Source of the DNA: a virus
Length of the DNA stretch: 63,530 bases
Direction: 5' to 3' (one strand)
Virus record (IMG/VR): IMGVR_UViG_3300009705_000016
Span: 1 to 63,530 of that record
Of this stretch, positions 1 to 63,530 are shown piece after piece (position 1 is the stretch's first letter; the number at the start of each line of letters is the position of its first letter). Below the pieces are notes generated by a model that saw nothing but the letters and a program-made list of their open reading frames with translations, did not search any database and had not been told where the DNA came from. The position numbers were made by a program, and so were the translations under genes.

Positions 1-2202
1 AAATCTTTGTAATTCAGTTCCTGTTGTCCAAGTAGGTGCACTTTGTGTACTTCCTGACCAAGTAGTGCTATCTGTTAAATCAAAATTAATTTCATGATAT
101 GTTTGGAATAGATTTTCATCTCCCATATCAACAGTTGCTTCTGCAGCGTACGCGTTACTTTGTTCACCCATTGTTGGTGTCATTTGGATTCTAAAGTATT
201 GTCCTTCTGAACCACTTCTTGTAATTCTAACCTTTATAGCACCTTGTACCGTCATAGCACCCCCCGCATATGGACTTCTATGGGCACCTGATGGACTAAC
301 ACCACCGAATGGGCCATTTCTTAATACTGTGGTGTCAAATTCTTTATATTGAGTTGTTAAGTAAGTGTCTTCACCAGGGTCTAAAGTAGCTTCATATTCT
401 GATAATAACGCTATCAAAATCCTCTCATACATCTCCGCGTATCCAACTACTTCTGAGAACGCTTCATGCCAATGGTCATAATCAATATGACTGTCAGAAT
501 GACCACTATCTACTGGTCCGGCCTCATCGTGACCAAAACCCATAGATGCTGCTACGTCTGGGTATTCATCAATAAATTGATTTACAGCTCTTTGTTGAGC
601 TTCTACAACAAGTGCTTGTACCACCGCATCATCAGAATCCTCTGGATTTCCTTGAATTACTGTTTGACCGAACACGTCCCTTTGGAAGGCTCTTGCACTT
701 TGTCCTTTATTAAAACTGACTGTCGCACCACTTGTCGTTTCAAAATCCAATGTTAAATAATGTGTCGCTCCACTTTCACCATAAGTTCCACTGTTATCTC
801 TAAAATAAGCTAAAACTATGGATGCTGAGCAAGTGGTGGAAGCTCCACTCTGAAACAAATAAACATCATGTGTATAGTCGAGATAACCACAAGGACTTAT
901 AAAAGTTGCTGGTCTTGTATCACCAGATTGAACAGACCGTTTTATTGTTGTTGAACAGTAATTATTTTCTAATTTGCTAGCATATGATTTATAATCAGTA
1001 ACTACATTAGAATCACCTATGTATGGAAATATATTAGTATCACCAACATGAGCTAACATACCAAACTTAAAGGCAGCAGGATGTTGAGTTATAATTTCTG
1101 AAGATACTGGGTCTCCTTTAGAATCTCTATCCGCTAAAGGATTATATGTTAACCAAGCATAGTCATTGGTGGTTGTACCTGTTGTAGTGTCATATACAAA
1201 AAATTTATTAAGATATCGATGATAATAATACGTACCTCTAAAAGCTGACCCTGCAATAGTTGTTCCAGTTAAATCTTTTTGCGATGCAGCTACGACTGGG
1301 TCTCCACCCACAACACCACTAGGTGAACAGTTCCACCCTTCTTGACAGTCACTTGCCCCACTAACCCCTAAATACCAATATCTTGTAGTGTCTGTAGTTC
1401 TTGCTGTATTAGGATTAATGTTTGGGTAATCCATAGTCCCTCCATTGTCTGAATTACCAGTAAAAAACCAATGTCCTACCCCATCTAATATATGTCCCCA
1501 ATTATATAACCCAGTGGTGTAATTTGATGGTACTGTTCCAACGTAGTAATTACCACCCGCAAAATGAGAATTAATAGTGTGAGCGGAGGTCATAGCGGAA
1601 AGTCTATAAGCGGGGTTACTTGTAGCTGATATGCTTATAGAAGATGCTGTACATTGGGCATCTGTAATTTTGAATTTTCTGGTTAAACTTTGTTCTCTAC
1701 CTATAGTTAACATATACTCTCCATTAGTTAGGTTTTTAAATGTCTGACTGGTTTGTGTGTCAGCTGTAGCAATTGTTTTTGTTCTAAATAAACTACCATC
1801 TCTATATAAAGAATAATTAAATGTAGATGCTGTATATTGACTAAATAAATTAAGAGTACCAGCTGAATATATTGTAATCTCACAAGATAGGTTTGGGTTT
1901 GTAACACACGAATATGAAGTTACTAAAGCAGAGAAACTAGGATTTGTATAAGCTGACAAATAAACTAATGTGATTCCTTCGTTAGAATTAGTATCAGTAA
2001 TTGTTGCTTGGTACACACCTTCTCCTAAATTATGTAAGTCCCACTGAGTAGAGGTGTACCCATTAGAATCATATCTACTGTCTCCAGACCAACTTACACT
2101 ATAGGGTCCGGTTCCACCACTTACATTTATAACATCTATACTACCAATAGATTGTCCTGATACTGTAGGTGCTACATTATATTCACTAAGAAATGCACTC
2201 AT
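1..2202 (-). CDS. Large tail/adhesion protein with SprB-like repeat (C-terminus cut by window edge)
   Basis: The frame is open from an ATG at 2200-2202 to the window edge with no stop, giving at least 734 residues. Residues about 14-72 read like a Bacteroidota SprB/PKD-type beta-sandwich repeat: GGTGPYSVSWSG, then a W.L.NLGEGVYQATITDTN strand. A second, weaker Ig-like unit ends with NLTNGEYMLTIG near residue 150. The rest is rich in Gly, Ser, Thr and aromatic residues and includes a His/Asp-rich stretch (GHSDSHIDYDHWHEAF). It is the most distal gene of the nine-gene minus-strand block, 12 bases from its neighbour. SprB-type repeats occur in gliding-motility adhesins of flavobacteria, so a fibre or host-contact role is inferred. 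No catalytic motif was seen. The coding call is strong; the role is tentative. Confidence 0.8.
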   Translation of the reverse strand, partial: MSAFLSEYNVAPTVSGQSIGSIDVINVSGGTGPYSVSWSGDSRYDSNGYTSTQWDLHNLGEGVYQATITDTNSNEGITLVYLSAYTNPSFSALVTSYSCVTNPNLSCEITIYSAGTLNLFSQYTASTFNYSLYRDGSLFRTKTIATADTQTSQTFKNLTNGEYMLTIGREQSLTRKFKITDAQCTASSISISATSNPAYRLSAMTSAHTINSHFAGGNYYVGTVPSNYTTGLYNWGHILDGVGHWFFTGNSDNGGTMDYPNINPNTARTTDTTRYWYLGVSGASDCQEGWNCSPSGVVGGDPVVAASQKDLTGTTIAGSAFRGTYYYHRYLNKFFVYDTTTGTTTNDYAWLTYNPLADRDSKGDPVSSEIITQHPAAFKFGMLAHVGDTNIFPYIGDSNVVTDYKSYASKLENNYCSTTIKRSVQSGDTRPATFISPCGYLDYTHDVYLFQSGASTTCSASIVLAYFRDNSGTYGESGATHYLTLDFETTSGATVSFNKGQSARAFQRDVFGQTVIQGNPEDSDDAVVQALVVEAQQRAVNQFIDEYPDVAASMGFGHDEAGPVDSGHSDSHIDYDHWHEAFSEVVGYAEMYERILIALLSEYEATLDPGEDTYLTTQYKEFDTTVLRNGPFGGVSPSGAHRSPYAGGAMTVQGAIKVRITRSGSEGQYFRIQMTPTMGEQSNAYAAEATVDMGDENLFQTYHEINFDLTDSTTWSGSTQSAPTWTTGTELQRF

Positions 2203-2214
2203 ATTTTGTATATT

Positions 2215-5200
2215 TTAATATCCACCACTTGTATTTAATCTATTAGTGTTTATATGGTTTATTCTATCTACATTGTAGGACCCATCCACCCTAAGGGGTG
2301 TTAAAGCGTCGTGTTCCACTATAGTGTGAATTGGACCCACCATAGGAATCTGATTATGTAAGTGATAAAAGCCAACATAGGTATCTCCGTTAGGAAGTAA
2401 ATATTCGTCGCCTCTTGTATATAAATTACTTTTATCCCCAATACAACTATCTGTAAAAACTTTAGGTTTACATGTCTTACCTATTTCGCCACAATACTCA
2501 TCAGCTTTTTCTTCACATTCATCACAATCAAACAAGGCCGTATCTGTAATAATATCAGTTGTACCGTAGAATGGGTTAACATTTTTATTAACTTTAAAAT
2601 CCTCACACACACAATAAAATTTACACTTAAAACCTTCATCCGCTTTTAACTGTGTTAAAGGTTCCGACCTAGTTGTTTTTAAAATCACAGGTTGTCCATC
2701 AAGAATAAGTTGGTCATCAACATTATCAATCTGTTCCATAATCTTTATTTGACTTTCTATTAGTTCGTATTTCTCATTTAGTGTTGGTGTAAAACATGGT
2801 ACGTATATCTTTTCTTGTGGGGTAATAACTATAAAATGTTCTTTATCTACACCTCTTATATTTGCAATTGTGTTTTTTATAACATAACTATGACTTATTT
2901 GTGGGAATTTATAATTACATGTTACTGAATCCTTCTGGTCATATCTAGGCAAATTAAAAACCACCACTCCTGATTTTATTTGTACCAAATCTTTTTGGTT
3001 AGGTATATAATAATCTGTTAGTTTGTTATCTTGTATCTGTCTAGTCCAGTTATTCGATGGTTTTTTACTTTGTATGTTTAACTCTAGTTTAGTACTTTCT
3101 GGTTTATTATCTATAAAACTTAAAGTGCTAAATGTTTCACTGTTTACTTTAGGTGGAGAAATAGGTTCATAGTCGTTATCTATCACATACAAAGTACCTA
3201 GTGTTGTTTGTTCTGTTTGAATCCCCCCTTCATTTATAAATTGTTGTGGTTTTGACACTTTTTGAGAATTCATGAATAATTTCTTTTGTAAGCTAGTAGT
3301 TTCACCTGTAGTTGGGCTATATTTTGTAACTCTGTAGAATGGTGAAGAAATTGGATTACCTGATAGGTCTAGGTAGTGACCTAAATTAGTTTCAACATAG
3401 GCGTTTCCACCGGTAACTTTGGATGTCGCTTGGAATTGTGTGTTATATTTTAACATAACCGTTTCACCACTATTTAAAGAAATTAGTCCAGTATCTAATG
3501 TAATTGGTACTCTGGCGTGAAATATAGTATTAGCTGAACTTCCTGACGCGTAACAATTACTAAACCCACTCATAGTATTTTGTACTATGTTTGTTTGACT
3601 TACTAGAAATTGATTAGCGGATGAATTAGTGACGGGACTTGCTCCTATAGATGTTGATGCCACATCACTAGTTACACCACTTATAGTTTGTTTTTCTAAA
3701 AATACCTCAAAACTAAAATCTAATAAACCTGTATTATTATTTAATCCGTTTTTTCCTGGAAAATAAACACCTTCCGTGTCTTCTTTTACAATTTCACCTT
3801 CTGTCAACCCTCTTTCTATTATAGAAGAATTTATTAATCTTTTAATCTCATATTCCGTTGCTGGATATGAGATTGATGAGGTTGCACCAGAAACATAATT
3901 AGTGGTGAGATATTCACACCATTTTGTGTCTTTATATTTAACATCCAAATACGCATTATATTGGAATTTATACGTACCCCCACTTAAACTTTTATATATC
4001 ATGTAGTTTCTAGGGTCTCCTGTTTGTATAATAACCGCACCAGCACCAGAAATTGAGGTTGTGGTACCAGTTTGTGCTGATAAACTTTGCCAAGAGTTGT
4101 ATGGTACCCAGCTTGGTGAACTTACACCTATAAAAGGTCTGTGTTCTATCCTATTAACATTACTGATTGGGATAGCTATTCCAGTTTGTGGTTGGGTAGT
4201 TGCTGTATAGCCAGCTCCTGAAAAATATATATCATAGGTGTTTTGACCTGTTATACCCCCAGATGTGTACCCTGTATATTGTGTACCCCCTGTAAATGAC
4301 TCTCTAAATGTGGAGTATGTTGTTCCAAAAAAATCATTTCTGAGATTATATATTGGTGAATAGTAATCTTCCTCACATGTCCAACATTTTTGTAAATTTA
4401 ATTCAATTTGTTTCTTTCTACAAGTATTCGCACAACTTTCACCCACTCCCGGTGTTACTATTATAGTCTCCAATTTTTCTGAAGCGTCGTTTGAGTACTT
4501 GCAGGCACACTGATTTTCATTATACACTATATTCTTTTCGGTGTACTCATTAACTTTTGTTCTTTTTGATGGACATACTGTTAGACTTTTTAATGTACCA
4601 CCTGGATAGTATAATATTTTTAAGTCATTAAAATAGTCATGGTTGGTTCGGGATACCCATTCACTAAGACCGTTATAGGTTTTTGGTTTTAACATACTTT
4701 TACCATCCACATTAACACTATAACTTTCTAAATTTGCAATTTGTATCTCTTTTAAACTTTGTTCAAAACTATTAAGATGTTCAGGACTATAAAAACTAAA
4801 GTCTATACACCTATCCAAATCACTAAAGAACTGATTATTTCTTAATTCATCAACCCAACTTAATGGCCATTTTTTTAGACCTCTCTGAAAGAATGGTGAC
4901 GAACTTTTTATCTCACTGTTATTTATTATCTTTCTAGATAGGTTATATGGTAATTCTTTTGTACTATCTTTTAGAAAGTTTCCTAAACTAAACTTATAAT
5001 TCTCTATATTTTTAACTATAAAAACTTCAGAAGATTTTAGATAATAGTCGGTATATTCTTGATTTAGGGAGGTGAAGTAATCAAAATAATTAAACTTGGT
5101 TTGTCCTAATTCTAAATCTTTTGTGGTCATGGTCACGTAACTCGTAGGTGCTTTTGTTAGTGTTTTAATTCTTCTTGGTTCTACTAGTATCACCTGGTCT

Positions 5201-5847
5201 GTAGGTCCTGTTTTATCTTTCTCATACCTTCTTTTTTCAGACCTACCTGGGTTTGGTGAATTTAGTTTAAAGAATATACTAGTAAGTGGACCTGTGGTAC
5301 TAAAAACTCTCATATCAATATCAAAACCTAGATTTACATAGTTTTGAAAATTATGTAGCTTATTAATTCCCGGTAATACCATTTCAATTTGATGTTTTTT
5401 CCCATTTTTAGGTGGGGAAAATCTTTGTAACGCACCTTCATTCCCGGTAGAGAAAATTTCTTTGGTTGATAGTAGTGACTTTATATGTTTGCCACCTACT
5501 TGTTGTAAGGATAATGTTCTATTATTTTCTCTAGTTAATCTTATAATAAAGTCTGACTCAAACGGTGTTTTATTAAACTTATCTTCACCAACCTTAAAAT
5601 CTTTAGATTCAAAATATAAAAAACCTTCTACTAGGTGTTTACCTTTGTATGCTAGATATAACTGTACAGGCATTGAGACATCGTAATCCATAGTAAAAGC
5701 TAGTGTTTTTTTGAAACTCCTCCTCACTAGTTTCCCAGTTGCGTAAACTTTTACCTGAAGAGTGTCTGCAACTTGTCTAAAATCTATATATTTACTAAAC
5801 TTTATTACTTTTTCAGCACCTTTTATATTTTTTTCTATATTATCCAT
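2215..5847 (-). CDS. Large tail/baseplate-peripheral structural protein, 1210 aa
   Basis: This is an unrecognised 1210-residue protein. The N-terminal 120 residues look beta-rich, with basic segments. The middle (about residues 455-500) carries spaced Cys residues (CACKYSND, CANTC, CWTCEEDYY), and the following region is rich in Gly/Ser/Thr/Tyr, as in trimeric fibre proteins. Near the C-terminus another Cys cluster (CDECEEKADEYCGEIGKTC) precedes a motif around YTRGDEYLLPNGDTYVGFY and HLHNQIPMVGPIHT. I associate that last motif with C-terminal domains of other phage tail proteins, from memory. Its ATG overlaps the stop of the upstream gene (5847), indicating translational coupling in the distal-tail block. 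Function is inferred from context only. Confidence 0.75.
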   Translation of the reverse strand: MDNIEKNIKGAEKVIKFSKYIDFRQVADTLQVKVYATGKLVRRSFKKTLAFTMDYDVSMPVQLYLAYKGKHLVEGFLYFESKDFKVGEDKFNKTPFESDFIIRLTRENNRTLSLQQVGGKHIKSLLSTKEIFSTGNEGALQRFSPPKNGKKHQIEMVLPGINKLHNFQNYVNLGFDIDMRVFSTTGPLTSIFFKLNSPNPGRSEKRRYEKDKTGPTDQVILVEPRRIKTLTKAPTSYVTMTTKDLELGQTKFNYFDYFTSLNQEYTDYYLKSSEVFIVKNIENYKFSLGNFLKDSTKELPYNLSRKIINNSEIKSSSPFFQRGLKKWPLSWVDELRNNQFFSDLDRCIDFSFYSPEHLNSFEQSLKEIQIANLESYSVNVDGKSMLKPKTYNGLSEWVSRTNHDYFNDLKILYYPGGTLKSLTVCPSKRTKVNEYTEKNIVYNENQCACKYSNDASEKLETIIVTPGVGESCANTCRKKQIELNLQKCWTCEEDYYSPIYNLRNDFFGTTYSTFRESFTGGTQYTGYTSGGITGQNTYDIYFSGAGYTATTQPQTGIAIPISNVNRIEHRPFIGVSSPSWVPYNSWQSLSAQTGTTTSISGAGAVIIQTGDPRNYMIYKSLSGGTYKFQYNAYLDVKYKDTKWCEYLTTNYVSGATSSISYPATEYEIKRLINSSIIERGLTEGEIVKEDTEGVYFPGKNGLNNNTGLLDFSFEVFLEKQTISGVTSDVASTSIGASPVTNSSANQFLVSQTNIVQNTMSGFSNCYASGSSANTIFHARVPITLDTGLISLNSGETVMLKYNTQFQATSKVTGGNAYVETNLGHYLDLSGNPISSPFYRVTKYSPTTGETTSLQKKLFMNSQKVSKPQQFINEGGIQTEQTTLGTLYVIDNDYEPISPPKVNSETFSTLSFIDNKPESTKLELNIQSKKPSNNWTRQIQDNKLTDYYIPNQKDLVQIKSGVVVFNLPRYDQKDSVTCNYKFPQISHSYVIKNTIANIRGVDKEHFIVITPQEKIYVPCFTPTLNEKYELIESQIKIMEQIDNVDDQLILDGQPVILKTTRSEPLTQLKADEGFKCKFYCVCEDFKVNKNVNPFYGTTDIITDTALFDCDECEEKADEYCGEIGKTCKPKVFTDSCIGDKSNLYTRGDEYLLPNGDTYVGFYHLHNQIPMVGPIHTIVEHDALTPLRVDGSYNVDRINHINTNRLNTSGGY

Positions 5848-8800
5848 TATATATTAGTTTCATACTGCTTTCCTAAATCAAACTTATACCCCCAAGGCTC
5901 TGTTTTGTTTTTACTAAGTGCTAAAGTTCTTTTTACCCTAAACATTATATTATTGTTCATTGTACTAAGTATATTATAAGCTCCATTTATTGTGGAGTCA
6001 TTACTCGCAAATCTTTCTGTACTTAAGTTTATGCTATTATTCACACCAGTATTAGATGTTGTTGCTAAAGTACCGTTGTGGTTTATAAATGAAGGCCATA
6101 CAGACTTACAGGACGCACTTAATGGTCTCATTTGTAATACCGCGGTATTTTCAGGTAAAGAACAACAAACACAAGGTTTACTAATAGTTGTAGAATCTAT
6201 CGGTCCTATTTTTGTTTGTGTACCTCCAGTATTTTGACACCCTGACGAACAAGTAGTTCCTGTATTTGGACTTGTTAGTCCTACCCATGGAAAGGTTTCA
6301 CCTTCAGAGTGTGCTCTACCTTCATGACTTCCCCCACCACCAAACCTATCATATTCACAAGTATCGTCATATGCTGTAGCTAATGGGTTAAAGTTACTAG
6401 CGGAAGGGTCTGTACATCCTGGGACATACCCTGTTTTTATTGGGTTATTAAATCCTGGTAATGGTCTTACGGGGTAATGTTTATACGTAAACTTATCTCT
6501 ATGAAAAATAGAATTTTCTAATTTTACACCACCTTGCCATAGTGTTGTTGCTGGTACAAGTTGTTCTATTATTCTAATCCAGTATGTACCCAAACTTTGT
6601 GCGTAATCAACCATCTTTGTATAAGTGTATTGATTGTTTACACCACAAACCTGAGCTAGATAATCTAAATATAGATTTTGTAATAGTGGGTAACCACCAG
6701 TTTTACCGTCATCTATTGTTTGTCTATTTCTTACATTTATAAATGTTTTCCAAAATATATGTGAAAAATCTTTAAAAGAATAATCCTTAGCGTTTAGTAA
6801 GGTGACAGTATCATCCACACCTCCTTTTTGTGGGTAAGGTAATGGTAGTGGACCACCACTAAAAGGACAACCACTTAAAACTGATTGTTGCCATACATCA
6901 TAAACCAAAGCTTGCCCAGTGTTTAAAAATATATCTACATTTTTAACATTTAATATAAGTTTCTCGTTATGACTATGATAAGCAGCGTTTCTAATATTTT
7001 CAAAAGAATAGATTCTGTCTATTTCCCCATCACCTTCAATTGTTGCCCATGATTTTTTATCATCAATGACTGGTGTTAAACCAAAGCCCATATGTTTCAT
7101 ATATGGGAAATTTCTAAACCTTTCAAGGTAAGGTGCACCTGGGTCGTTAGAGTTAACACCATATGGTAAATCACCAAAAAACCCACCCCAACTAAACTGA
7201 TTTAATTTTGTAGTTATGGAAGGGGTACACCCTGTTAGTTTTGAGTTTTCTAAATCTATTATTGTTTCTCCATGATGTTTTTCTGTCTCTTCAAACCACC
7301 CAGCCCCTCTTTGGAAGTAATAGTTCGAGGTTTCTCTTGGTCTGGTTGGGAACCCATCGTCATCTATCGGATAATCCTCTCTTATAAACCCATGGGACTC
7401 TGTAGTTGAGGATATGGTCGTTGCCATTGTTACCTGGTCTAGCATATACACATTATTAGTTGCTAGCCCACCTGAAATAGGTTGGAACTGGTTCAGAAAC
7501 CCCGTACCTACATCATAACAACCTAAAAGTTCTATAGCGTCTTTTAAATCTATTGCACGTATGGTACCACTTTTTACCCAATTGGCTCCATGTGAAAGTG
7601 GTACACATTGTGACGACTCAGAATCATATACTTGACCATCTGGACATCTTTCCTCAATTATACTGGTTAATTTAATAGAACTTTTGTTTGGTTCTTTTGG
7701 TGAATAAGGTCCTCTAGGTCCCTTAGGTCCTACTTGTTGGTTTGTAGAGGCATTTAATAAAGCTAGTAATGTGTTACATCTTGGGTCTTTTGGGCTACCC
7801 ATTTTAATCCTTGCGTCAGCTAATACAACATATTCATTAAACTCTGTTAAAGCTTCCGGAGCTCCAATAAATCTCAATAAGAATTCTATAGCTTTTCTAG
7901 TACCTTTAGATTTAAATAGATAAGCAGTATTCATTAAAATCCTTCTGTAAATCTCAACATTTAATTCAGCTGGTGTAACACCAATAGACTCACCTGGATA
8001 TTCTGGTTCGTGTCTATCTAAAACTGTATCCAAAAATTGTTCTTTAGTTATGGTAGATGGGGTTTTCCATCCTAACATTTTAGATAAATTTCTAAGTAAC
8101 TGATTAGGTACAGTGTTCTTTCCCTCGTAAGTAACATTATTCATATATGCAATCCCATCTATGAATTTTTTAACATCGTCAAAACTTCTACCATATATTT
8201 GTAATGTTTTTTCTACTTTACGACCACCACTATCAAAATCTTTTAAAGCTCCAGTAGTTAAAAACCTAGAAACTAAATTTGTTTTAACACCATCAAGTTC
8301 ATTACCAATATCTACTAATTTCTGTAAATAATCCGTATATTTTTGTGTACTTACATCTATATTCCATAAATCTTGTTTACTCCAAATTATTTCTTCTTTA
8401 AAACTATAATTTCGTCCATCTTCTGTCTGTCTTGGTAATGTTATTTCAGCTTTATATTGTGGGACACTTTGTTGGTTTAGTAAAAACCTTTCTACAGAAT
8501 CAAACTCACTGAATTGGTTTTGTGTTTCAAACTTATTTGGTTTTATGTAAAATGTAGTTGTGGATGTTGTGGCTGTTGTTCCAAAAGGTGCTCCTGACAC
8601 AACAATAGTTAAATCTGTTGTGCCTTCTTCTATCGGTGTGTAATCTATTATAGGGTATTGGGTGTTTCCACTACCACTGAAACTTAAACAGTATTTTTTA
8701 TATTCTAATGAAAAATTTCTTAGTGGTGATATTTTTCCCTTTTGTGCTTTAACGGATGTGGTTGTAATTTTATCTGTAGTTGGGTCTTCTACTAGGTAGT

Positions 8801-9350
8801 CCATCTCTAGTGAACCGTCTAATAAGATTTCCCCGTCAGTGGTAAATTCTATATTAAATGGGTTGGATACTTTATATTTAGATATTTTTAAAGTGGTTCT
8901 GTTATAAATAACATCATAAGATATGTTGTCCACAGTATCTCCTGTGGACCAATATACTTTATTTATACCATCACAATATAAAGCTCCTGGGAAAAAATTA
9001 ACTATCTGTTGAGCTGCGACCCTTAGTCTGTCTTTTAAAGACCCGTAGAGTACAAACTTACTTATATCACTATTATCATAATTAAACTCTATTAATAAAC
9101 TGTTATTTAAATTAGAATTTACTAAATGTGTATCTCCAGCACTTAATTGTTGTAGTGTTATGGGTCCTGAAAACCCACCTAAATTAAAATTTCTATTTTG
9201 TTTAGACTGAGCACTATCACTAATAGAAAAATTACCTAAAGTCATTTGTGCTGACCCTTGAGTGTATTGTGACCCAACTAAGTCGTCACTAAAAGTTCCC
9301 GCCCCACTTGGTGGTGCTGGTGGATAGTAAAATTTCTTTTTATTTGCCAT
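5847..9350 (-). CDS. Baseplate/tail protein with P2 gpI-like segment and Bacteroidota Cys repeat, 1167 aa
   Basis: Around residues 470-500 it reads RRILMNTAYLFKSKGTRKA followed by a hydrophobic stretch and an IGAP turn. This resembles the 'LLKSKGT..AI..LL...G.P' motif I know from P2 gpI-type and baseplate-wedge tail proteins. A short collagen-like segment (GPKGPRGP) lies near residue 545. One GCTDPSASNFNPLA unit closed by a DDTCEY turn, of the Bacteroidota Cys-repeat type, lies near residue 980. A Cys pair (CVCC) is near residue 1070. It overlaps the downstream gene by one base and sits two bases from the upstream one. I infer a baseplate-periphery protein linking wedge and fibres. The family motif is moderately convincing; the wider role is inferred. 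Confidence 0.75.
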   Translation of the reverse strand: MANKKKFYYPPAPPSGAGTFSDDLVGSQYTQGSAQMTLGNFSISDSAQSKQNRNFNLGGFSGPITLQQLSAGDTHLVNSNLNNSLLIEFNYDNSDISKFVLYGSLKDRLRVAAQQIVNFFPGALYCDGINKVYWSTGDTVDNISYDVIYNRTTLKISKYKVSNPFNIEFTTDGEILLDGSLEMDYLVEDPTTDKITTTSVKAQKGKISPLRNFSLEYKKYCLSFSGSGNTQYPIIDYTPIEEGTTDLTIVVSGAPFGTTATTSTTTFYIKPNKFETQNQFSEFDSVERFLLNQQSVPQYKAEITLPRQTEDGRNYSFKEEIIWSKQDLWNIDVSTQKYTDYLQKLVDIGNELDGVKTNLVSRFLTTGALKDFDSGGRKVEKTLQIYGRSFDDVKKFIDGIAYMNNVTYEGKNTVPNQLLRNLSKMLGWKTPSTITKEQFLDTVLDRHEPEYPGESIGVTPAELNVEIYRRILMNTAYLFKSKGTRKAIEFLLRFIGAPEALTEFNEYVVLADARIKMGSPKDPRCNTLLALLNASTNQQVGPKGPRGPYSPKEPNKSSIKLTSIIEERCPDGQVYDSESSQCVPLSHGANWVKSGTIRAIDLKDAIELLGCYDVGTGFLNQFQPISGGLATNNVYMLDQVTMATTISSTTESHGFIREDYPIDDDGFPTRPRETSNYYFQRGAGWFEETEKHHGETIIDLENSKLTGCTPSITTKLNQFSWGGFFGDLPYGVNSNDPGAPYLERFRNFPYMKHMGFGLTPVIDDKKSWATIEGDGEIDRIYSFENIRNAAYHSHNEKLILNVKNVDIFLNTGQALVYDVWQQSVLSGCPFSGGPLPLPYPQKGGVDDTVTLLNAKDYSFKDFSHIFWKTFINVRNRQTIDDGKTGGYPLLQNLYLDYLAQVCGVNNQYTYTKMVDYAQSLGTYWIRIIEQLVPATTLWQGGVKLENSIFHRDKFTYKHYPVRPLPGFNNPIKTGYVPGCTDPSASNFNPLATAYDDTCEYDRFGGGGSHEGRAHSEGETFPWVGLTSPNTGTTCSSGCQNTGGTQTKIGPIDSTTISKPCVCCSLPENTAVLQMRPLSASCKSVWPSFINHNGTLATTSNTGVNNSINLSTERFASNDSTINGAYNILSTMNNNIMFRVKRTLALSKNKTEPWGYKFDLGKQYETNI

Positions 9351-9352
9351 TA

Positions 9353-10294
9353 TTAACTAACTATTGTACCAAACTGTTTACTAAAATCTATTTGATTACC
9401 TCTATCTTGTCTAACCTCGAATAATTTTTCATCAAACTGGTCTCTAATCTCAAATAAATTATATTGTTTATAAATGTTATTAACACCAGATAAGTCATAC
9501 ATAGTATAAATCCCATCTTCTATAGATTTAGTTTGATTCCCATATAAACCTATAGCTAACGTATCAAAATCATGGTCTGCCATTTCTACCTCTAATACCA
9601 CTGGGTTAAAATATGTATTTGTAATTATAATTTTTTGACCTGCTTTTCCAATATCTGGTAATGCGTTAGGTTGATTAGTAGGTGCACTACTAGGTGATAA
9701 TGTTAAAAACACTAAATTAGAAGGTGAGTCTGTATATGAATATCTTGGTGATACTTTATTTGCGTTTGCCGCTGTATTCATTAATCTTTCACAATAAAAA
9801 CTGGATGTTACTACTCTAAAAAAGTTAGGTATTTTAGTTCCTGCTAAATTAGATGATAAATTATCTGAATTCATATACTCTACTCTATACCCAACTAACC
9901 CCATATTTACAAATCTATTTTTAAATTGTGCTGGAACTTTGGTCAAATCTATAACTATCCCTTTTATATTTGGTAGTGCCGCTAATGTCCCACAATCCAA
10001 TATTTCGGTTCTAATCTCTATTGGTCTAAGGTATACAGTGTAAAATCCCTTATTACTGAAAACTGTTGAGGGTAATGTTAGTTGGTATAACCCACCTAGG
10101 ATTGTAGTTCCTGCTACCGCTCCATTAGTAGCGGTTGCCCCGTTATGTACGTGATATGTTAAAACAGAAGACGGTAAAGTCCCTAACGTAAAAGTGCTAT
10201 TCGCATCTCTAGTTGCCTGATAATGATATATTATTTCAACATCGTTAGGTGATACGTCTGCTGGTCTTTTAATTCCATAATTTCCTAATGCCAT
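9353..10294 (-). CDS. Tail structural protein, unknown, 313 aa
   Basis: I do not recognise this 313-residue protein. It looks soluble and beta-rich, with no membrane segment or signal peptide. The N-terminal half has alternating hydrophobic strands (VEIIYHYQATRD, GFYTVYLRPIEIRTE). The C-terminal part ends with FEIRDQFDEKLFEVRQDRG, a charged helical-looking stretch. It is packed between two long tail proteins with gaps of 2 and 4 bases, so it is co-translated with them. By position it is probably an adaptor or a small fibre/baseplate component. No enzyme motif was seen. Confidence 0.7.
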   Translation of the reverse strand: MALGNYGIKRPADVSPNDVEIIYHYQATRDANSTFTLGTLPSSVLTYHVHNGATATNGAVAGTTILGGLYQLTLPSTVFSNKGFYTVYLRPIEIRTEILDCGTLAALPNIKGIVIDLTKVPAQFKNRFVNMGLVGYRVEYMNSDNLSSNLAGTKIPNFFRVVTSSFYCERLMNTAANANKVSPRYSYTDSPSNLVFLTLSPSSAPTNQPNALPDIGKAGQKIIITNTYFNPVVLEVEMADHDFDTLAIGLYGNQTKSIEDGIYTMYDLSGVNNIYKQYNLFEIRDQFDEKLFEVRQDRGNQIDFSKQFGTIVS

Positions 10295-10298
10295 ATTA

Positions 10299-13200
10299 CT
10301 ATTCTTGTATTAAAATGTTATAATATCCGTAACCGTGAAGTTCTAATTCTCCAATTGTAGATACTTGTGCTAATCTTTGTGGTCTTTCAAACACAGAAAC
10401 TTTTCCTCTTTCAATAAATATATCTGAGTATGTTTCTGGTTTCTGAACTACGTTCATCAGAAACTCTTCTTTTGTTAATCTTGGTAGACAACCCATTCTT
10501 GGTTCTGGTGCGAAAAAGCATGGACATAATATTGGGTCTGGATTGGTACATGCTGGGTCATAATTTATTGCTCCTGGGGTATCACAACAACATGGGTCAT
10601 CATCTGGGGTACATCCATCTTTTTGAGATGCCCCAACTATGTCATTCATAAACCCTCCCGTCGCAGCGAGTGGTTGGGTGGTTACAGTTCCTATCGGGAT
10701 AGGATTGGCTATTAATGTAGTGTTATCAAAATCATAAACAAGTCCGCCGGTACCTGTACTTTGTACCGCGTACCAAAGAGCGTCCCATTTAAATAACCCA
10801 AATATCGCATTTACCCCAGTATCGTTAGCAGCAATTTCATACCATGCCGTTGCGTTACCTAAATCGTCACCCATTTGATTTCCTAAGAGTGCACCTAAAC
10901 TAAATTTACCAACTATACCATCACTTAGATTGGGTGGGTAATTATAAGTTATTGTTAAATTTCCTGTATTAACATCTATAATAACGTCTCCTGTAGATAC
11001 TGCTTGTGTGGTGTCCGCACCTGTTGGTTGGGGAGTCAGAATGGTTGGGAATGTTGGGTTTGGTAACATGAATAGTACTTGTGCAGACGCTGTTGGTGAG
11101 CTAATATCAATTTCTAAAACCGTATCACTAACAGAAATCAAAGTAGTGTCATCCTTAGCTACTAAGGCATTACCTATAGTTTTAAATGTGTTGGCACTTC
11201 CATCCCACTCTGTCCTTCCAAAAGTTTGACATACGTTTGTAATATCAATATCTCTAACATATGTTGGGTTTATCGTTCCCGCTGGTTCATTATTACCCCC
11301 AGGGTCTATAGTAAACGGGTCTATAGCTACTCTATATTCTCTAATAATTCCTATTGGTAATCCCACATTTTGACCTGCTGTTTCTAACATAACTTGACCA
11401 TACGTACCAGATGCTTGGTCTATATCAACTACTCTACAACTATATAACCATATTAAATTTTCCTCAGGAGAGGAACCTGGTATCAGAGCGTTTGCAATAT
11501 CCCAGGAACCAGTACCACTTTGGTGTCCTAAACCTAAAGACCATAAAGATTCAGTACCTGGTAATATATTTTCATCAAATTGGTCATCATGAAATAAGAA
11601 TGCTAGATTATTTGGAGCTGTGGTAGGTGGACCATAAGAATACACATTTCCTTGTCTATCGTTCATAAAAACTGCACAATCTTCTAAATATTCTGGTACA
11701 CAAATTTCATCACATTCTTCCATAGCTGAACCTGGCCCTGTACATGGATATGCTGTACCATTCAAACAAGGACCAAACACACCTGGGTCGGACCAAACAT
11801 ATGGTCCTGGAGCAAGGATTGATGTGTCAATATCTATACAACAATCTGTACCTGGTATGCAACCACCTGTCTGGACACCACTAGCATTAAATGTTGGTGG
11901 GTTATGTTGTATATTACAATATACCCCTTCACAAGCACAAAAACTTTCATAAGGTTGTCCCTGTTCTTCAGCAAGTGGGTCATAACCACAATTTGAGCAA
12001 GGATGGACTGGGGACCCTGGAATACAACCATTTGGTATGTTACTACTGAATGATGGTCCACCACCTTGTGTTGGACATAAATGTAACCCGTTGGGACATT
12101 CTGTTGTTGGTGTTAGGTCTACTAAATCGAAAACCCCGTCTACACAACAACCGTCATCCATACAACCTACTACTGGTGGGTCTATACAGTTATCTGGTAC
12201 ACAAGGGGCTGTTAATTGAGCCGCTGAGTATATAACCATTGGGTCATGACAAGATTCTCCATAATTTGTAGCTGTTTGGTCCATACAACCTTCATATTCA
12301 CAACATTGTGTACCATCTAAGATTGGATATAAACATCCATTAGCTCCTGGAGTATGATTGGTGGCCGTTGTATCAGTGCAACCAACATAATAACAATCGT
12401 TATTTGGTGATGGTGGTGATTCATTGGTAAAACAGGAACTAAATGCTGGGTTTGTTAATATCCCTCCTGTTGCTGGTATAACCGGGTTATCGTTACAATC
12501 TAAAGTGTGATTTGCTACACAACCAATAGGTCCTGGGTCACCATTAGGTAGGGGTGTCATATTATCACATGGGGTGGATATACCATCTTTACACCCAGGA
12601 TACATACAACAACTAGTGTCGGTTATTCCTCCAGATGTCCAACTTCCATTTGCCCATGTACCACAACCATCAGGATTTACTGGGTCGTAGTTTAGTGCTG
12701 ATGAGTCGGGACATCCAGGGTATATACAACATCCACTATCTAAATTTGGATTTACTCCGTATGTTGTGGGTATGTGGACATTATAACAATCCCAATAAGT
12801 ATTTATCGCATTTTGGTCTAAACAACCATATAAATTCGCAACACATGTAGTACAGTTTGTTTCTACAATGTTTGAAGGTTCGTTATTCATAGCCATCAAT
12901 GCTAATAGACCATGATTAATTGTATAACCGGCTATGTGAGTGGTCCAATAATCTCCTTCCATAAACGCACTTGGGCAAGTAATTGATGTGTTATCCCAAT
13001 CATTTTGATTTTCTACAATTTTTAAGATTTCTAAACAAGCATCAAGTTGTCCAGTACCATTAGTATTACTAACCACTAACCATTGTACACCTGGGCCAGT
13101 TTGAGAAAAATCTATATTAGGTAATGCAGTATAGAACTCACCTAAATCGCATAAACAAGGGTCAGTACCGGTGCCTGGGGTTACAGAATCTATTCCTGAT

Positions 13201-13535
13201 GGACCACAAGTATTATAACCAGTCCACCCACCAGGTCCAGGACATCCATTCCACTGAGGATTTAGAGTTCCATCATTTAAAAATTCATGTGGAAAATTCC
13301 AAAACATATTAGGTGACATCGTAAAACACCCCTGAGGTAGTGCTGGTATCCCAAACCACCACATAGCTACGGCACCTTCAGCTGGACAACAACTACCTAA
13401 ACTACAGATAGAATTGTCATTAATCTGATTATACCCAAGAATCATCCTAGCATTTATCGCTACAAAATTACCTGTTGCTACCCCACTAGGGTCTTCTGTT
13501 TCAAAACTTGCGTCATTCCATGATATAGTTGGCAT
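10299..13535 (-). CDS. Cys-rich tail protein with repeated 'GC.D..A.NY' units, 1078 aa
   Basis: Residues about 230-460 contain a run of short Cys-rich units: YGCLDQNAINTYWDC, YPGCPDSSALNYDP, YPGCKDGISTPCDN, YVGCTDTTATNHTPG and YEGCMDQTATNYGESC, each closed by a CC or CxY turn. Degenerate units continue to about residue 590, and one more lies near residue 1000 (CCCDTPGAINYDPACTNP). This is the Cys-repeat style found in secreted Bacteroidota proteins. The middle is Gly/Thr/Asn-rich and beta-like. The last 70 residues form a separate, Cys-poor domain (MGCLPRLTKEEFLMNVVQKP onwards) that could anchor it to the baseplate. It lies in the distal-tail operon; host-surface binding is inferred. Confidence 0.8.
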   Translation of the reverse strand: MPTISWNDASFETEDPSGVATGNFVAINARMILGYNQINDNSICSLGSCCPAEGAVAMWWFGIPALPQGCFTMSPNMFWNFPHEFLNDGTLNPQWNGCPGPGGWTGYNTCGPSGIDSVTPGTGTDPCLCDLGEFYTALPNIDFSQTGPGVQWLVVSNTNGTGQLDACLEILKIVENQNDWDNTSITCPSAFMEGDYWTTHIAGYTINHGLLALMAMNNEPSNIVETNCTTCVANLYGCLDQNAINTYWDCYNVHIPTTYGVNPNLDSGCCIYPGCPDSSALNYDPVNPDGCGTWANGSWTSGGITDTSCCMYPGCKDGISTPCDNMTPLPNGDPGPIGCVANHTLDCNDNPVIPATGGILTNPAFSSCFTNESPPSPNNDCYYVGCTDTTATNHTPGANGCLYPILDGTQCCEYEGCMDQTATNYGESCHDPMVIYSAAQLTAPCVPDNCIDPPVVGCMDDGCCVDGVFDLVDLTPTTECPNGLHLCPTQGGGPSFSSNIPNGCIPGSPVHPCSNCGYDPLAEEQGQPYESFCACEGVYCNIQHNPPTFNASGVQTGGCIPGTDCCIDIDTSILAPGPYVWSDPGVFGPCLNGTAYPCTGPGSAMEECDEICVPEYLEDCAVFMNDRQGNVYSYGPPTTAPNNLAFLFHDDQFDENILPGTESLWSLGLGHQSGTGSWDIANALIPGSSPEENLIWLYSCRVVDIDQASGTYGQVMLETAGQNVGLPIGIIREYRVAIDPFTIDPGGNNEPAGTINPTYVRDIDITNVCQTFGRTEWDGSANTFKTIGNALVAKDDTTLISVSDTVLEIDISSPTASAQVLFMLPNPTFPTILTPQPTGADTTQAVSTGDVIIDVNTGNLTITYNYPPNLSDGIVGKFSLGALLGNQMGDDLGNATAWYEIAANDTGVNAIFGLFKWDALWYAVQSTGTGGLVYDFDNTTLIANPIPIGTVTTQPLAATGGFMNDIVGASQKDGCTPDDDPCCCDTPGAINYDPACTNPDPILCPCFFAPEPRMGCLPRLTKEEFLMNVVQKPETYSDIFIERGKVSVFERPQRLAQVSTIGELELHGYGYYNILIQE

Positions 13536-13555
13536 ATTATATTTTAATTTTAATT

Positions 13556-16500
13556 TTATTCATTACATGGTTCCCAACACGTTCGTGAAGTGAATCTAGA
13601 ATCTCCTGCTCCAGTTGGGACAGCCATATTAATTATCGGTGGAGTATCACATGCTGGTGCACTTAAATCTGTACACGGGTGATATGTTCCACTTCCATAA
13701 AGTGATGATTCACATATAGCTATTGTATTTGGGTCACCACAATCAACATCAAAAACACCATCTCCATCTGGGTCTAGAAGTCCCATAGTTGGGTCACATA
13801 TTGGGAATGGTTTATACCAATATTTATGTTTGGAATTAGCTTGTGAGTCGGAATAAGAAAATCCAATTACTACATCATAAGCATTGTATGAGTCCATAGA
13901 ACTGTATAACCTAAATGGCCATTCGGTCATATTCATTTGAGTCTCTATACCGTCACATGGACCACACCCACCACCACAACTTTGAGCAAGATTTGCGTTA
14001 CATTGAGTTTCATCATTTTCGCTGCATCCTAGTGATGGCATATTATTAGCGAACGCCCAATCTATACACGAACCATTATATAGTGTTCCATTATTTACAT
14101 GATTATTATTTATACAAGTACTATTCTCTAAAACTTGTGTACAGTTACCACCCATACAAACCCACGCGTCAGGTACATCACAACTATTATCACACCCAGA
14201 GATGTCTATATAAGTTTGGTCGGTCCAATATTTTAACCCACCATTAACCATATCAAATTCACTACAGTATAAACCAATAGGCCCATCAGTTACATTGTGA
14301 GGTCCTTCACAAAGTCCATGACCATCACATTCCCAACTTACACAATTATCTTCACAAAGTGTTTTATCATTAAAACCTCCAGCTGGACCATTTGAGAGTT
14401 GGGTACATCCATGCCCACCATATTGACCAGTACCTAAATCTACAATAGCTTCTTCTATTCCAAGTGTACATTTACAATACCATTGATAGGTTATGACACC
14501 ACAACCATTATTTACACAATCTTGGTCACTCGTGTATATTTGTATGGGGGTAACCGCACCAGCTGGTGGTGCATTACCTTGTATAACACCCTGACAAGCG
14601 TAACCTGTGTTACCATTCTGTGGAGCAGGTGGTACGTTAATACAATACCAATCATAAAAAACAATTACACCACCACAATTATTTTGACATGAAATTAAAT
14701 CAGGGTAAATTCCCACTGGTGTTGGTACACAATTAGTACCACCAGCACCATCTGGAACACAGCTATAGTTGGTTGTTGTTTGTACACAGATACCGGCTAG
14801 TTGAGCAGCTTGACATAGTGAAAGTGCACCGACACCCAGATAGTCAGCACCACTCCATCCGAATGCCGACGGTGAGACTGGCACACAATTACCATCAACA
14901 CAATTATAGTGAATTGGGTCCCCTGTTATTGGTACACATGGGTGAGATATACACGCATTTAATGCGTCTGCTCCGGTAGGTCCTGAAAATTGAGCGCTTG
15001 GGTAATATGGACTTGTAGGTGAGATTAGAACACATGTACCACCTATACAGTCATATTTGGGTGGTAACAAGTCGTCTAATGGACACGAACCATAGCAAAC
15101 TCTCCAAAAAGGAGATGAGGTATCTGTAGGGTCTGGTTCTATACCAGCTATAATAATACTAACAGCGAAGAAACAACAACCATTCCAGTAAACAAAATCT
15201 GTAGGTTCATAGTCCTCAGTTATATCCCATACCCCTCTATCGTTATAAACATCTTGGGTTGTGTAACTGGTACCGTCATAATAAACTTGTACCCCATTAC
15301 AAACATCACAAGCTCCTTGTATTGCGTATCCACATTCTCTTAATAAATAATCTTCTGGATTCAATCCATAACTCAAAGTTTCAAATATAGTTTCTCCAGA
15401 TACGTGGTCAAACATAGTAAAAGTTTGGCATGGAGAGACTCCACAATTAGTAATTGTATATGCTGTCCAACCTACATAAGGGTCAGGGTCAAAATTTATA
15501 ATCTCACCCATTAAGTTATCTACAAACGAACCGTCAGGTAATTGTGATTGACCCGCAACACTAACTGGATTCCCTAACATATAACCAGGTGGTAAACCGG
15601 CAGTTTGATGGAGGGGGTTATAGGACTGTAAGGAAGATAACATACTATCTGTAACTCCTTGTATTGTATACCCCACTATAGCAGCGGAGTTGTAATTGGA
15701 TGTCACGTAACCATTAATATCCAAACCACTATCTAACGGTCCCCAGTCAGAAGTTTCGTAGTCCATACTAACTGGTGTGGTAAATCCTGGTGGTGTAAAA
15801 GTATAAGTTTGTCCTGTGTTTACTATAGATGACAAAATATTTGCTCCTGTTTGATATGGTACTGTTGCCGTGTGTGATACAGAACTAACACCCCAAGGTG
15901 CGGACATTTGTATATTAATAATATAAGTTCCGGGATTTGTATATGTGTAGTTGGTGGTAGAAATAGGAGCTGTAACAGTGGTGGAAGCCCCTAACCCGTC
16001 TCCCCAATCAATAGTATATTGTATATCCTTTAGGAATTTAAAAAAGTTAAAATCTGTAGTATTTAAAATACTAGCGGTCATAGGGTCTAGTGGGTCACCA
16101 ACAACTACAAAATTAGAAAAAGTATCTTGTTGGTCCATAGTACCATCCCACATACTATAATGACCTATATCGTTATAATCTTGGTCTAAGAATATAACCA
16201 AATTAGATTCTTGGTCATTTCTACCGGTTCTATTACAACATTTACACAAATCTAATGGGTCACTCACACTATTAGGACCATGTCTATTAATGGAAAAAGC
16301 ACCACCATGTAAAATGTTACTAATATTACTATTATAATTGCCACAACCAAGACAATATTTATTTTGTTGTTCAACTGTCATTTCATACATAGGTTGACAT
16401 GGGTCTTCAATTAATCCACAACAACTTTCACCTCTTGCTGGGCAACACACATTTACTAGTCCACTATGACAATCCATACAAGCATTCATTATCATAACAT

Positions 16501-16651
16501 TATCAAACAATGCCTCACAAGGAGTACAATCTAGGGAAGGTGGACGTGTAGGTGGAGATATTGGTGGTCTAACAAGTGTAGGTTCTTCACAACGTGGAGA
16601 TGCCATACCAGGTATCTTACCTGTCCATATTTTATATTTATATATTTCCAT
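13556..16651 (-). CDS. Cys-rich tail protein with PKD-like domain and tandem Cys modules, 1031 aa
   Basis: The N-terminal 120 residues are Cys-rich (CTPCEALFDN, CMDCHSGLVNVCCPARGESC). Residues about 210-270 match a PKD-type beta-sandwich: YTIDWGDGLGAS, then NYTYTNPGTYIINIQMS. From about residue 530 to 920 there are about seven degenerate modules that begin with an aromatic-x-C and contain G-x-C, then close with C-x(2-6)-C, for example YDCIGGTCV, YNCVDGNCVPV, YSCVPDGAGGTNC, WYCKCTLG, WECDGHGLCEG and WVCMGGNCTQV. It starts one base inside the stop of the upstream gene. I know of no characterised phage protein with this arrangement. Probable receptor-binding or adhesive fibre. Confidence 0.8.
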   Translation of the reverse strand: MEIYKYKIWTGKIPGMASPRCEEPTLVRPPISPPTRPPSLDCTPCEALFDNVMIMNACMDCHSGLVNVCCPARGESCCGLIEDPCQPMYEMTVEQQNKYCLGCGNYNSNISNILHGGAFSINRHGPNSVSDPLDLCKCCNRTGRNDQESNLVIFLDQDYNDIGHYSMWDGTMDQQDTFSNFVVVGDPLDPMTASILNTTDFNFFKFLKDIQYTIDWGDGLGASTTVTAPISTTNYTYTNPGTYIINIQMSAPWGVSSVSHTATVPYQTGANILSSIVNTGQTYTFTPPGFTTPVSMDYETSDWGPLDSGLDINGYVTSNYNSAAIVGYTIQGVTDSMLSSLQSYNPLHQTAGLPPGYMLGNPVSVAGQSQLPDGSFVDNLMGEIINFDPDPYVGWTAYTITNCGVSPCQTFTMFDHVSGETIFETLSYGLNPEDYLLRECGYAIQGACDVCNGVQVYYDGTSYTTQDVYNDRGVWDITEDYEPTDFVYWNGCCFFAVSIIIAGIEPDPTDTSSPFWRVCYGSCPLDDLLPPKYDCIGGTCVLISPTSPYYPSAQFSGPTGADALNACISHPCVPITGDPIHYNCVDGNCVPVSPSAFGWSGADYLGVGALSLCQAAQLAGICVQTTTNYSCVPDGAGGTNCVPTPVGIYPDLISCQNNCGGVIVFYDWYCINVPPAPQNGNTGYACQGVIQGNAPPAGAVTPIQIYTSDQDCVNNGCGVITYQWYCKCTLGIEEAIVDLGTGQYGGHGCTQLSNGPAGGFNDKTLCEDNCVSWECDGHGLCEGPHNVTDGPIGLYCSEFDMVNGGLKYWTDQTYIDISGCDNSCDVPDAWVCMGGNCTQVLENSTCINNNHVNNGTLYNGSCIDWAFANNMPSLGCSENDETQCNANLAQSCGGGCGPCDGIETQMNMTEWPFRLYSSMDSYNAYDVVIGFSYSDSQANSKHKYWYKPFPICDPTMGLLDPDGDGVFDVDCGDPNTIAICESSLYGSGTYHPCTDLSAPACDTPPIINMAVPTGAGDSRFTSRTCWEPCNE

Positions 16652-17592
16652 TATGGGTTTAGATATTCGTAAAAATTTATTGCTGTTATACCAGGAGCGT
16701 CACCCACTTGTGGCCCTATCCCATTAGTCGCAGCGTACAGACTTGTATCAAACTCATTAATTACATAAGTATATTTTATTGGGTTAAATATAATTTGGTA
16801 ATAGTAGTAATCGGGACTACTCAAATTAAATCCATTAGTTGGTTGTGGTTTATTAATAAACTTATGTGTTTTACCAGTTTCCGCGTTAAAGAACTTACAA
16901 GTCATATAAAAAACATTATATTTTACTAAATCTCTATTCTTTAACCATTGTATATAATAATTTTCAGATTTTTTACCTATCGCAGCAAATTCAAAAAGTG
17001 AACCTTCTAATTTTTCATAATAATAAGGACCTACTCCAAGTCCGCCTGAAGTCATGTCTACTATCTGAGCGTTTCTCCACGCAACAGAGTCATAATTTAT
17101 TGATGTGGGGTCATTATCAATTTCAGCTAACTCCCCCAATCCTGGTATTGGCAGGTCGGCAAAATTCATCCCATTGTTAGCTGGATTAACAATAGAAAAA
17201 TATAATCTTTGTTGTTGTAGGTTAGGTGTGTCATAAAAGTCAAACTTAAAAAAACTTTTTGTAAAATTAGATTTTCTTCTATTAACATCTAAATGTGTTA
17301 TACCTACTGTAGTGTAATCTGGTACATAGTCTGTAATAAGTCCTGTTGGTTGGGCTTGTGTCATAAACCCAATCTGATAATATATTCTATTGTTTGGGTT
17401 AATTAGATTGTCTGGTTTGTACCTAGTAGTCTCAAAATCCTGAATTATATTAACATTGTCCTGCATTTCTGACCTTTCATATAGAGCTACCAGTTGTTCT
17501 CTACCTAAAGATTCGTCAAAATCCGTAGCTATCGGTATAGTTACTTTTTTATCCCCATCATTTCTTTTTATTCTAATTCTATTCACAGTCAT
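16651..17592 (-). CDS. Tail structural protein, unknown, 313 aa
   Basis: This is an unrecognised 313-residue protein with no membrane segment or Cys cluster. The N-terminus (MTVNRIRIKRNDGDKKVTIP) resembles that of the 1181-residue protein two genes upstream (MLKKLRIRTEIGVDKEVTF). Both open with a basic beta-strand followed by an acidic DF/DFD turn, perhaps a shared docking strand. It overlaps the upstream gene by 14 bases and the downstream gene by one base, so expression is coupled. Context makes it a tail or baseplate component; nothing further can be assigned. Confidence 0.7.
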   Translation of the reverse strand: MTVNRIRIKRNDGDKKVTIPIATDFDESLGREQLVALYERSEMQDNVNIIQDFETTRYKPDNLINPNNRIYYQIGFMTQAQPTGLITDYVPDYTTVGITHLDVNRRKSNFTKSFFKFDFYDTPNLQQQRLYFSIVNPANNGMNFADLPIPGLGELAEIDNDPTSINYDSVAWRNAQIVDMTSGGLGVGPYYYEKLEGSLFEFAAIGKKSENYYIQWLKNRDLVKYNVFYMTCKFFNAETGKTHKFINKPQPTNGFNLSSPDYYYYQIIFNPIKYTYVINEFDTSLYAATNGIGPQVGDAPGITAINFYEYLNP

Positions 17593-19315
17593 CGTATCTA
17601 GGTAATGTTAATAAAGGAGGTCTTGTATAATCCTTATCTATTATTATAGGTTTAATATTAAATATTAAATTAATGTACGGATAATGAACACCATTTACAA
17701 ATGGGTAATCAACACCGTTTGTTTCCGATTCATAAAAACCAATAGGTAATATTTCTCTCCACCTAAACAGTCCTTCATACATTGAAAACGTAGAATATTC
17801 CATAACGTATTCAAAGTTTTTATGTACTGTAATAGCTTCAGACAGTGTTCTAATTGGTATTCTATGGTGTGGTTGGTAGTAATATCCTCCTGCTATCTCT
17901 TCAATCGCTCCATCGTTATTGTGGTAAAAAGAAAACCCGTTTGTCTCCTCATTATTAAAGGTTAGTTTATGACTTATATCTGATAATATTCTTTCAGTAA
18001 GTTCCCATTCGTTGTATTCCACAAAAGCCCCGGTAAATGTATCACCACTTTGTGGTAAATTCCAAGGAGTTGTTAAATTAGATTCTATATTATTATTAGG
18101 GTATGGGTCTTCTATACCATTAGGTATAAAATTCCAATCCCACCCAATACCTACTGGACAACCTTCTTTGGTTTTCCATAATCTAGGTTCGTTAACCACA
18201 AAAACACTCAAATATAAATCTATTAATGGTCTACCAAGATTATCTTGGTAATCACTAATATCCAAATCGTTATTAAAATTCCATAAAAAAGATGGGTAAT
18301 CATCTTTTATCACAACATGTTCAATGCCGTTAGGTGGTGACTTTTGAGCTGGAAAATTTTTCTGTGTTCTTGAGAATATCCCTGTTTCAAACCCAGTTTT
18401 ACCTAAATTATAATCAGTTGGTTTAGTTAGTATTTTGTGGGAGTGTGTGTAATAGTTGGATAGTGTTTCATCAACATTTTGTGGGTCTATCAATCTTTTA
18501 AATACCCCCATATCGTATTCATTAATAACTTGTGTTGCGTCTTGTAGTAATACATTAAAGATTTTTTTCTCACTATCTGCATGCCCATCACCAAATGAAA
18601 ACACAGGTAATTGTGTTGTGTTATTTAAACTTGCAATTTGATTTGTTGTACCTAAAGGTGTGACTGTTGCTCCTACTTCTAAAACTATATATTCGTTTTC
18701 CAATAAACCGTGTTCTACAGCACATATAAATTGTACCGCCTGTTTACCTTGTATTTTTACATTTTTACAATAGAATGGTATACCATCTCCAGATTCAAAA
18801 GATATCCCAAATGTATTATACGAAACAGTACTTCCACTTATTACTCTATATTCCATTGGGTAGTTATTCACACTACTTTTAATATATGATTCGTACATCA
18901 CCCAATTATCCTGATATGCATTCATCTCCGCGTAGGTGTGAGTGGACGTTAAAGCGGTAGAAGGGATAAAACTAAAAAATTGATTAGATGGATACCCGCA
19001 TGCTACAGTTTCAGCTGACGATGCTGGGATTGGGTCATAATATAAACTATTAGCTATAAATGTATCTAGCTCATAACTACACCCACTAATCATATTTTGT
19101 GTTAAAGGATTTAGTTTACCATATAATCTATAAATGGTGTTTTCTTCTCTTTCCCTAAAGTATTGGTCTTCTAGATTTAATACTAAATTTCTATTACCTT
19201 CTATTATAGCTCTATTAGCGGACTCAAATGTATATGGTAATAATAAATTTTTATCCTGTGCTCCAACATATCTTTGGGACCCCTTAACTATTCTAATTAT
19301 ATCATTATTTCTCAT
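17579..19315 (-). CDS. Tail structural protein, unknown, 578 aa
   Basis: I do not recognise this 578-residue protein. It is rich in Tyr, Asn and Pro and looks beta-structured throughout; no signal peptide, coiled coil or enzymatic motif was seen. The N-terminal 80 residues (NDIIRIVKGSQRYVG, then LVLNLEDQYFREREENTIYR) are the most charged part. It starts directly next to the stop of the 1181-residue protein and overlaps the next gene by 14 bases, in the middle of the distal tail operon. A baseplate or fibre-attachment role is inferred from position alone. Confidence 0.7.
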   Translation of the reverse strand: MRNNDIIRIVKGSQRYVGAQDKNLLLPYTFESANRAIIEGNRNLVLNLEDQYFREREENTIYRLYGKLNPLTQNMISGCSYELDTFIANSLYYDPIPASSAETVACGYPSNQFFSFIPSTALTSTHTYAEMNAYQDNWVMYESYIKSSVNNYPMEYRVISGSTVSYNTFGISFESGDGIPFYCKNVKIQGKQAVQFICAVEHGLLENEYIVLEVGATVTPLGTTNQIASLNNTTQLPVFSFGDGHADSEKKIFNVLLQDATQVINEYDMGVFKRLIDPQNVDETLSNYYTHSHKILTKPTDYNLGKTGFETGIFSRTQKNFPAQKSPPNGIEHVVIKDDYPSFLWNFNNDLDISDYQDNLGRPLIDLYLSVFVVNEPRLWKTKEGCPVGIGWDWNFIPNGIEDPYPNNNIESNLTTPWNLPQSGDTFTGAFVEYNEWELTERILSDISHKLTFNNEETNGFSFYHNNDGAIEEIAGGYYYQPHHRIPIRTLSEAITVHKNFEYVMEYSTFSMYEGLFRWREILPIGFYESETNGVDYPFVNGVHYPYINLIFNIKPIIIDKDYTRPPLLTLPRYDDCE

Positions 19316-22300
19316 CTATAGGTAAATGTCATCATCATGTTTTAATGGGATATACTTCTTAGCGAACAAATCGTAGGAAGTAGACCCCGGAACTAATCCA
19401 AAATAAAAATGATACCCAGTCCCTAACGCTATTTCTCTTTCCATCTGGTCAGAAGATATTGGCGTGGTAGGAACCCCCCACGCTATCCTATTTTGGAAAT
19501 CTCCCTGTGCAATATCCCCCACATCGGTCATAAAATCACCAAATTCATATCTATCATCAGAACCGTAACCCCCACCAAATTGGTTAGTGGCTCCTTTATC
19601 CCACTTATAAAATGGCACTACTTGTGAGGTTTGGTCAAGGTATATATTTAAACAATCTCTTATGTCTTGTCCAGATTGGTTTGATGTGGTACCTGATGCT
19701 AGACCAACTGTTAGTTGTATTGAGTCAAAATTACCAACGTGTGGACACCCCACTGACCTATCTTCCCAATATTGTTGTCCCTCCGGTATCCAACCATTTA
19801 CCCAGTCTGGACTTCCATACGCACTATAACCGGGTGGGGAATTAAAAGTATCCATGGTCCAATAGGTACCACCACCTGGGTATGGTGTTGTTTCACCTGG
19901 TGGACTATAATCCCAACCTAAATTATAAGCAGTCCACCACATAGTCCCTGGTGATATACCTATATTTGCCCCTCCAGTTGTAACATCAGCACCAAATAGC
20001 ATCATACTCATATCATCAGGACTCTCATATTCTACACTACCAACCTCATTAAATTGTGAAAGTATGGAAGCCATTCCTCCATTCAACTCTCTTCTTTTTC
20101 CATCACCAGCAAACCAACCACCACTTTCATATCTCTGAAATGGTGTTCTTAAATTAATCATCTCAGCTATCCCGTCATTTGCATTTACTATTTCGTTTAT
20201 AGCGTCAAACATAAAATCTCCTGGGTCCGCAAAACTTGTAGTCCCTAAATCGTTTGCTATAGAACAACCTTCAGATGCTCCACCTGTCTCAACACAAATT
20301 TCTCCTATATTTTCAATTAATGGACCTAAATCCATTATAGTTGTAGGTGCTAATATATTACTCCTATTGGCTCCCGCAGCTGGTGTAACACTAACTAAAT
20401 CTCTAAGCATTGTTAATACACCCACTGGATTTAACAGTTGCCAAGCATTAAATGAATGTGCGTCATAAGCCGCCCCACCCCGAAAAGTACCAGTATTTGT
20501 AACTGGGTCATACTCATATGGTGTACACCTATAATAGAAATTTTGGGATTCTGGGTGGAAAGCTACCAAATCCTCACACATTTTAACTTTAAACCCTGCG
20601 TCTTCATCACTATCCGGTTTTACCTTTGCTTTAAACTGAAACGCGTATAAAAACCCGGTTACCCAATTATTACTCCAGAAATAATTCATAAGACCGTCAC
20701 ACATAGACCTAAAAAGATTTTCTCTCTTTCTCCAATCCGAGATGGCTACGGTTGGTCCTTTATCATCTCCAAACGCACCAACTAAAGCACTAAGTATATT
20801 ATCCCACTTTATGTTATAACACCCATCTTCTAAATGAAATGTCTCACTAGAAGGCCCATTACAATTAACATAATCATCTTCTTCCTCACCTTCATCATCA
20901 CAATTACCATAACAATCCGAAATACACCCACCACCACCTGCCGCTGTATAACAACCACATTTATCACATTCTGGATATTTAGTTACTCTTAAGTGAAGAC
21001 ACCCAAAAATACTACTACAATTAAAAGCAGCGTCAAAATCTACCTTACAACATATTTTGGCATTCAATGGGTCGTCACAACAACATTTACACTGACTAGT
21101 TACACCCCCACTAAAAGCCCAGTACCATGCTTTACATACTGCACAAACAATTGTGTTTATAACACCCGTAATAAACCCCCAAATAACACCAACTATATCA
21201 ACAACTGAGCATATTATAACCATAAGCCAATAAACAGTTATCCATATATACTGCATCATTCTAGTTATAAACTGATTCATTACTATAGCGAAGTTTACAT
21301 TTTTATTTGCTGTATTTATCGGGAACTTTACAGCCTGCCCACCACAATCATCTGATTCTGCAGGTGCTATTTCTTTTACCCCAATAAAAGCATCCTTAGC
21401 TCTAGCTTTCCAGTGATTATGAAATTGTGATACGGCATAAGCTCTTCCGTATCTAAACTCGTAAAACACATCTTTACAAGCGATAAGTTCACCCATATTA
21501 ATAGCAGCTTCTGTATACTTAAAATAATGTATACCAAAATAATACGTAGATGAAAGAACAACATCTCTAGTGAAGGGGAGTGTAACGGTACCCCCAGGAT
21601 TAAGGGGGTTGGGGTCGGGGATTGTAACGTTAAAGTCTTCTTCCCGATAATATTCTTTTATTTGTGGTATTAGGAATGCCCCTCTTCTTCTTTGACGAGC
21701 ACTTCCTGTTGTTTCTAATGGTTTTGCCCTAAACCTGTATTTTCCCTTTGTAGGTACCCCCACAGTTGGGTCTGGTGATAATTCTCTTTCACCGTATTCA
21801 TTTGTTACTACATAGTCTAAATTCATTGGGACATTAACTAGCCAAGCACCATTATCGTCTATAGTAAATCCACCATCAATATCAAATCTTTCTAAGACCG
21901 GTATTTCTTCTTCCACACCTGGAAGGAAATCAAAGTCATCTGGTCTTGCCTCTTTTTTCCAAAAAGGTGTAAATCTTACCGATTCTAATGTCCCAGGAGA
22001 AGCCACTAAGGAGCATAACTCACCCATATGTCTTCTAGGTTTACATTTTTTGTTTACAGAATTTTTTTCTGTATCGGAAGCCATAGAACCCATAAATACA
22101 GCAGTCGGTTTTATTTCTATCGCTCCCGCGTCTCTTAAATCAAAATCAGCTCTAGTGATTGCTGCTCCACAACCTGACTCGTCATCACCCCATAGAGGTC
22201 TTATATCTACAGATTTTGACATCATTACAATTTGTGGTAAGGAATCTAAATTAGAACCTGTTTTGAATGCTGCTCCGTTAAAATCACTTTCAGGAAATCC

Positions 22301-22861
22301 TTGTAATTTAAAATCTTCTGGAACCATAGAGAAACAACCAATGTCTGACAAATCTACATTCATAATCAAAGATTGTTCACCCAAAGGTGCTCCATAAATC
22401 ATAAAGTCACCAGAATCATTTGTTTTAGCGGTATATTTATAATACTTGTCATAAACATATTTAACGTCAGAAACTAAAAGAACGTCATCCACATTTGGGA
22501 AACTACCTGTTGGTAGGTGTCCCGTATAACTAGGGTCTGTTGGTAGTAGGTTGTACCTATATCCCTGTTCATTTCTAGAGTTTTGTGATTTATAAGGATA
22601 GATTTGTGTTACTGCTTCGTTTTCTTCGTCTTTTGAGTCTAACGGAATGAATATTGAAATTTTAGCATTGGGTAGTCCGAACCCCCCATTTATTATAACT
22701 CTACCACAAATAACACCAAATTCAGAACAGTCTTTTGGGTACACATCTGTTTGGTGTAAGTTTAAACTTAGAATTTCTAATAAGTCGAAATCCTGGGTTA
22801 AATCAAAAGTTACTTCTTTATCTACGCCTATTTCAGTTCGTATTCTTAATTTTTTTAACAT
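19316..22861 (-). CDS. Large tail protein with carboxypeptidase-regulatory-like domain, hydrophobic segments and Cys cluster, 1181 aa
   Basis: First gene of the nine-gene distal tail block; a TATTTAT motif lies 17 bases before its ATG. Residues about 50-170 look like a CarboxypepD_reg-type beta-sandwich (CGRVIINGGFGLPNAKISIF, then TAKTNDSGDFMIYGAPLGEQ), a fold common at the N-termini of Bacteroidota surface receptors. Residues about 525-582 hold two or three strongly hydrophobic helices (YIWITVYWLMVIICSVVDIV, then GVIWGFITGVINTIVCAVC). They are followed at about 588-660 by a dense Cys cluster (CKCCCDD, KICCKVD, CDKCGCY, CISDCYGNC) and an acidic run. Membrane-like helices are unusual in a baseplate-associated protein. 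A host-envelope contact or channel role is conceivable but unproven. Confidence 0.75.
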   Translation of the reverse strand: MLKKLRIRTEIGVDKEVTFDLTQDFDLLEILSLNLHQTDVYPKDCSEFGVICGRVIINGGFGLPNAKISIFIPLDSKDEENEAVTQIYPYKSQNSRNEQGYRYNLLPTDPSYTGHLPTGSFPNVDDVLLVSDVKYVYDKYYKYTAKTNDSGDFMIYGAPLGEQSLIMNVDLSDIGCFSMVPEDFKLQGFPESDFNGAAFKTGSNLDSLPQIVMMSKSVDIRPLWGDDESGCGAAITRADFDLRDAGAIEIKPTAVFMGSMASDTEKNSVNKKCKPRRHMGELCSLVASPGTLESVRFTPFWKKEARPDDFDFLPGVEEEIPVLERFDIDGGFTIDDNGAWLVNVPMNLDYVVTNEYGERELSPDPTVGVPTKGKYRFRAKPLETTGSARQRRRGAFLIPQIKEYYREEDFNVTIPDPNPLNPGGTVTLPFTRDVVLSSTYYFGIHYFKYTEAAINMGELIACKDVFYEFRYGRAYAVSQFHNHWKARAKDAFIGVKEIAPAESDDCGGQAVKFPINTANKNVNFAIVMNQFITRMMQYIWITVYWLMVIICSVVDIVGVIWGFITGVINTIVCAVCKAWYWAFSGGVTSQCKCCCDDPLNAKICCKVDFDAAFNCSSIFGCLHLRVTKYPECDKCGCYTAAGGGGCISDCYGNCDDEGEEEDDYVNCNGPSSETFHLEDGCYNIKWDNILSALVGAFGDDKGPTVAISDWRKRENLFRSMCDGLMNYFWSNNWVTGFLYAFQFKAKVKPDSDEDAGFKVKMCEDLVAFHPESQNFYYRCTPYEYDPVTNTGTFRGGAAYDAHSFNAWQLLNPVGVLTMLRDLVSVTPAAGANRSNILAPTTIMDLGPLIENIGEICVETGGASEGCSIANDLGTTSFADPGDFMFDAINEIVNANDGIAEMINLRTPFQRYESGGWFAGDGKRRELNGGMASILSQFNEVGSVEYESPDDMSMMLFGADVTTGGANIGISPGTMWWTAYNLGWDYSPPGETTPYPGGGTYWTMDTFNSPPGYSAYGSPDWVNGWIPEGQQYWEDRSVGCPHVGNFDSIQLTVGLASGTTSNQSGQDIRDCLNIYLDQTSQVVPFYKWDKGATNQFGGGYGSDDRYEFGDFMTDVGDIAQGDFQNRIAWGVPTTPISSDQMEREIALGTGYHFYFGLVPGSTSYDLFAKKYIPLKHDDDIYL

Positions 22862-22877
22862 CTAGTGTGTTTATATG

Positions 22878-22884
22878 ATAAATA
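22878..22884 (-). promoter_or_regulatory. TATTTAT promoter-like motif before the distal tail operon
   Basis: On the minus strand the sequence is GTATTTATCATATAA, 16-17 bases before the ATG at 22861. It is one of about fifteen identical heptamers placed upstream of inferred transcription units in the same orientation. Confidence 0.5.
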
Positions 22885-22934
22885 CTTCTTATTGTAAAAT
22901 CAAAAATACACTCACAGTTAAATTATGTAAATAA

Positions 22935-24773
22935 TTAGGAGAAGTTTGGTCGGTCGATTTGTTTTACACGAACACGTATATCTACGTCAGCGTATTTAAT
23001 TTGTGGCATTTCATCTGGTAAAAAGAATAGTGTTTGGTCTATGACTTGTATTTGTTTGGTTGTTGGATTAGTTAATTGACTTATTTGTGAATTAGAGTAT
23101 GTGCCACCTACCTCATTATACACTCTAACATCTATAACATTTAACACCCCTGGTTGTTCAGAAATTTTACCATATAGTTGACTTAAACTAATAGTCTGTC
23201 CTAATTCATTAGAATCTATATCAAAAAAGTCTTTTACACTACTTATCACATTACTAACAACTTGTCCTTGATTGACATCGTTAGTTATAACCACATCAAT
23301 ATCCAAACTAATATCTATAACATTAGCAGATGTAACTTCTATATAGTCATTTAACATTCTATAGTTAGATAGGTATTCCGCTACATTATTTTTTAGTGTA
23401 GAACTTACGTTTGATGTTAGGGCACCGTCAGGTGAATAAGATAATAAACTAATTTTTACCTTATTTTCTATTTCTGTAACCCCTACTTTTGCTGCGGCTC
23501 CAAATTGAGCTGGCATAGTTCGTATTCTAGCTACATAATCATTTATTGTTACAGCTCTATTTTGTGCTGCAAAATTAAATGTAACGTAATTTCTAACTTC
23601 TTCAGTGGACATTTGGTCGTCACCACCAATAGCTGCTGTTACATTAGTAACTTGTAGACTATTAGAAACACTACTATTAATTGTAGATACGGGCCCAGAC
23701 ACTACAAAGTCTATAACACCTAAAGAATTTATAGCTCCCGCTCCTAGATTAGAAGATTTACCACCCCCTACCCTGTATTGTATGAAGAGTGTGGTATTAC
23801 CTTGGACCGTAGACCCTAATGAAATGTTATTCATAAATTTATTTAAGTTAACATTAACTCCGTATTTGGAAAACTCGTCCAACAATTTTTGTGACCTATT
23901 ATTACCACTACCAAATGTTAAAAAGAAGAACCCTTCTGGTGTAAATTCAGTAACCATTCTTTTTTCGGTTTGGATGTACCTCCCTACTTTCATTCCTGGG
24001 TCATCAGCTGGGGTGGATGGGTCTATTTCAAAAATTTCTGATTCTGCTAAAGAATCTACCTCATACCACTTATTATCTTTTGCTGTGATAAATTCTAACG
24101 ATGATGGTAATGTTGTATAACCTAAACCTTCTTTTTGTATGATAGAAGTTACACCTAATACATTTCTTTCTGGTAAAAATAACTTAAAAAATGGTTTACT
24201 ATCTATATCTCTAATTTCTTTTTTAAATATTTTTGTAACACCATTTACAACAACCTCTCTTTTAGTAATTGTATAATTTTGTATTATACCATTAGAATTT
24301 AAGTTAGGTATTTTAGTCCTATTAACCGCTCCCTCTACATTATATTGTGATGAAAAATCACAGTCATTTACTAATTCAAATACTTGTCCACCACCTCTTA
24401 TTTGTGCACCTCTCCTTAAAAATCCTAAATATCTTTCATCTTCTTTATCACCTCTTGCTGGTACAACAATAGAGAAATCACATAAAGTTAGTGATGGTCT
24501 ATTACCTGGTATTTTAAGACCATAAGTTCTAGCTATATTGAATATGGAACTTCTTTCTTGAGCATACCCTAGTACGGTTTCTTGTAGTGTCCTATCAATA
24601 TTAAAGTGTAGGTTATCCGCAACTGCAGCGTTTAAATCTAAAAATACTGAATATATAGACGCATCATTAGCATTTTTAATTAAATCTGGGTAATAGGTAT
24701 GGGTTAATCTTAATAATTCATTTCTTAATCCTAAGAAATCTCTTTCAGTGTATGCTATTTTTTTCTCTGCCAT
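22935..24773 (-). CDS. 6: Baseplate wedge protein, T4 gp6 / baseplate J-like
   Basis: At 612 residues it is close to T4 gp6 (about 660). The N-terminus (YTERDFLGLRNELLRLTHTY, then DANDAS-type and DNLHFNIDRTLQE sequence) matches the gp6/baseplate-J pattern in which a short helical N-terminus precedes 'D..A..LS..ID'. The centre contains the wedge-type beta region, and near residue 390 comes DDQMSTEEVRNYVTFNFAAQ, then RAVTINDYVARI, a hallmark of J-family proteins. In T4, gp6 forms the iris that joins wedges around the hub. It is followed, two bases away, by the gp25-like gene upstream in the same unit, the usual pairing of wedge genes. Confident family assignment. Confidence 0.85.
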   Translation of the reverse strand: MAEKKIAYTERDFLGLRNELLRLTHTYYPDLIKNANDASIYSVFLDLNAAVADNLHFNIDRTLQETVLGYAQERSSIFNIARTYGLKIPGNRPSLTLCDFSIVVPARGDKEDERYLGFLRRGAQIRGGGQVFELVNDCDFSSQYNVEGAVNRTKIPNLNSNGIIQNYTITKREVVVNGVTKIFKKEIRDIDSKPFFKLFLPERNVLGVTSIIQKEGLGYTTLPSSLEFITAKDNKWYEVDSLAESEIFEIDPSTPADDPGMKVGRYIQTEKRMVTEFTPEGFFFLTFGSGNNRSQKLLDEFSKYGVNVNLNKFMNNISLGSTVQGNTTLFIQYRVGGGKSSNLGAGAINSLGVIDFVVSGPVSTINSSVSNSLQVTNVTAAIGGDDQMSTEEVRNYVTFNFAAQNRAVTINDYVARIRTMPAQFGAAAKVGVTEIENKVKISLLSYSPDGALTSNVSSTLKNNVAEYLSNYRMLNDYIEVTSANVIDISLDIDVVITNDVNQGQVVSNVISSVKDFFDIDSNELGQTISLSQLYGKISEQPGVLNVIDVRVYNEVGGTYSNSQISQLTNPTTKQIQVIDQTLFFLPDEMPQIKYADVDIRVRVKQIDRPNFS

Positions 24774-24774
24774 A

Positions 24775-25281
24775 TTATAAATTTATAATAACAAAATCTC
24801 TTGTTCCAAAGATATCATCTTTTATGCTATAATCTATAAAAATTTTAGCAGTGTATTCTTCTGTCCCATCTCCAGCTACTCTATAAATTCTATCATCTAG
24901 ATTGGTATCTACTGTACTATTTTTAGAAGCTATAGATGGGTGGTTGGATGTGTTTATATTTTTTTCATTTTCTCTAGCTTCCTCTAGACTCTGTATTTTT
25001 ATTTCATTAACAACAATATTAGGGATGTATTTTTTTATTACGTCTCTTAGTTCGGAGTCTATAGCTTGGAAGGTTGTAGTGTCTAGTTGGTCAAACACAT
25101 ATTCATATAGTCTGGTCCCGAAATCTGGTAAAAAGTATCTTGACCCTTTTCTTGTGAGGACTAAATGTATTAAATCACTTTTAGTTTCCTCAGCTACAGT
25201 TGTAGTTGTTTTTAAAAAAAACCCACTATCACTATCGTTAAAAGGAAATGCTATCCCATATCTTTCTCTAGCTATTGTCAT
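24775..25281 (-). CDS. 25: Baseplate wedge protein, gp25-like
   Basis: The 168-residue protein shows the GPW/gp25 family core: LIHLVLTRKGSRYFLPDFGT, then RLYEYVFDQLDTTT and a helix ending in VIKKYIPNIVVNEI. In T4, gp25 bonds to gp6 and the sheath and initiates sheath assembly. Here it lies two bases from the gp6-like gene. Compared with T4 gp25 (132 residues) there is an insertion of about 30 polar residues (about 110-140: EARENEKNINTSNHPSIASK). A TATTTAT motif 5 bases before the ATG marks this as the start of a two-gene wedge unit. Confidence 0.85.
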   Translation of the reverse strand: MTIARERYGIAFPFNDSDSGFFLKTTTTVAEETKSDLIHLVLTRKGSRYFLPDFGTRLYEYVFDQLDTTTFQAIDSELRDVIKKYIPNIVVNEIKIQSLEEARENEKNINTSNHPSIASKNSTVDTNLDDRIYRVAGDGTEEYTAKIFIDYSIKDDIFGTRDFVIINL

Positions 25282-25286
25282 ATTAA

Positions 25287-25293
25287 ATAAATA
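25287..25293 (-). promoter_or_regulatory. TATTTAT promoter-like motif before the gp25/gp6 wedge genes
   Basis: Minus strand reads AAAGTATTTATTTAATATG, placing the heptamer 5 bases before the start codon at 25281. If it is a -10-type element, the transcript would be almost leaderless. Confidence 0.5.
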
Positions 25294-25305
25294 CTTTGGT
25301 TTGGT

Positions 25306-25515
25306 TTATCTATCAACTTTCTGAAACATGCCTTCTAATACTTGTTCTATAGCACCCATTACAGCATATTGGTCACCTCCCCAACTATCTTTATGTCGTT
25401 CAATTAAACGTTCAACAACATGTCTTAAGTCCTTTTCTAAACTATTCCACTTATCGTCGTCACTTACTTGCCAATAAGATTCTTCTCTTAATATTTTTTT
25501 AATTAGATGTTTCAT
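25306..25515 (-). CDS. Small protein with tag-like N-terminus, 69 aa
   Basis: The N-terminus MKHLIKKILREESYW is a shortened version of the basic amphipathic tag seen on several proteins of this phage, with a potential LxE processing site (LRE). The rest is a predicted helix (LEKDLRHVVERLIERHKDSW) ending at QKVDR. It has its own upstream TATTTAT motif 7 bases before the ATG and ends 24 bases before the gp25-like start. No known family was recognised. It may be a small internal virion protein; this is inferred only from the N-terminus. Confidence 0.6.
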   Translation of the reverse strand: MKHLIKKILREESYWQVSDDDKWNSLEKDLRHVVERLIERHKDSWGGDQYAVMGAIEQVLEGMFQKVDR

Positions 25516-25522
25516 TACTATT

Positions 25523-25529
25523 ATAAATA
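25523..25529 (-). promoter_or_regulatory. TATTTAT promoter-like motif before the 69-aa gene
   Basis: Minus strand reads TTTATATTTATAATAGTAATG; the heptamer ends 7 bases before the ATG at 25515. Same motif and orientation as at other unit starts. Confidence 0.45.
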
Positions 25530-25547
25530 TAAACCCCTTCTAATTCT

Positions 25548-25626
25548 TCCATTCTTTCCAGTAGTCAAAGTCTTTTAGTTTCACTTGTTTCTCCATTCTT
25601 TCCAGTAATCAAAGTCTTTTAGTTTC
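25548..25626 (-). repeat. Direct duplication of a gene 3' end (two 35-base copies, period 44)
   Basis: Copies at 25548-25582 and 25592-25626 differ at one base (25563 g versus a). Copy 25592-25626 encodes the last codons of the 81-aa protein (KLKDFDYWKEW). The second copy lies downstream, mostly past the stop, and would encode the same residues in its own frame; the single difference is synonymous (GAT/GAC). The period is not a multiple of three. Confidence 0.85.
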
Positions 25627-25826
25627 TCTAGTAAGTTTTTGGACACTAGGGACATTTTTTCTGTATAATTAGATAACGTGATATAATCCCTACAATGTTT
25701 CCTATTGTGTTCTATGATTTCCCTCTGTGTGGGTAACTCAGTTATACGTTCACGTTCCATCCCTTCATCCATTATTAAATCTTCCTCAACTAACTTATAC
25801 CTATCATGTTTATTTCTTAGTCTCAT
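25581..25826 (-). CDS. Small unknown protein, 81 aa
   Basis: A highly charged, mostly helical 81-residue protein (MRLRNKHDRYKLVEEDLIMD at the start). It is the last gene of the minus-strand replication/nucleotide unit, 18 bases after the ribonucleotide reductase stop. Its final codons (KLKDFDYWKEWRNK) are part of a 35-base sequence repeated just downstream, so its 3' end has been duplicated. The frame has no competing ORF and good spacing to its neighbour, so I accept it as real. No function can be assigned. Confidence 0.6.
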   Translation of the reverse strand: MRLRNKHDRYKLVEEDLIMDEGMERERITELPTQREIIEHNRKHCRDYITLSNYTEKMSLVSKNLLEKLKDFDYWKEWRNK

Positions 25827-25844
25827 TTTCTTTTACGTTTGTAT

Positions 25845-27752
25845 TTAACTTGCTTCCACTTCTTTAATGTCAACACTCAACGATTTTAAATCTACATCAA
25901 TTTCACAACTACCACCAGAACAAGCTAATTCACCAGATAAATCAGTATTATCGTCTAATTCTATAACTTTAGTCAAATCAATATCTGTTAATGGTTTCAT
26001 CAATGCATCATATCGTTCCCTTGTAATATCCTCAAAAGGAGCTTGAGTGTATGTTCCACCGTCGTAAGGTAAGACAGCTAACCCATTGTAGTGGTCTCTA
26101 TTTTCCCACATCCATTCTCCAGCAGCATCCCATTCATTATCTTTCAAACTTATTGTCGCTGAAACATTGTGACTGTTAGACCCTTTTCTATGTCCGGAAC
26201 GTACCCATTCTGTAGCAACTTTCTTAACCCTTTCTAATAGGTCAAAAGGTGATTCGGTCCTTAATATTGAACCTGAAGGTGCTTTTTGTGGTATACTAAT
26301 CACAGCTGTATCATGAGGTCTAAAATAATCGTCCTCTAGTAATTCTGGGTGGTTAATATTTAGATAAACATAAATTGACTCATTTTTACCAACCCTAACC
26401 CTTCTAACATAATAATCATTATGCCATGCATGAATTCCAGAACTCGTACCTAATGTCAATGATGTTGTACCAGCTGGTTTAACTGTTGTTGTTCTAGCTG
26501 CTTGGTTAATACCTAGTAATTTAGAAACTCTAGTATTTTCTCTTTTAACTAAACTAGCAGCTTTTTTCATATCATAATCAAAAACTTTACCAGAACCAAT
26601 TCCCGTCATTGACACCCCAATTAAAGCATCTTTCTCTGTGGTCTCTTGCCAAACTTCTCTTAAATAATGAAATGATGTATATCCAGCTTGAAGTGTCCCT
26701 ATAAAAGCTGCAACTTTTACTCGTTCATTTAGGTCTTCTTGTGATTCGATATTTGAAACATTAACTTCACATAGGTTGCAAAACTGATATGGTCTTAACG
26801 CAATCTCACAGCATGGGTTAGTTCCCCAATCTTTATCGTTATTTAGGTATATTCCTGGTTCTCCGGCTCCTGATAACTCAACTCTTTTCCATAACCCCAT
26901 AAAAAATTCTTTGGTGATTTTGTGTCTCATTAAACATGCTGAGTTGTTTGCTCTACCTCTCTGTGGGTTTAATTCCCACCAATTACCAGCTTTACACCCA
27001 ATCATGGAGTCATCGTCTGCTGAAAATAAACTAATTAAAGCTGCTCTTCTAATACCACCAGCTAGTACAGCATCAGCTATATAACAGATAATGTCATGAA
27101 CTTCTAGTGTTGTTAATTGGTCTCCATTTTCTTTTTCTATTAATATACCTTCAATCTTAACTAAACATTCTTTCAATGGTTGAGGTCCTGGTGCTTTCCC
27201 TCCTGAGGTCACAAGTCGTGCTCCTTTAGCTCTAATATCTGTGAAATCAAATTCCACTCTAGAACCACCACCATTCATATACGATTTCATTAGAACCTTA
27301 ATTGCGTCCGCCCAACCTTCAATTGAGTCACCAATTAAGAATCTGCGTTTTCTTTTTGGGTATGGTTTACTTATTACTGGTAATTTTTCTACGTGGTGTT
27401 TTTGTACTGAGTACCCAACACCGGTCCCACCTAATAATAAGAACATTGTTTCACTAAACGAATCTATATGGTCTAATGGTAGGTATGCACAATTATAAAT
27501 CCTATTAGGGCTTATCTCAATTGGTTTTCCTCCAAATTGCATTGACCTCATTGATGGTAACACCTTCTTATTATGAACTAGTTTGTATTTTTCTTGTATT
27601 TCACCCTCTAGTTCTGGGTATTTTTTTATATGCATGGCTTTGTTTCGTATAACTAATTCATCCCACGTCTCTCTTCTATTTAGCTCTGGTACGTACTTTG
27701 CGTACTTCATATGGACAGTTATATCCGATAAAATTTTGTTTGAAATTTCCAT
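25845..27752 (-). CDS. nrdJ: Adenosylcobalamin-dependent (class II) ribonucleotide reductase
   Basis: This 635-residue enzyme would reduce ribonucleotides to deoxyribonucleotides in the cytoplasm for phage replication. C88 lies in NRIYNCAYLPLD, the first active-site half-cystine position. A NPCCEIALRPYQFCNLCEVN block near residues 310-330 contains the catalytic Cys/Glu (NPCxE) and the partner Cys. KPAGTTSLTLGTSSGIH is the phosphate-binding stretch. The C-terminal pair C611/C616 (ELACSGGSCEID) has the same spacing as the swinging redox pair of Lactobacillus RTPR. No NrdB-like gene is adjacent. At 635 residues it is shorter than RTPR (739), and I see no ATP-cone at the N-terminus. There is no room for a cobalamin riboswitch: only 16 bases separate it from the helicase gene. 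Confidence 0.85.
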   Translation of the reverse strand: MEISNKILSDITVHMKYAKYVPELNRRETWDELVIRNKAMHIKKYPELEGEIQEKYKLVHNKKVLPSMRSMQFGGKPIEISPNRIYNCAYLPLDHIDSFSETMFLLLGGTGVGYSVQKHHVEKLPVISKPYPKRKRRFLIGDSIEGWADAIKVLMKSYMNGGGSRVEFDFTDIRAKGARLVTSGGKAPGPQPLKECLVKIEGILIEKENGDQLTTLEVHDIICYIADAVLAGGIRRAALISLFSADDDSMIGCKAGNWWELNPQRGRANNSACLMRHKITKEFFMGLWKRVELSGAGEPGIYLNNDKDWGTNPCCEIALRPYQFCNLCEVNVSNIESQEDLNERVKVAAFIGTLQAGYTSFHYLREVWQETTEKDALIGVSMTGIGSGKVFDYDMKKAASLVKRENTRVSKLLGINQAARTTTVKPAGTTSLTLGTSSGIHAWHNDYYVRRVRVGKNESIYVYLNINHPELLEDDYFRPHDTAVISIPQKAPSGSILRTESPFDLLERVKKVATEWVRSGHRKGSNSHNVSATISLKDNEWDAAGEWMWENRDHYNGLAVLPYDGGTYTQAPFEDITRERYDALMKPLTDIDLTKVIELDDNTDLSGELACSGGSCEIDVDLKSLSVDIKEVEAS

Positions 27753-27768
27753 ATTTTTTATTTTTATT

Positions 27769-29142
27769 TTATTTATTTAATACTTTTTCTCTTCTTTCCA
27801 GAGCATCCATTACTCTTTTTCGGTTTCTTTGTGTTTTGTCTTCTTCGAAACCTAAGAAGGTTTGTGTCGATTGGGTGTCTATTTCCAATGTGGCGTTGTT
27901 AAATGTACAGTTTTCAAATATGATACCGTCCTGACCCAACCTAGACTTTGTAATAGCGATAGTAGCTAACCCAAGTTCTTTTTGTTGTAGTGTTTTTGCT
28001 ACTGAAATTATGACATGTCCTACTTGAGCTTTTTTAATAGACCCACCCATTTGGTCTGTTGTTACCACTTCAGAGGAGATTGAGGACCTATTACCTTGTG
28101 CTGCGGTCCAACCAACTAAATTTAATTCATGACACATACCTTCGAATTTCCTCATAACCGAACCTTCACCTTTCCATTCGTCATTATAACTTCTGTCTGG
28201 TATAACACAATCTATATAGTCTAAAACCACAATATCTAAAGTAACACCTTCTGCTGTTATTTTTCTGATTTGGTTTTTAATTTGAGCGATAGTAAACTCG
28301 TCCGAAGCCAACTTCTTTAATATTAACTTACCACCATTTGTTTTCATCTCATCAGCTTTAGAAAGTACTTTTTCTTTATGTTCACTTAGTTTTTGAGGTT
28401 CTATTCCTGTCCAACAAGTAAAATGTTTTCTTTGTATAATTTTAGGGTTATCTTCAAAGAATATTTGTAGAACGTTATATCCCATATTAAAAGCTGTGTT
28501 AGCGAATCTTGTTAGTATGGTAGTTTTACCAACCCCAGTAGGTGCTAGGATAACACCCAACTCACCTTTTGCTAGACCACCATTTAATAAATTGTCGATG
28601 CCGTCTATCCCAGTAGGGATTGGGTGTCTATAATCTTCCTTTAAAACGTCTTCTAGGTTTTGAAATACTTCCATTGTTCCTTCGTCCCCTTCTCCAATAC
28701 TAATAGCTTCTCTTATATACTCTTCACATAAATCATAACTTTCAAAGTCACCTTTTTCTAATATAGTTTCTACCTTTCTAATAGCTTTTTTTAATTCTTG
28801 TTGTTTACAAAATTTTATTGTTTTTTCTTTTATAAACAAATGGTCCTCAAAAGAAGAATCTTTTATTTCTTTTAACATATCAATAACACATTTTTTAGCC
28901 ATTTCAGAAGAAATTTCTAATTGTGTTAATTGTTCTATACCTTCAAACGATGGAAGTGACTGGTACTTTTCATAATACTCCTTCATCATCTGCATAATCA
29001 ACTTAAAGTATTGGTTGTCAAAATACTTAGGTTGTATACTATCAACTATAGACTGTGCAAATAATTTATCAGTTATAATTAAATTTAATATTTTCAGTTG
29101 GAAGTTGTGTCCGAGGTACCCAAAATTTTCAGTGTTTGTCAT
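27769..29142 (-). CDS. 41: Replicative DNA helicase, DnaB/T4 gp41-like
   Basis: A 457-residue RecA-fold hexameric helicase that would unwind the replication fork. An N-terminal helical domain (residues 1-150) resembles the DnaB N-domain (KIFDNQYFKLIMQMMKEYYE-like region). It is followed by a linker, then TGIDGIDNLLNGGLAKGELG, Walker A APTGVGKTT at about residues 200-208, and Walker B-like LDIVVLDYIDCV near 295. QGNRSS and a later arginine region fit motifs H3/H4. It lies between the RNR gene and a small unknown gene downstream of RNase H. A TATTTAT motif 16 bases upstream makes it the first gene of a unit with the RNR. No primase gene was seen in the window. Confidence 0.85.
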   Translation of the reverse strand: MTNTENFGYLGHNFQLKILNLIITDKLFAQSIVDSIQPKYFDNQYFKLIMQMMKEYYEKYQSLPSFEGIEQLTQLEISSEMAKKCVIDMLKEIKDSSFEDHLFIKEKTIKFCKQQELKKAIRKVETILEKGDFESYDLCEEYIREAISIGEGDEGTMEVFQNLEDVLKEDYRHPIPTGIDGIDNLLNGGLAKGELGVILAPTGVGKTTILTRFANTAFNMGYNVLQIFFEDNPKIIQRKHFTCWTGIEPQKLSEHKEKVLSKADEMKTNGGKLILKKLASDEFTIAQIKNQIRKITAEGVTLDIVVLDYIDCVIPDRSYNDEWKGEGSVMRKFEGMCHELNLVGWTAAQGNRSSISSEVVTTDQMGGSIKKAQVGHVIISVAKTLQQKELGLATIAITKSRLGQDGIIFENCTFNNATLEIDTQSTQTFLGFEEDKTQRNRKRVMDALERREKVLNK

Positions 29143-29158
29143 ATGTTGTTGTTTAAAA

Positions 29159-29165
29159 ATAAATA
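29159..29165 (-). promoter_or_regulatory. TATTTAT promoter-like motif before the helicase/RNR unit
   Basis: Minus strand reads TTAGTATTTATTTTTAAAC, 16 bases before the ATG at 29142. It shows that the motif is not restricted to structural genes. Confidence 0.45.
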
Positions 29166-29178
29166 CTAAAATTACTAA

Positions 29179-29607
29179 TTAAAGTTGCTTATCTAGGTAA
29201 TAACAATAAGGTTCTCTTGATGACAAAACGTCAGTTAGTTCTCTTAAGATGTAAGAAATTTGTGGTCTTATATCTACAGAAAATTTTACTTTAGGGGGGT
29301 ATATGTCGGCAGGGAAAATTCTTTCCATTATTATAGTGTTACCTTTTTTAATAGCTATCGTAAAATTGTCTTTCACGTCCTGTAATTTTGACACATCCTC
29401 TTTAAAAAATTCGTCAATAATATCTACGGTTTTTAAAATTAATTTTTTGGATATTAAATCTTTTACGTCATAAACACAATCATAAAGCTCTATTGACTTC
29501 ACCGTTTCGGGATTGTGGTTTCTAACTGTAAAAAATCTTTGGCATATAATATTATCGTTTATCGATAATACGAATTCAAACTTTTCTTTTTCTTCAAATT
29601 GTTTCAT
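29179..29607 (-). CDS. Unknown protein in replication module, 142 aa
   Basis: This soluble 142-residue protein shows no motif I recognise. It begins with a charged segment (MKQFEEKEKFEFVLSIND) and continues as beta strands (IICQRFFTVRNHN) and a helix (ILKTVDIIDEFFKED). It begins two bases after the stop of the RNase H-like gene, so it is almost certainly co-translated with it, and is separated from the helicase gene by 36 bases. A small replication accessory role is plausible from context only. Confidence 0.65.
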   Translation of the reverse strand: MKQFEEKEKFEFVLSINDNIICQRFFTVRNHNPETVKSIELYDCVYDVKDLISKKLILKTVDIIDEFFKEDVSKLQDVKDNFTIAIKKGNTIIMERIFPADIYPPKVKFSVDIRPQISYILRELTDVLSSREPYCYYLDKQL

Positions 29608-29608
29608 T

Positions 29609-30619
29609 TTATAAAATTTTTTTAAATTTATTTTTTTCTATTCTTGTTAACATTAAAAATGGCTTAGTAAAGTTTAAGAAAGATTCATCGGAATTTCCAA
29701 TAAAATTAAATAAACCATCTTCCATCATCATTCTTAATAAGTTTTTATAGGAACGACCTTCTGGGTCCATATTTTCACTTATTAATTCTTCAATCTCTTT
29801 TTGAGATTCTTTTGGTAGTAGGGTTTTACTAAGGTCTACCAAAAATTTATTTCTTTCAAAGAAATCCTTCCCTAACTCACCTTCTTTAGTGATTCCTTTT
29901 ATTATGTTATTAACTCTAAAATTACTTTCACCCTTAAGGTACTTGTCTCTACATTTATATAAAAAATATTCAAGAGTTATATTTTTTTCTAATATTTCGG
30001 GTACTGTATTTATAACTGTTTTTATCCCAACACCCTTTATACCACTTATATCATCAGAAGAATCACCACATACGATTTTAATAACCTTTATGTTTTCTAC
30101 TGGTATAAAATGTTTTTCAAATTTAATTTTATCACCCTTTTTAATAATATCTGGATGATTTAAAAATTTTAAATTAACACTGTCCGACACTAATTGGGTT
30201 AAGTCTCTGTCGTTGGTTAGTACTGTTACCTCTTCACTGTTATTATTTAAACAATAAAAAGCTATACAATCGTCAGCTTCATGACCCGCAAACTCACATT
30301 GTCTTATAAAAATTTCTTCTAGGTATTGTTTTGTTCTTACTTTTTGGGAATATAGTGATTCGGTTTGTTCATCACTTAATCTTTTATTTGCTCGATTAAT
30401 TTTATAGTTTTTATAAACTTTTCTTCTACTTTCATAGTTTTTTGGGCCATCCCAAGTAACTACAACTTTATTAAAACTATATTCTGTTATTAATTTTTTT
30501 ATAGTATTTAGAAAATAAAAAACAGCTCCAAGATTTGTGTTTCTGTCTTGGAAGTTTTTTAATCCGTGAAACCCTAACTGTAGTAGTGAGTTTCCATCAA
30601 CAAGAAGAGTTTTAGTCAA
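29609..30619 (-). CDS. rnh: 5'-3' exonuclease / T4 RNase H-like
   Basis: The 336-residue protein has the PIN/FEN nuclease pattern: LLVDGNSLLQLGF at the N-terminus, VVVTWDGP near residue 57, HEADDCIAFYC near 113, VTVLTNDRDLTQLV near 130, and the helix-hairpin-helix ICGDSSDDISGIKGVGIKT near 185. These acidic residues match the metal ligands of the family. T4 RNase H removes RNA primers from lagging strands. The start is TTG at 30617-30619: an in-frame TAA lies three codons upstream and no ATG precedes the LLVDGNS motif. Upstream, AGTATTTAACC is a near-match to the TATTTAT motif. It sits 25 bases from the FKBP gene. Confidence 0.85.
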   Translation of the reverse strand: MTKTLLVDGNSLLQLGFHGLKNFQDRNTNLGAVFYFLNTIKKLITEYSFNKVVVTWDGPKNYESRRKVYKNYKINRANKRLSDEQTESLYSQKVRTKQYLEEIFIRQCEFAGHEADDCIAFYCLNNNSEEVTVLTNDRDLTQLVSDSVNLKFLNHPDIIKKGDKIKFEKHFIPVENIKVIKIVCGDSSDDISGIKGVGIKTVINTVPEILEKNITLEYFLYKCRDKYLKGESNFRVNNIIKGITKEGELGKDFFERNKFLVDLSKTLLPKESQKEIEELISENMDPEGRSYKNLLRMMMEDGLFNFIGNSDESFLNFTKPFLMLTRIEKNKFKKIL

Positions 30620-30644
30620 TTTTTTTTACTTAAAGGGTTAAATA

Positions 30645-31079
30645 CTATTTTTCTATTTCTAAAAGTTCAATTTCAAAATTTAAATCTTCACCAGCTAATG
30701 GGTGATTCAAATCTAAAGTCACTTCTTTTTTACTAACCTCAACAATCGTAGCTGTTGCTGGTTTACCACCTTTTGTGTTACCTTGTATTCTTTCATCAAT
30801 AATAAATCTAAATTCTGGTGGGAAATCTTCTCTTGGTACCTTTATCTCGGCCTTCGGGTTAACTTCTCCATACGCCTTATCTATCGGTATATGTATAGAT
30901 TTTTTTTCACCTACTTCCATACTTCTAACAGTATTTTCAAAATCTCTTAGTACTTTACCATCACCTATATTAAAGTCTAATGGTTCTTCTCTAGCAACTG
31001 AATTGTCAAATTCTTTACCATCTTTAAGAGTACCTATGTAATGCACTTTAACTTTTTTCCCTACTTTTATATTAGTCAT
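30645..31079 (-). CDS. SlyD-like FKBP peptidyl-prolyl isomerase
   Basis: The 144-residue protein matches the SlyD subfamily of FKBP prolyl isomerases/chaperones: VKVHYIGTLKDGKEFDNS, PLDFNIGDGKVLRDFENTV, MEVGEKKSIHIPIDKAYGE, then an insert-in-flap region and VTLDLNHPLAGEDLNFEIEL. It lacks the His-rich metal-binding tail of E. coli SlyD. Its ATG overlaps the end of the UvsX gene by 8 bases, so the two are translationally coupled. Phage-encoded FKBPs are uncommon. A role in folding of phage replication or virion proteins is inferred from the family and position. Confidence 0.9.
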   Translation of the reverse strand: MTNIKVGKKVKVHYIGTLKDGKEFDNSVAREEPLDFNIGDGKVLRDFENTVRSMEVGEKKSIHIPIDKAYGEVNPKAEIKVPREDFPPEFRFIIDERIQGNTKGGKPATATIVEVSKKEVTLDLNHPLAGEDLNFEIELLEIEK

Positions 31080-32076
31080 TTTCTTTATCTATTTTTGTGT
31101 CGAATTCACCACCAACGCCTAATTGGTCAGACCAAAAGGTAGCGTGTTCTTGTTTATAATTTTCTATTGATTTTTTTTCTTCCGAAGCTTCTTTCCCTGC
31201 CAAAAATCCGTGTGGTGTTATTAAAATTTTACCATCTTCATAACCTAAACCATTAACATGATTTTTCATAATAGTTATCTTAGTTCTTGTTGCGAATTTA
31301 ACCTTTCTTTTTTCTTTAACCGCTGAAATATTTGTTGTACCAGCATTTTTTTGATTACCGAATCTAAAAACTAATGTGGAATTTAACCATAAAGCTTCAC
31401 CACCCTTTGCTTTAATCTTTGGTTGACCAAAAGGGTTATCGGGTAATTCTACCCAAGGTTGGTTTACCACTACTAGTGTGTTTGTGTGTTTTGAGTCCTC
31501 CCTTCTAGATTTTCCTATTCTTTGATTGATACCCATACCTATTTTATCAGCTAAGGTAGCTGCGTTGTGCATTTTACCACCCTTACCTTCAAAAGTCATC
31601 TTACACGGTATTGAACCAACTGAATCCCATAAAAATAACAAATCGTAATCTAAATCACCTTTTTCTTGAGCATCTAACAATTCATTAATATAATCCGTGA
31701 TTTGTTCTATGTATTGGAAGTCATTATTAAATAAGAAAAACCCTTCCCAATCTACCTCACCAGTACTTTCATCTACTACTTCTTCACAATCAAAACCCAG
31801 TAACTTTGCATAATTAAACCCCCATTTTTGTTCGGTTATTATTATTACTGGTAATACGCCTTTCTTTTGTGCATCTACAGCTGTTTTAATAAGTGCTGTG
31901 GTTTTACCGGTGTCTGAATGTCCTAAAAACATTTGTAAATGACCCATTGCTGGACCAGGTATTCCTGTTGCGTCAAGGAATGCTGGTCCTAGGTTAAAAA
32001 ATTTGTCTGATTTAAATTTAGCCTTCTTAGAGAATTTGCTCTTTATCTCTGAAAAACTTCTTTTCTTTAATGCCAT
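31072..32076 (-). CDS. uvsX: UvsX/RecA-like recombinase
   Basis: A 334-residue RecA-fold ATPase that would form filaments on ssDNA for recombination-dependent replication. Walker A GHSDTGKTT lies at about residues 52-60. The Walker B-type strand is YDLLFLWDSVGSIP near 150. A RecA-like NTLVVVNQPWVELP follows near 205, then GGEALWLNSTLVFRF, the loop-2-type region. T4 UvsX is 391 residues, so this is slightly short. It is immediately downstream of the gp32-like gene (11 bases), matching the functional pairing of UvsX and gp32. It is coupled by overlap to the FKBP. Confidence 0.85.
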   Translation of the reverse strand: MALKKRSFSEIKSKFSKKAKFKSDKFFNLGPAFLDATGIPGPAMGHLQMFLGHSDTGKTTALIKTAVDAQKKGVLPVIIITEQKWGFNYAKLLGFDCEEVVDESTGEVDWEGFFLFNNDFQYIEQITDYINELLDAQEKGDLDYDLLFLWDSVGSIPCKMTFEGKGGKMHNAATLADKIGMGINQRIGKSRREDSKHTNTLVVVNQPWVELPDNPFGQPKIKAKGGEALWLNSTLVFRFGNQKNAGTTNISAVKEKRKVKFATRTKITIMKNHVNGLGYEDGKILITPHGFLAGKEASEEKKSIENYKQEHATFWSDQLGVGGEFDTKIDKEND

Positions 32077-32087
32077 TTGTTAAAAAT

Positions 32088-32957
32088 TTAAAATGGTAAG
32101 TCTTCGTCTACTTTCTCGTTTTCTTGTGGGTCTTTCGAAGTACTAGTTGAACTCATATCAACTGTACTATTTGTTTTAGAGTTCGGGTCATCGTAAGTAT
32201 ATTTTTTCAACTCACTATCCCAAACTGGGTCTAACCCTTTAGATATAGCTTCTAAGTACTCAACTGGTTTTTGTGAATACACATCTTTCCAAATTTTTTC
32301 GTTAGATGCCCACTCTTCAGATTCTGAAACATTCTCCGATAGTTTTCCTGGGTCTTCATACATTACTGATGATACTGTTGTGTATTCACCTCTTCCTCCT
32401 GGTAACGGTACTGCTTGTAAAATAAGAATTAAATCTCTCCCTTCATTGATATCCGTAATATCCCCTTTATTTCTCCAAATAGGTATAATTTTGTCAATTG
32501 GTCCATCACCTTTCCAATTATGTTTAAATCTCCAGAACTTAACACCATCCTCTTCCTTATCTCTATCAACAATTTTTACTATGTAAAATTTTTGTGAACG
32601 ATAATTTCTTGCTAATTCTTTTGATTGTTCATCACCAGCTAATCTTAAAGCTTCTTCTACTTCATTTAATGGACTTCTTTCACCTGTTGGTTTCCCTGTG
32701 GAGTCTTTACCTGGGTCATAAATTTTCATCCATCTACCTTGTACTTGTGTGTTGTGGAAAAATACTTCTTTAAATGGAGAACTACCGTCTGTTGTTGGTA
32801 GAATTCTAATTCTTTTTTCACCTTGTTTAACACCTTTAGGTAGTGCGATAGTGAAATATTGTTTTAATCTATCTTCATCCGACATTCTTGGTTTTGAAGA
32901 TGTTGTTTGTTTGTTTTTTTCGTATTGGGCTAATACAGCGTCTAGGCTTGAACTCAT
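32088..32957 (-). CDS. 32: Single-stranded DNA-binding protein, gp32-like
   Basis: This 289-residue protein has the gp32 layout: a basic N-terminal stretch (MSSSLDAVLAQYEKNKQ), an OB-fold core with KRIRILPTTDG, FFHNTQVQGRWMKIYDPGK and VKFWRFKHNWKGDGP, and an acidic tail ending in VDEDLPF. That ending is like the DDDIPF tip of bacterial SSB that recruits partner proteins. I see no Cys residue at all, so the zinc site of T4 gp32 (His/Cys3) is absent. It is first in a unit with UvsX, FKBP and RNase H, with a TATTTAT motif about 77 bases upstream and a terminator between. Confidence 0.8.
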   Translation of the reverse strand: MSSSLDAVLAQYEKNKQTTSSKPRMSDEDRLKQYFTIALPKGVKQGEKRIRILPTTDGSSPFKEVFFHNTQVQGRWMKIYDPGKDSTGKPTGERSPLNEVEEALRLAGDEQSKELARNYRSQKFYIVKIVDRDKEEDGVKFWRFKHNWKGDGPIDKIIPIWRNKGDITDINEGRDLILILQAVPLPGGRGEYTTVSSVMYEDPGKLSENVSESEEWASNEKIWKDVYSQKPVEYLEAISKGLDPVWDSELKKYTYDDPNSKTNSTVDMSSTSTSKDPQENEKVDEDLPF

Positions 32958-33034
32958 AATATTTTATTTTTATTTAATAGTTAATTTCTTGGATAATAAT
33001 AACTAACTTATTTGGGGTTGTCAATTATATTGGG

Positions 33035-33041
33035 ATAAATA
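33035..33041 (-). promoter_or_regulatory. TATTTAT promoter-like motif before the gp32/UvsX unit
   Basis: Minus strand reads GAATTATTTATCCCAATAT. It lies just past the upstream terminator and about 77 bases before the ATG at 32957, leaving an unusually long leader for this genome. Confidence 0.4.
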
Positions 33042-33048
33042 ATTCCGT

Positions 33049-33077
33049 AAAAAAAGCCCTAACTAGGTTAGAGCTTT
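33049..33077 (-). terminator. Rho-independent terminator after the 257-aa gene
   Basis: On the minus strand AAAGCTCTAAC, a short loop, then GTTAGGGCTTT form a hairpin with one mismatch, followed by a run of seven Us. It ends the 34112-33104 unit and insulates the gp32 unit. Confidence 0.75.
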
Positions 33078-33103
33078 AATTATAAATTATTTTTTATGGT
33101 TTA

Positions 33104-33877
33104 TCAAACGTTAAAACTTTTTTGAATTTCCGTGTCTGAGAAATTATCAACATCTTCTGGTGTTAAAATATATTCTTGTTTCCCTTGTTGCTCAAACTTT
33201 TCTTGACTATCGTCCCAAAAATCAGCAACTGATTTGTTAAACGGACCTGAATCCATTTTTCTGTTATTAATTTTTTCTCGTTCAGTTTGTGGTCTGAATT
33301 CTTCTATTTTTTGTTCTAGACTAGTGATTTGACCCATTAATTCGTCCATCCCTTCTAATTTATCTTCCATACCATCTAACATACCCATTAATGTGTCTAG
33401 TTTTTCATTAGTTTCTACTGATGAATTTTCTATAGATTCTTGTTTGTCCACCAAATCGGTAACTTCTACCTCGGTAGTATCTTCGTCCGCTACTGGTTCT
33501 GTTGTTTCTGCTGCTGGTGCTTCTGGTACTGGTGTTGTTGCTGGTGGCGGTGGTGGCGGTGGTGGTGCATCTGTAGCCCCAAGTTCCCCTTCTATATCGA
33601 CAGCAACTTCTTCGTCACCTACACCCATTTCAGCAAATGAACTTACATCGTCCATTGTCTCTTCATCTTCAATAGCTGCTTCTGGGTCTTCTTGTTCAGA
33701 CATTTCTAATTGTCTTGCTTTAAATTTTTCTAATCTAGGGGACCCTCCTTGTTTTGACATAAAACCAGAACCCCCACCTACAGTACCTAATGTTTGTTCC
33801 TCTAGGTTCATAGAATTGTACCCTATTTGGTTAAATCTTTTAACCTCTTCTTTTAGACTTTTCTCTAAGTTATCCAT
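33104..33877 (-). CDS. Acidic, Pro-rich, coiled-coil protein, 257 aa
   Basis: I do not recognise a family. The N-terminal 60 residues are mixed charged, with GGGSGFMSKQGGS. Residues about 60-150 are strongly acidic and disordered, including a run of eight prolines near residue 107. Residues about 150-200 are a likely coiled coil (SVETNEKLDTLMGMLDGMED, then MDELMGQITSLEQKIEEF). A short C-terminal helical region follows. It overlaps the upstream 80-aa gene by 8 bases, and a terminator lies directly downstream. It could be a scaffold or assembly factor, judging only by composition. Confidence 0.65.
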   Translation of the reverse strand: MDNLEKSLKEEVKRFNQIGYNSMNLEEQTLGTVGGGSGFMSKQGGSPRLEKFKARQLEMSEQEDPEAAIEDEETMDDVSSFAEMGVGDEEVAVDIEGELGATDAPPPPPPPPATTPVPEAPAAETTEPVADEDTTEVEVTDLVDKQESIENSSVETNEKLDTLMGMLDGMEDKLEGMDELMGQITSLEQKIEEFRPQTEREKINNRKMDSGPFNKSVADFWDDSQEKFEQQGKQEYILTPEDVDNFSDTEIQKSFNV

Positions 33878-34112
33878 TTAATAATTGTTTTACCTCCCCA
33901 TTAGGTGATTCTACCTGAACCTTTCTATTGACTCTGGTTTCATTTTCTACTCTTTCTATTAATCCGTCTCTACTTCTTATAGTGTAACAAATACCAGTGT
34001 CTAAATCACACACTTCTTTAGATTCACCATCTATAGTGCTAGATTTTTCAACAATGTTTGTGTTTTTCCCTAAAAAATTATCTAATTTTCCTTTTAAATT
34101 TTCTGTTATCAT
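33870..34112 (-). CDS. Small unknown protein, 80 aa
   Basis: This 80-residue protein contains a C-x(6)-C pair (CDLDTGICYTIRSRDG) within a beta-rich middle and charged termini. It has a TATTTAT motif 15 bases before the ATG and is coupled by an 8-base overlap to the acidic coiled-coil protein. It lies 44 bases downstream of the hub gene. No family was recognised; a small virion or assembly protein is plausible. Confidence 0.6.
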   Translation of the reverse strand: MITENLKGKLDNFLGKNTNIVEKSSTIDGESKEVCDLDTGICYTIRSRDGLIERVENETRVNRKVQVESPNGEVKQLLNG

Positions 34113-34127
34113 AGTATTATTTATTAT

Positions 34128-34134
34128 ATAAATA
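34128..34134 (-). promoter_or_regulatory. TATTTAT promoter-like motif before the 80-aa gene
   Basis: Minus strand reads TTAATATTTATATAATAAAT, 15 bases before the ATG at 34112, in the 44-base gap after the hub gene. Confidence 0.45.
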
Positions 34135-34156
34135 TTAAGAAGAATAAATAAAATCT

Positions 34157-37100
34157 CTATACTGTCTTTTCTTCTTTAATATAGTCGGAACTAAAGTTAT
34201 TAGGATTCAAGAAAATCTCATCTTCACCCAACTTTTTATTAATTACATATTTTCTTATCTCATAATGTAAGTGTCTCGCTGATGAGTTTCCGGTAGTCCC
34301 CATTATTCCTACCCTAGTCCCTTTAGTAATGCCTGCACCTATCGCAAGATTAGATATTGTTTTCTCTTTTAGATGAGCTATCCTAAATTGGTATTTAGAA
34401 GTTGCTCCTTCTACCCAAGCGGTCACATCTGATTGTTTAATTAATACCTTATCAACCCACATATAATTACCATAACCACTACCAGGTGGTCCAGGACATG
34501 CATTACCAGTAATACTATCATCCTTAGCAGATTTACGAGGGAAACATCCAGTACCTTTTCCTGAAATAATACCAGAAACTGGTGATACAATAGAAATGTC
34601 TTCAGCGTCAAACTCTGCTTTAGGTAGGTAATCTATCCCTTTATGGTTATATGAAAACTTAAGTCCGGTTGTTGAATTGGTTTTTGTTCTTTTTGCCCAA
34701 AAAGCTTGGAAGGGTTTCGGGTTTAAAATTTTATTTAGGTCGAGCGGGTCTTGTATTGGGAAGTCTAACTCAGTAAAATCTTCTTCAGTATTAATCACAT
34801 TATTAGCAATCTCTTGTTCTGTTAGATTGTGGGCATCTAATGAAATGTCTTGTTTAGAAGGTGGTTCTACATCATCTATTACGTCAAAATGTTTTATTAA
34901 TTTAGTTTGTATAGTCGTAAGTAAATCAGTTACTTTAGGTAAACTAGTAATACCAACCCTAACTCCAGTAAATGTTGTTGTCATATCATTAGGAGATAAA
35001 CTATGACTAACATCCATGATAAGGTATGGACCACTAAACATAGGAACATATCTTAGTTGAAAATAGGTTGTTGGTTGAATTAATGCGTTACCCATACAGG
35101 TTACTGAACATTTATACGACCTAGATTTATATAAATTAAATAAATTTAAAGAGTTTGTTGAGACTTTGGACCCACTGGCCATTTTACCTAGGTCCTCTAG
35201 GATTCTAAAAGACTCACTTGTGTTTGGAAATTCAGATTGGGATAAAGCAATGCTTTCAAATATCTGTTGGTTTGGTATTCCAAAATCAACAGCGAAAGCC
35301 ATAATCTTATTACTTAATTGTCTTTCCTCTTCAGTCTTAGGTATCGGACCACATAATGGGTTTGGGTTTGTTCTGTTCAAAACAAACGAATCATTATTAT
35401 AACCATAGTTAAAACTTTTTATATCCAAGCTCTCAGATGGTTTACCCACATATTGACACAGGTATTTAGGTGAAGACTTTGTAGTGTCAACCTCTTTAAA
35501 AGCACCAAACATAGTATCTCCTTGTGCTTGTGTGTTGTTACCTTGCATGTTATAAAAATTAACATATGATGGTAATGCTATCCAATTAAAACCATTTGAT
35601 GCACATATACTACTCATAAATCCAGCGATAGTCTGTTTAACAGATGTACTTGGTTCGTCCGTAAATGGTGTGTCTAACCCTAAAAATGCATATATATCAA
35701 TAATAGCCTCACTTCCTATATCTCTATTACCGTTATCTAAGAACATAAACCTCTCCATAATGGTATTGTGAAAAGGTATATTAGTACCTGCTGTCCTACT
35801 TGTATTGACATCCACACCTTGTACTTTGGTGCCTGATATCCATTTATCGTTAAATGTTTTAAATACCTGGTACAATTCTAACTTTAAATTGTCTGCTATC
35901 ACTTTAGGTCTTTCATCATCGGTATCGCTACCTCCAGTGGGACTATCATCTAAAGCTTTTAATGGGTCCATTTTAGCGATAGATTTAAAAAATGTATTGG
36001 TGTATGCTTTGGTGGTATCTTCCATAGCCCGTAATTGATTCTTCAAAATTACGTCAAAATCACTCTTAGTCATTCCAACGTTACCACCTGGTGAATTCTT
36101 TTCTGTAAAAGTTAGATATAATTTAAGTATTGGGGCAAATTGTAACACCAATATATGTGATATGTCATAATTCTTAAAAAAATCAAAACATATTTGCACT
36201 TTTGATAGGAACCCTGTAAGTGGTAGTGGTGGTGTCGGTCTTGGGAAGACCCACTCAGAAATATCTAATGTAAAACCTGCTGTTGGACTTGGAACTGCAT
36301 TATCATACTTAGGTAATGGCATATAAGTTTTTAATGTACCCTTATCTAAAAGATAAAATATTAGTGATTTTGTTGTTGTTGTGTCTGACGTTAAAGAAGT
36401 TAGTGGTACTGTTATATCCCATCCATTCACAGACCCATGTTTGTAAATTACTGACTGATTTAAAAAGATTCTACATACACTTAAGAATTTTTTATATTGA
36501 CTTTTGGCTAATTCTTCTGTTGTTGGTTTGGGTGATTCCGATTCTACTTCAGATTTTTTAAGTAACATAAAATCTCTAAATATACTTTTAAACTCAGTGT
36601 ATTTTCCTTCTACAATACTAGCGTCTGGATTTTGTGGTTCTGAAAAATTTAAAAATTGTGTTTCAAACTCATCTAAAACTTGTTTTGGAAATACGGATAA
36701 TAACTCACTAAAAGTATCAGACCCACCAACTAAATTTAGGTTCCAAGCTTCTTGTTCCGGTTTTGTTATATTAATTCTTTTAAGGTAACTACATGCTGGT
36801 ACAAAACCATATATAGCTCCATAGGTACCGGGAACCCCTCCTTGTACGTCAAATGAACCGTAACCAGCTCCAGCCCACAAAAATCTAGCACTACCATCAA
36901 ACCCAGCAGTGTTTATGTTATCCCCCATAAAGCTTAAATCGGTATTTACCAAACCTCCCGCAGATGGGTAAAGAATATAGTACGGTTCTACGTTTGGGTC
37001 TAAATCTTTTACCCCCACATTCCCTATTGTAGCTGAATCAGCGAAAGTTGTATAAAAATCATAGGATAAACCACCTTGTGTAAAAGATAGATTTTCTTCT

Positions 37101-40100
37101 TTTTGCATCTCTAGTTGGAATGAACTTAAAAAATTACTCTGTACGTCAGCTACTGGAATCCAACTACCTACAGGACTTAGTATGTTTTTACCTGTAATAA
37201 TATTATGGGTTACGTCTATAAGTCGTGGCCAAAACCCTAAAGTTACATTTGTGGTGTTTAAACCTGGTAATATATTACCGTCATTTGTAAAATCATAAAA
37301 TCCGAATCCATTTGCTTGACCTGGGTCTACATACCATTTGTCACACGCGATATTACCATCTGCTCCAGTATCTACACCATCTATAGCACCTAAACCACCG
37401 AACACACTATCTTCTTCTGGTGTAGTTCCATTGTTTTTATAGTTCCACCAAAGTGAACCTATTTTTAAAATAAAAGAATATGGTAGTTCGTGATAACCGG
37501 CTAATTGTTTAATTAATTGTGCGACATACCCACCATATTGATTTTTTGAATCAAAATCTTTTATTACTTTTTCTAAAGTACTACTTACCGGTAATGAATT
37601 TAAAAATAAATAAGCTGCTTCCGTGTACGGAGTTGGTGACGGTGTGGTTTCCTTCAGGTTTGCCTTATGTATTGCATTTGCAAACCAAGGTGTGTTTAAC
37701 ATAGACACACATTGTTTTAAGCCTGAAGTATTGTTTATACCTTCTGTTAGAGGTTGTAACAGTATATCTTGTTCAGTAGTGTCATAATACTCTAACCAGT
37801 CGCTGACCCCCACAAATGTCTTTATAACGTCCAGTTGGTCTGGTTTTGTAATTATACCAAAATTACCATACTTATCTGATTCCCAATTTAGATTTGAAAA
37901 AAATAATTTGTGGTTTTCTGTGCCATACACATTTGTTTGTGCAGGCATATCTAATTCATCTATAATGAAGAAGTCTGTCCCTGAAGCTAGATTACCACCA
38001 TCAGCTAATTTAGAAAATAAACTAGGTGTTGTAAAATTAAAAGGAAAAAAATCAAAGAACCCATCTTTTGTTTTTTTACTTTCCATGTAAAGCTTTTTAT
38101 AATCTATATAATTTCCATTATTTGTATATTGTTCTTTCACACTAGACGTGGGATACAGTCCAAAATTAGTATCTTTTATATTGCTCACATTAACTCTGTT
38201 ATTTAAATAAGGTGTGTTTATGTAAGCATTTTCATATAATTTGTATCTATCCGGTGATAATTTCTCTAATTCCTTTAATAAAGAATCGTAATCAAACGTA
38301 TTACCTTGGAAAAATTCTCCTAAGTCTATATCCTCTTTAATAGATGTTTCTAAATTCTTACTATCATTATCTCCAGCTTCCATCATGACGGCACCTAGTT
38401 GAGCGGGTTTACCTAATTGGTAACCTGTGACTCCTACGTAATTTGAAAAATCTTCCGCTCTGTCTAGTATCTCCCACAGTATAGAAGTTTTTTGTTTTAT
38501 CGTATAAGCTTCGTTGGTGAATGGAAATTCTCTTACTGATATAGGGGCTAACTCTATAAACTTAACCTCATTACTCATTGGTTCTTGTACTAAATTCTTT
38601 CTCGTAAGGACGGATTTGGTATATTCCTCTATGAACTCTACTTCTGGCCAGGTTTTTTTACTGTATGCCTTTGTAGTGGATAGACTACCCGCTGCTCCTG
38701 GATATTTCAATACCAATTTATTTGATTCATCATCAAATTCATAGTATTGGGGCCAAGGAAATACAGTATGTTCCCCTTTTACGGCATCTTTATACATTTT
38801 CTTATCAGTTATAACTGCTTTAACTCTATCAGGGTTGTCTCTCTGTTCAAACGCTAATTCATGCACTCTATCGAGTATTCTTAAATAAGTGTCAACACCA
38901 GCTATTACAACAGCGGTTAAGTTTCTGATGGTTGGGTCTATTGTTAGACTCTCTTTAAATACCCTATTAATTTTCTTAGTTACCTCTTCTTGGATTATGT
39001 TGTGATTTTTTTCAAATTCCTCTAGAACTCTCGTAAACACCCCACCGAAACTTTTAGTTGTTTTATCCAAAACGTAGTACCCTTCTTCAGGTACATCATT
39101 TATATTCTTTGCGTTGGTACTTCTAGCTCTTTGGTTTTCTAATTTAAAATCTCTTATTAGGTTAACCGAAGCGGGACCTTTATCTAAACCAAATGTTTTA
39201 TTTTCACCTAATACTTTTTGATACCCTTCTAGAATATATCTTAGTTTACTTTCAGCCTTTTGAATGTATTCTGTAGTTGTTTCATTTAACCTAATAGCTG
39301 TAGCTATCACTCTTTTACCATCACCACTTGCTGAACCTACACTAACATCTAGTGGTATGTCATTATTTCTATCTACCGACCAATTTTCAACCCAACCATT
39401 AGTCCCAAAAATAGCATTATAAAAACTTTTAAGTTTTGCTTGGTATATGGTTTGGTCATTTGTAAATTGTAAGTCTACTTTTTTAAAATTATTCTTTAAA
39501 TTATCGGTAAACGATTCAACCCTACCAATTAATTCATATATAGTTAAATGTGGAAAATTTGGTTCTATGTATTTTAATTCTTTATAGATTTTATATACGT
39601 CATCCAATATTTTTCTACCCAGTCCGTTCGCTTGTGGGTCCTCATTACTAGAAACTTGTCTAGTTGCTGGGTACAAATATGGAGCTAACATAGCTTGTTG
39701 TAGGTTTATGTCGTTTAATAAAGCTATATGATTACCAATAAAGTTAGCTGTTATATTATAATCACCAGAAGAGGAATCAAAACTGGCTTGAAAATTAATT
39801 AACGCTAGTTGGTATTTTACTGCCTGACCATAGTACCCTTTGATTGTTAAATCGAATTGTGGGTATGGTAAATGGAAGAAAGCTGTGTATGGGGTGTTGG
39901 TTTCTGCTTGTTCAAATAATGTTTTACCTCTAATATCAACAAAAGTTATATCTACTTGTGGGACAAAGGAAGAACTTATTTTTATCTCTATATTTTTAAT
40001 CCCAAATCCTTGGAAGTCGTTTTTATTATCTATAGTTTTAGAAAAAAAGGTTTGTCCGTCTTCGGTGGTATCTTCGTGTCTTTGGATTTTATTCACGGAT

Positions 40101-40414
40101 GGGTCGGTAAACCCTTCTGTCCAGTCACTATCTAAAGAACTTTTACCAACTGGTTTTAAAAAATTAATCTCACCGTCAAATAAATCTATTTTAACCCCAG
40201 TGTCAGAAGCTCCTTGACCTACTATTAACTTAGACCTAGGTATTACTCTTGCTACTAAATTTACATAAATTACTAAATCTTCGTGCCTAACTAACCTATC
40301 TTCTATACTTTGTCCGTTAGCACTCGTTATTTTATTTGGGTCTATTAAAACTAGATTGTCACAAACTTGTTCAACATATACTTTCTCACTAGAGTTAATA
40401 ATATCATCTGCCAT
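34157..40414 (-). CDS. Giant baseplate hub/tail-tip protein with C-terminal M23 peptidase, 2085 aa
   Basis: Residues about 90-250 look like a tail-hub (gp27/gpD-type) beta domain: GFGIKNIEIKISSSFVPQVD, FVDIRGKTLFEQ, FDLTIKGYYGQAVKYQLAL. Hub-like sequence returns around residues 1640-1880 (YFQLRYVPMFSGPYLIMDVS). The last 150 residues are a lysostaphin/M23 zinc peptidase with the ligand motifs HKGIDY near 1925 and HLHYEI near 2050, plus KGTRVGIMGTTGNS. It would cut peptide crosslinks in peptidoglycan during tail penetration, the job that T4 gp5 lysozyme does. It overlaps the gp53-like gene by 11 bases. The protein is far longer than typical hubs; the region between is unrecognised. Confidence 0.8.
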   Translation of the reverse strand: MADDIINSSEKVYVEQVCDNLVLIDPNKITSANGQSIEDRLVRHEDLVIYVNLVARVIPRSKLIVGQGASDTGVKIDLFDGEINFLKPVGKSSLDSDWTEGFTDPSVNKIQRHEDTTEDGQTFFSKTIDNKNDFQGFGIKNIEIKISSSFVPQVDITFVDIRGKTLFEQAETNTPYTAFFHLPYPQFDLTIKGYYGQAVKYQLALINFQASFDSSSGDYNITANFIGNHIALLNDINLQQAMLAPYLYPATRQVSSNEDPQANGLGRKILDDVYKIYKELKYIEPNFPHLTIYELIGRVESFTDNLKNNFKKVDLQFTNDQTIYQAKLKSFYNAIFGTNGWVENWSVDRNNDIPLDVSVGSASGDGKRVIATAIRLNETTTEYIQKAESKLRYILEGYQKVLGENKTFGLDKGPASVNLIRDFKLENQRARSTNAKNINDVPEEGYYVLDKTTKSFGGVFTRVLEEFEKNHNIIQEEVTKKINRVFKESLTIDPTIRNLTAVVIAGVDTYLRILDRVHELAFEQRDNPDRVKAVITDKKMYKDAVKGEHTVFPWPQYYEFDDESNKLVLKYPGAAGSLSTTKAYSKKTWPEVEFIEEYTKSVLTRKNLVQEPMSNEVKFIELAPISVREFPFTNEAYTIKQKTSILWEILDRAEDFSNYVGVTGYQLGKPAQLGAVMMEAGDNDSKNLETSIKEDIDLGEFFQGNTFDYDSLLKELEKLSPDRYKLYENAYINTPYLNNRVNVSNIKDTNFGLYPTSSVKEQYTNNGNYIDYKKLYMESKKTKDGFFDFFPFNFTTPSLFSKLADGGNLASGTDFFIIDELDMPAQTNVYGTENHKLFFSNLNWESDKYGNFGIITKPDQLDVIKTFVGVSDWLEYYDTTEQDILLQPLTEGINNTSGLKQCVSMLNTPWFANAIHKANLKETTPSPTPYTEAAYLFLNSLPVSSTLEKVIKDFDSKNQYGGYVAQLIKQLAGYHELPYSFILKIGSLWWNYKNNGTTPEEDSVFGGLGAIDGVDTGADGNIACDKWYVDPGQANGFGFYDFTNDGNILPGLNTTNVTLGFWPRLIDVTHNIITGKNILSPVGSWIPVADVQSNFLSSFQLEMQKEENLSFTQGGLSYDFYTTFADSATIGNVGVKDLDPNVEPYYILYPSAGGLVNTDLSFMGDNINTAGFDGSARFLWAGAGYGSFDVQGGVPGTYGAIYGFVPACSYLKRINITKPEQEAWNLNLVGGSDTFSELLSVFPKQVLDEFETQFLNFSEPQNPDASIVEGKYTEFKSIFRDFMLLKKSEVESESPKPTTEELAKSQYKKFLSVCRIFLNQSVIYKHGSVNGWDITVPLTSLTSDTTTTKSLIFYLLDKGTLKTYMPLPKYDNAVPSPTAGFTLDISEWVFPRPTPPLPLTGFLSKVQICFDFFKNYDISHILVLQFAPILKLYLTFTEKNSPGGNVGMTKSDFDVILKNQLRAMEDTTKAYTNTFFKSIAKMDPLKALDDSPTGGSDTDDERPKVIADNLKLELYQVFKTFNDKWISGTKVQGVDVNTSRTAGTNIPFHNTIMERFMFLDNGNRDIGSEAIIDIYAFLGLDTPFTDEPSTSVKQTIAGFMSSICASNGFNWIALPSYVNFYNMQGNNTQAQGDTMFGAFKEVDTTKSSPKYLCQYVGKPSESLDIKSFNYGYNNDSFVLNRTNPNPLCGPIPKTEEERQLSNKIMAFAVDFGIPNQQIFESIALSQSEFPNTSESFRILEDLGKMASGSKVSTNSLNLFNLYKSRSYKCSVTCMGNALIQPTTYFQLRYVPMFSGPYLIMDVSHSLSPNDMTTTFTGVRVGITSLPKVTDLLTTIQTKLIKHFDVIDDVEPPSKQDISLDAHNLTEQEIANNVINTEEDFTELDFPIQDPLDLNKILNPKPFQAFWAKRTKTNSTTGLKFSYNHKGIDYLPKAEFDAEDISIVSPVSGIISGKGTGCFPRKSAKDDSITGNACPGPPGSGYGNYMWVDKVLIKQSDVTAWVEGATSKYQFRIAHLKEKTISNLAIGAGITKGTRVGIMGTTGNSSARHLHYEIRKYVINKKLGEDEIFLNPNNFSSDYIKEEKTV

Positions 40415-40721
40415 AATATAAGAAATGTTTATCTAATTCACTTTTGTAGTCTTGTAAACTAACTGTTAATGGAAAAGGAATTCTAATTATTCTACCATCA
40501 TTAATATTCCATTCCTGTCCTCCATATTCGGGGTTTGCTTGTAAAATTAACCACCCAAAATACGGGGTTTCATAAACTTGCTGTGACATTTTATCTAACC
40601 TACTCCTACCAACTTTATATACTAAATATTTATCGGAACTCTTTTTAGGTATTTCTATCAAAGGTACAGTTTTTGTTATACCATTAATCTTAAAATTTTT
40701 ATATCTATTATAATACGACAT
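40404..40721 (-). CDS. 53: Baseplate wedge gp53-like / LysM-like tail protein
   Basis: The 105-residue protein shows the gp53/LysM-type tail pattern: YLVYKVGRSRLDKMSQQVYE, then YFGWLILQANPEYGGQEWNI and the closing DGRIIRIPFPL. The family has an 'R.D.ia...Yg....w.ii..N' core that binds neighbouring baseplate proteins. T4 gp53 is about 196 residues, so this is a minimal version. It is two bases from the upstream gene and overlaps the hub gene by 11 bases, which fits baseplate assembly genes being co-translated. Confidence 0.75.
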   Translation of the reverse strand: MSYYNRYKNFKINGITKTVPLIEIPKKSSDKYLVYKVGRSRLDKMSQQVYETPYFGWLILQANPEYGGQEWNINDGRIIRIPFPLTVSLQDYKSELDKHFLYYGR

Positions 40722-40722
40722 A

Positions 40723-41814
40723 TTATGTTATACTTATATTTTTTGTTATTTTTAAATTATAACTACTGTTATTAGTGCCCATTACAGTAGAATCAAAAAA
40801 CCTCCTTACTAATGATAACTCACTATTAGTTTGTGTAAAGTTAACTTCAAAATTATCTTTAGCTTTAGGTATACCTTTAAGTTGTTTTAGTTTGTCTGGC
40901 AACTCTACCTTATCAAAATATTTTTTATATTTCTTTGTGTCATAATTTAATAATGTTATGGCAAACTTTAATAAATTTATTTTATATGGGTCTACAATCT
41001 CCTGTTTTAAACCATCACTATATTTTGTTCTAGTTTTAGTTAAATTAGTTATTAATTCGTTAGTTCTGTAAGATATTAGTTCTTTTGCGTATTCATATCT
41101 ATGGTGTGAATCCATATACCTTATAATCTTATCACTCATTAATTTATCAATAAAAAATAAGTATTCATTAGGGTATGTTAAACTGTCAGTATATTCATGA
41201 CCTACAGAACCAAAGGCGTTAGAACAAAATATTTCTAGTGTTTTTGATGTTGCGGAAACGTCTGATAGTAGGTTGGTGGTACTTGTACCTGTGGTTAAGT
41301 TAAAGTTAACTAGTCCGTTATTAGAACTTCCACTTAAGTAACCCCCCACACCTGATGATATCAGGTTTAACTTGTCTACAGAATTTGTTAATTTTAATTG
41401 TCTTTCTTTTAGTTCTATTAAAAATTGTAGTAACAACCCTCTTAAGTCTTTCCAAGAACTCTTAGCGTGTTTTAATAACACTTTCTTCACATACTCCTCA
41501 TCATCTACATTAGCACCAAAAGGGATTTCTTGTTGTATTCCTGTAGTCTGTGCCGTTATAGAGTTATGAAGTTCTCTATATTTACCTTCAAGTCTTTTTA
41601 AAGCGTCAACTGGAAACCCAACCAAATCCATACTTGTGTCCATAATATTACCCCATTCATATTTTACATGTCTAAAACTTTCTTCCAACACTCCATGCCC
41701 TTTTTGTGTATATAACCCTATAAACCCAGAATTAATAAATTCACTATAGTTTTTAGCGTCCGTTAAAAACGTATTATAGATAGTTTTATATTTAGTTTCT
41801 CCCGTTAATACCAT
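40723..41814 (-). CDS. Baseplate-associated protein, unknown, 363 aa
   Basis: This 363-residue, largely helical, Lys/Tyr-rich protein shows no recognised motif. A Gly/Ser-rich stretch (LISSGVGGYLSGSSNNGLVN) near residue 160 separates two helical halves. The C-terminal part is basic (TKKYKKYFDKVELPDKLKQL). It starts at the stop of the 1004-residue baseplate protein (one-base overlap) and ends two bases before the gp53-like gene. It is therefore an integral part of the baseplate operon running from 44828 to 34157. Confidence 0.7.
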   Translation of the reverse strand: MVLTGETKYKTIYNTFLTDAKNYSEFINSGFIGLYTQKGHGVLEESFRHVKYEWGNIMDTSMDLVGFPVDALKRLEGKYRELHNSITAQTTGIQQEIPFGANVDDEEYVKKVLLKHAKSSWKDLRGLLLQFLIELKERQLKLTNSVDKLNLISSGVGGYLSGSSNNGLVNFNLTTGTSTTNLLSDVSATSKTLEIFCSNAFGSVGHEYTDSLTYPNEYLFFIDKLMSDKIIRYMDSHHRYEYAKELISYRTNELITNLTKTRTKYSDGLKQEIVDPYKINLLKFAITLLNYDTKKYKKYFDKVELPDKLKQLKGIPKAKDNFEVNFTQTNSELSLVRRFFDSTVMGTNNSSYNLKITKNISIT

Positions 41815-44800
41815 TATTCATCTAAATGTGATTCTTTTTTATTTGTCTCTCCAGTTTCACCATCAGAAGCGTCTGTACCACCCTCAGGTTTCTTAAAGAA
41901 GTTTCCGAAGTTGTTGGCTATTTCGTCTAGTGATTTCATAGATGAGAAATCGGATACACTTTGTTTTTGTGCTCTTTCATCGTAAAGTTCTGTGTTTGCA
42001 AAATAACTAAAAGATAGAGCGTTTTGTAATTTACTAACTGGTCCAGCAAGGCCTTGCCCTCCAATAAATTTAAAGTTAGTTTGTACACTAACTATCATAG
42101 GTTGTACTCCAATACCTTCTGGGTTTAAATCTAATAGGTTTTCATCGTATGAATAACTTATGGAGTCAAAAATCACTTTAGAGTGGTAAAAATCCCCTAT
42201 TCTAAGTACACATACAGGTGGGGGACCAAAAGCGGTGTTATCAGCATCAACTATTGTAGTACCTTGTTCTGTTACGGTAGGGATGGTTTTCCCTGGTCGA
42301 ACACATTGTAGTAAGAAAGTCAACCTAGAATTAAGTCCCTCAGGGGTCATAGAATGGAATCCAGGATGAAAGAATTTTAAATTGTCTCTCATTGATTGGT
42401 ATAGGAATGGATATTGTTCTTTTAAGAAGGTGAAATAGTTTGATTCCCCTAATAGTTTTCTAATTATACTAGTTACAGTAGCTCTTTTGTCTGTATACCC
42501 TATACGAAATCCTGAATTTACAGTACCTTGATTTACGTTCTTCACATCTAAGTGACTTTTTTCAGCGTCCTCATTTTGATTATTTTCAATATCTTGAGCT
42601 TCTTTTTCTGTTTGTGTTCCACCTATATCTTTTTCACTAGATAAATGATTTAATGTGGTATTATTTGGGTCAGCATTAACATCGTCTGTAACATCTGGTG
42701 AACCACCAGCTAAAGCTATTTGTATTTGACTAAGAAATTCAAAACTTAAGTTTGGGTACTGTTCTGCTAGTTGGTATATGTCGTACTTTTTACACCCAGT
42801 AAAAAAAGCGTCTAGGACCGCATCAGCTTCAACATCTGGGATTCCTTTTAATTGTGTATCAATTATCGCATTAAGTATTGCTGGATGGTCAACTACTATT
42901 TTCCAAGAAAGAGTACCTAACCTTTCTGTGTAATTATAAGTGTATATCGGTTCTGGTCTACCTAAGAAATTTGTACTACTCCAACTTGCTGAGTTTGTAT
43001 CACCAACTGATATATCATAAGGTGGGAACCACATTATTCTTCCACCGTTTGGTCCTTTTTCAGAAGCGGGTAGTTTGGTATGTTCACTTGTACCTCTCCA
43101 TGATAAATTTTCAATAGCAAACATATACTTTTTAACTTTAGTCCCATCAGGCATCGTAGTTGACTTACCACCATCAAGATTAGTCGGTGCTATATTTAAA
43201 TTGAATGTGGAGTCTAATATAGAATCCGTGTTTTTCCATTGGTTACCCTTTGACCTAACTAAATTCTTATAACTAGTATAAGGCCTATCTTTTGTCCAAG
43301 CTCTACAATATTCGACACAATTCCAAACAACTTCTCCTGGTGAAAAATCTACCACTCTAGAACCTTTTGATATGTTTTTATAACCGTCGTTAAAAACTTT
43401 GGCTACCTGGTCTATAGCGTTACCAGCGTGTTTCCATTTTGCCCCACCATAAGATGGTGCTGAATCTATTAATTTTTGTGTATAATCTAATAACCCCCCT
43501 TTCTTTTTAGGTTTTAAATCCGACCTTGTGGAAAAGAACATCATAGATGAGTCTAATGATTGTACTGAGTTTCTACCAAACCACGTAAACCCACCCTCAA
43601 TAGTACCGCCATCTATCATAGCACTACCTAATGAACCAAGTTGGTAGTATCTCCATAAAGCTCTACCATCTACATTATCCCATTCTTTATAAACTTCAGA
43701 AGGTCCATAAACTAAAGCTCTCATTTGTCTACCAAAAACATCTTTAGGGGTAGCATCTATTGGTGACTGTATTAATCCAGGTTCTGTGTTCTTACTACCA
43801 ACGTAATAGTTTGAAAGGGGTGCTTCTAGGGAAGAATCTACCTCTACTCTAGTATAATCGGGCCTATATCTATTATAATTAAGATTATTAAATAAGACCG
43901 ATTGTTGGTCTTTACCCATATGTTCTACAAACTTGTCAGAAGGAGCTGGTACACTCATAGGGGTATTAGGTAATGGGTTAGAATTTGTTATTCCGTTCCA
44001 TATACCATTTAATATCTGGGTTGCTTGCCCTATCATCGTAGTTTGTGAGATATTATTTGCTCCTTGTCCAACGATACTATTAATATCTAATGGTGTTACA
44101 GGCATAAAGTAAAATCCTGGTATTGATGAGTCTGTCGAATAAACACCCTCCAACCTAGAAAGGTAATCTGATTTAGGGGGTATTAACGCACCTGGAGAAG
44201 TAGTTACATTTAAACTAGCGTCACCACCTTCACTAATATTAAAATCAAATTTAGCTAAATTAAAACCTAAATTATCTTTTAGGTAGGGAAAAGAGGATTT
44301 TATTAAAGTTGAGTCATCTAGAACCATACCGTTTAGGGTTACTAATTGTCCGTTATTACTATTAACGGATTTCATTATCTCTATAGCTGTATAATTGGAG
44401 TAGGAGAACGTATCAAATGATAGCCCAGGTATAAATCCTTGTGGTTGGAGTGTATTTGGACTAATATATTCTAATTGTGCTTCTTTAACTAAATTAACTA
44501 CGTCTACGGTTAGTGGGTTACCGTAACCACCTTGTGGTCCATACTTATTTATTAAAAATTGTGTTTTTTTTAAAGGTATACCATTCATGTTTGTAACCTC
44601 TTCAGGAAGTGGAGAGTCTTTTACCGATTTCCAGGTTTGTTTGTCCACAATCACACTACCTGGTTCTTGGTCCCCGTTTGGTGGTATAGGGTTTCCTCTA
44701 TTTAAGTAAGACCCATCAAGGTTTCTTGCAAGTAAACTTTCTCTAAGAATTTGTGTACTCTTAATTGAGATGTCAAAATCTCCTTGACCCCATGGCCATG

Positions 44801-44828
44801 TTACTCCTGTATTTTTACCTACTGACAT
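41814..44828 (-). CDS. Baseplate/tail-tube initiator protein, 1004 aa
   Basis: This 1004-residue protein is the first gene of the baseplate hub unit, with a TATTTAT motif 18 bases before the ATG. Its C-terminal 200 residues look like a tube-initiator or hub-associated domain: FFHPGFHSMTPEGLNSRLTF, CVLRIGDFYHSKVIFDSISY, then GVQPMIVSVQTNFKFIGGQG. This pattern fits proteins that sit between the hub and the tube. In the middle, MFAIENLSWRGTSEHT and RTYNYTERLGTLSW-like strands occur. An acidic polar linker (about residues 740-790) separates the two regions. The position between tape measure and hub fits a T4 gp48/gp54-type job. The family match is from memory and moderate. Confidence 0.65.
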   Translation of the reverse strand: MSVGKNTGVTWPWGQGDFDISIKSTQILRESLLARNLDGSYLNRGNPIPPNGDQEPGSVIVDKQTWKSVKDSPLPEEVTNMNGIPLKKTQFLINKYGPQGGYGNPLTVDVVNLVKEAQLEYISPNTLQPQGFIPGLSFDTFSYSNYTAIEIMKSVNSNNGQLVTLNGMVLDDSTLIKSSFPYLKDNLGFNLAKFDFNISEGGDASLNVTTSPGALIPPKSDYLSRLEGVYSTDSSIPGFYFMPVTPLDINSIVGQGANNISQTTMIGQATQILNGIWNGITNSNPLPNTPMSVPAPSDKFVEHMGKDQQSVLFNNLNYNRYRPDYTRVEVDSSLEAPLSNYYVGSKNTEPGLIQSPIDATPKDVFGRQMRALVYGPSEVYKEWDNVDGRALWRYYQLGSLGSAMIDGGTIEGGFTWFGRNSVQSLDSSMMFFSTRSDLKPKKKGGLLDYTQKLIDSAPSYGGAKWKHAGNAIDQVAKVFNDGYKNISKGSRVVDFSPGEVVWNCVEYCRAWTKDRPYTSYKNLVRSKGNQWKNTDSILDSTFNLNIAPTNLDGGKSTTMPDGTKVKKYMFAIENLSWRGTSEHTKLPASEKGPNGGRIMWFPPYDISVGDTNSASWSSTNFLGRPEPIYTYNYTERLGTLSWKIVVDHPAILNAIIDTQLKGIPDVEADAVLDAFFTGCKKYDIYQLAEQYPNLSFEFLSQIQIALAGGSPDVTDDVNADPNNTTLNHLSSEKDIGGTQTEKEAQDIENNQNEDAEKSHLDVKNVNQGTVNSGFRIGYTDKRATVTSIIRKLLGESNYFTFLKEQYPFLYQSMRDNLKFFHPGFHSMTPEGLNSRLTFLLQCVRPGKTIPTVTEQGTTIVDADNTAFGPPPVCVLRIGDFYHSKVIFDSISYSYDENLLDLNPEGIGVQPMIVSVQTNFKFIGGQGLAGPVSKLQNALSFSYFANTELYDERAQKQSVSDFSSMKSLDEIANNFGNFFKKPEGGTDASDGETGETNKKESHLDE

Positions 44829-44846
44829 ATTTTAATCTCTTTTATT

Positions 44847-44853
44847 ATAAATA
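44847..44853 (-). promoter_or_regulatory. TATTTAT promoter-like motif before the baseplate hub unit
   Basis: Minus strand reads AACCTATTTATAATAAAAG, 18 bases before the ATG at 44828, in a 49-base gap after the tape measure gene. Confidence 0.5.
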
Positions 44854-44877
44854 GGTTATCTAACCATTTTCTAACCA

Positions 44878-47040
44878 TTATGGTGTTGTAGAGTTTTTAT
44901 TACTCTTACTCACACCTAAAGCTATCTCATCAAATAAAGGAGGTAATACCTCTCTAACTTGACTAGGTGTCAATCTTAGTGTGTTACCATCATATTTTAT
45001 TTCTAAGGGCCCAAAAGTAATATTTGTAGCATTTCCACCTACGACCGGAGGTGTAGGTGGACTATTCATATACTGATTTATTAAAGTTTGTCCTTCTGGT
45101 GTGTTCTTCAAATATTCTTCTATCATCTCTGGACCTGGAAATAACCCACCACCTTGTGAGGCATATGGGTCGGATTCACCTTTTTTACTACCAGTGAAGG
45201 CCTTATTTATCGCAGGAGTTAATGGGGAACCCTTTAAAGCTTCTGAGTTAAAGAGGTCTGGTATTCCCTGCCCAAACGTACCCATCAAATCTGTAATTCC
45301 AGGTGGTGTTGTTGTACCTGAAGGCATAAAAGTACCCATACCTTCACCTGTTAAAAAAGCACCTAATCCTGAATTTGCAAGTTCACTAGCAAAATCTTGT
45401 GCTGTTGTACCTAATAGTCCACCCGCTGCAGCTTGTGTTAATATATTTTGTATTATAGCTGTATTTGCTGCCATACCTTCTTGTACAGATAACTGAGCCT
45501 TATTAACCTCTTCCAAATTTAACGAATCTTTATTAGATTGTTTTCGTAATTGTTCTAATAAAGCTCCTTTATCTTTTTGTATTGCGTCCCCTAATTGGTC
45601 GAAACTCAGTTCATCTTTCCCCAATGTAACACTAAATGTACCGTCTGGGTTAATGTCCGCCATGGACGCAATCAACTTTTTATCTTGTTCGTTTAATTCT
45701 GGGATTCCACCTAGTTTTCCAATAGCCTGGGTTTTTTTAGCTGCTCTAACTGCCGTCTCCGCTAAGTTAGTATAATCCTGACCTGTAGCTTCCGCTAAAG
45801 ATTTTAACCTCATCCTTTCTCCTGGTGAGATGCCAAATTCTCCGGTTTCTTTATTGAACATCACAGCACTCTCTGCTGTTTTTATAATTGATGCTTGTAG
45901 AGCTTCAACATCGTTTTGAGCCATGTACATTAGTTGGAATGGGTCTAGTAGTTCACTAGCTGCTCCACCAATCATTTGTAACTGAGCTGCCATTTCTATC
46001 GCACCTTCCGGTGTAAATGCTTTATCTGCCGCTGCTAATGCATTTTCAAAATTATACCCTAACACCTGAGCTTCTGCAACCATTGAATGTAAACCATTAA
46101 CACCATTTGAAAAACCGTATGTGTTTATTTTATCCATATTGGCCTCTACTGTTGGTAGGAATTTGGCAATTACCGCTCCATACCTCCCGGCTGTTGCTAT
46201 CGCATCTTTTGTACTTTCTATAGCTTCTTTAGACCCCTTCCCAATTTTATCAAATTCTGCTATCATATTCGCCATATCCATATCGTATATTTCTTCTAAC
46301 TTAGTAGCATTTATTAATGATTCTTTAGGTAATATAAAAGCTCTTCCGGTGGCAAGTGCGGTTTCTTTTAACATCTTCATCGCGTCATTAGCTGTTAAAG
46401 CCCAACCCGTAAATTCTGATGATGCATCTGTAACGGTTGTAATTATATCACTCATAAACGCCTCATCCATACCCATCACGTTTATGATGTCTTTACGCAT
46501 GCCGTCTGTTAGAGATATAATATCCATATAAACCCCCATCTTATCAGCTGCTTCTAATTTACCACCATTAATTACATCAGTCATTTTGGACAACATGTCC
46601 ATAGATTCATTCATTGTTAAATCCGCTTGACTTCTAGCTTTTGAAAGTTCTCTGAGCATCTTGGCCATCTCGTTGTCACCACTATAACCTCGTCCCCTGG
46701 TACTACTACTATCAGTACCAGTTCTTCGCATGTAATCCTCAACAGCTTTGTCAAAACTTGCTTGGGTTACTTTGACATCTTTATTGTCTGAGTCTTTAAG
46801 TATTACGTCAGCATATGATGGTAGTGGGTTTTTGATTCCTTCTTGTTTTGCTAGGTATAAGGATATCTGGTTACCTTTTGGTCCTAATTTTTTAATAGAC
46901 TTAACCCTAGCAGCATAGTTAGGTTCGTCTACCGTGTTAAAAATACCCAAAGGCACTCCCAATTCTGGGTGTGAAGCTAAATAAGGTTTACCGTGTGATA
47001 AAAACCTTTCAATATGAAATTGTTTGCGTGTGTTAAACAT
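44878..47040 (-). CDS. Tail tape measure protein, 720 aa
   Basis: The 720-residue protein is dominated by long Ala/Met/Leu-rich helices (MAKMLRELSKARSQADLTMN, ALAAADKAFTPEGAIEMAAQ), with a Gly/Pro-rich C-terminal region and a final beta segment (NATNITFGPLEIKYDGNTLR) typical of tape measures that dock to the tail tip. It is placed between the gp26-like gene and the baseplate proteins. A rule of about 0.15 nm per residue would give a tail near 110 nm, an inference only. A TATTTAT motif lies 15 bases upstream. I see no peptidase domain in it. Confidence 0.8.
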   Translation of the reverse strand: MFNTRKQFHIERFLSHGKPYLASHPELGVPLGIFNTVDEPNYAARVKSIKKLGPKGNQISLYLAKQEGIKNPLPSYADVILKDSDNKDVKVTQASFDKAVEDYMRRTGTDSSSTRGRGYSGDNEMAKMLRELSKARSQADLTMNESMDMLSKMTDVINGGKLEAADKMGVYMDIISLTDGMRKDIINVMGMDEAFMSDIITTVTDASSEFTGWALTANDAMKMLKETALATGRAFILPKESLINATKLEEIYDMDMANMIAEFDKIGKGSKEAIESTKDAIATAGRYGAVIAKFLPTVEANMDKINTYGFSNGVNGLHSMVAEAQVLGYNFENALAAADKAFTPEGAIEMAAQLQMIGGAASELLDPFQLMYMAQNDVEALQASIIKTAESAVMFNKETGEFGISPGERMRLKSLAEATGQDYTNLAETAVRAAKKTQAIGKLGGIPELNEQDKKLIASMADINPDGTFSVTLGKDELSFDQLGDAIQKDKGALLEQLRKQSNKDSLNLEEVNKAQLSVQEGMAANTAIIQNILTQAAAGGLLGTTAQDFASELANSGLGAFLTGEGMGTFMPSGTTTPPGITDLMGTFGQGIPDLFNSEALKGSPLTPAINKAFTGSKKGESDPYASQGGGLFPGPEMIEEYLKNTPEGQTLINQYMNSPPTPPVVGGNATNITFGPLEIKYDGNTLRLTPSQVREVLPPLFDEIALGVSKSNKNSTTP

Positions 47041-47055
47041 ATAGTTCTTTTAACT

Positions 47056-47062
47056 ATAAATA
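47056..47062 (-). promoter_or_regulatory. TATTTAT promoter-like motif before the tape measure gene
   Basis: Minus strand reads AAATATTTATAGTTAAAAG, 15 bases before the ATG at 47040. It overlaps the stop region of the short frameshift ORF. Confidence 0.5.
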
Positions 47063-47063
47063 T

Positions 47064-47264
47064 TTACCTTTTGGCTTTATTTCGTTGTTGTTCTATTGCT
47101 TGATTTTTCTTACCTATTTCTTCTACAAATTTATCTAAATAAAACCGTCTTTCAAATATTGGCATATTTAAAATATCCTGTCTAGTAAAATTAAAGTTTT
47201 TTGTTAGATAATAAATCTCTTCCAACAGCGCATACCTATAGCCCGAAGAAAGGACGAAAAAAAT
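47064..47264 (-). CDS. Short ORF overlapping the gp26-like gene, probably made by ribosomal frameshift
   Basis: The frame opens directly after a TGA (47265-47267), crosses the 3' end of the gp26-like gene and ends at 47064-47066, about 66 codons. From the overlap it reads VLSSGYRYALLEEIYYLTKN, then FNFTRQDILNMPIFERRFYL and a charged helix EEIGKKNQAIEQQRN. This is clearly coding-like, but the only ATG (47163-47165) falls in the middle of the conserved-looking helix. A seven-U run (47257-47263) sits inside the short overlap and would allow a +1 or -2 shift from the upstream frame. Phage tail-assembly chaperones next to tape measure genes are made this way in many phages. Start at an unusual codon (TTG) is the alternative. 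Confidence 0.6.
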   Translation of the reverse strand: MFFVLSSGYRYALLEEIYYLTKNFNFTRQDILNMPIFERRFYLDKFVEEIGKKNQAIEQQRNKAKR

Positions 47265-47994
47265 TCAAACCAAAATTAATCTGGTATGTTATTTTGTCAC
47301 CTGAAGGTGCTGTAGCCACTTTATTGATGTCTAGTCCTGGTTCTACGGACTTTAAAAACTTTTTAATTTGCTGTGAATCTTTTAGGGGTAATGTGTGGAT
47401 TGCTACTGAAATGGTCATCGCGTCTCTTTCACCGTCCAATTCAATAATACATTTTTCTAATCTTTTTGTAGCCATAGGTTTTACCTTCATACCTTCATAA
47501 CTTTTTTCTAACTCCGTTAACTGTGCCTCATCTTTAGGGGTTATTAGTTTTAATTTACAACTTTTACCGGATACGGGAAGTTTAAAATCAAATAAACCAT
47601 TTTTATCTGGTTCTATACCAACTTCTTTAGTTTTTAAAATAGATAAATCTTCCGTATGTTCGAATTCCTGGTTGGTTTTTGGGTCTGTTAATTTAAATTT
47701 ATACTCTGGACCAAAAGCGGTATTTCTTAAGAATACAAAAATAGCTTGTTTATCACATTCAGCTAAATCCATCACTTCAACATCTTTATCCAATATTTTT
47801 GCTTTCAATAAAGTATCCATTAATTCACCAGACTGAGAAAGGCTAGGTGATGTTAAAATATTTTCATCAGATGCCGTTAGGTAAGCTACTTTTAAATTTT
47901 TTTTCTTATTTGTGTAAAAAATACCTTTAGAAGGTAGTTCTACAATATCGTATGAGATATTTGGTGATATTTCTGATGTTTGTAAGTTTTCCAT
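47236..47994 (-). CDS. 26: T4 gp26-like baseplate protein / probable tail assembly chaperone, 252 aa
   Basis: The N-terminal 110 residues match what I know of the T4 baseplate (gp26) family: ELPSKGIFYTNKKKNLKVAY, LTASDENILTSPSLSQSGEL, and AIFVFLRNTAFGPEYKFKL. The family usually has 'iPSkG.fYp' and 'aR...yG.eY' in these positions. The protein ends at FGLNFFRPFFGL, where codons for NFF contain the seven-U run used in the proposed frameshift. It lies upstream of the tape measure, in the place of lambda G/GT-type chaperones. A TATTTAT motif is about 56 bases before the ATG. Confidence 0.75.
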   Translation of the reverse strand: MENLQTSEISPNISYDIVELPSKGIFYTNKKKNLKVAYLTASDENILTSPSLSQSGELMDTLLKAKILDKDVEVMDLAECDKQAIFVFLRNTAFGPEYKFKLTDPKTNQEFEHTEDLSILKTKEVGIEPDKNGLFDFKLPVSGKSCKLKLITPKDEAQLTELEKSYEGMKVKPMATKRLEKCIIELDGERDAMTISVAIHTLPLKDSQQIKKFLKSVEPGLDINKVATAPSGDKITYQINFGLNFFRPFFGL

Positions 47995-48049
47995 TTTTTA
48001 TTTAATAATATTTTATTACTAATAATATAAAAATTTACTTATGAAGTGA

Positions 48050-48056
48050 ATAAATA
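48050..48056 (-). promoter_or_regulatory. TATTTAT promoter-like motif before the gp26-like gene
   Basis: Minus strand reads GTATATATTTATTCACTTC, about 56 bases before the ATG at 47994. It is located immediately after the tail tube terminator. Confidence 0.4.
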
Positions 48057-48076
48057 TATACAATAACTATTATAAA

Positions 48077-48105
48077 ATAAAAAACTCACATAACTGTGAG
48101 TTTCT
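48077..48105 (-). terminator. Rho-independent terminator after the tail tube gene
   Basis: On the minus strand AAACTCACAG, a TTA-containing loop, then TGTGAGTTTTT form a perfect hairpin followed by T-rich sequence, 23 bases past the tube stop. A strong terminator fits a very highly expressed tube gene. Confidence 0.8.
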
Positions 48106-48127
48106 TAATATTATATTTAAAATTAAA

Positions 48128-48616
48128 TTAGTAAACTAATATACATCTATCTGGTCTTAGTGTTGCTGCTATATTTGCCATACCCTCATCACTATAAGAT
48201 AGGTCATTGAAGTTTACGTCTGTTAAGAAACATCCTTGTAGTACCCACTTTTCTACCACTACCCCTGTTGGGTCTAACATTTCTAAATCTATATTCTTTT
48301 TATATCCAGCAGCGTAACCCATTCTACCTGTTACTGATTCTGCGTGTAATCTAACCCATTCCATCAATGCTTGTGAAGCTGAAGGACCAATCGGGTCTCT
48401 AAACGTTACATTGATTGTACCCCAAGTAAATCTACCAGCTACATACGTTGATGTATTTAGGAATGGTATTTCTACTGAACCTATTGTAACTTGTGGTCTT
48501 GATGTACTTTCTACGTACCACTCATTAATCCCTAAAGAAGAGTCAAATCTCATTATAAACCTATTCTTTTTCTTTGGTTCATACGGTACGGGCATTTTCA
48601 TTAATAAATCGGCCAT
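48128..48616 (-). CDS. 19: Tail tube protein, gp19-like
   Basis: At 162 residues it matches T4 gp19 (163). It shows the tube fold pattern: KKKNRFIMRFDSSLGINEWY, SRPQVTIGSVEIPFLN, VAGRFTWGTINVTFRDPIGP, and WVLQGCFLTDVNFNDLSYSD near the end. It polymerises into the inner tube around the tape measure. It is a monocistronic unit with a TATTTAT motif about 35 bases upstream and its own terminator. Codon composition and A-rich leader are as in its neighbours. Confident. Confidence 0.9.
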   Translation of the reverse strand: MADLLMKMPVPYEPKKKNRFIMRFDSSLGINEWYVESTSRPQVTIGSVEIPFLNTSTYVAGRFTWGTINVTFRDPIGPSASQALMEWVRLHAESVTGRMGYAAGYKKNIDLEMLDPTGVVVEKWVLQGCFLTDVNFNDLSYSDEGMANIAATLRPDRCILVY

Positions 48617-48651
48617 GTTTTTTTAATTTTTAATTTTTTATTTCTTTATAT

Positions 48652-48658
48652 ATAAATA
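48652..48658 (-). promoter_or_regulatory. TATTTAT promoter-like motif before the tail tube gene
   Basis: Minus strand reads CGTATATTTATATATAAAG, followed by an A-rich leader of about 35 bases to the ATG at 48616. Confidence 0.5.
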
Positions 48659-48679
48659 TACGTTTGCAGCAAAATAGTA

Positions 48680-49543
48680 TTAACTATCAATCTTAGATAC
48701 TATAATCTTATTTTTTTCTCCTTGTGATGTGTCATAAATAAAAAATTCCACACCAGGATATTCTATAGATAATTCTTTTTTGATAAAATCCATAACAGAT
48801 TCTATATTTTTTCTATCATCATCACTAAACCCAATACTTAATCTATCGTATTCTCCATCTGTTAATTTTTTAACTCCATTCACAACCTTTTCTACATAAT
48901 CTCTTAATGCTATTTTTTTACCTTCTTCTGGTCTATCAGCAGCAGCAGAATCCAAACCAAACTTATCTTTAAACTCTGAAGATGTAACTGGCGAATAATC
49001 ATTTTGTGATAAATAAAAATCTATTTTTTCTTCCATGTTCATGTCTTGGGTTGAGGGGTATACATTTTCTATACTGTTTAACATTTGTTTGACTTCGGAT
49101 GGGTTAAAGGTCATACCAATTACAGTTCGGACACCTTCTTTTATTGCGTGAGGTGGTGTACCCCTTGCGGTAATAATGGAGAATGGGTGTGCGTTTATTA
49201 AAGATTCTTTAAGTTTTTCGAAACTAGGTGCAAACTTTTTATCTTCTATTGCTTTTTTAACATCTGAAATAAATGTTTGTGGTTCTTCAAAATCCATAAA
49301 AGAATGGTCCGTTAATCTATATTCACTATCATTTCTTACGTCCGCAAAATCTTCTGTACTTACATTTGTGGGTACCCAATCTAAACCATCTTTTTTTTCC
49401 ATCTTAATTTCGGTAGGCATAAAAAGTATATTATCATCCCAATCAAAAGCATAACCACGTATTTTATCTGTGGTCATTACCTCACCTATTTCTTTAATTA
49501 ATTTGGTTAATTGTATTTCTGTTAGAATTAAACTTCTTTTCAT
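48680..49543 (-). CDS. Tagged HAD-like phosphatase, 287 aa
   Basis: Residues 1-22 (MKRSLILTEIQLTKLIKEIG) are a clear version of the shared basic amphipathic tag, with LTE at 7-9. The remainder is a HAD-type hydrolase: motif I YAFDWDDNILF, with the likely nucleophile D34 and acid D36; a motif II Thr in FSIITARGTP near residue 125; and an acidic GFSDDDRKN stretch near 245 that could serve as motif IV. The substrate is unknown. It is a single-gene unit between tube and tagged genes, with a TATTTAT motif 5 bases before its ATG. If the tag is a capsid-targeting sequence, this enzyme may be packaged in the virion. Confidence 0.75.
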   Translation of the reverse strand: MKRSLILTEIQLTKLIKEIGEVMTTDKIRGYAFDWDDNILFMPTEIKMEKKDGLDWVPTNVSTEDFADVRNDSEYRLTDHSFMDFEEPQTFISDVKKAIEDKKFAPSFEKLKESLINAHPFSIITARGTPPHAIKEGVRTVIGMTFNPSEVKQMLNSIENVYPSTQDMNMEEKIDFYLSQNDYSPVTSSEFKDKFGLDSAAADRPEEGKKIALRDYVEKVVNGVKKLTDGEYDRLSIGFSDDDRKNIESVMDFIKKELSIEYPGVEFFIYDTSQGEKNKIIVSKIDS

Positions 49544-49548
49544 ATACT

Positions 49549-49555
49549 ATAAATA
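49549..49555 (-). promoter_or_regulatory. TATTTAT promoter-like motif before the HAD gene
   Basis: Minus strand reads TTAATATTTATAGTATATG, only 5 bases between the heptamer and the ATG at 49543. The same TATTTATAGTATATG precedes the gene starting at 63247. Confidence 0.5.
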
Positions 49556-49569
49556 TTAAGTTGTTAAAT

Positions 49570-49598
49570 AAAAAAACCCCACATTTCTGTAGGGTTTT
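49570..49598 (-). terminator. Rho-independent terminator after the tagged small-protein unit
   Basis: On the minus strand AAAACCCTACA, a GAAA tetraloop and TGTGGGGTTTT form a hairpin with one mismatch, followed by Us. It lies 22 bases past the stop of the 63-aa gene. Confidence 0.8.
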
Positions 49599-49620
49599 AT
49601 TATATAGTAATATTACGTTA

Positions 49621-49812
49621 TTACCAGTGTCTCATTTTAATAGATTCTTCATATTCAACAAAACCTACAATTTTGTCTAATTTCTCGTTTATCTCAGCAA
49701 ATTGTTCGTCATAATTTTTAGAACTAGCACCAATAACCTCTTCTTCTTCTTTAATTATTGTTTTTTTAATTATGTTAATTAATTCACGTTCTGTTAGTCT
49801 TATTTTTTTCAT
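49621..49812 (-). CDS. Tagged small protein, 63 aa
   Basis: Residues 1-25 (MKKIRLTERELINIIKKTII, then KEEEE) are the shared tag almost alone, with LTE at 6-8 and IKE near 20. The rest (EQFAEINEKLDKIVGFVEYE) is a short amphipathic helix, possibly a coiled coil. At 63 residues there is space for only a tag plus a helix. It follows the S74-containing gene by 12 bases and is followed by a terminator. Possibly an internal core or processed peptide protein. Confidence 0.65.
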   Translation of the reverse strand: MKKIRLTERELINIIKKTIIKEEEEVIGASSKNYDEQFAEINEKLDKIVGFVEYEESIKMRHW

Positions 49813-49824
49813 AATAATTTTATA

Positions 49825-50748
49825 TTAACAAGGTAATGGTGTACCATCTGGTGGACATTCAGCAAACCAATTTGCAAATTTGAGCCATGTCCTTCTCCAC
49901 CATCCTTTTCCACCATCTTTTATTATCGGTGGTATAACTAACCTACCTGAAGATTCATACTGACTAACCATCATTTGTACCGCACCAATAATTTCCTGCA
50001 ATTCTGGAATCATTCCATGTAGTCCACCAAGTGATTGTCCGTCTTTACCTACAGATTCTGGTGTAAGGGTTTGCATAAAAGATGATGCTGAATTTAAAGA
50101 ACCCATTAATGGTACAAGTTGGCTCATCATTCTTGCGTCTTCTCCGGATGCTTTACCTTCATCTCTTCCATCTGTTTCCATTTGTTCATTACCTGCGGCC
50201 ATTGGGTCATTAGAACCACCACCTTGAGATTGTCCACCCATCCAACCATCTATATCCATATCTGGTAAGAATACTGTACCTTTTGTTAAATCAGGCATCT
50301 CCCATCGTCTTTCGTTTATAACCCTTCCAATAACTCTAGATAAATCTCTTTCAGATAGTCTAGTTTTTCTTGGGTTAACTCTTTCAAAATCAACATCTAA
50401 CATTCCATAGTCTACCTTTTTATAACCATTACTAGATACTTTTACTGCTCGTCTTGGTGCTTGTTCAGCAAGAACCCCTCTAAACGTTCCTTTACCGAAT
50501 CTAGTTTTATTTTTATACTCAAATTCATAAATTGGTATTCCTGATGGAGATTTACCAACTCGTCTTATATTTTTCTTTAGTCTTGAGTCTGAATCAAACC
50601 ATCCATGTATTGTATCAAGTACTTTGCCAATTGCGAGTAAATCAAGCACCCAAGATTTCCATCTCCACTCAAGTAATAATTGTGATTCAGAAATTGTACG
50701 AACTATTCTCGTTAAGTCTGATTCTTTTAATCTAATTGTTTTTGCCAT
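49825..50748 (-). CDS. Twice-tagged protein with S74-type autoprocessing domain, 307 aa
   Basis: Residues 1-22 (MAKTIRLKESDLTRIVRTIS) are a copy of the shared tag and residues about 126-148 (RKTRLSERDLSRVIGRVINE) a second one. Between them, residues about 51-124 match the peptidase S74 intramolecular chaperone domain: SDSRLKKNIRRVGKSPSG, IPIYEFEYKN, FRGVLAEQAP, then NGYKKVDYGMLDVDF. S53 and K58 have the i,i+5 spacing of the S74 catalytic dyad. S74 domains normally sit at the C-terminus of tail spikes and cut themselves off; here it is near the N-terminus. The remainder (about 150-307) is Gln/Gly/Met-rich, ending in ECPPDGTPLPC. Confidence 0.75.
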   Translation of the reverse strand: MAKTIRLKESDLTRIVRTISESQLLLEWRWKSWVLDLLAIGKVLDTIHGWFDSDSRLKKNIRRVGKSPSGIPIYEFEYKNKTRFGKGTFRGVLAEQAPRRAVKVSSNGYKKVDYGMLDVDFERVNPRKTRLSERDLSRVIGRVINERRWEMPDLTKGTVFLPDMDIDGWMGGQSQGGGSNDPMAAGNEQMETDGRDEGKASGEDARMMSQLVPLMGSLNSASSFMQTLTPESVGKDGQSLGGLHGMIPELQEIIGAVQMMVSQYESSGRLVIPPIIKDGGKGWWRRTWLKFANWFAECPPDGTPLPC

Positions 50749-50783
50749 TTTTAAAATTTTTTTATTTTATTGTTTGTTATTTT

Positions 50784-50790
50784 ATAAATA
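50784..50790 (-). promoter_or_regulatory. TATTTAT promoter-like motif before the S74/tag gene unit
   Basis: Minus strand reads TTTATATTTATAAAATAAC, about 35 bases before the ATG at 50748, in a 92-base gap. I see nothing else in that gap. Confidence 0.45.
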
Positions 50791-50840
50791 TAAAGTGCTT
50801 AATAAAAAGTAACCTATACTATATTATTCCTAAATTCTAT

Positions 50841-51074
50841 TTAATACCTGTCCCTGTCCCAAGGCCATCTAAAATCACAGCACCCCATACCAAATATACA
50901 ACAAAGCCACTTTAATTGTTGTGGGTCCGTATTTGGTGGAACAGTTACACCCATCCTATCACTTAAATCTGTAAGGTGTTCAGTTGCTTTATTACCTTCT
51001 CCTCTATCTTGTTCACTAACGACTCTACGTATAAGTCTAGTTAGGTCTTTTTCTGTTAATTTAATTTTTCTCAT
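50841..51074 (-). CDS. Tagged small Cys protein, 77 aa
   Basis: Residues 1-22 (MRKIKLTEKDLTRLIRRVVS) are the cleanest copy of the shared tag, with LTE at 6-8. The C-terminal 25 residues contain a CC-x(4)-CC motif (LKWLCCIFGMGCCDF) that is also present in the adjacent 412-residue protein (FFCCALRMKCCEG). The two genes overlap by 4 bases. The end, RWPWDRDRY, is aromatic and charged. Function unknown; the paired Cys motif suggests a metal site or disulphides. Confidence 0.65.
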   Translation of the reverse strand: MRKIKLTEKDLTRLIRRVVSEQDRGEGNKATEHLTDLSDRMGVTVPPNTDPQQLKWLCCIFGMGCCDFRWPWDRDRY

Positions 51075-52309
51075 ATTACACTTGGATTATATTTATTTCC
51101 TGCTTTATTTACTCTATTGAACCATTTTTTCATATCTTTTATGTCAGATTCAGTAATAGGGTTTGTAGTTTTTAATGTTCTTCTCTCAGTTGTTATATTC
51201 CCTTGAGTAGGTGGTGTTGAGTTACATGGTACTTCTGGACAAGACTTAGGACAACGTTTCCCAGGGGTAACACTATATGGTTTTTTACCTACACATTTAC
51301 AACACCTTTTCTTTTTAGGTGATGTTGTAGATGTACTACTAGAATCATCCTCTCCCATTTCTTGCTCTCTTTTTCTTCTACCACCATCTTTATCAATTCC
51401 AGCTTGTTTTACTTGTCTGATAAAATCTTTAAAACTTTTTGGTTTAGGGTGGTTTTCAAATACATCAGGATTTGCTACCATGAAGTCTTGAAATGCTTCT
51501 TCATTTTCTTCTGGTGGTCTAACCATCCACCAATCTCTACCACGACCATATTTAAACAATCCCCAAGCTGTTGTTAGTATTGAAAGCCATAAAACTTCAT
51601 TTATAGGTTGTCTACCACTTTGTTCTTCAAACATACCCCTGATTGTGTCTATTGGTGAACCCTCACAACATTTCATTCTCAATGCACAACAGAAAAAACC
51701 ACCTAGTATCCACTTACCTTGAGGTGTACCACTTGGTTTTGGAGGCATTGTACCCGACCTAAGATGTTTTGCACATAAACTTTCATTTCCACCTGCAGAT
51801 TTACAAGCTTTCATATTTTCCGGTGTGTCAAATTTACCTTTTTGTTTACCTCTCCCGGTATCTCTCTCCCTTAAGTCTTGTCTACCTCTCTTTTTCTCAC
51901 CTAAGGCTCTATCACGCAAACTAACAAACTCTCTATGACTTTTTGGTTTTGGTCCACCTTCAAATACATCAGGATTTGCTACCATGAAATCTTGAAATGC
52001 TTCTTCGGTTTCGTTTGGTGGTATAGTCATCCACCATCCCTCATCCTTTCCGTATTTGTAAATATCCCAAGCTAACAGAAGTGCCTTAATCCACCATTCC
52101 GTTAATAATTGTTTATTTTCATTTAGTTGTCTACCTTTTGGCTTTTGGACTCGTTTTATTCTATTAGCCACTGGATTAATCTTACTAATTAATCTTTGTA
52201 ATTGTTGTTCACTTACAACCATTTTTTGTTTTTTATTTTTAGTATAGGTTTTCCTATTACTTTTAGGTAACCCTATTTCCTCTGATAAAATTTGTTTTTT
52301 AAATTTCAT
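51071..52309 (-). CDS. Tagged protein with internal duplication and Cys motifs, 412 aa
   Basis: Residues 1-12 (MKFKKQILSEEI) and 29-45 (QKMVVSEQQLQRLISKI) resemble the shared tag in two pieces. A unit of about 60 residues occurs twice, at about 69-128 and 236-296, each with WDIYKYG or WGLFKYG, GWWM or DWWM, and the identical stretch EEAFQDFMVANPDVFE. In between lies a CC-x(4)-CC motif (FFCCALRMKCCEG). The C-terminal part is basic and Cys-rich (KKKRCCKCVGKKPY, then CPKSCPEVPC). It is co-transcribed with the sheath gene (9-base gap). No family recognised. Confidence 0.65.
   Translation of the reverse strand: MKFKKQILSEEIGLPKSNRKTYTKNKKQKMVVSEQQLQRLISKINPVANRIKRVQKPKGRQLNENKQLLTEWWIKALLLAWDIYKYGKDEGWWMTIPPNETEEAFQDFMVANPDVFEGGPKPKSHREFVSLRDRALGEKKRGRQDLRERDTGRGKQKGKFDTPENMKACKSAGGNESLCAKHLRSGTMPPKPSGTPQGKWILGGFFCCALRMKCCEGSPIDTIRGMFEEQSGRQPINEVLWLSILTTAWGLFKYGRGRDWWMVRPPEENEEAFQDFMVANPDVFENHPKPKSFKDFIRQVKQAGIDKDGGRRKREQEMGEDDSSSTSTTSPKKKRCCKCVGKKPYSVTPGKRCPKSCPEVPCNSTPPTQGNITTERRTLKTTNPITESDIKDMKKWFNRVNKAGNKYNPSVI
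51422..52105 (-). repeat. Internal protein-coding duplication (two ~60-residue units)
   Basis: Units lie at about 51926-52105 and 51422-51604. Within them, 46 bases at 51961-52006 and 51457-51502 are identical except one position, so the duplication is recent or under strong constraint. Confidence 0.8.
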
Positions 52310-52318
52310 ATCTGTCTA

Positions 52319-55300
52319 TTATATATCTTCAAATGAAGCTCCTGTAGGAGTTATTAGGAATTCAATAAATATGAATTCAAGTGCTCTTGTTGGTTTAATG
52401 TAAATCTTACCGTTCATCTCATTTCTATCGATTTCTTCTGGGTCGTCTGATAACACAACTCTAAAGTCTGTTAAACCTCTATCTCTTCTTATAGAGTCTA
52501 ATATAGGGTTAACTAGGTCTAAGAATTGTTGTCTTACCACATCATCATTTTGTTCAAATAATAATCTAACCGCAACTGCTGAAATCAGTTTTCTAGTTTG
52601 TAATAATAATCTTCTTACATTTATTCTATCTAACGCTGATTCTTTAACTTGTAACGTCTTATTACCAAAGATAATCGGGCCTACATCACTAAATGTAGCG
52701 ATTGGATTAAGTCTACCAACATATAATGTATCTCTATCGTCTAGAGTTAGTTTTGTTCTAGCTTTAATTGCGTTAACAATACCTCTAGTATATCCAGCCG
52801 ATGCGAACCATGGGAAAGCTATATTATCTGTTAATGCTAAATTTCTAGTAACCTCACCTGTTGGTGGGATATACAATTGTTTGTTCGTATTGTTATCTCT
52901 AACTAGAACCCATGGGTAATAAGTTGCTGTATAGTTAGAATCTATAAAACTGTCTTCCATATTATTAACAGCTTCTGTTGGACTTATTTTGTTACTAGCG
53001 TCTGTAGTTGAGTTGATAAATAGGTTATAATCTGGTGTTGTTGTAATATAAAGTGAATCAGCTCTCTCAGTTTCTACCATGTCTATAGCGTCGTTTACTA
53101 AAGCTAAATTATTTACATAATCCACACCTGGAGTCGCAAACACATTAATGTCTACAGCTTCTGGATTTTCAAATTTATGTATTGCTTGTCTATAAGCGTC
53201 ATAATCAGTATTAGATTCTGTTGTAGAAATCCTTTTAAAAGAACCTAGACCAGTAGCGTCTGTATAAGTTGAGTCGGCACATGCTCCGTATTTGTAACCT
53301 GTCATCCCCAGTCTATACCCATCTAGATTTGTTCTAGTTTTTCTATACTCATCCCATCCGTCAAAACCACCATAAGGTACTAACGTGAATTTTCTAGATT
53401 GTATCTTATAATAAGGGTCTGTTGTTTTAGTTGGTTCTGATTGGAACGAAGCGTCACCCACCATAAACATAGACTTACCACTTAATGTACTAGCTGTTTC
53501 TGTTAAATAAGAACCAGAACCTGCTATAACTACAGTAGCTCCAGAATCCATGTGGAATCCTTGTGTTAAGTTTGGCCAATCACTACCTGTTGTACTAGTA
53601 CAAACAGATGTTGGTGTTTTAAACCCTTTATACTCAAAGAAATCATAATCAATTGCTGCTCCATCACCTGTTGAGTATCCTAGGTAGTTTTTTCTAATAT
53701 TATCACCAGCTGAAATTGAAGAGTTGCTCATACCTCCCGTAGAATTATAGTATGGGTCAAATATTGTTTCACCTGGGGTGAAATATTTAGTTTTCCATTT
53801 TGGGTAAGGGTTTACCGTACTACTACAAGATTCTCTAAATTTATAACCCTCAAATCCTGCTGGTAAAGCGTCCTTTAAGTCACCATCGACAACCGCATCT
53901 GCTAATTCTAACATTGTATATGTAGATTTTAACTCATATTCACCATCTGAAGTACCAATTTTTCTAGCTATAAAGTTTGGTGCTGTCGGGTCTAGTGTAC
54001 ATCTTGTGTATTTTTCAAAAACTATAGGGTTAGCATCTGTATCGTAGAAATCTCTAATAACCACATCAAACTCAACTCTTTCAAAAGAAATGTTTGTTAA
54101 TGATATTTTATATTCTCTATTACCTGATGAACCGTCTGATATAGATATAAATCTAAATAATCTAGAAACTTCATTACCTCGTAATTCCGAAACAACATAT
54201 GGTGTTCTAGGTGTTTGCCATTCATTCATGTACCAACCTAAAGATGTTCTATTAGTATTATTCCATCTTGCCGCTGGAAGATAACATACACAACAATTTA
54301 TTCCTCTAATTTTTTGTCTTCTATATAAATATTTTAATAAGTTAGGGTAAATTTCTTCTACAAAAATAGGAATTTCATTACTATCTCTATCAAATACTTT
54401 TCTTCCCAACACTCTTGATAAATAATTTTTCTTACTACTATCTAAAGATGTTGTAAATTTAGATACAACACCATCGTCAGTTTTTGCTGAAATTCCGAAG
54501 TCAGCAAATGGGTCTCTTAATATGTCTTCATAAGTCCCGTCACAATTAAAGTTTACGTCACCTTGTTTGTAACCGTCTCCTGTACTTGCACTAATTTTAT
54601 ATACTGGTCCACCAGTTGTTAATGTACTTTCACCTCTGGACCTTAAAGTTGCGATTGTCATATTGTGGTATTCCGTATCCGCACTTACACAGTCGTACGT
54701 TGAGTAACAACCACTTAATGTCATAGCTAAATAAGTTACCGCTGAACAACTTCCAGTATAGAATGTCGTAAAGGCTGAAACAGAGTTACCGGTAAAGAAC
54801 CAACTATTAGCTGGGTCTGCACTTATACTGTTATTCACTACCATACCCGCTGTTACAGCCGCTGAACCACCGTACACCAGACTATTGATAAACTTGACAT
54901 TATCACCTGTCCCACCTGGTATTAAACCAGTATTGGAGAATCCACTTATAGTTACCTGTACGGCCGTATAAGATGGTGAACTACCACCAATAGATGTTCC
55001 TGCACAACTTTGTAATTGATAGTCGGTTACCCCTCCTGAATATTGTACCGCGTTAAATGTTTCTACAGCTGCAGATAATGTACTACCTGTACCATTTGAC
55101 CCCACAAAAGGGTAAACAGTAGGTTTATATGCTGATAAACCCAACATACCAGCCCCCACATCACTACCCCAAACTTGACCTCCCGAATAAGAGAAGTAAT
55201 TATTCACACTAAAACCACCAGGTACATTGTTACCAGCGTTAGTATCTGCACCAAAGAACGACCATTCACCCCATGAGGTTGCCGATGTTGATGCTGTATA

Positions 55301-56431
55301 ACTATTTAAGTTAGTAACGTAAGTTGAACTTCCTTCACTTATTAAGTTTGGTAAAATAGCGTAAACCGTAGTTGATGTCTTATTGTCTGATGAACCGGAT
55401 ACACCTGTTAAAGTGGCTCCTTCTACATATGTTGTAGCTGTAACCGCTGAAGACGCGAACATACTAAATGAACCACCTGAATAACAACTATTTCTACAAT
55501 CAGTACCACCAGTTCCATAATCAAATAAACTATTATACCAACCATCGTTTGTGTCACCTGAAAAATCTGCGGATTGTATAGCGTTAGGGTATGTTGCTCC
55601 TGCTCCAGCTTCTCCTGGTCCTAAATCGGACTCAACACCTAATCTATTATAAACATCGACTGGTAAACCTGTCATACCTGTAATAGATGCGAATTGTATA
55701 GCTGTACATCCTGTAGGTATAAAACCATAGTGGTAATATTCAGTAGCTCCTGTTTCGTTGAATGAACTTTGGTTATTATTTAATACGTTATTGGTAAAGT
55801 GGGCTATATCCTGAACTAAGGTCCCTACAGAATCTCCTTCACCGTCATACATTGTTTCACCCGTTATCTTATTTGTTGTTCTAAATGGACCATTTTCTCC
55901 CCCAACTAATCCTGTTCCTACTGTAGCACCACTTAAAGCATCTGCAAATGCAGCGGTAACGTGATTTAACGTACTATAAATGTTAGATGCGTTTATTGTA
56001 CCACCTGTAAGTGGAACGTAAACAATGTCTGACCACCCTGTTGAGGTCATAGCTGTTGAATTAGTAGCCACATGTAATGGGTCCAACTCACCAATAGTTA
56101 ATAATTGCCATGATGGACCAGCATCATAACCAGATAAACCCAATACCCTTGTTATGAATAACTGATTTGATTGTGATAGATAAGACCGTGCTATAAATGA
56201 AGTCTCATATTTAGGAATTTGTGAGTCCGTATACTTTTCTGGGTCGGTATCCCCAAATCGATTTCTAAAGGAGTCGAAAGAATCTATAAATATAGGTTCA
56301 AACGCTGGTCCCTTTTTAGTTTCACCAACAACCCCTAAAGTTGTCACTCCCACACTCTGCGCTACGAAGGTTAAATCTTTCTCCGCGGTATAAACACCGG
56401 GAGATACGAATACTTTTGAATTTTCTGCCAT
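52319..56431 (-). CDS. 18: Contractile tail sheath protein, 1370 aa
   Basis: The N-terminal 110 residues (VFVSPGVYTAEKDLTFVAQS, TTLGVVGETKKGPAFEPIFI, YLSQSNQLFITRVLG) and the C-terminal 300 residues (ERADSLYITTTPDYNLF, WFASAGYTRGIVNAI, LFEQNDDVVRQQFLDLVNP, MNGKIYIKPTRALEFIFIEF) are classical T4 gp18-type sheath sequence. T4 gp18 has 659 residues. Most of the excess is a Gly/Ser/Thr-rich, beta-like insertion from about residue 115 to 620, which would project from the sheath surface. It has a TATTTAT motif about 43 bases upstream and leads a unit including the 412- and 77-aa tagged genes. Confidence 0.9.
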   Translation of the reverse strand: MAENSKVFVSPGVYTAEKDLTFVAQSVGVTTLGVVGETKKGPAFEPIFIDSFDSFRNRFGDTDPEKYTDSQIPKYETSFIARSYLSQSNQLFITRVLGLSGYDAGPSWQLLTIGELDPLHVATNSTAMTSTGWSDIVYVPLTGGTINASNIYSTLNHVTAAFADALSGATVGTGLVGGENGPFRTTNKITGETMYDGEGDSVGTLVQDIAHFTNNVLNNNQSSFNETGATEYYHYGFIPTGCTAIQFASITGMTGLPVDVYNRLGVESDLGPGEAGAGATYPNAIQSADFSGDTNDGWYNSLFDYGTGGTDCRNSCYSGGSFSMFASSAVTATTYVEGATLTGVSGSSDNKTSTTVYAILPNLISEGSSTYVTNLNSYTASTSATSWGEWSFFGADTNAGNNVPGGFSVNNYFSYSGGQVWGSDVGAGMLGLSAYKPTVYPFVGSNGTGSTLSAAVETFNAVQYSGGVTDYQLQSCAGTSIGGSSPSYTAVQVTISGFSNTGLIPGGTGDNVKFINSLVYGGSAAVTAGMVVNNSISADPANSWFFTGNSVSAFTTFYTGSCSAVTYLAMTLSGCYSTYDCVSADTEYHNMTIATLRSRGESTLTTGGPVYKISASTGDGYKQGDVNFNCDGTYEDILRDPFADFGISAKTDDGVVSKFTTSLDSSKKNYLSRVLGRKVFDRDSNEIPIFVEEIYPNLLKYLYRRQKIRGINCCVCYLPAARWNNTNRTSLGWYMNEWQTPRTPYVVSELRGNEVSRLFRFISISDGSSGNREYKISLTNISFERVEFDVVIRDFYDTDANPIVFEKYTRCTLDPTAPNFIARKIGTSDGEYELKSTYTMLELADAVVDGDLKDALPAGFEGYKFRESCSSTVNPYPKWKTKYFTPGETIFDPYYNSTGGMSNSSISAGDNIRKNYLGYSTGDGAAIDYDFFEYKGFKTPTSVCTSTTGSDWPNLTQGFHMDSGATVVIAGSGSYLTETASTLSGKSMFMVGDASFQSEPTKTTDPYYKIQSRKFTLVPYGGFDGWDEYRKTRTNLDGYRLGMTGYKYGACADSTYTDATGLGSFKRISTTESNTDYDAYRQAIHKFENPEAVDINVFATPGVDYVNNLALVNDAIDMVETERADSLYITTTPDYNLFINSTTDASNKISPTEAVNNMEDSFIDSNYTATYYPWVLVRDNNTNKQLYIPPTGEVTRNLALTDNIAFPWFASAGYTRGIVNAIKARTKLTLDDRDTLYVGRLNPIATFSDVGPIIFGNKTLQVKESALDRINVRRLLLQTRKLISAVAVRLLFEQNDDVVRQQFLDLVNPILDSIRRDRGLTDFRVVLSDDPEEIDRNEMNGKIYIKPTRALEFIFIEFLITPTGASFEDI

Positions 56432-56474
56432 TTTAAACTATTTTAGTAATTTTAGTAATTTTATATTTTATTAA

Positions 56475-56481
56475 ATAAATA
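56475..56481 (-). promoter_or_regulatory. TATTTAT promoter-like motif before the sheath gene
   Basis: Minus strand reads TCAATATTTATTTAATAAAA, about 43 bases before the ATG at 56431. The leader between holds a short tandem repeat of ATTACTAAA. Confidence 0.5.
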
Positions 56482-56569
56482 TTGATTTCAATTCCAAAAG
56501 TTTCTTTAATAAACAATATAATTATATAGAGTAGGAATAAATTCTCCCTTTTTTCTACCTTTAATTAAT

Positions 56570-56716
56570 ATGAAAATAAAAAACCTTAAAATAAGACCCG
56601 AGTATCACAAACTATTAAAACAGTATTGTAAGGAACATGGTTTGGTGATGTCTCGATTTTTAGAAAAACTTATAAAAGATAAATGTGTTAAAAAACCTGA
56701 TATATATGCGGAATAA
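56570..56716 (+). CDS. Small ribbon-helix-helix-like protein, 48 aa
   Basis: This 48-residue ORF on the plus strand starts with ATG at 56570 and ends with TAA at 56714-56716. It reads MKIKNLKIRPEYHKLLKQYC, then KEHGLVMSRFLEKLIKDKC: a short beta strand (KIRPEYHKLL) followed by two helices with a turn (EHGLVMSRFLEKLI). This is the layout of CopG/Arc-type ribbon-helix-helix DNA-binding proteins. It is isolated among minus-strand genes, ending 2 bases before the stop of the gp15-like gene (convergent). A role as a phage regulator is inferred. Its upstream 138 bases are very AT-rich; I see no clear plus-strand promoter. Confidence 0.6.
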   Translation: MKIKNLKIRPEYHKLLKQYCKEHGLVMSRFLEKLIKDKCVKKPDIYAE

Positions 56717-56718
56717 AT

Positions 56719-57813
56719 TTATGAATAAATAAGTTCTTCCAACACCATTTGAGCTGTCCCACCAGCACTTTTAACTATAGTAATCAGTAAAACATCACCG
56801 ATATTTACCTCCACCTTACCTTGTGTTGTAGTACCATTAATAGTGTAGACAACACTGGCCACATTATCTGACCTAACTAAAGTAATGGTAGCTTTATAAG
56901 AATATGTGATTGTTTTTGTGGTTTCTAAGGCTGTAAAATCTAATTTTCTTCTATACTTGTTTTTATTATAGATATTCATTTCTTTTTGGTCGACAATAGA
57001 GGGGCTACCTTTTCCTGCATTCTTTGTGTTTGTTTCTGCATCAAAAAATAATATTGACCTACTAATCGCGGGTTTAACTTCAAACTCATCCTCGTCTATT
57101 AAAAACCCTTGTAATTGGAACTGGTAGTTTTGTTGGTAATATCTTCTTTCTTCTGTATCTATAACACTCTCATCCCCTAAACTGTTTAAAATAATAGGTA
57201 TGTAGTGTCCTTTTACAAAAGTGTAAGCCTGTCTGGAACTAAATTTTTGCATTACTATTTTATTAAACCTATTAAGTTCTCTCATCCTATTACATATTAT
57301 TTTAACATCGTATATAATATCTACCGGTATTGGTTGTGGTATTGTATATATGTCCATCCCTTTTCTATTACCATCCCATGTAGGGACTTTTGCAAAATGA
57401 AATTGTTTTCTATCGGGAATGGTATATAATAAAGATGGATTGGTACCGTATTGTACATCTGGTTTTCTTACTACAACAATGAAAGGTAGTTCTACGTTTT
57501 TATCCTCTGTCGAGAAACTCCAAGTTTGTGAAAATTCACCCCATCTTTGTAATGTTAAAATTCTATCTATAACAGGTATTCTTTTACCAGAAGCAGTAGT
57601 ATCTAACTCTTTCTCAACAAAATCTAACATACCTCTATCCATATCAGCGTGTAAAACTGATTTTGGTAGGAATGTTCCATCCTCCGTTATAAGTTCACTC
57701 AACTCCCGTCTTCTATTCGGTGTTGTCAAACCATTATACCCAGAATCATATTGTGGTTGAGGTGGTCTGGGACTAATATTAATATTTGTTTTAACTTTTT
57801 TAGGTATACTCAT
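56719..57813 (-). CDS. Tail sheath terminator/stabiliser candidate, gp15-like
   Basis: The 364-residue protein has a middle segment patterned like T4 gp15: ELPFIVVVRKPDVQYGTNPS, PIPVDIIYDVKIICNRMREL and a later ERRYYQQNYQFQLQGFLIDE. T4 gp15 shows the same order of a 'P.+I.Y....+R' helix and an 'RR......F...G' strand. gp15 caps the top of the sheath and tube. The position directly upstream of the sheath gene and downstream of a neck candidate fits. The last 70 residues are an extra beta-domain (VYTINGTTTQGKVEVNIGDV). It overlaps the next gene's stop by one base. Family match is from memory; moderate confidence. Confidence 0.6.
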   Translation of the reverse strand: MSIPKKVKTNINISPRPPQPQYDSGYNGLTTPNRRRELSELITEDGTFLPKSVLHADMDRGMLDFVEKELDTTASGKRIPVIDRILTLQRWGEFSQTWSFSTEDKNVELPFIVVVRKPDVQYGTNPSLLYTIPDRKQFHFAKVPTWDGNRKGMDIYTIPQPIPVDIIYDVKIICNRMRELNRFNKIVMQKFSSRQAYTFVKGHYIPIILNSLGDESVIDTEERRYYQQNYQFQLQGFLIDEDEFEVKPAISRSILFFDAETNTKNAGKGSPSIVDQKEMNIYNKNKYRRKLDFTALETTKTITYSYKATITLVRSDNVASVVYTINGTTTQGKVEVNIGDVLLITIVKSAGGTAQMVLEELIYS

Positions 57814-58331
57814 TATATTCCGTTAAATTCATTAGGACTTACATAAGAACAAATTATAGTTCTAAAGAAAGGTTTATAACCCCCTATCGTATGTGCATTA
57901 TCTGAAACCACTCTACCGTCATTTGTAACAACATAGTATCTCATCCTATCTTCTGTTTCTGCATAACCAATATAATCCCCATAAGACACATCAATATTTA
58001 ACTCATCTAAATGTTTCATATAAACACTAACCGTCATATTTCCAGGTTCCATTTGATTTACTAGACCACTAGAGTAAGTTTTATTTTGTGGTGATGTAAT
58101 ATTAACATACCCATTAAACTCTACAGGGGCTTTATATCTAATTTCTTCAGGTCCAGCTTCACCATAGACATCATCAACATCTGTCTTTTTTTTATCCACT
58201 CTAAATAAAACTAAAGTAAAATGCATGTCACCATGCAACCATTCCATTCCCATATCCTGTTCTAACTTAAAATCCTGGGAGCCAAAGAAACGTGATATCC
58301 TAGTAATTGGTATTTTTTTCTGTTCTGCCAT
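57813..58331 (-). CDS. Neck/head-tail connector candidate, 172 aa
   Basis: This 172-residue, beta-rich protein (RISRFFGSQDFKLEQDMGME, WLHGDMHFTLVLFRVDKKKT, YVNITSPQNKTYSSGLVNQM) is coupled by a one-base overlap to the gp15-like gene. It is the first gene of that unit, with a TATTTAT motif 6 bases before its ATG. In T4 the neck genes 13 and 14 neighbour gene 15, so a neck role is inferred. I cannot place it in a specific family from the sequence alone. Confidence 0.5.
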   Translation of the reverse strand: MAEQKKIPITRISRFFGSQDFKLEQDMGMEWLHGDMHFTLVLFRVDKKKTDVDDVYGEAGPEEIRYKAPVEFNGYVNITSPQNKTYSSGLVNQMEPGNMTVSVYMKHLDELNIDVSYGDYIGYAETEDRMRYYVVTNDGRVVSDNAHTIGGYKPFFRTIICSYVSPNEFNGI

Positions 58332-58337
58332 ATAATA

Positions 58338-58344
58338 ATAAATA
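58338..58344 (-). promoter_or_regulatory. TATTTAT promoter-like motif before the neck/gp15-like unit
   Basis: Minus strand reads AACTATTTATTATTATATG, with 6 bases to the ATG at 58331. It lies in the 57-base divergent gap before the helicase gene; no matching motif is seen there on the plus strand. Confidence 0.45.
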
Positions 58345-58388
58345 GTTTGTTGTCTATGTTATGGTTTTATATTATATTTTAATAACAT

Positions 58389-60128
58389 ATGGAATTAAAT
58401 TTACCTGAAATAGAAGCAAAAAAAATTCTTTTAGAATATAATGGTGCAAATAACTATATATTACAATTAAAATCCACATATAAATTATACAAATCTAAAA
58501 CTTTAACTAGGTCTCAATCTGAATACATTATAAATAATCACGATAAGGTCCCTAAAATTGCTAGGAAATGGGTTGAGATTGATGATTATTTTGCTGAAGG
58601 TTTAATGGCTGATAATTTATTAAGTGAGAAACCTAAGTCTGTGTGGGTAGAAAAGATACTCTCGGAAACCGTAAAAGCTTTCCATATGTGGGGTAAAATA
58701 TTAGAAGACCAGAAACTTTATAGTTTTTGGGCACCTAAAAATCAAATAATACCGAACACCGAAAGAAAAGTAACGGTGGATTACTCACCATATTCTCACA
58801 GAAAACCTTACGACCATCAAAAAATAGCTGTAGAAAAATTATTAGGAAACGATAAATACATTCTAGCTGATGATATGGGTGTGGGTAAAACTACTAGTGC
58901 AACTATAGCAGCTCTTGAAAGTGGTTCCAAAAAAATTCTAATTATATGCCCAGCTACTCTTAAGTTGAACTGGAAAAGAGAGGTAGAGAATTATACGGAC
59001 GATAAAATTTCTATAATAACAAGTAAGAAGTGGGAAAGTGGAAAATTTATAATTATTAATTATGACATTCTTAAAAATTTCCATAGTTTAGATAAAAAAG
59101 ATGAGATTACCACTATTTTAGATGAGAATTTTGATTTGGTGATAATAGATGAAGCTCATTACATTTCTAATACAAAAGCCCAAAGAACTAAATTAGCTAA
59201 CGATATTGTGAAAAAAGTAGGTAAGGTTTGGTTACTTACGGGTACACCAATGACATCCAGACCTATAAATTATTATAACCTTTTGCGGTTAGTTGAGTCT
59301 AGAGTCGCTAAAAACTGGGTGAGTTATGTTAGACGATATTGTGAGGGTTATCAAATAAATAAAGGTGGTAGAAAAATATGGTTAACTAATGGTGCTTCTA
59401 ATCTTGACGAATTAAGAGATAGGTCCAAACAAAAGGTATTAAGAAGGTTAAAAGAAGAAATTTTAGATTTACCCGATAAAATTATAACACCTATATTCTT
59501 AGAGATTGATTCACTTGAATATAGAAAAGAGGTTGGGGAGTATCTAGACTGGGCAAATGAAAACCCAAATCAAAGTTTAACTATACAATTAAATAAGTTA
59601 ATGAAAGTTAGACAAATTATAGCAAATGAAAAATTAAAAAACACTTTTGAACTAATAGACCAATGTTTAGACCAAGATAAAAAAGTAATAGTTTTTACAA
59701 ATTTTACAGAACCGTTAATGGGGATTTGGTCTAAGTATAAAAAAATGGCTGTACCTTTATATGGGCAAATGAATCAAGAACAAAGACAGGAAAGTGTAGA
59801 TTCATTTCAAAATGACCCAAAAATAAAAATATTTGTTTCCAATATAAAAGCTGGTGGTATTGGTATAACATTAACTGCTGCTGAAGTTGTAATTTTTAAT
59901 GATTTATCTTTTGTTCCTTCTGATATGTCACAGGCAGAAGATAGAGCTTTTAGAATTGGTCAAAAGAAAAACGTATCTTGCATATATCCCATTTTTGACA
60001 ATACTGTGGAGAAAATAATCTATAATATGGTACAAAAGAAAAAAAGAGTAATAGATGCTGTTCTGGGTGACCACATTGAGGATGAAGATTTAATGCTAAG
60101 TCTTTTAGAAGAAATGCAATCACTGTAG
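58389..60128 (+). CDS. SNF2-family helicase/ATPase, SMARCAL1-like, 579 aa
   Basis: All SF2/SNF2 motifs are visible: KPYDHQKIAVEKLL upstream of the core, Walker A LADDMGVGKTTS at about residues 160-170, DEAH in LVIIDEAHYISN near 253-256, LLTGTPMTSRP near 286, and motifs V/VI IKAGGIGITLTA and AEDRAFRIGQKK near 490-525. Arg and Gln in RxGQ complete the SNF2 hallmark. Such phage enzymes may rewind or remodel replication forks, as T4 UvsW does. It is the first of three plus-strand genes; a 25-base gap separates it from the lysozyme fusion. The N-terminal 130 residues are unrecognised. Confidence 0.85.
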   Translation: MELNLPEIEAKKILLEYNGANNYILQLKSTYKLYKSKTLTRSQSEYIINNHDKVPKIARKWVEIDDYFAEGLMADNLLSEKPKSVWVEKILSETVKAFHMWGKILEDQKLYSFWAPKNQIIPNTERKVTVDYSPYSHRKPYDHQKIAVEKLLGNDKYILADDMGVGKTTSATIAALESGSKKILIICPATLKLNWKREVENYTDDKISIITSKKWESGKFIIINYDILKNFHSLDKKDEITTILDENFDLVIIDEAHYISNTKAQRTKLANDIVKKVGKVWLLTGTPMTSRPINYYNLLRLVESRVAKNWVSYVRRYCEGYQINKGGRKIWLTNGASNLDELRDRSKQKVLRRLKEEILDLPDKIITPIFLEIDSLEYRKEVGEYLDWANENPNQSLTIQLNKLMKVRQIIANEKLKNTFELIDQCLDQDKKVIVFTNFTEPLMGIWSKYKKMAVPLYGQMNQEQRQESVDSFQNDPKIKIFVSNIKAGGIGITLTAAEVVIFNDLSFVPSDMSQAEDRAFRIGQKKNVSCIYPIFDNTVEKIIYNMVQKKKRVIDAVLGDHIEDEDLMLSLLEEMQSL

Positions 60129-60129
60129 G

Positions 60130-60136
60130 TATTTAT
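60130..60136 (+). promoter_or_regulatory. TATTTAT promoter-like motif before the lysozyme-phosphatase gene
   Basis: Plus strand reads TAGGTATTTATTAAAAAAC, 17 bases before the ATG at 60154. It is important because it keeps the same sense-strand orientation on the opposite strand. Confidence 0.5.
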
Positions 60137-60153
60137 TAAAAAACTATACATTA

Positions 60154-61800
60154 ATGAGTCTTACTAAAAACAATATGAGTTTGTTGCCTTTGTTGAGTGA
60201 TGTTATTTCAAGAACAATCAAAGAACAGGAGGAAATCCCATCAGACACTTTGATAAATATGCAGAGTAATGTTGGTCCTGATTTCAAAGGAACGTTGACT
60301 TACTGTAGTTTTTTAGAATACTGGAAAAACAGATATGATGAAAAATATAACGCAAACAAAGGGTCTAGTTACTCCCAACCAGTAAAGGACGCTTTTGAAA
60401 AACATAAAACTTCAAAAATAACATTAAGAATTCTTAATACGGTGTCTTATTTAGAAAGTTTGGGTAACGTAAAAGCTGATAACGGTAGATGTTATGGTCT
60501 ATTTCAATACTGTAGAGAATATTTTTCTGATTATGGTATAAACAGTAAGTCCGACGCACAAAACGCTGACATAGCTACTAGACAATTTGTAAAACACGCT
60601 ACAATACTAGGTAATACATTATCTGGTAATCTTGGTTTGGATGTTTTCTCTGCAGAAAATCAATGGTTGTTATACTTGAGTTGGCAACAAGGTAGAGCTG
60701 GTACTGTAAAAATATATAAAGGTTGTGATGATGTGGAAACTTTTACGGGGGATGAATTATATGATACTACTCCAGAAATAATAGGCCCTACAACTGCTGA
60801 TGATATAATGTTAGGTAAAGCTGTACTTAAAAAGGGAGACTCTAGTCAGTTAGTTACGATGATACAAAGAATGTTATTATACGATTATGAAATAGACTTG
60901 GGTGAGGATGGTGTAGATGGGATTTTCTTAGTTGATACTCATAACGCTGTTTTGGAGTTTCAAAAAAAGTTTGATTTGAAACCAGATGGTGTTATTGGTC
61001 CTTGTACTTTTGATACTCTATCAGAAGGAAGTGTAAGATATTGTTGTAAGAGTGATGCGTGTAAAAAAGATGAATGTAAGGATTCTAACTGGTGTACATG
61101 GCAAAGTACTTTTAAAAGAAAAAAGACAACTAAAGATAAGACTGATAAAGAATCTGAAGTAGATGTAGAGAATGTAACCCCTAGTAAAGGATTACCTGGT
61201 AATTTTGCTGAAATACCTGGTGGTCAGGGTAATTTTAGAAGTGAACAACCTTCCCTTAGAGAGTTTGCTAAACTATTTGAAGAATACCCTGATATTGAGC
61301 GTGTTGTTAGAATGAACGGTAATAAAGATAGTGGTGGACTTAGTATGGAAAGTGAAAAAAAATATGTAGAATCTACAGGTAGAGAGTATATTTGGTTTAA
61401 CGCTCATAATCCATGGAGTGCTAAAAATTCGTACACCCTAGAAGATACACCTGGTTATACTGGAGCTGTAAAATTAGGTTTAGACGAACTTAATCAAGGT
61501 AATACTTTCATACATTGTACCCATGGTGCTGATAGAACTGGTTTTATTGTAGCTGCATATATAAAAGAAAGGTTGGGTTGGGATAATGAAAGATTGTGGG
61601 AGTACACAGTTGGGTTTAATAGTTGGGATGGTGGATATGTAGGTTGTTGTACTAACGCACACAGGTCAGGTAAGTTGATTTGTAATGGTACTGCCTTTGC
61701 TTATTACTTAGCTTCATTTTACCCTATACCAGAGTGGTGTGCAGCTAAAGAAGAAAGAATGAGTTGTAAGATTTGTAAAAATTTGGAAGGTAATGGATGA
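60154..61800 (+). CDS. Tagged lysozyme / peptidoglycan-binding / tyrosine-phosphatase fusion, 548 aa
   Basis: Residues 8-27 (MSLLPLLSDVISRTIKEQEE) resemble the shared tag, with IKE as a possible cleavage site. Residues about 45-200 are lysozyme-like: SYLESLGNVKADNGRCYGLF, with E101 followed by a GLFQ motif as in transglycosylase/lysozyme families. Residues about 222-290 form a PG_binding_1 domain (LKKGDSSQLVTMIQRMLLYD, then DGVDGIFLVDTHNAVLEFQK and PDGVIGPCTFDTL). After a basic linker comes a tyrosine/dual-specificity phosphatase domain at about 345-535, with C455 and R461 in HCTHGADRTG and a fitting upstream strand and helix. The combination suggests a wall-penetrating, then signalling-active, virion protein. 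A TATTTAT motif lies 17 bases upstream. Confidence 0.8.
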   Translation: MSLTKNNMSLLPLLSDVISRTIKEQEEIPSDTLINMQSNVGPDFKGTLTYCSFLEYWKNRYDEKYNANKGSSYSQPVKDAFEKHKTSKITLRILNTVSYLESLGNVKADNGRCYGLFQYCREYFSDYGINSKSDAQNADIATRQFVKHATILGNTLSGNLGLDVFSAENQWLLYLSWQQGRAGTVKIYKGCDDVETFTGDELYDTTPEIIGPTTADDIMLGKAVLKKGDSSQLVTMIQRMLLYDYEIDLGEDGVDGIFLVDTHNAVLEFQKKFDLKPDGVIGPCTFDTLSEGSVRYCCKSDACKKDECKDSNWCTWQSTFKRKKTTKDKTDKESEVDVENVTPSKGLPGNFAEIPGGQGNFRSEQPSLREFAKLFEEYPDIERVVRMNGNKDSGGLSMESEKKYVESTGREYIWFNAHNPWSAKNSYTLEDTPGYTGAVKLGLDELNQGNTFIHCTHGADRTGFIVAAYIKERLGWDNERLWEYTVGFNSWDGGYVGCCTNAHRSGKLICNGTAFAYYLASFYPIPEWCAAKEERMSCKICKNLEGNG

Positions 61801-62263
61801 TTTTGAGAGACTTATGGACGATTTAGACCCTACGCAGGGTGGACCTCTCATAACATTGAGTAGTCCTGAGAGACACGATGTGGCACGTTTTATAGAACAG
61901 CTTAGGGTGTGGGGTAAGTATAATACAGTAGTAACGGATTTAAGTCCGTTTTTAACTGACTCTAAGACAGTTATAGAAGGAGAACTAGCTCATGAGATAT
62001 TATTGTACGCTAAAGAAACTGGGGAATTTCCTGTTAACATGTCAGAGTTTATGGAAAACCAACCAGAACCATTACAATATATTTGGGAAAATTCTCAAAA
62101 AATGAGAGATTTAATGACTAGAGCTACTTTAAAGTTTTTAGAATCTCAAAACTTACCAATGGATGATAAAACTATTAATGATGCTTTTAAAATGTTAGCT
62201 CAAAAAATTTATAGAAGTATTTTAACTGGCCCTTATTTAGAAAGAATTCAATCAAAAAGATAA
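61793..62263 (+). CDS. Unknown acidic helical protein, 156 aa
   Basis: This 156-residue protein is mostly helical (RHDVARFIEQLRVWGKYNTV, NSQKMRDLMTRATLKFLESQ) with no recognised motif. Its ATG overlaps the end of the lysozyme-phosphatase gene by 8 bases, so translation is coupled and a joint function is plausible, perhaps a chaperone or virion partner. At its 3' end it overlaps the convergent tagged gene by 12 bases; no terminator hairpin is visible there. Confidence 0.65.
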   Translation: MDDFERLMDDLDPTQGGPLITLSSPERHDVARFIEQLRVWGKYNTVVTDLSPFLTDSKTVIEGELAHEILLYAKETGEFPVNMSEFMENQPEPLQYIWENSQKMRDLMTRATLKFLESQNLPMDDKTINDAFKMLAQKIYRSILTGPYLERIQSKR

Positions 62264-63247
62264 AGCTGGAAAACTATTTTTAGATATCTCTGGAAAATTA
62301 GATACTACATTATTTTTTAACCAAGTACCCCAATCACCATAAACCTGATTATTCCAACTCCAGAAATTTTTATAATCAATAGGACCACTAACTGGTTTTG
62401 CCTCACCTTCTGTAAAAGGTTTATTTTCTCTCATGGATTGGTATAGTTTATCTGTGTTTTTATAAAGGACCATCATTAGTGGTAAATTTAGCCCATCCAT
62501 TTCCATTTTCGACAATAAAGTACCAGTACCTAAAGATAAAGGTATTAAGTATGATAGGTTTGATGGTTTTATATTAAACTGTCTTAACTTTTGTTTTACT
62601 TTTGGTGATTGTGTTTCTAATTGTTTTGTTAGATTTTTCTTAACAATGTTTATGTATTTTTTAGACTGTATTTTACTTATGTTAGTTATTTTTGAATCGT
62701 CATCATATTTGGTTTTTACACTCATTTCTGGTGTTTGGTCTACTGGTTGTGTTTGGTCTACTGGTTGTGTTTGAGTTTCGCTATCTGATTGTGTTTGAGT
62801 TTCGCTATCTGATTGTGGTCTAACTTCTGGCCTCATAATAACTGGTCTTTCAGTAGTACTTGTAGATTGTGGTCTGGGTGTCGTTGGCCTAGTTGTTGTT
62901 GGTCTGGTTGGTCTTGGAGCTCTTTCCCCTGGACATGTTGAAGCTTGAATACATGATTCTTGTTCTTGGTAAAAGGGGAACCTAAAACGTGTAACAGTCT
63001 CAATGTCTCTAGCGTCAAGTTTCTTACACCCAGGATGTTGTACTGGGTCTATACACGACCAATACCCTATTCTTGGTCTTTCTTCATCTATTGGTCTTTC
63101 TTCTTCATCTCTTGGCCTTTCTTCGTCTCTTGGGCTTTCTTCGTCTCTTGGGCTTTCTTCGTCTCTTGGACTTTCTTCTTCATCATTAGACCTGTCTTCT
63201 GTAGCCTCTTTTAATATAACTTTATATATAATATCTATTAATTTCAT
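62252..63247 (-). CDS. Tagged repeat-rich protein, 331 aa
   Basis: The N-terminus (MKLIDIIYKVILKEATEDR) is a short tag-like helix with LKE. Residues about 20-60 are tandem acidic-basic units (ESPRDE repeated three times, then variants). A Cys-bearing segment (WSCIDPVQHPGCKKLD) precedes a Pro/Arg/Thr linker (RPTTTRPTTPRP) and two more repeat types (SDSETQTQ twice, PVDQTQ twice). The C-terminal 150 residues look folded and basic (KKYINIVKKNLTKQLETQ), ending in FPEISKNSFPALSF. The start is supported by a TATTTAT motif 5 bases before the ATG. The repeats suggest a disordered, extended protein. Confidence 0.65.
   Translation of the reverse strand: MKLIDIIYKVILKEATEDRSNDEEESPRDEESPRDEESPRDEERPRDEEERPIDEERPRIGYWSCIDPVQHPGCKKLDARDIETVTRFRFPFYQEQESCIQASTCPGERAPRPTRPTTTRPTTPRPQSTSTTERPVIMRPEVRPQSDSETQTQSDSETQTQPVDQTQPVDQTPEMSVKTKYDDDSKITNISKIQSKKYINIVKKNLTKQLETQSPKVKQKLRQFNIKPSNLSYLIPLSLGTGTLLSKMEMDGLNLPLMMVLYKNTDKLYQSMRENKPFTEGEAKPVSGPIDYKNFWSWNNQVYGDWGTWLKNNVVSNFPEISKNSFPALSF
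62733..62816 (-). repeat. In-frame tandem repeats (2 x 18 and 2 x 24 bases)
   Basis: Two 18-base units at 62733-62750 and 62751-62768 encode PVDQTQ-type hexamers. Two 24-base units at 62769-62792 and 62793-62816 encode SDSETQTQ-type octamers. All lengths are multiples of three, so they are protein-level repeats. Confidence 0.85.
63117..63170 (-). repeat. In-frame 18-base tandem repeat, three copies
   Basis: Three 18-base units at 63117-63134, 63135-63152 and 63153-63170 encode ESPRDE-type hexamers; degenerate copies extend toward 63085. Only one base differs in the third copy. Confidence 0.85.
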
Positions 63248-63252
63248 ATACT

Positions 63253-63259
63253 ATAAATA
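63253..63259 (-). promoter_or_regulatory. TATTTAT promoter-like motif before the repeat-rich tagged gene
   Basis: Minus strand reads GAGGTATTTATAGTATATG, with 5 bases to the ATG at 63247. TATTTATAGTATATG is identical to that before the HAD gene. Confidence 0.5.
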
Positions 63260-63275
63260 CCTCTATTGGTGCCAT

Positions 63276-63308
63276 AAAAAAACCCCGACCGTCGTCAGGG
63301 TTTTTTGC
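63276..63308 (-). terminator. Rho-independent terminator after the beta-barrel gene and structured region
   Basis: On the minus strand AAAAAACCCTGAC, a short loop and GGTCGGGGTTTTTTT form a strong hairpin followed by a U-run. It could act on both strands. It ends the transcript coming from 63410 onward and lies just before the motif at 63253. Confidence 0.8.
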
Positions 63309-63313
63309 AACAC

Positions 63314-63400
63314 ATAAGTAATTTAAAATCCGTAATTAGTTTCTATCTTTTGGTTGCGGGAAAAAACTTTCACTAATTGCAACCGTTTAAAACTACTTAT
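63314..63400 (-). ncRNA. Candidate structured RNA / pseudoknot in the 3' region of the beta-barrel gene
   Basis: An outer stem pairs 63314-63329 with 63385-63400 (ATAAGTA with TACTTAT, one mismatch, then TTTAAA). Inside it, AATTAGT (63334-63340) pairs with ACTAATT (63372-63378), and GGTTGC (63352-63357) pairs with GCAACC (63379-63384). The two inner stems interleave, the order expected of a pseudoknot. It lies between the stop at 63410 and a terminator. AT-rich sequence makes chance pairing possible; no known RNA family was recognised. Confidence 0.4.
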
Positions 63401-63409
63401 CCTTGTTTT

Positions 63410-63530
63410 TTAGAATCTATATGACAAACCAAGATTGAAAGTACCCTCTCTTTCTTCGTTCTCATCTTCTTTTAATCCCATACTATAGTTTGGTTCAACA
63501 TTAAGACCTTTCCACACATTGAAAGAATAC
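63410..63530 (-). CDS. C-terminus of a probable outer-membrane beta-barrel protein (start outside the window)
   Basis: The frame is open from the window edge to a TAA at 63410-63412, giving 39 residues: YSFNVWKGLNVEPNYSMGLK, then DENEEREGTFNLGLSYRF. Two alternating hydrophobic strands joined by an acidic turn end in Phe, which matches the C-terminal beta-signal recognised by the BAM machinery. Start and most of the protein are missing, so the call is tentative. An outer-membrane protein made by a phage could change host surface properties (for example superinfection exclusion); that is inference. Confidence 0.5.
   Translation of the reverse strand, partial: YSFNVWKGLNVEPNYSMGLKEDENEEREGTFNLGLSYRF

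Follow-up and report, generated by a model that had tools for sequence, protein, structure and literature searches.

Why should several adjacent phage genes, coding for otherwise dissimilar proteins, open with the same peptide? The question is raised by a 63.5-kb virus record (63,530 nucleotides, IMGVR_UViG_3300009705_000016), a fragment whose whole length is called the window below. An earlier note on this DNA had proposed that such an N-terminal peptide targets proteins to the capsid and is processed there, as in T4, on a modular set of packaged proteins of a Bacteroidota phage. At the sequence level this proposal agrees with the N-terminal position of the peptide, the unrelated bodies behind it, its L/I-x-E ending, its near-absence from cells and the co-occurrence of gp21 and gp23 genes. 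We consider it probable that the peptide (the tag) is a capsid-targeting propeptide cut by a gp21-like protease.

The window carries T4-type genes for sheath, tube, gp6- and gp25-like wedge subunits, a UvsX-like recombinase, SSB and a DnaB-type helicase. The gp19-like tail tube protein (48128..48616, minus strand; PHROG_4542, E=5e-32), which has at least 599 relatives in IMG/VR, places the phage among the T4-like myoviruses, and the tail sheath gene stands at 52319 in the window gene list. No gp21, gp22 or gp23 gene, and no other head gene, was found in the 63.5-kb fragment; five longer relatives of the window contain both a gp21-type protease (Peptidase_S77) and gp23. The host is likely, on indirect grounds, a member of the Bacteroidota; an apparent gene for a TonB-dependent-receptor-like outer membrane protein, recognized by reading the sequence near the head genes of a phage contig (G012:37802-40585), suggests such a host.

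Tagged genes of the window

The tag was scored with a position-specific model trained on relatives and containing zero window sequence, with a test floor of p=1e-4; for shorter leaders, a half-tag model consisting of the second half of the tag was used. All the open reading frames and N-termini named in the earlier note were found, with coordinates and strands unchanged. Four adjacent genes on the minus strand (starts 49543, 49812, 50748 and 51074) open with the same peptide, each at p ≤ 1e-4. It is located at 49481..49543 in the HAD-like protein of gene 48680-49543 (MKRSLILTEIQLTKLIKEIGE, followed by V), at 49747..49812 in the 63-aa protein of gene 49621-49812 (MKKIRLTERELINIIKKTIIKE, followed by E), at 50686..50748 in the S74-domain protein of gene 49825-50748 (MAKTIRLKESDLTRIVRTISE, followed by S), and at 51012..51074 in the 77-aa Cys/Trp-rich protein of gene 50841-51074 (MRKIKLTEKDLTRLIRRVVSE, followed by Q), which gave the top score in the window. 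The body of the S74-domain protein matches PHROGs of virion structural and DNA ejection proteins, and its AlphaFold model (pLDDT 45) was too poor for use. The same gene contains a second, internal tag 3' of the S74 segment (50311..50370, minus strand; RKTRLSERDLSRVIGRVINE, followed by R; p=0.0002), and cleavage there would split a polyprotein.

Weaker forms had also been noticed at 25515, 60154 and 63247, and the half-tag model bears them out. The leader of gene 25306-25515 (25483..25515, minus strand) is MKHLIKKILRE followed by E (p=0.0036), a form that recurs as MKDLIKKILKE before E three times in the related record G012 and as MKNIIKKILRE before E in G007. That of gene 62252-63247 (63206..63247, minus strand) is MKLIDIIYKVILKE followed by A (p=0.0006) and is retained in a homologue in G001; 3' of the leader this gene encodes an acidic tandem repeat (DEExPR), and a similar repeat is seen in the G001 homologue. 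The third short form, MSLTKNNMSLLPLLSDVISRTIKE followed by Q (60154..60225, plus strand; p=0.0001), belongs to the peptidoglycan-binding/phosphatase gene 60154-61800, in which the short leader, a peptidoglycan-binding segment and a phosphatase-like HCxxGxxRT motif succeed one another in a single protein.

Gene 51071-52309 is organized differently. It begins with a T4-like 10-residue leader, MKFKKQILSE followed by E (52280..52309, minus strand), which by eye resembles the T4 leader; the 22-residue tag showed no such resemblance in the same unaligned comparison. A tag-like helix, QKMVVSEQQLQRLISK, is found at 52181..52228 (minus strand) within a 45-aa module and is weak when scored alone (p=0.018), and related segments reach p=0.0002-0.01, the lower value being that of ILTESQLERLI. 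In several relatives these first 45 residues exist by themselves as a mini-protein, such as MEFKKKNLNE followed by ALEIKSTGKKTFSEKPQNIVVSEEQLERLITKVSKEK, and in others they are fused to differing bodies; residues 8-10 of the module are [LI]-x-E in most relatives, two of them having Asp or Lys at position 10 instead. In the window, the body of the 52309 protein contains a Trp-rich domain present twice, each copy with LNE/LLTE or INE ahead of it, a pattern that would be expected for a processed polyprotein.

The count of at least eight tagged proteins made in the earlier note thus depends on the short forms being included; on a strict count, four proteins are tagged, one of them with an additional internal copy, three have a short form and one has a leader of another kind. 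As for the six copies described as clear, five stand (four at p ≤ 1e-4 and the internal one at p=0.0002), and the sixth, that of 52309, is the weak one.

Anatomy of the tag and its predicted cleavage site

The consensus of the tag is MKK(I/V)IRLTESDLxRIVKRVIxE, about 22 aa in length (20-22 residues). Conservation amounts to approximately 3-4 bits up to the terminal [ILV]-x-E, of which the x is variable, and drops to 1.4 bits immediately after it and then to 0.4-0.7 bits. Of 162 non-redundant tags, 78% have the LxE end at +13 past the core E and 91% have it within +11 to +18, as compared with about 1-4% at most other downstream offsets. The likely cut is after the [ILV]-x-E of residues 20-22, where conservation ends. 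The inner LTE also matches L/I-x-E, but LTESD appears to fit a helix N-cap, which makes cleavage at the inner motif improbable, though conceivable as a second cut. The prohead protease cleavage at LxE/IxE put forward previously is consequently retained for the signature that ends the tag, with a cut at the inner LTE being less likely than one at the terminal IxE. The residue after the final E is mostly Q, N, S or D, and after the corresponding gp23 site it is mostly A; this difference and the tagged families that have no terminal LxE (see below) are the chief discrepancies of the propeptide reading.

The HAD-like gene offers a view of one leader across many relatives. Located directly upstream of the tail tube gene (48680-49543 in the window; loci L003-L081), it is seen in this position in 61 relatives, with an invariant FDWDDN, and the family is characterized by invariant DWDDN, T125, K209 and SDDD. 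HAD chains are common among its top structural matches (Z<8); no Pfam model matches the window copy, and a Foldseek search with its model gave no confident match. In the AlphaFold model, residues 9-22 form a separate helix of low confidence that is followed by a linker, and the well-folded domain starts at about residue 28. The leaders of the orthologues, of 18-39 residues, are highly divergent in sequence, ranging from the 21-residue tag in the clade of the window to forms as short as MRKKLTE followed by G in other clades; nevertheless, 60 of the 61 keep an [LIVM]-x-E in the leader, against 39 expected from shuffles, a comparison between orthologues that are mutually related.

Copies of the tag at C-termini were found in four records (G005, G008, G015 and G016). 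Two small proteins, G005:70722-71060 and G016:127606-128337, have tag-like segments at both termini, ending in V/I-x-E or L-x-E. Some tagged families have no terminal LxE, as exemplified by MKYLITESQIDNxIFKYLNNQDF; this tag-like helix belongs to a multi-copy family of about 105 aa found at L198:7736-10114, with relatives in L195, L247 and G016.

The families without a terminal LxE, together with the strong amphipathicity of the tag helix (moment 0.66 vs 0.33 for shuffled sequences), are what one would expect of an uncut docking helix that stays on the protein and tethers accessory proteins to the scaffold core, the replication complex or a membrane. We judge this explanation unlikely, because conservation ends exactly past [ILV]-x-E with a variable middle residue, the same ending is found in sequence-unrelated short forms and in HAD orthologues with differing leaders, and the C-terminal and internal copies likewise end in V/I-x-E.

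Distribution, head genes and proposed cargo in related phages

The search beyond the window was performed on 2,805 ORFs from long contigs unselected for the tag and from 80 loci matched by an MKK..IRLTESDL DNA pattern; as selection by this pattern favours the MKK..IRLTESDL form, the unselected contigs were counted separately. The first ATG giving the longest ORF was taken as the start, so that some starts are misplaced. The strict motif was N-terminal in 177 of its 192 occurrences in this set, with 0.45 expected from shuffled N-termini, and 30 of the 177 N-terminal matches come from the unselected contigs. Among the other matches, several result from wrongly called starts, and a few are genuine copies at internal or C-terminal positions.

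The DNA pattern of the tag was present in at least 120 viral stretches of IMG/VR, and a profile search, a check of the kind suggested in the earlier note, found tags in 26 of 27 records, with a maximum of 18 in one record. Bacterial and archaeal genomes (GTDB, 257 Gb) contained the pattern twice, in a 3-kb phage-like contig and in one gene of a Prevotella MAG; on this comparison the tag is almost wholly viral. In the Prevotella gene (L350:6395-6958, contig JAEEVW010000005.1) the viral tag MKKLIRLTESDLHKIIKESMKRILAE is combined with a match to ADP-ribosyltransferase that stays below threshold; the gene is flanked by two ORFs resembling halves of one host gene, in host-like surroundings. Different leaders with the same kind of ending are found in the cultured Flavobacterium phage immuto (MKKSQLRQIIKE followed by A, and MKKQILSEQFRRMQKLAGIITE followed by S twice), whose gp23 has KQIVSE followed by A. 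A tblastn search of an annotated phage collection with the 27-aa tag consensus gave no match, the query being too short to indicate absence. A corpus of 5.4 million papers contained neither RLTESDL nor the other exact tag strings, and the papers found on capsid targeting deal only with T4, P1, SPN3US and similar phages.

The gp21-like prohead protease, for which the earlier note had suggested looking elsewhere in the genome, is encoded not only in the five longer relatives of the window: of 25 long records that bear tags, 20 have Peptidase_S77 and 19 have gp23; the records without one or the other may be fragments. In 20 gp23 sequences, the pro-region contains, shortly before the conserved shell domain, an invariant LINE with A, S or Q as the next residue, and close to the N-terminus of gp22 stands LVKE before S, or a similar form. 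The terminal LxE is all that the tag has in common with gp22 and gp23. An origin of the tag as a copy of the N-terminal helix of the gp22 scaffold was considered and rejected, as the half-tag model gave p=0.04-0.75 for gp22 and 0.11-0.14 for gp23.

Since the window genes 48680-51074 sit between the tail tube (48128) and the sheath (52319), the tag could be thought to route proteins to the tail or baseplate instead of the head. This is improbable given that the tagged genes of relatives are distributed genome-wide (in G016, for example, at 28-40 kb, 75-81 kb, 130 kb and 316 kb), and that the protease fitting the terminal LxE is the prohead protease.

The bodies behind the tag are diverse, as the earlier note had stated for the window: the 162 non-redundant tagged proteins fall into 132 body clusters, 112 of them singletons. 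Among 108 tagged proteins that were scanned, the recognisable domains were thioredoxin, peptidoglycan-binding/endolysin, S74 with DNA-ejection relatives, hydrolase and OmpA, and no replication, nucleotide or sugar-metabolism families were found; the tag was thus not seen on enzymes such as a polymerase, the case that had been named as speaking against a packaging role. When 103 untagged ORFs of matched length were taken from the same loci, they matched 87 PHROGs, including methyltransferases, a glycosyltransferase, a tRNA nucleotidyltransferase and ferredoxin. Because most tagged bodies match nothing, the depletion of such families among them is suggestive only.

Tandem tagged genes do occur. 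At one locus (L245:2434-6798) six genes in a row share almost the same leader, MKIIINERQLR(T/Q)IIES, although their bodies are related only in part, and such paralogues would agree with one old family whose bodies diverged and whose N-terminus is a relic with no shared role. We give this possibility little credence: distinct domains (S74, thioredoxin, peptidoglycan-binding, hydrolase) in 132 clusters follow the same tag, the 45-aa module can stand alone or be joined to various bodies, depending on the relative, and a 22-residue remnant is not expected to be sharper than the bodies. Finally, an RNA- or DNA-level element for translation control or recombination, to which the position at gene starts might point, is very improbable and was rejected on the synonymous variation, since the third codon positions are free to vary (Thr ACA/ACT/ACC/ACG, Leu TTA/CTT/CTA/TTG), so that selection acts on the peptide, and in-frame copies are found within proteins and at their C-terminal ends as well.

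A proposed head-loading peptide

For the capsid-targeting propeptide, which we prefer, the following steps can be proposed. The N-terminal amphipathic helix of 20-22 residues (IRLTESDLxRIVKRVIxE) would direct unrelated cargo into the scaffold core of the prohead, where the gp21-like (Peptidase_S77) protease would cut after the terminal [ILV]-x-E; the freed cargo would then stay inside the head alongside the DNA, to be ejected, at least in part, into the host. The short forms, such as MKDLIKKILKE before E, T4-like 10-mers such as MKFKKQILSE before E, and the internal and C-terminal copies would be variants for the same machinery. We infer core binding, cleavage, packaging and ejection of the tagged proteins from sequence comparisons.

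In T4, the internal proteins have N-terminal leaders of 10-19 residues that target the core and are removed after L/I-x-E by gp21, and Alt is processed at its C-terminus too, propeptides at both ends being known for Alt and gp21 (PMC9026906). The tag resembles the leaders of IPI-IPIII in being a short N-terminal leader common to unrelated proteins and, as predicted here from sequence, in its L/I-x-E end. In contrast to those leaders, which are found on a handful of proteins, it is a capped amphipathic helix of 20-22 residues, present on up to 18 proteins per record and on more than 130 body types. The two small proteins with tag-like segments at both ends recall the two-ended propeptides of Alt and gp21; unlike Alt, however, none of the tagged proteins of the window is an ADP-ribosyltransferase, and the sub-threshold match mentioned above, in the Prevotella MAG gene, is the sole one. 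In the giant phage SPN3US many head proteins are likewise matured by the prohead protease, but the abstracts of the two reports on it (PMC7411985, PMC10052503) do not describe a shared portable peptide.

We lean, by a narrow measure, towards a general head-loading system in which a large uncultured T4-like clade, probably living on Bacteroidota, would use one portable cleavable peptide for at most about 18 cargo proteins per record. In large uncultured phages, the majority of genes are without an assigned function. If the tag is a packaging signal, its presence would predict virion carriage, and probably delivery at infection, for proteins of unknown fold, and would narrow the many unknowns down to a few candidate injected effectors. 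Phage heads could also be loaded with proteins by means of this natural cleavable tag, which is longer than the T4 leader and better defined, and the 45-residue module, alone or fused to varied cargo, would show a route by which new cargo is recruited. Should the head-loading system be real, the tag alone would mark hundreds of unknown proteins as packaged and injected early effectors, for example in anti-defence or takeover.
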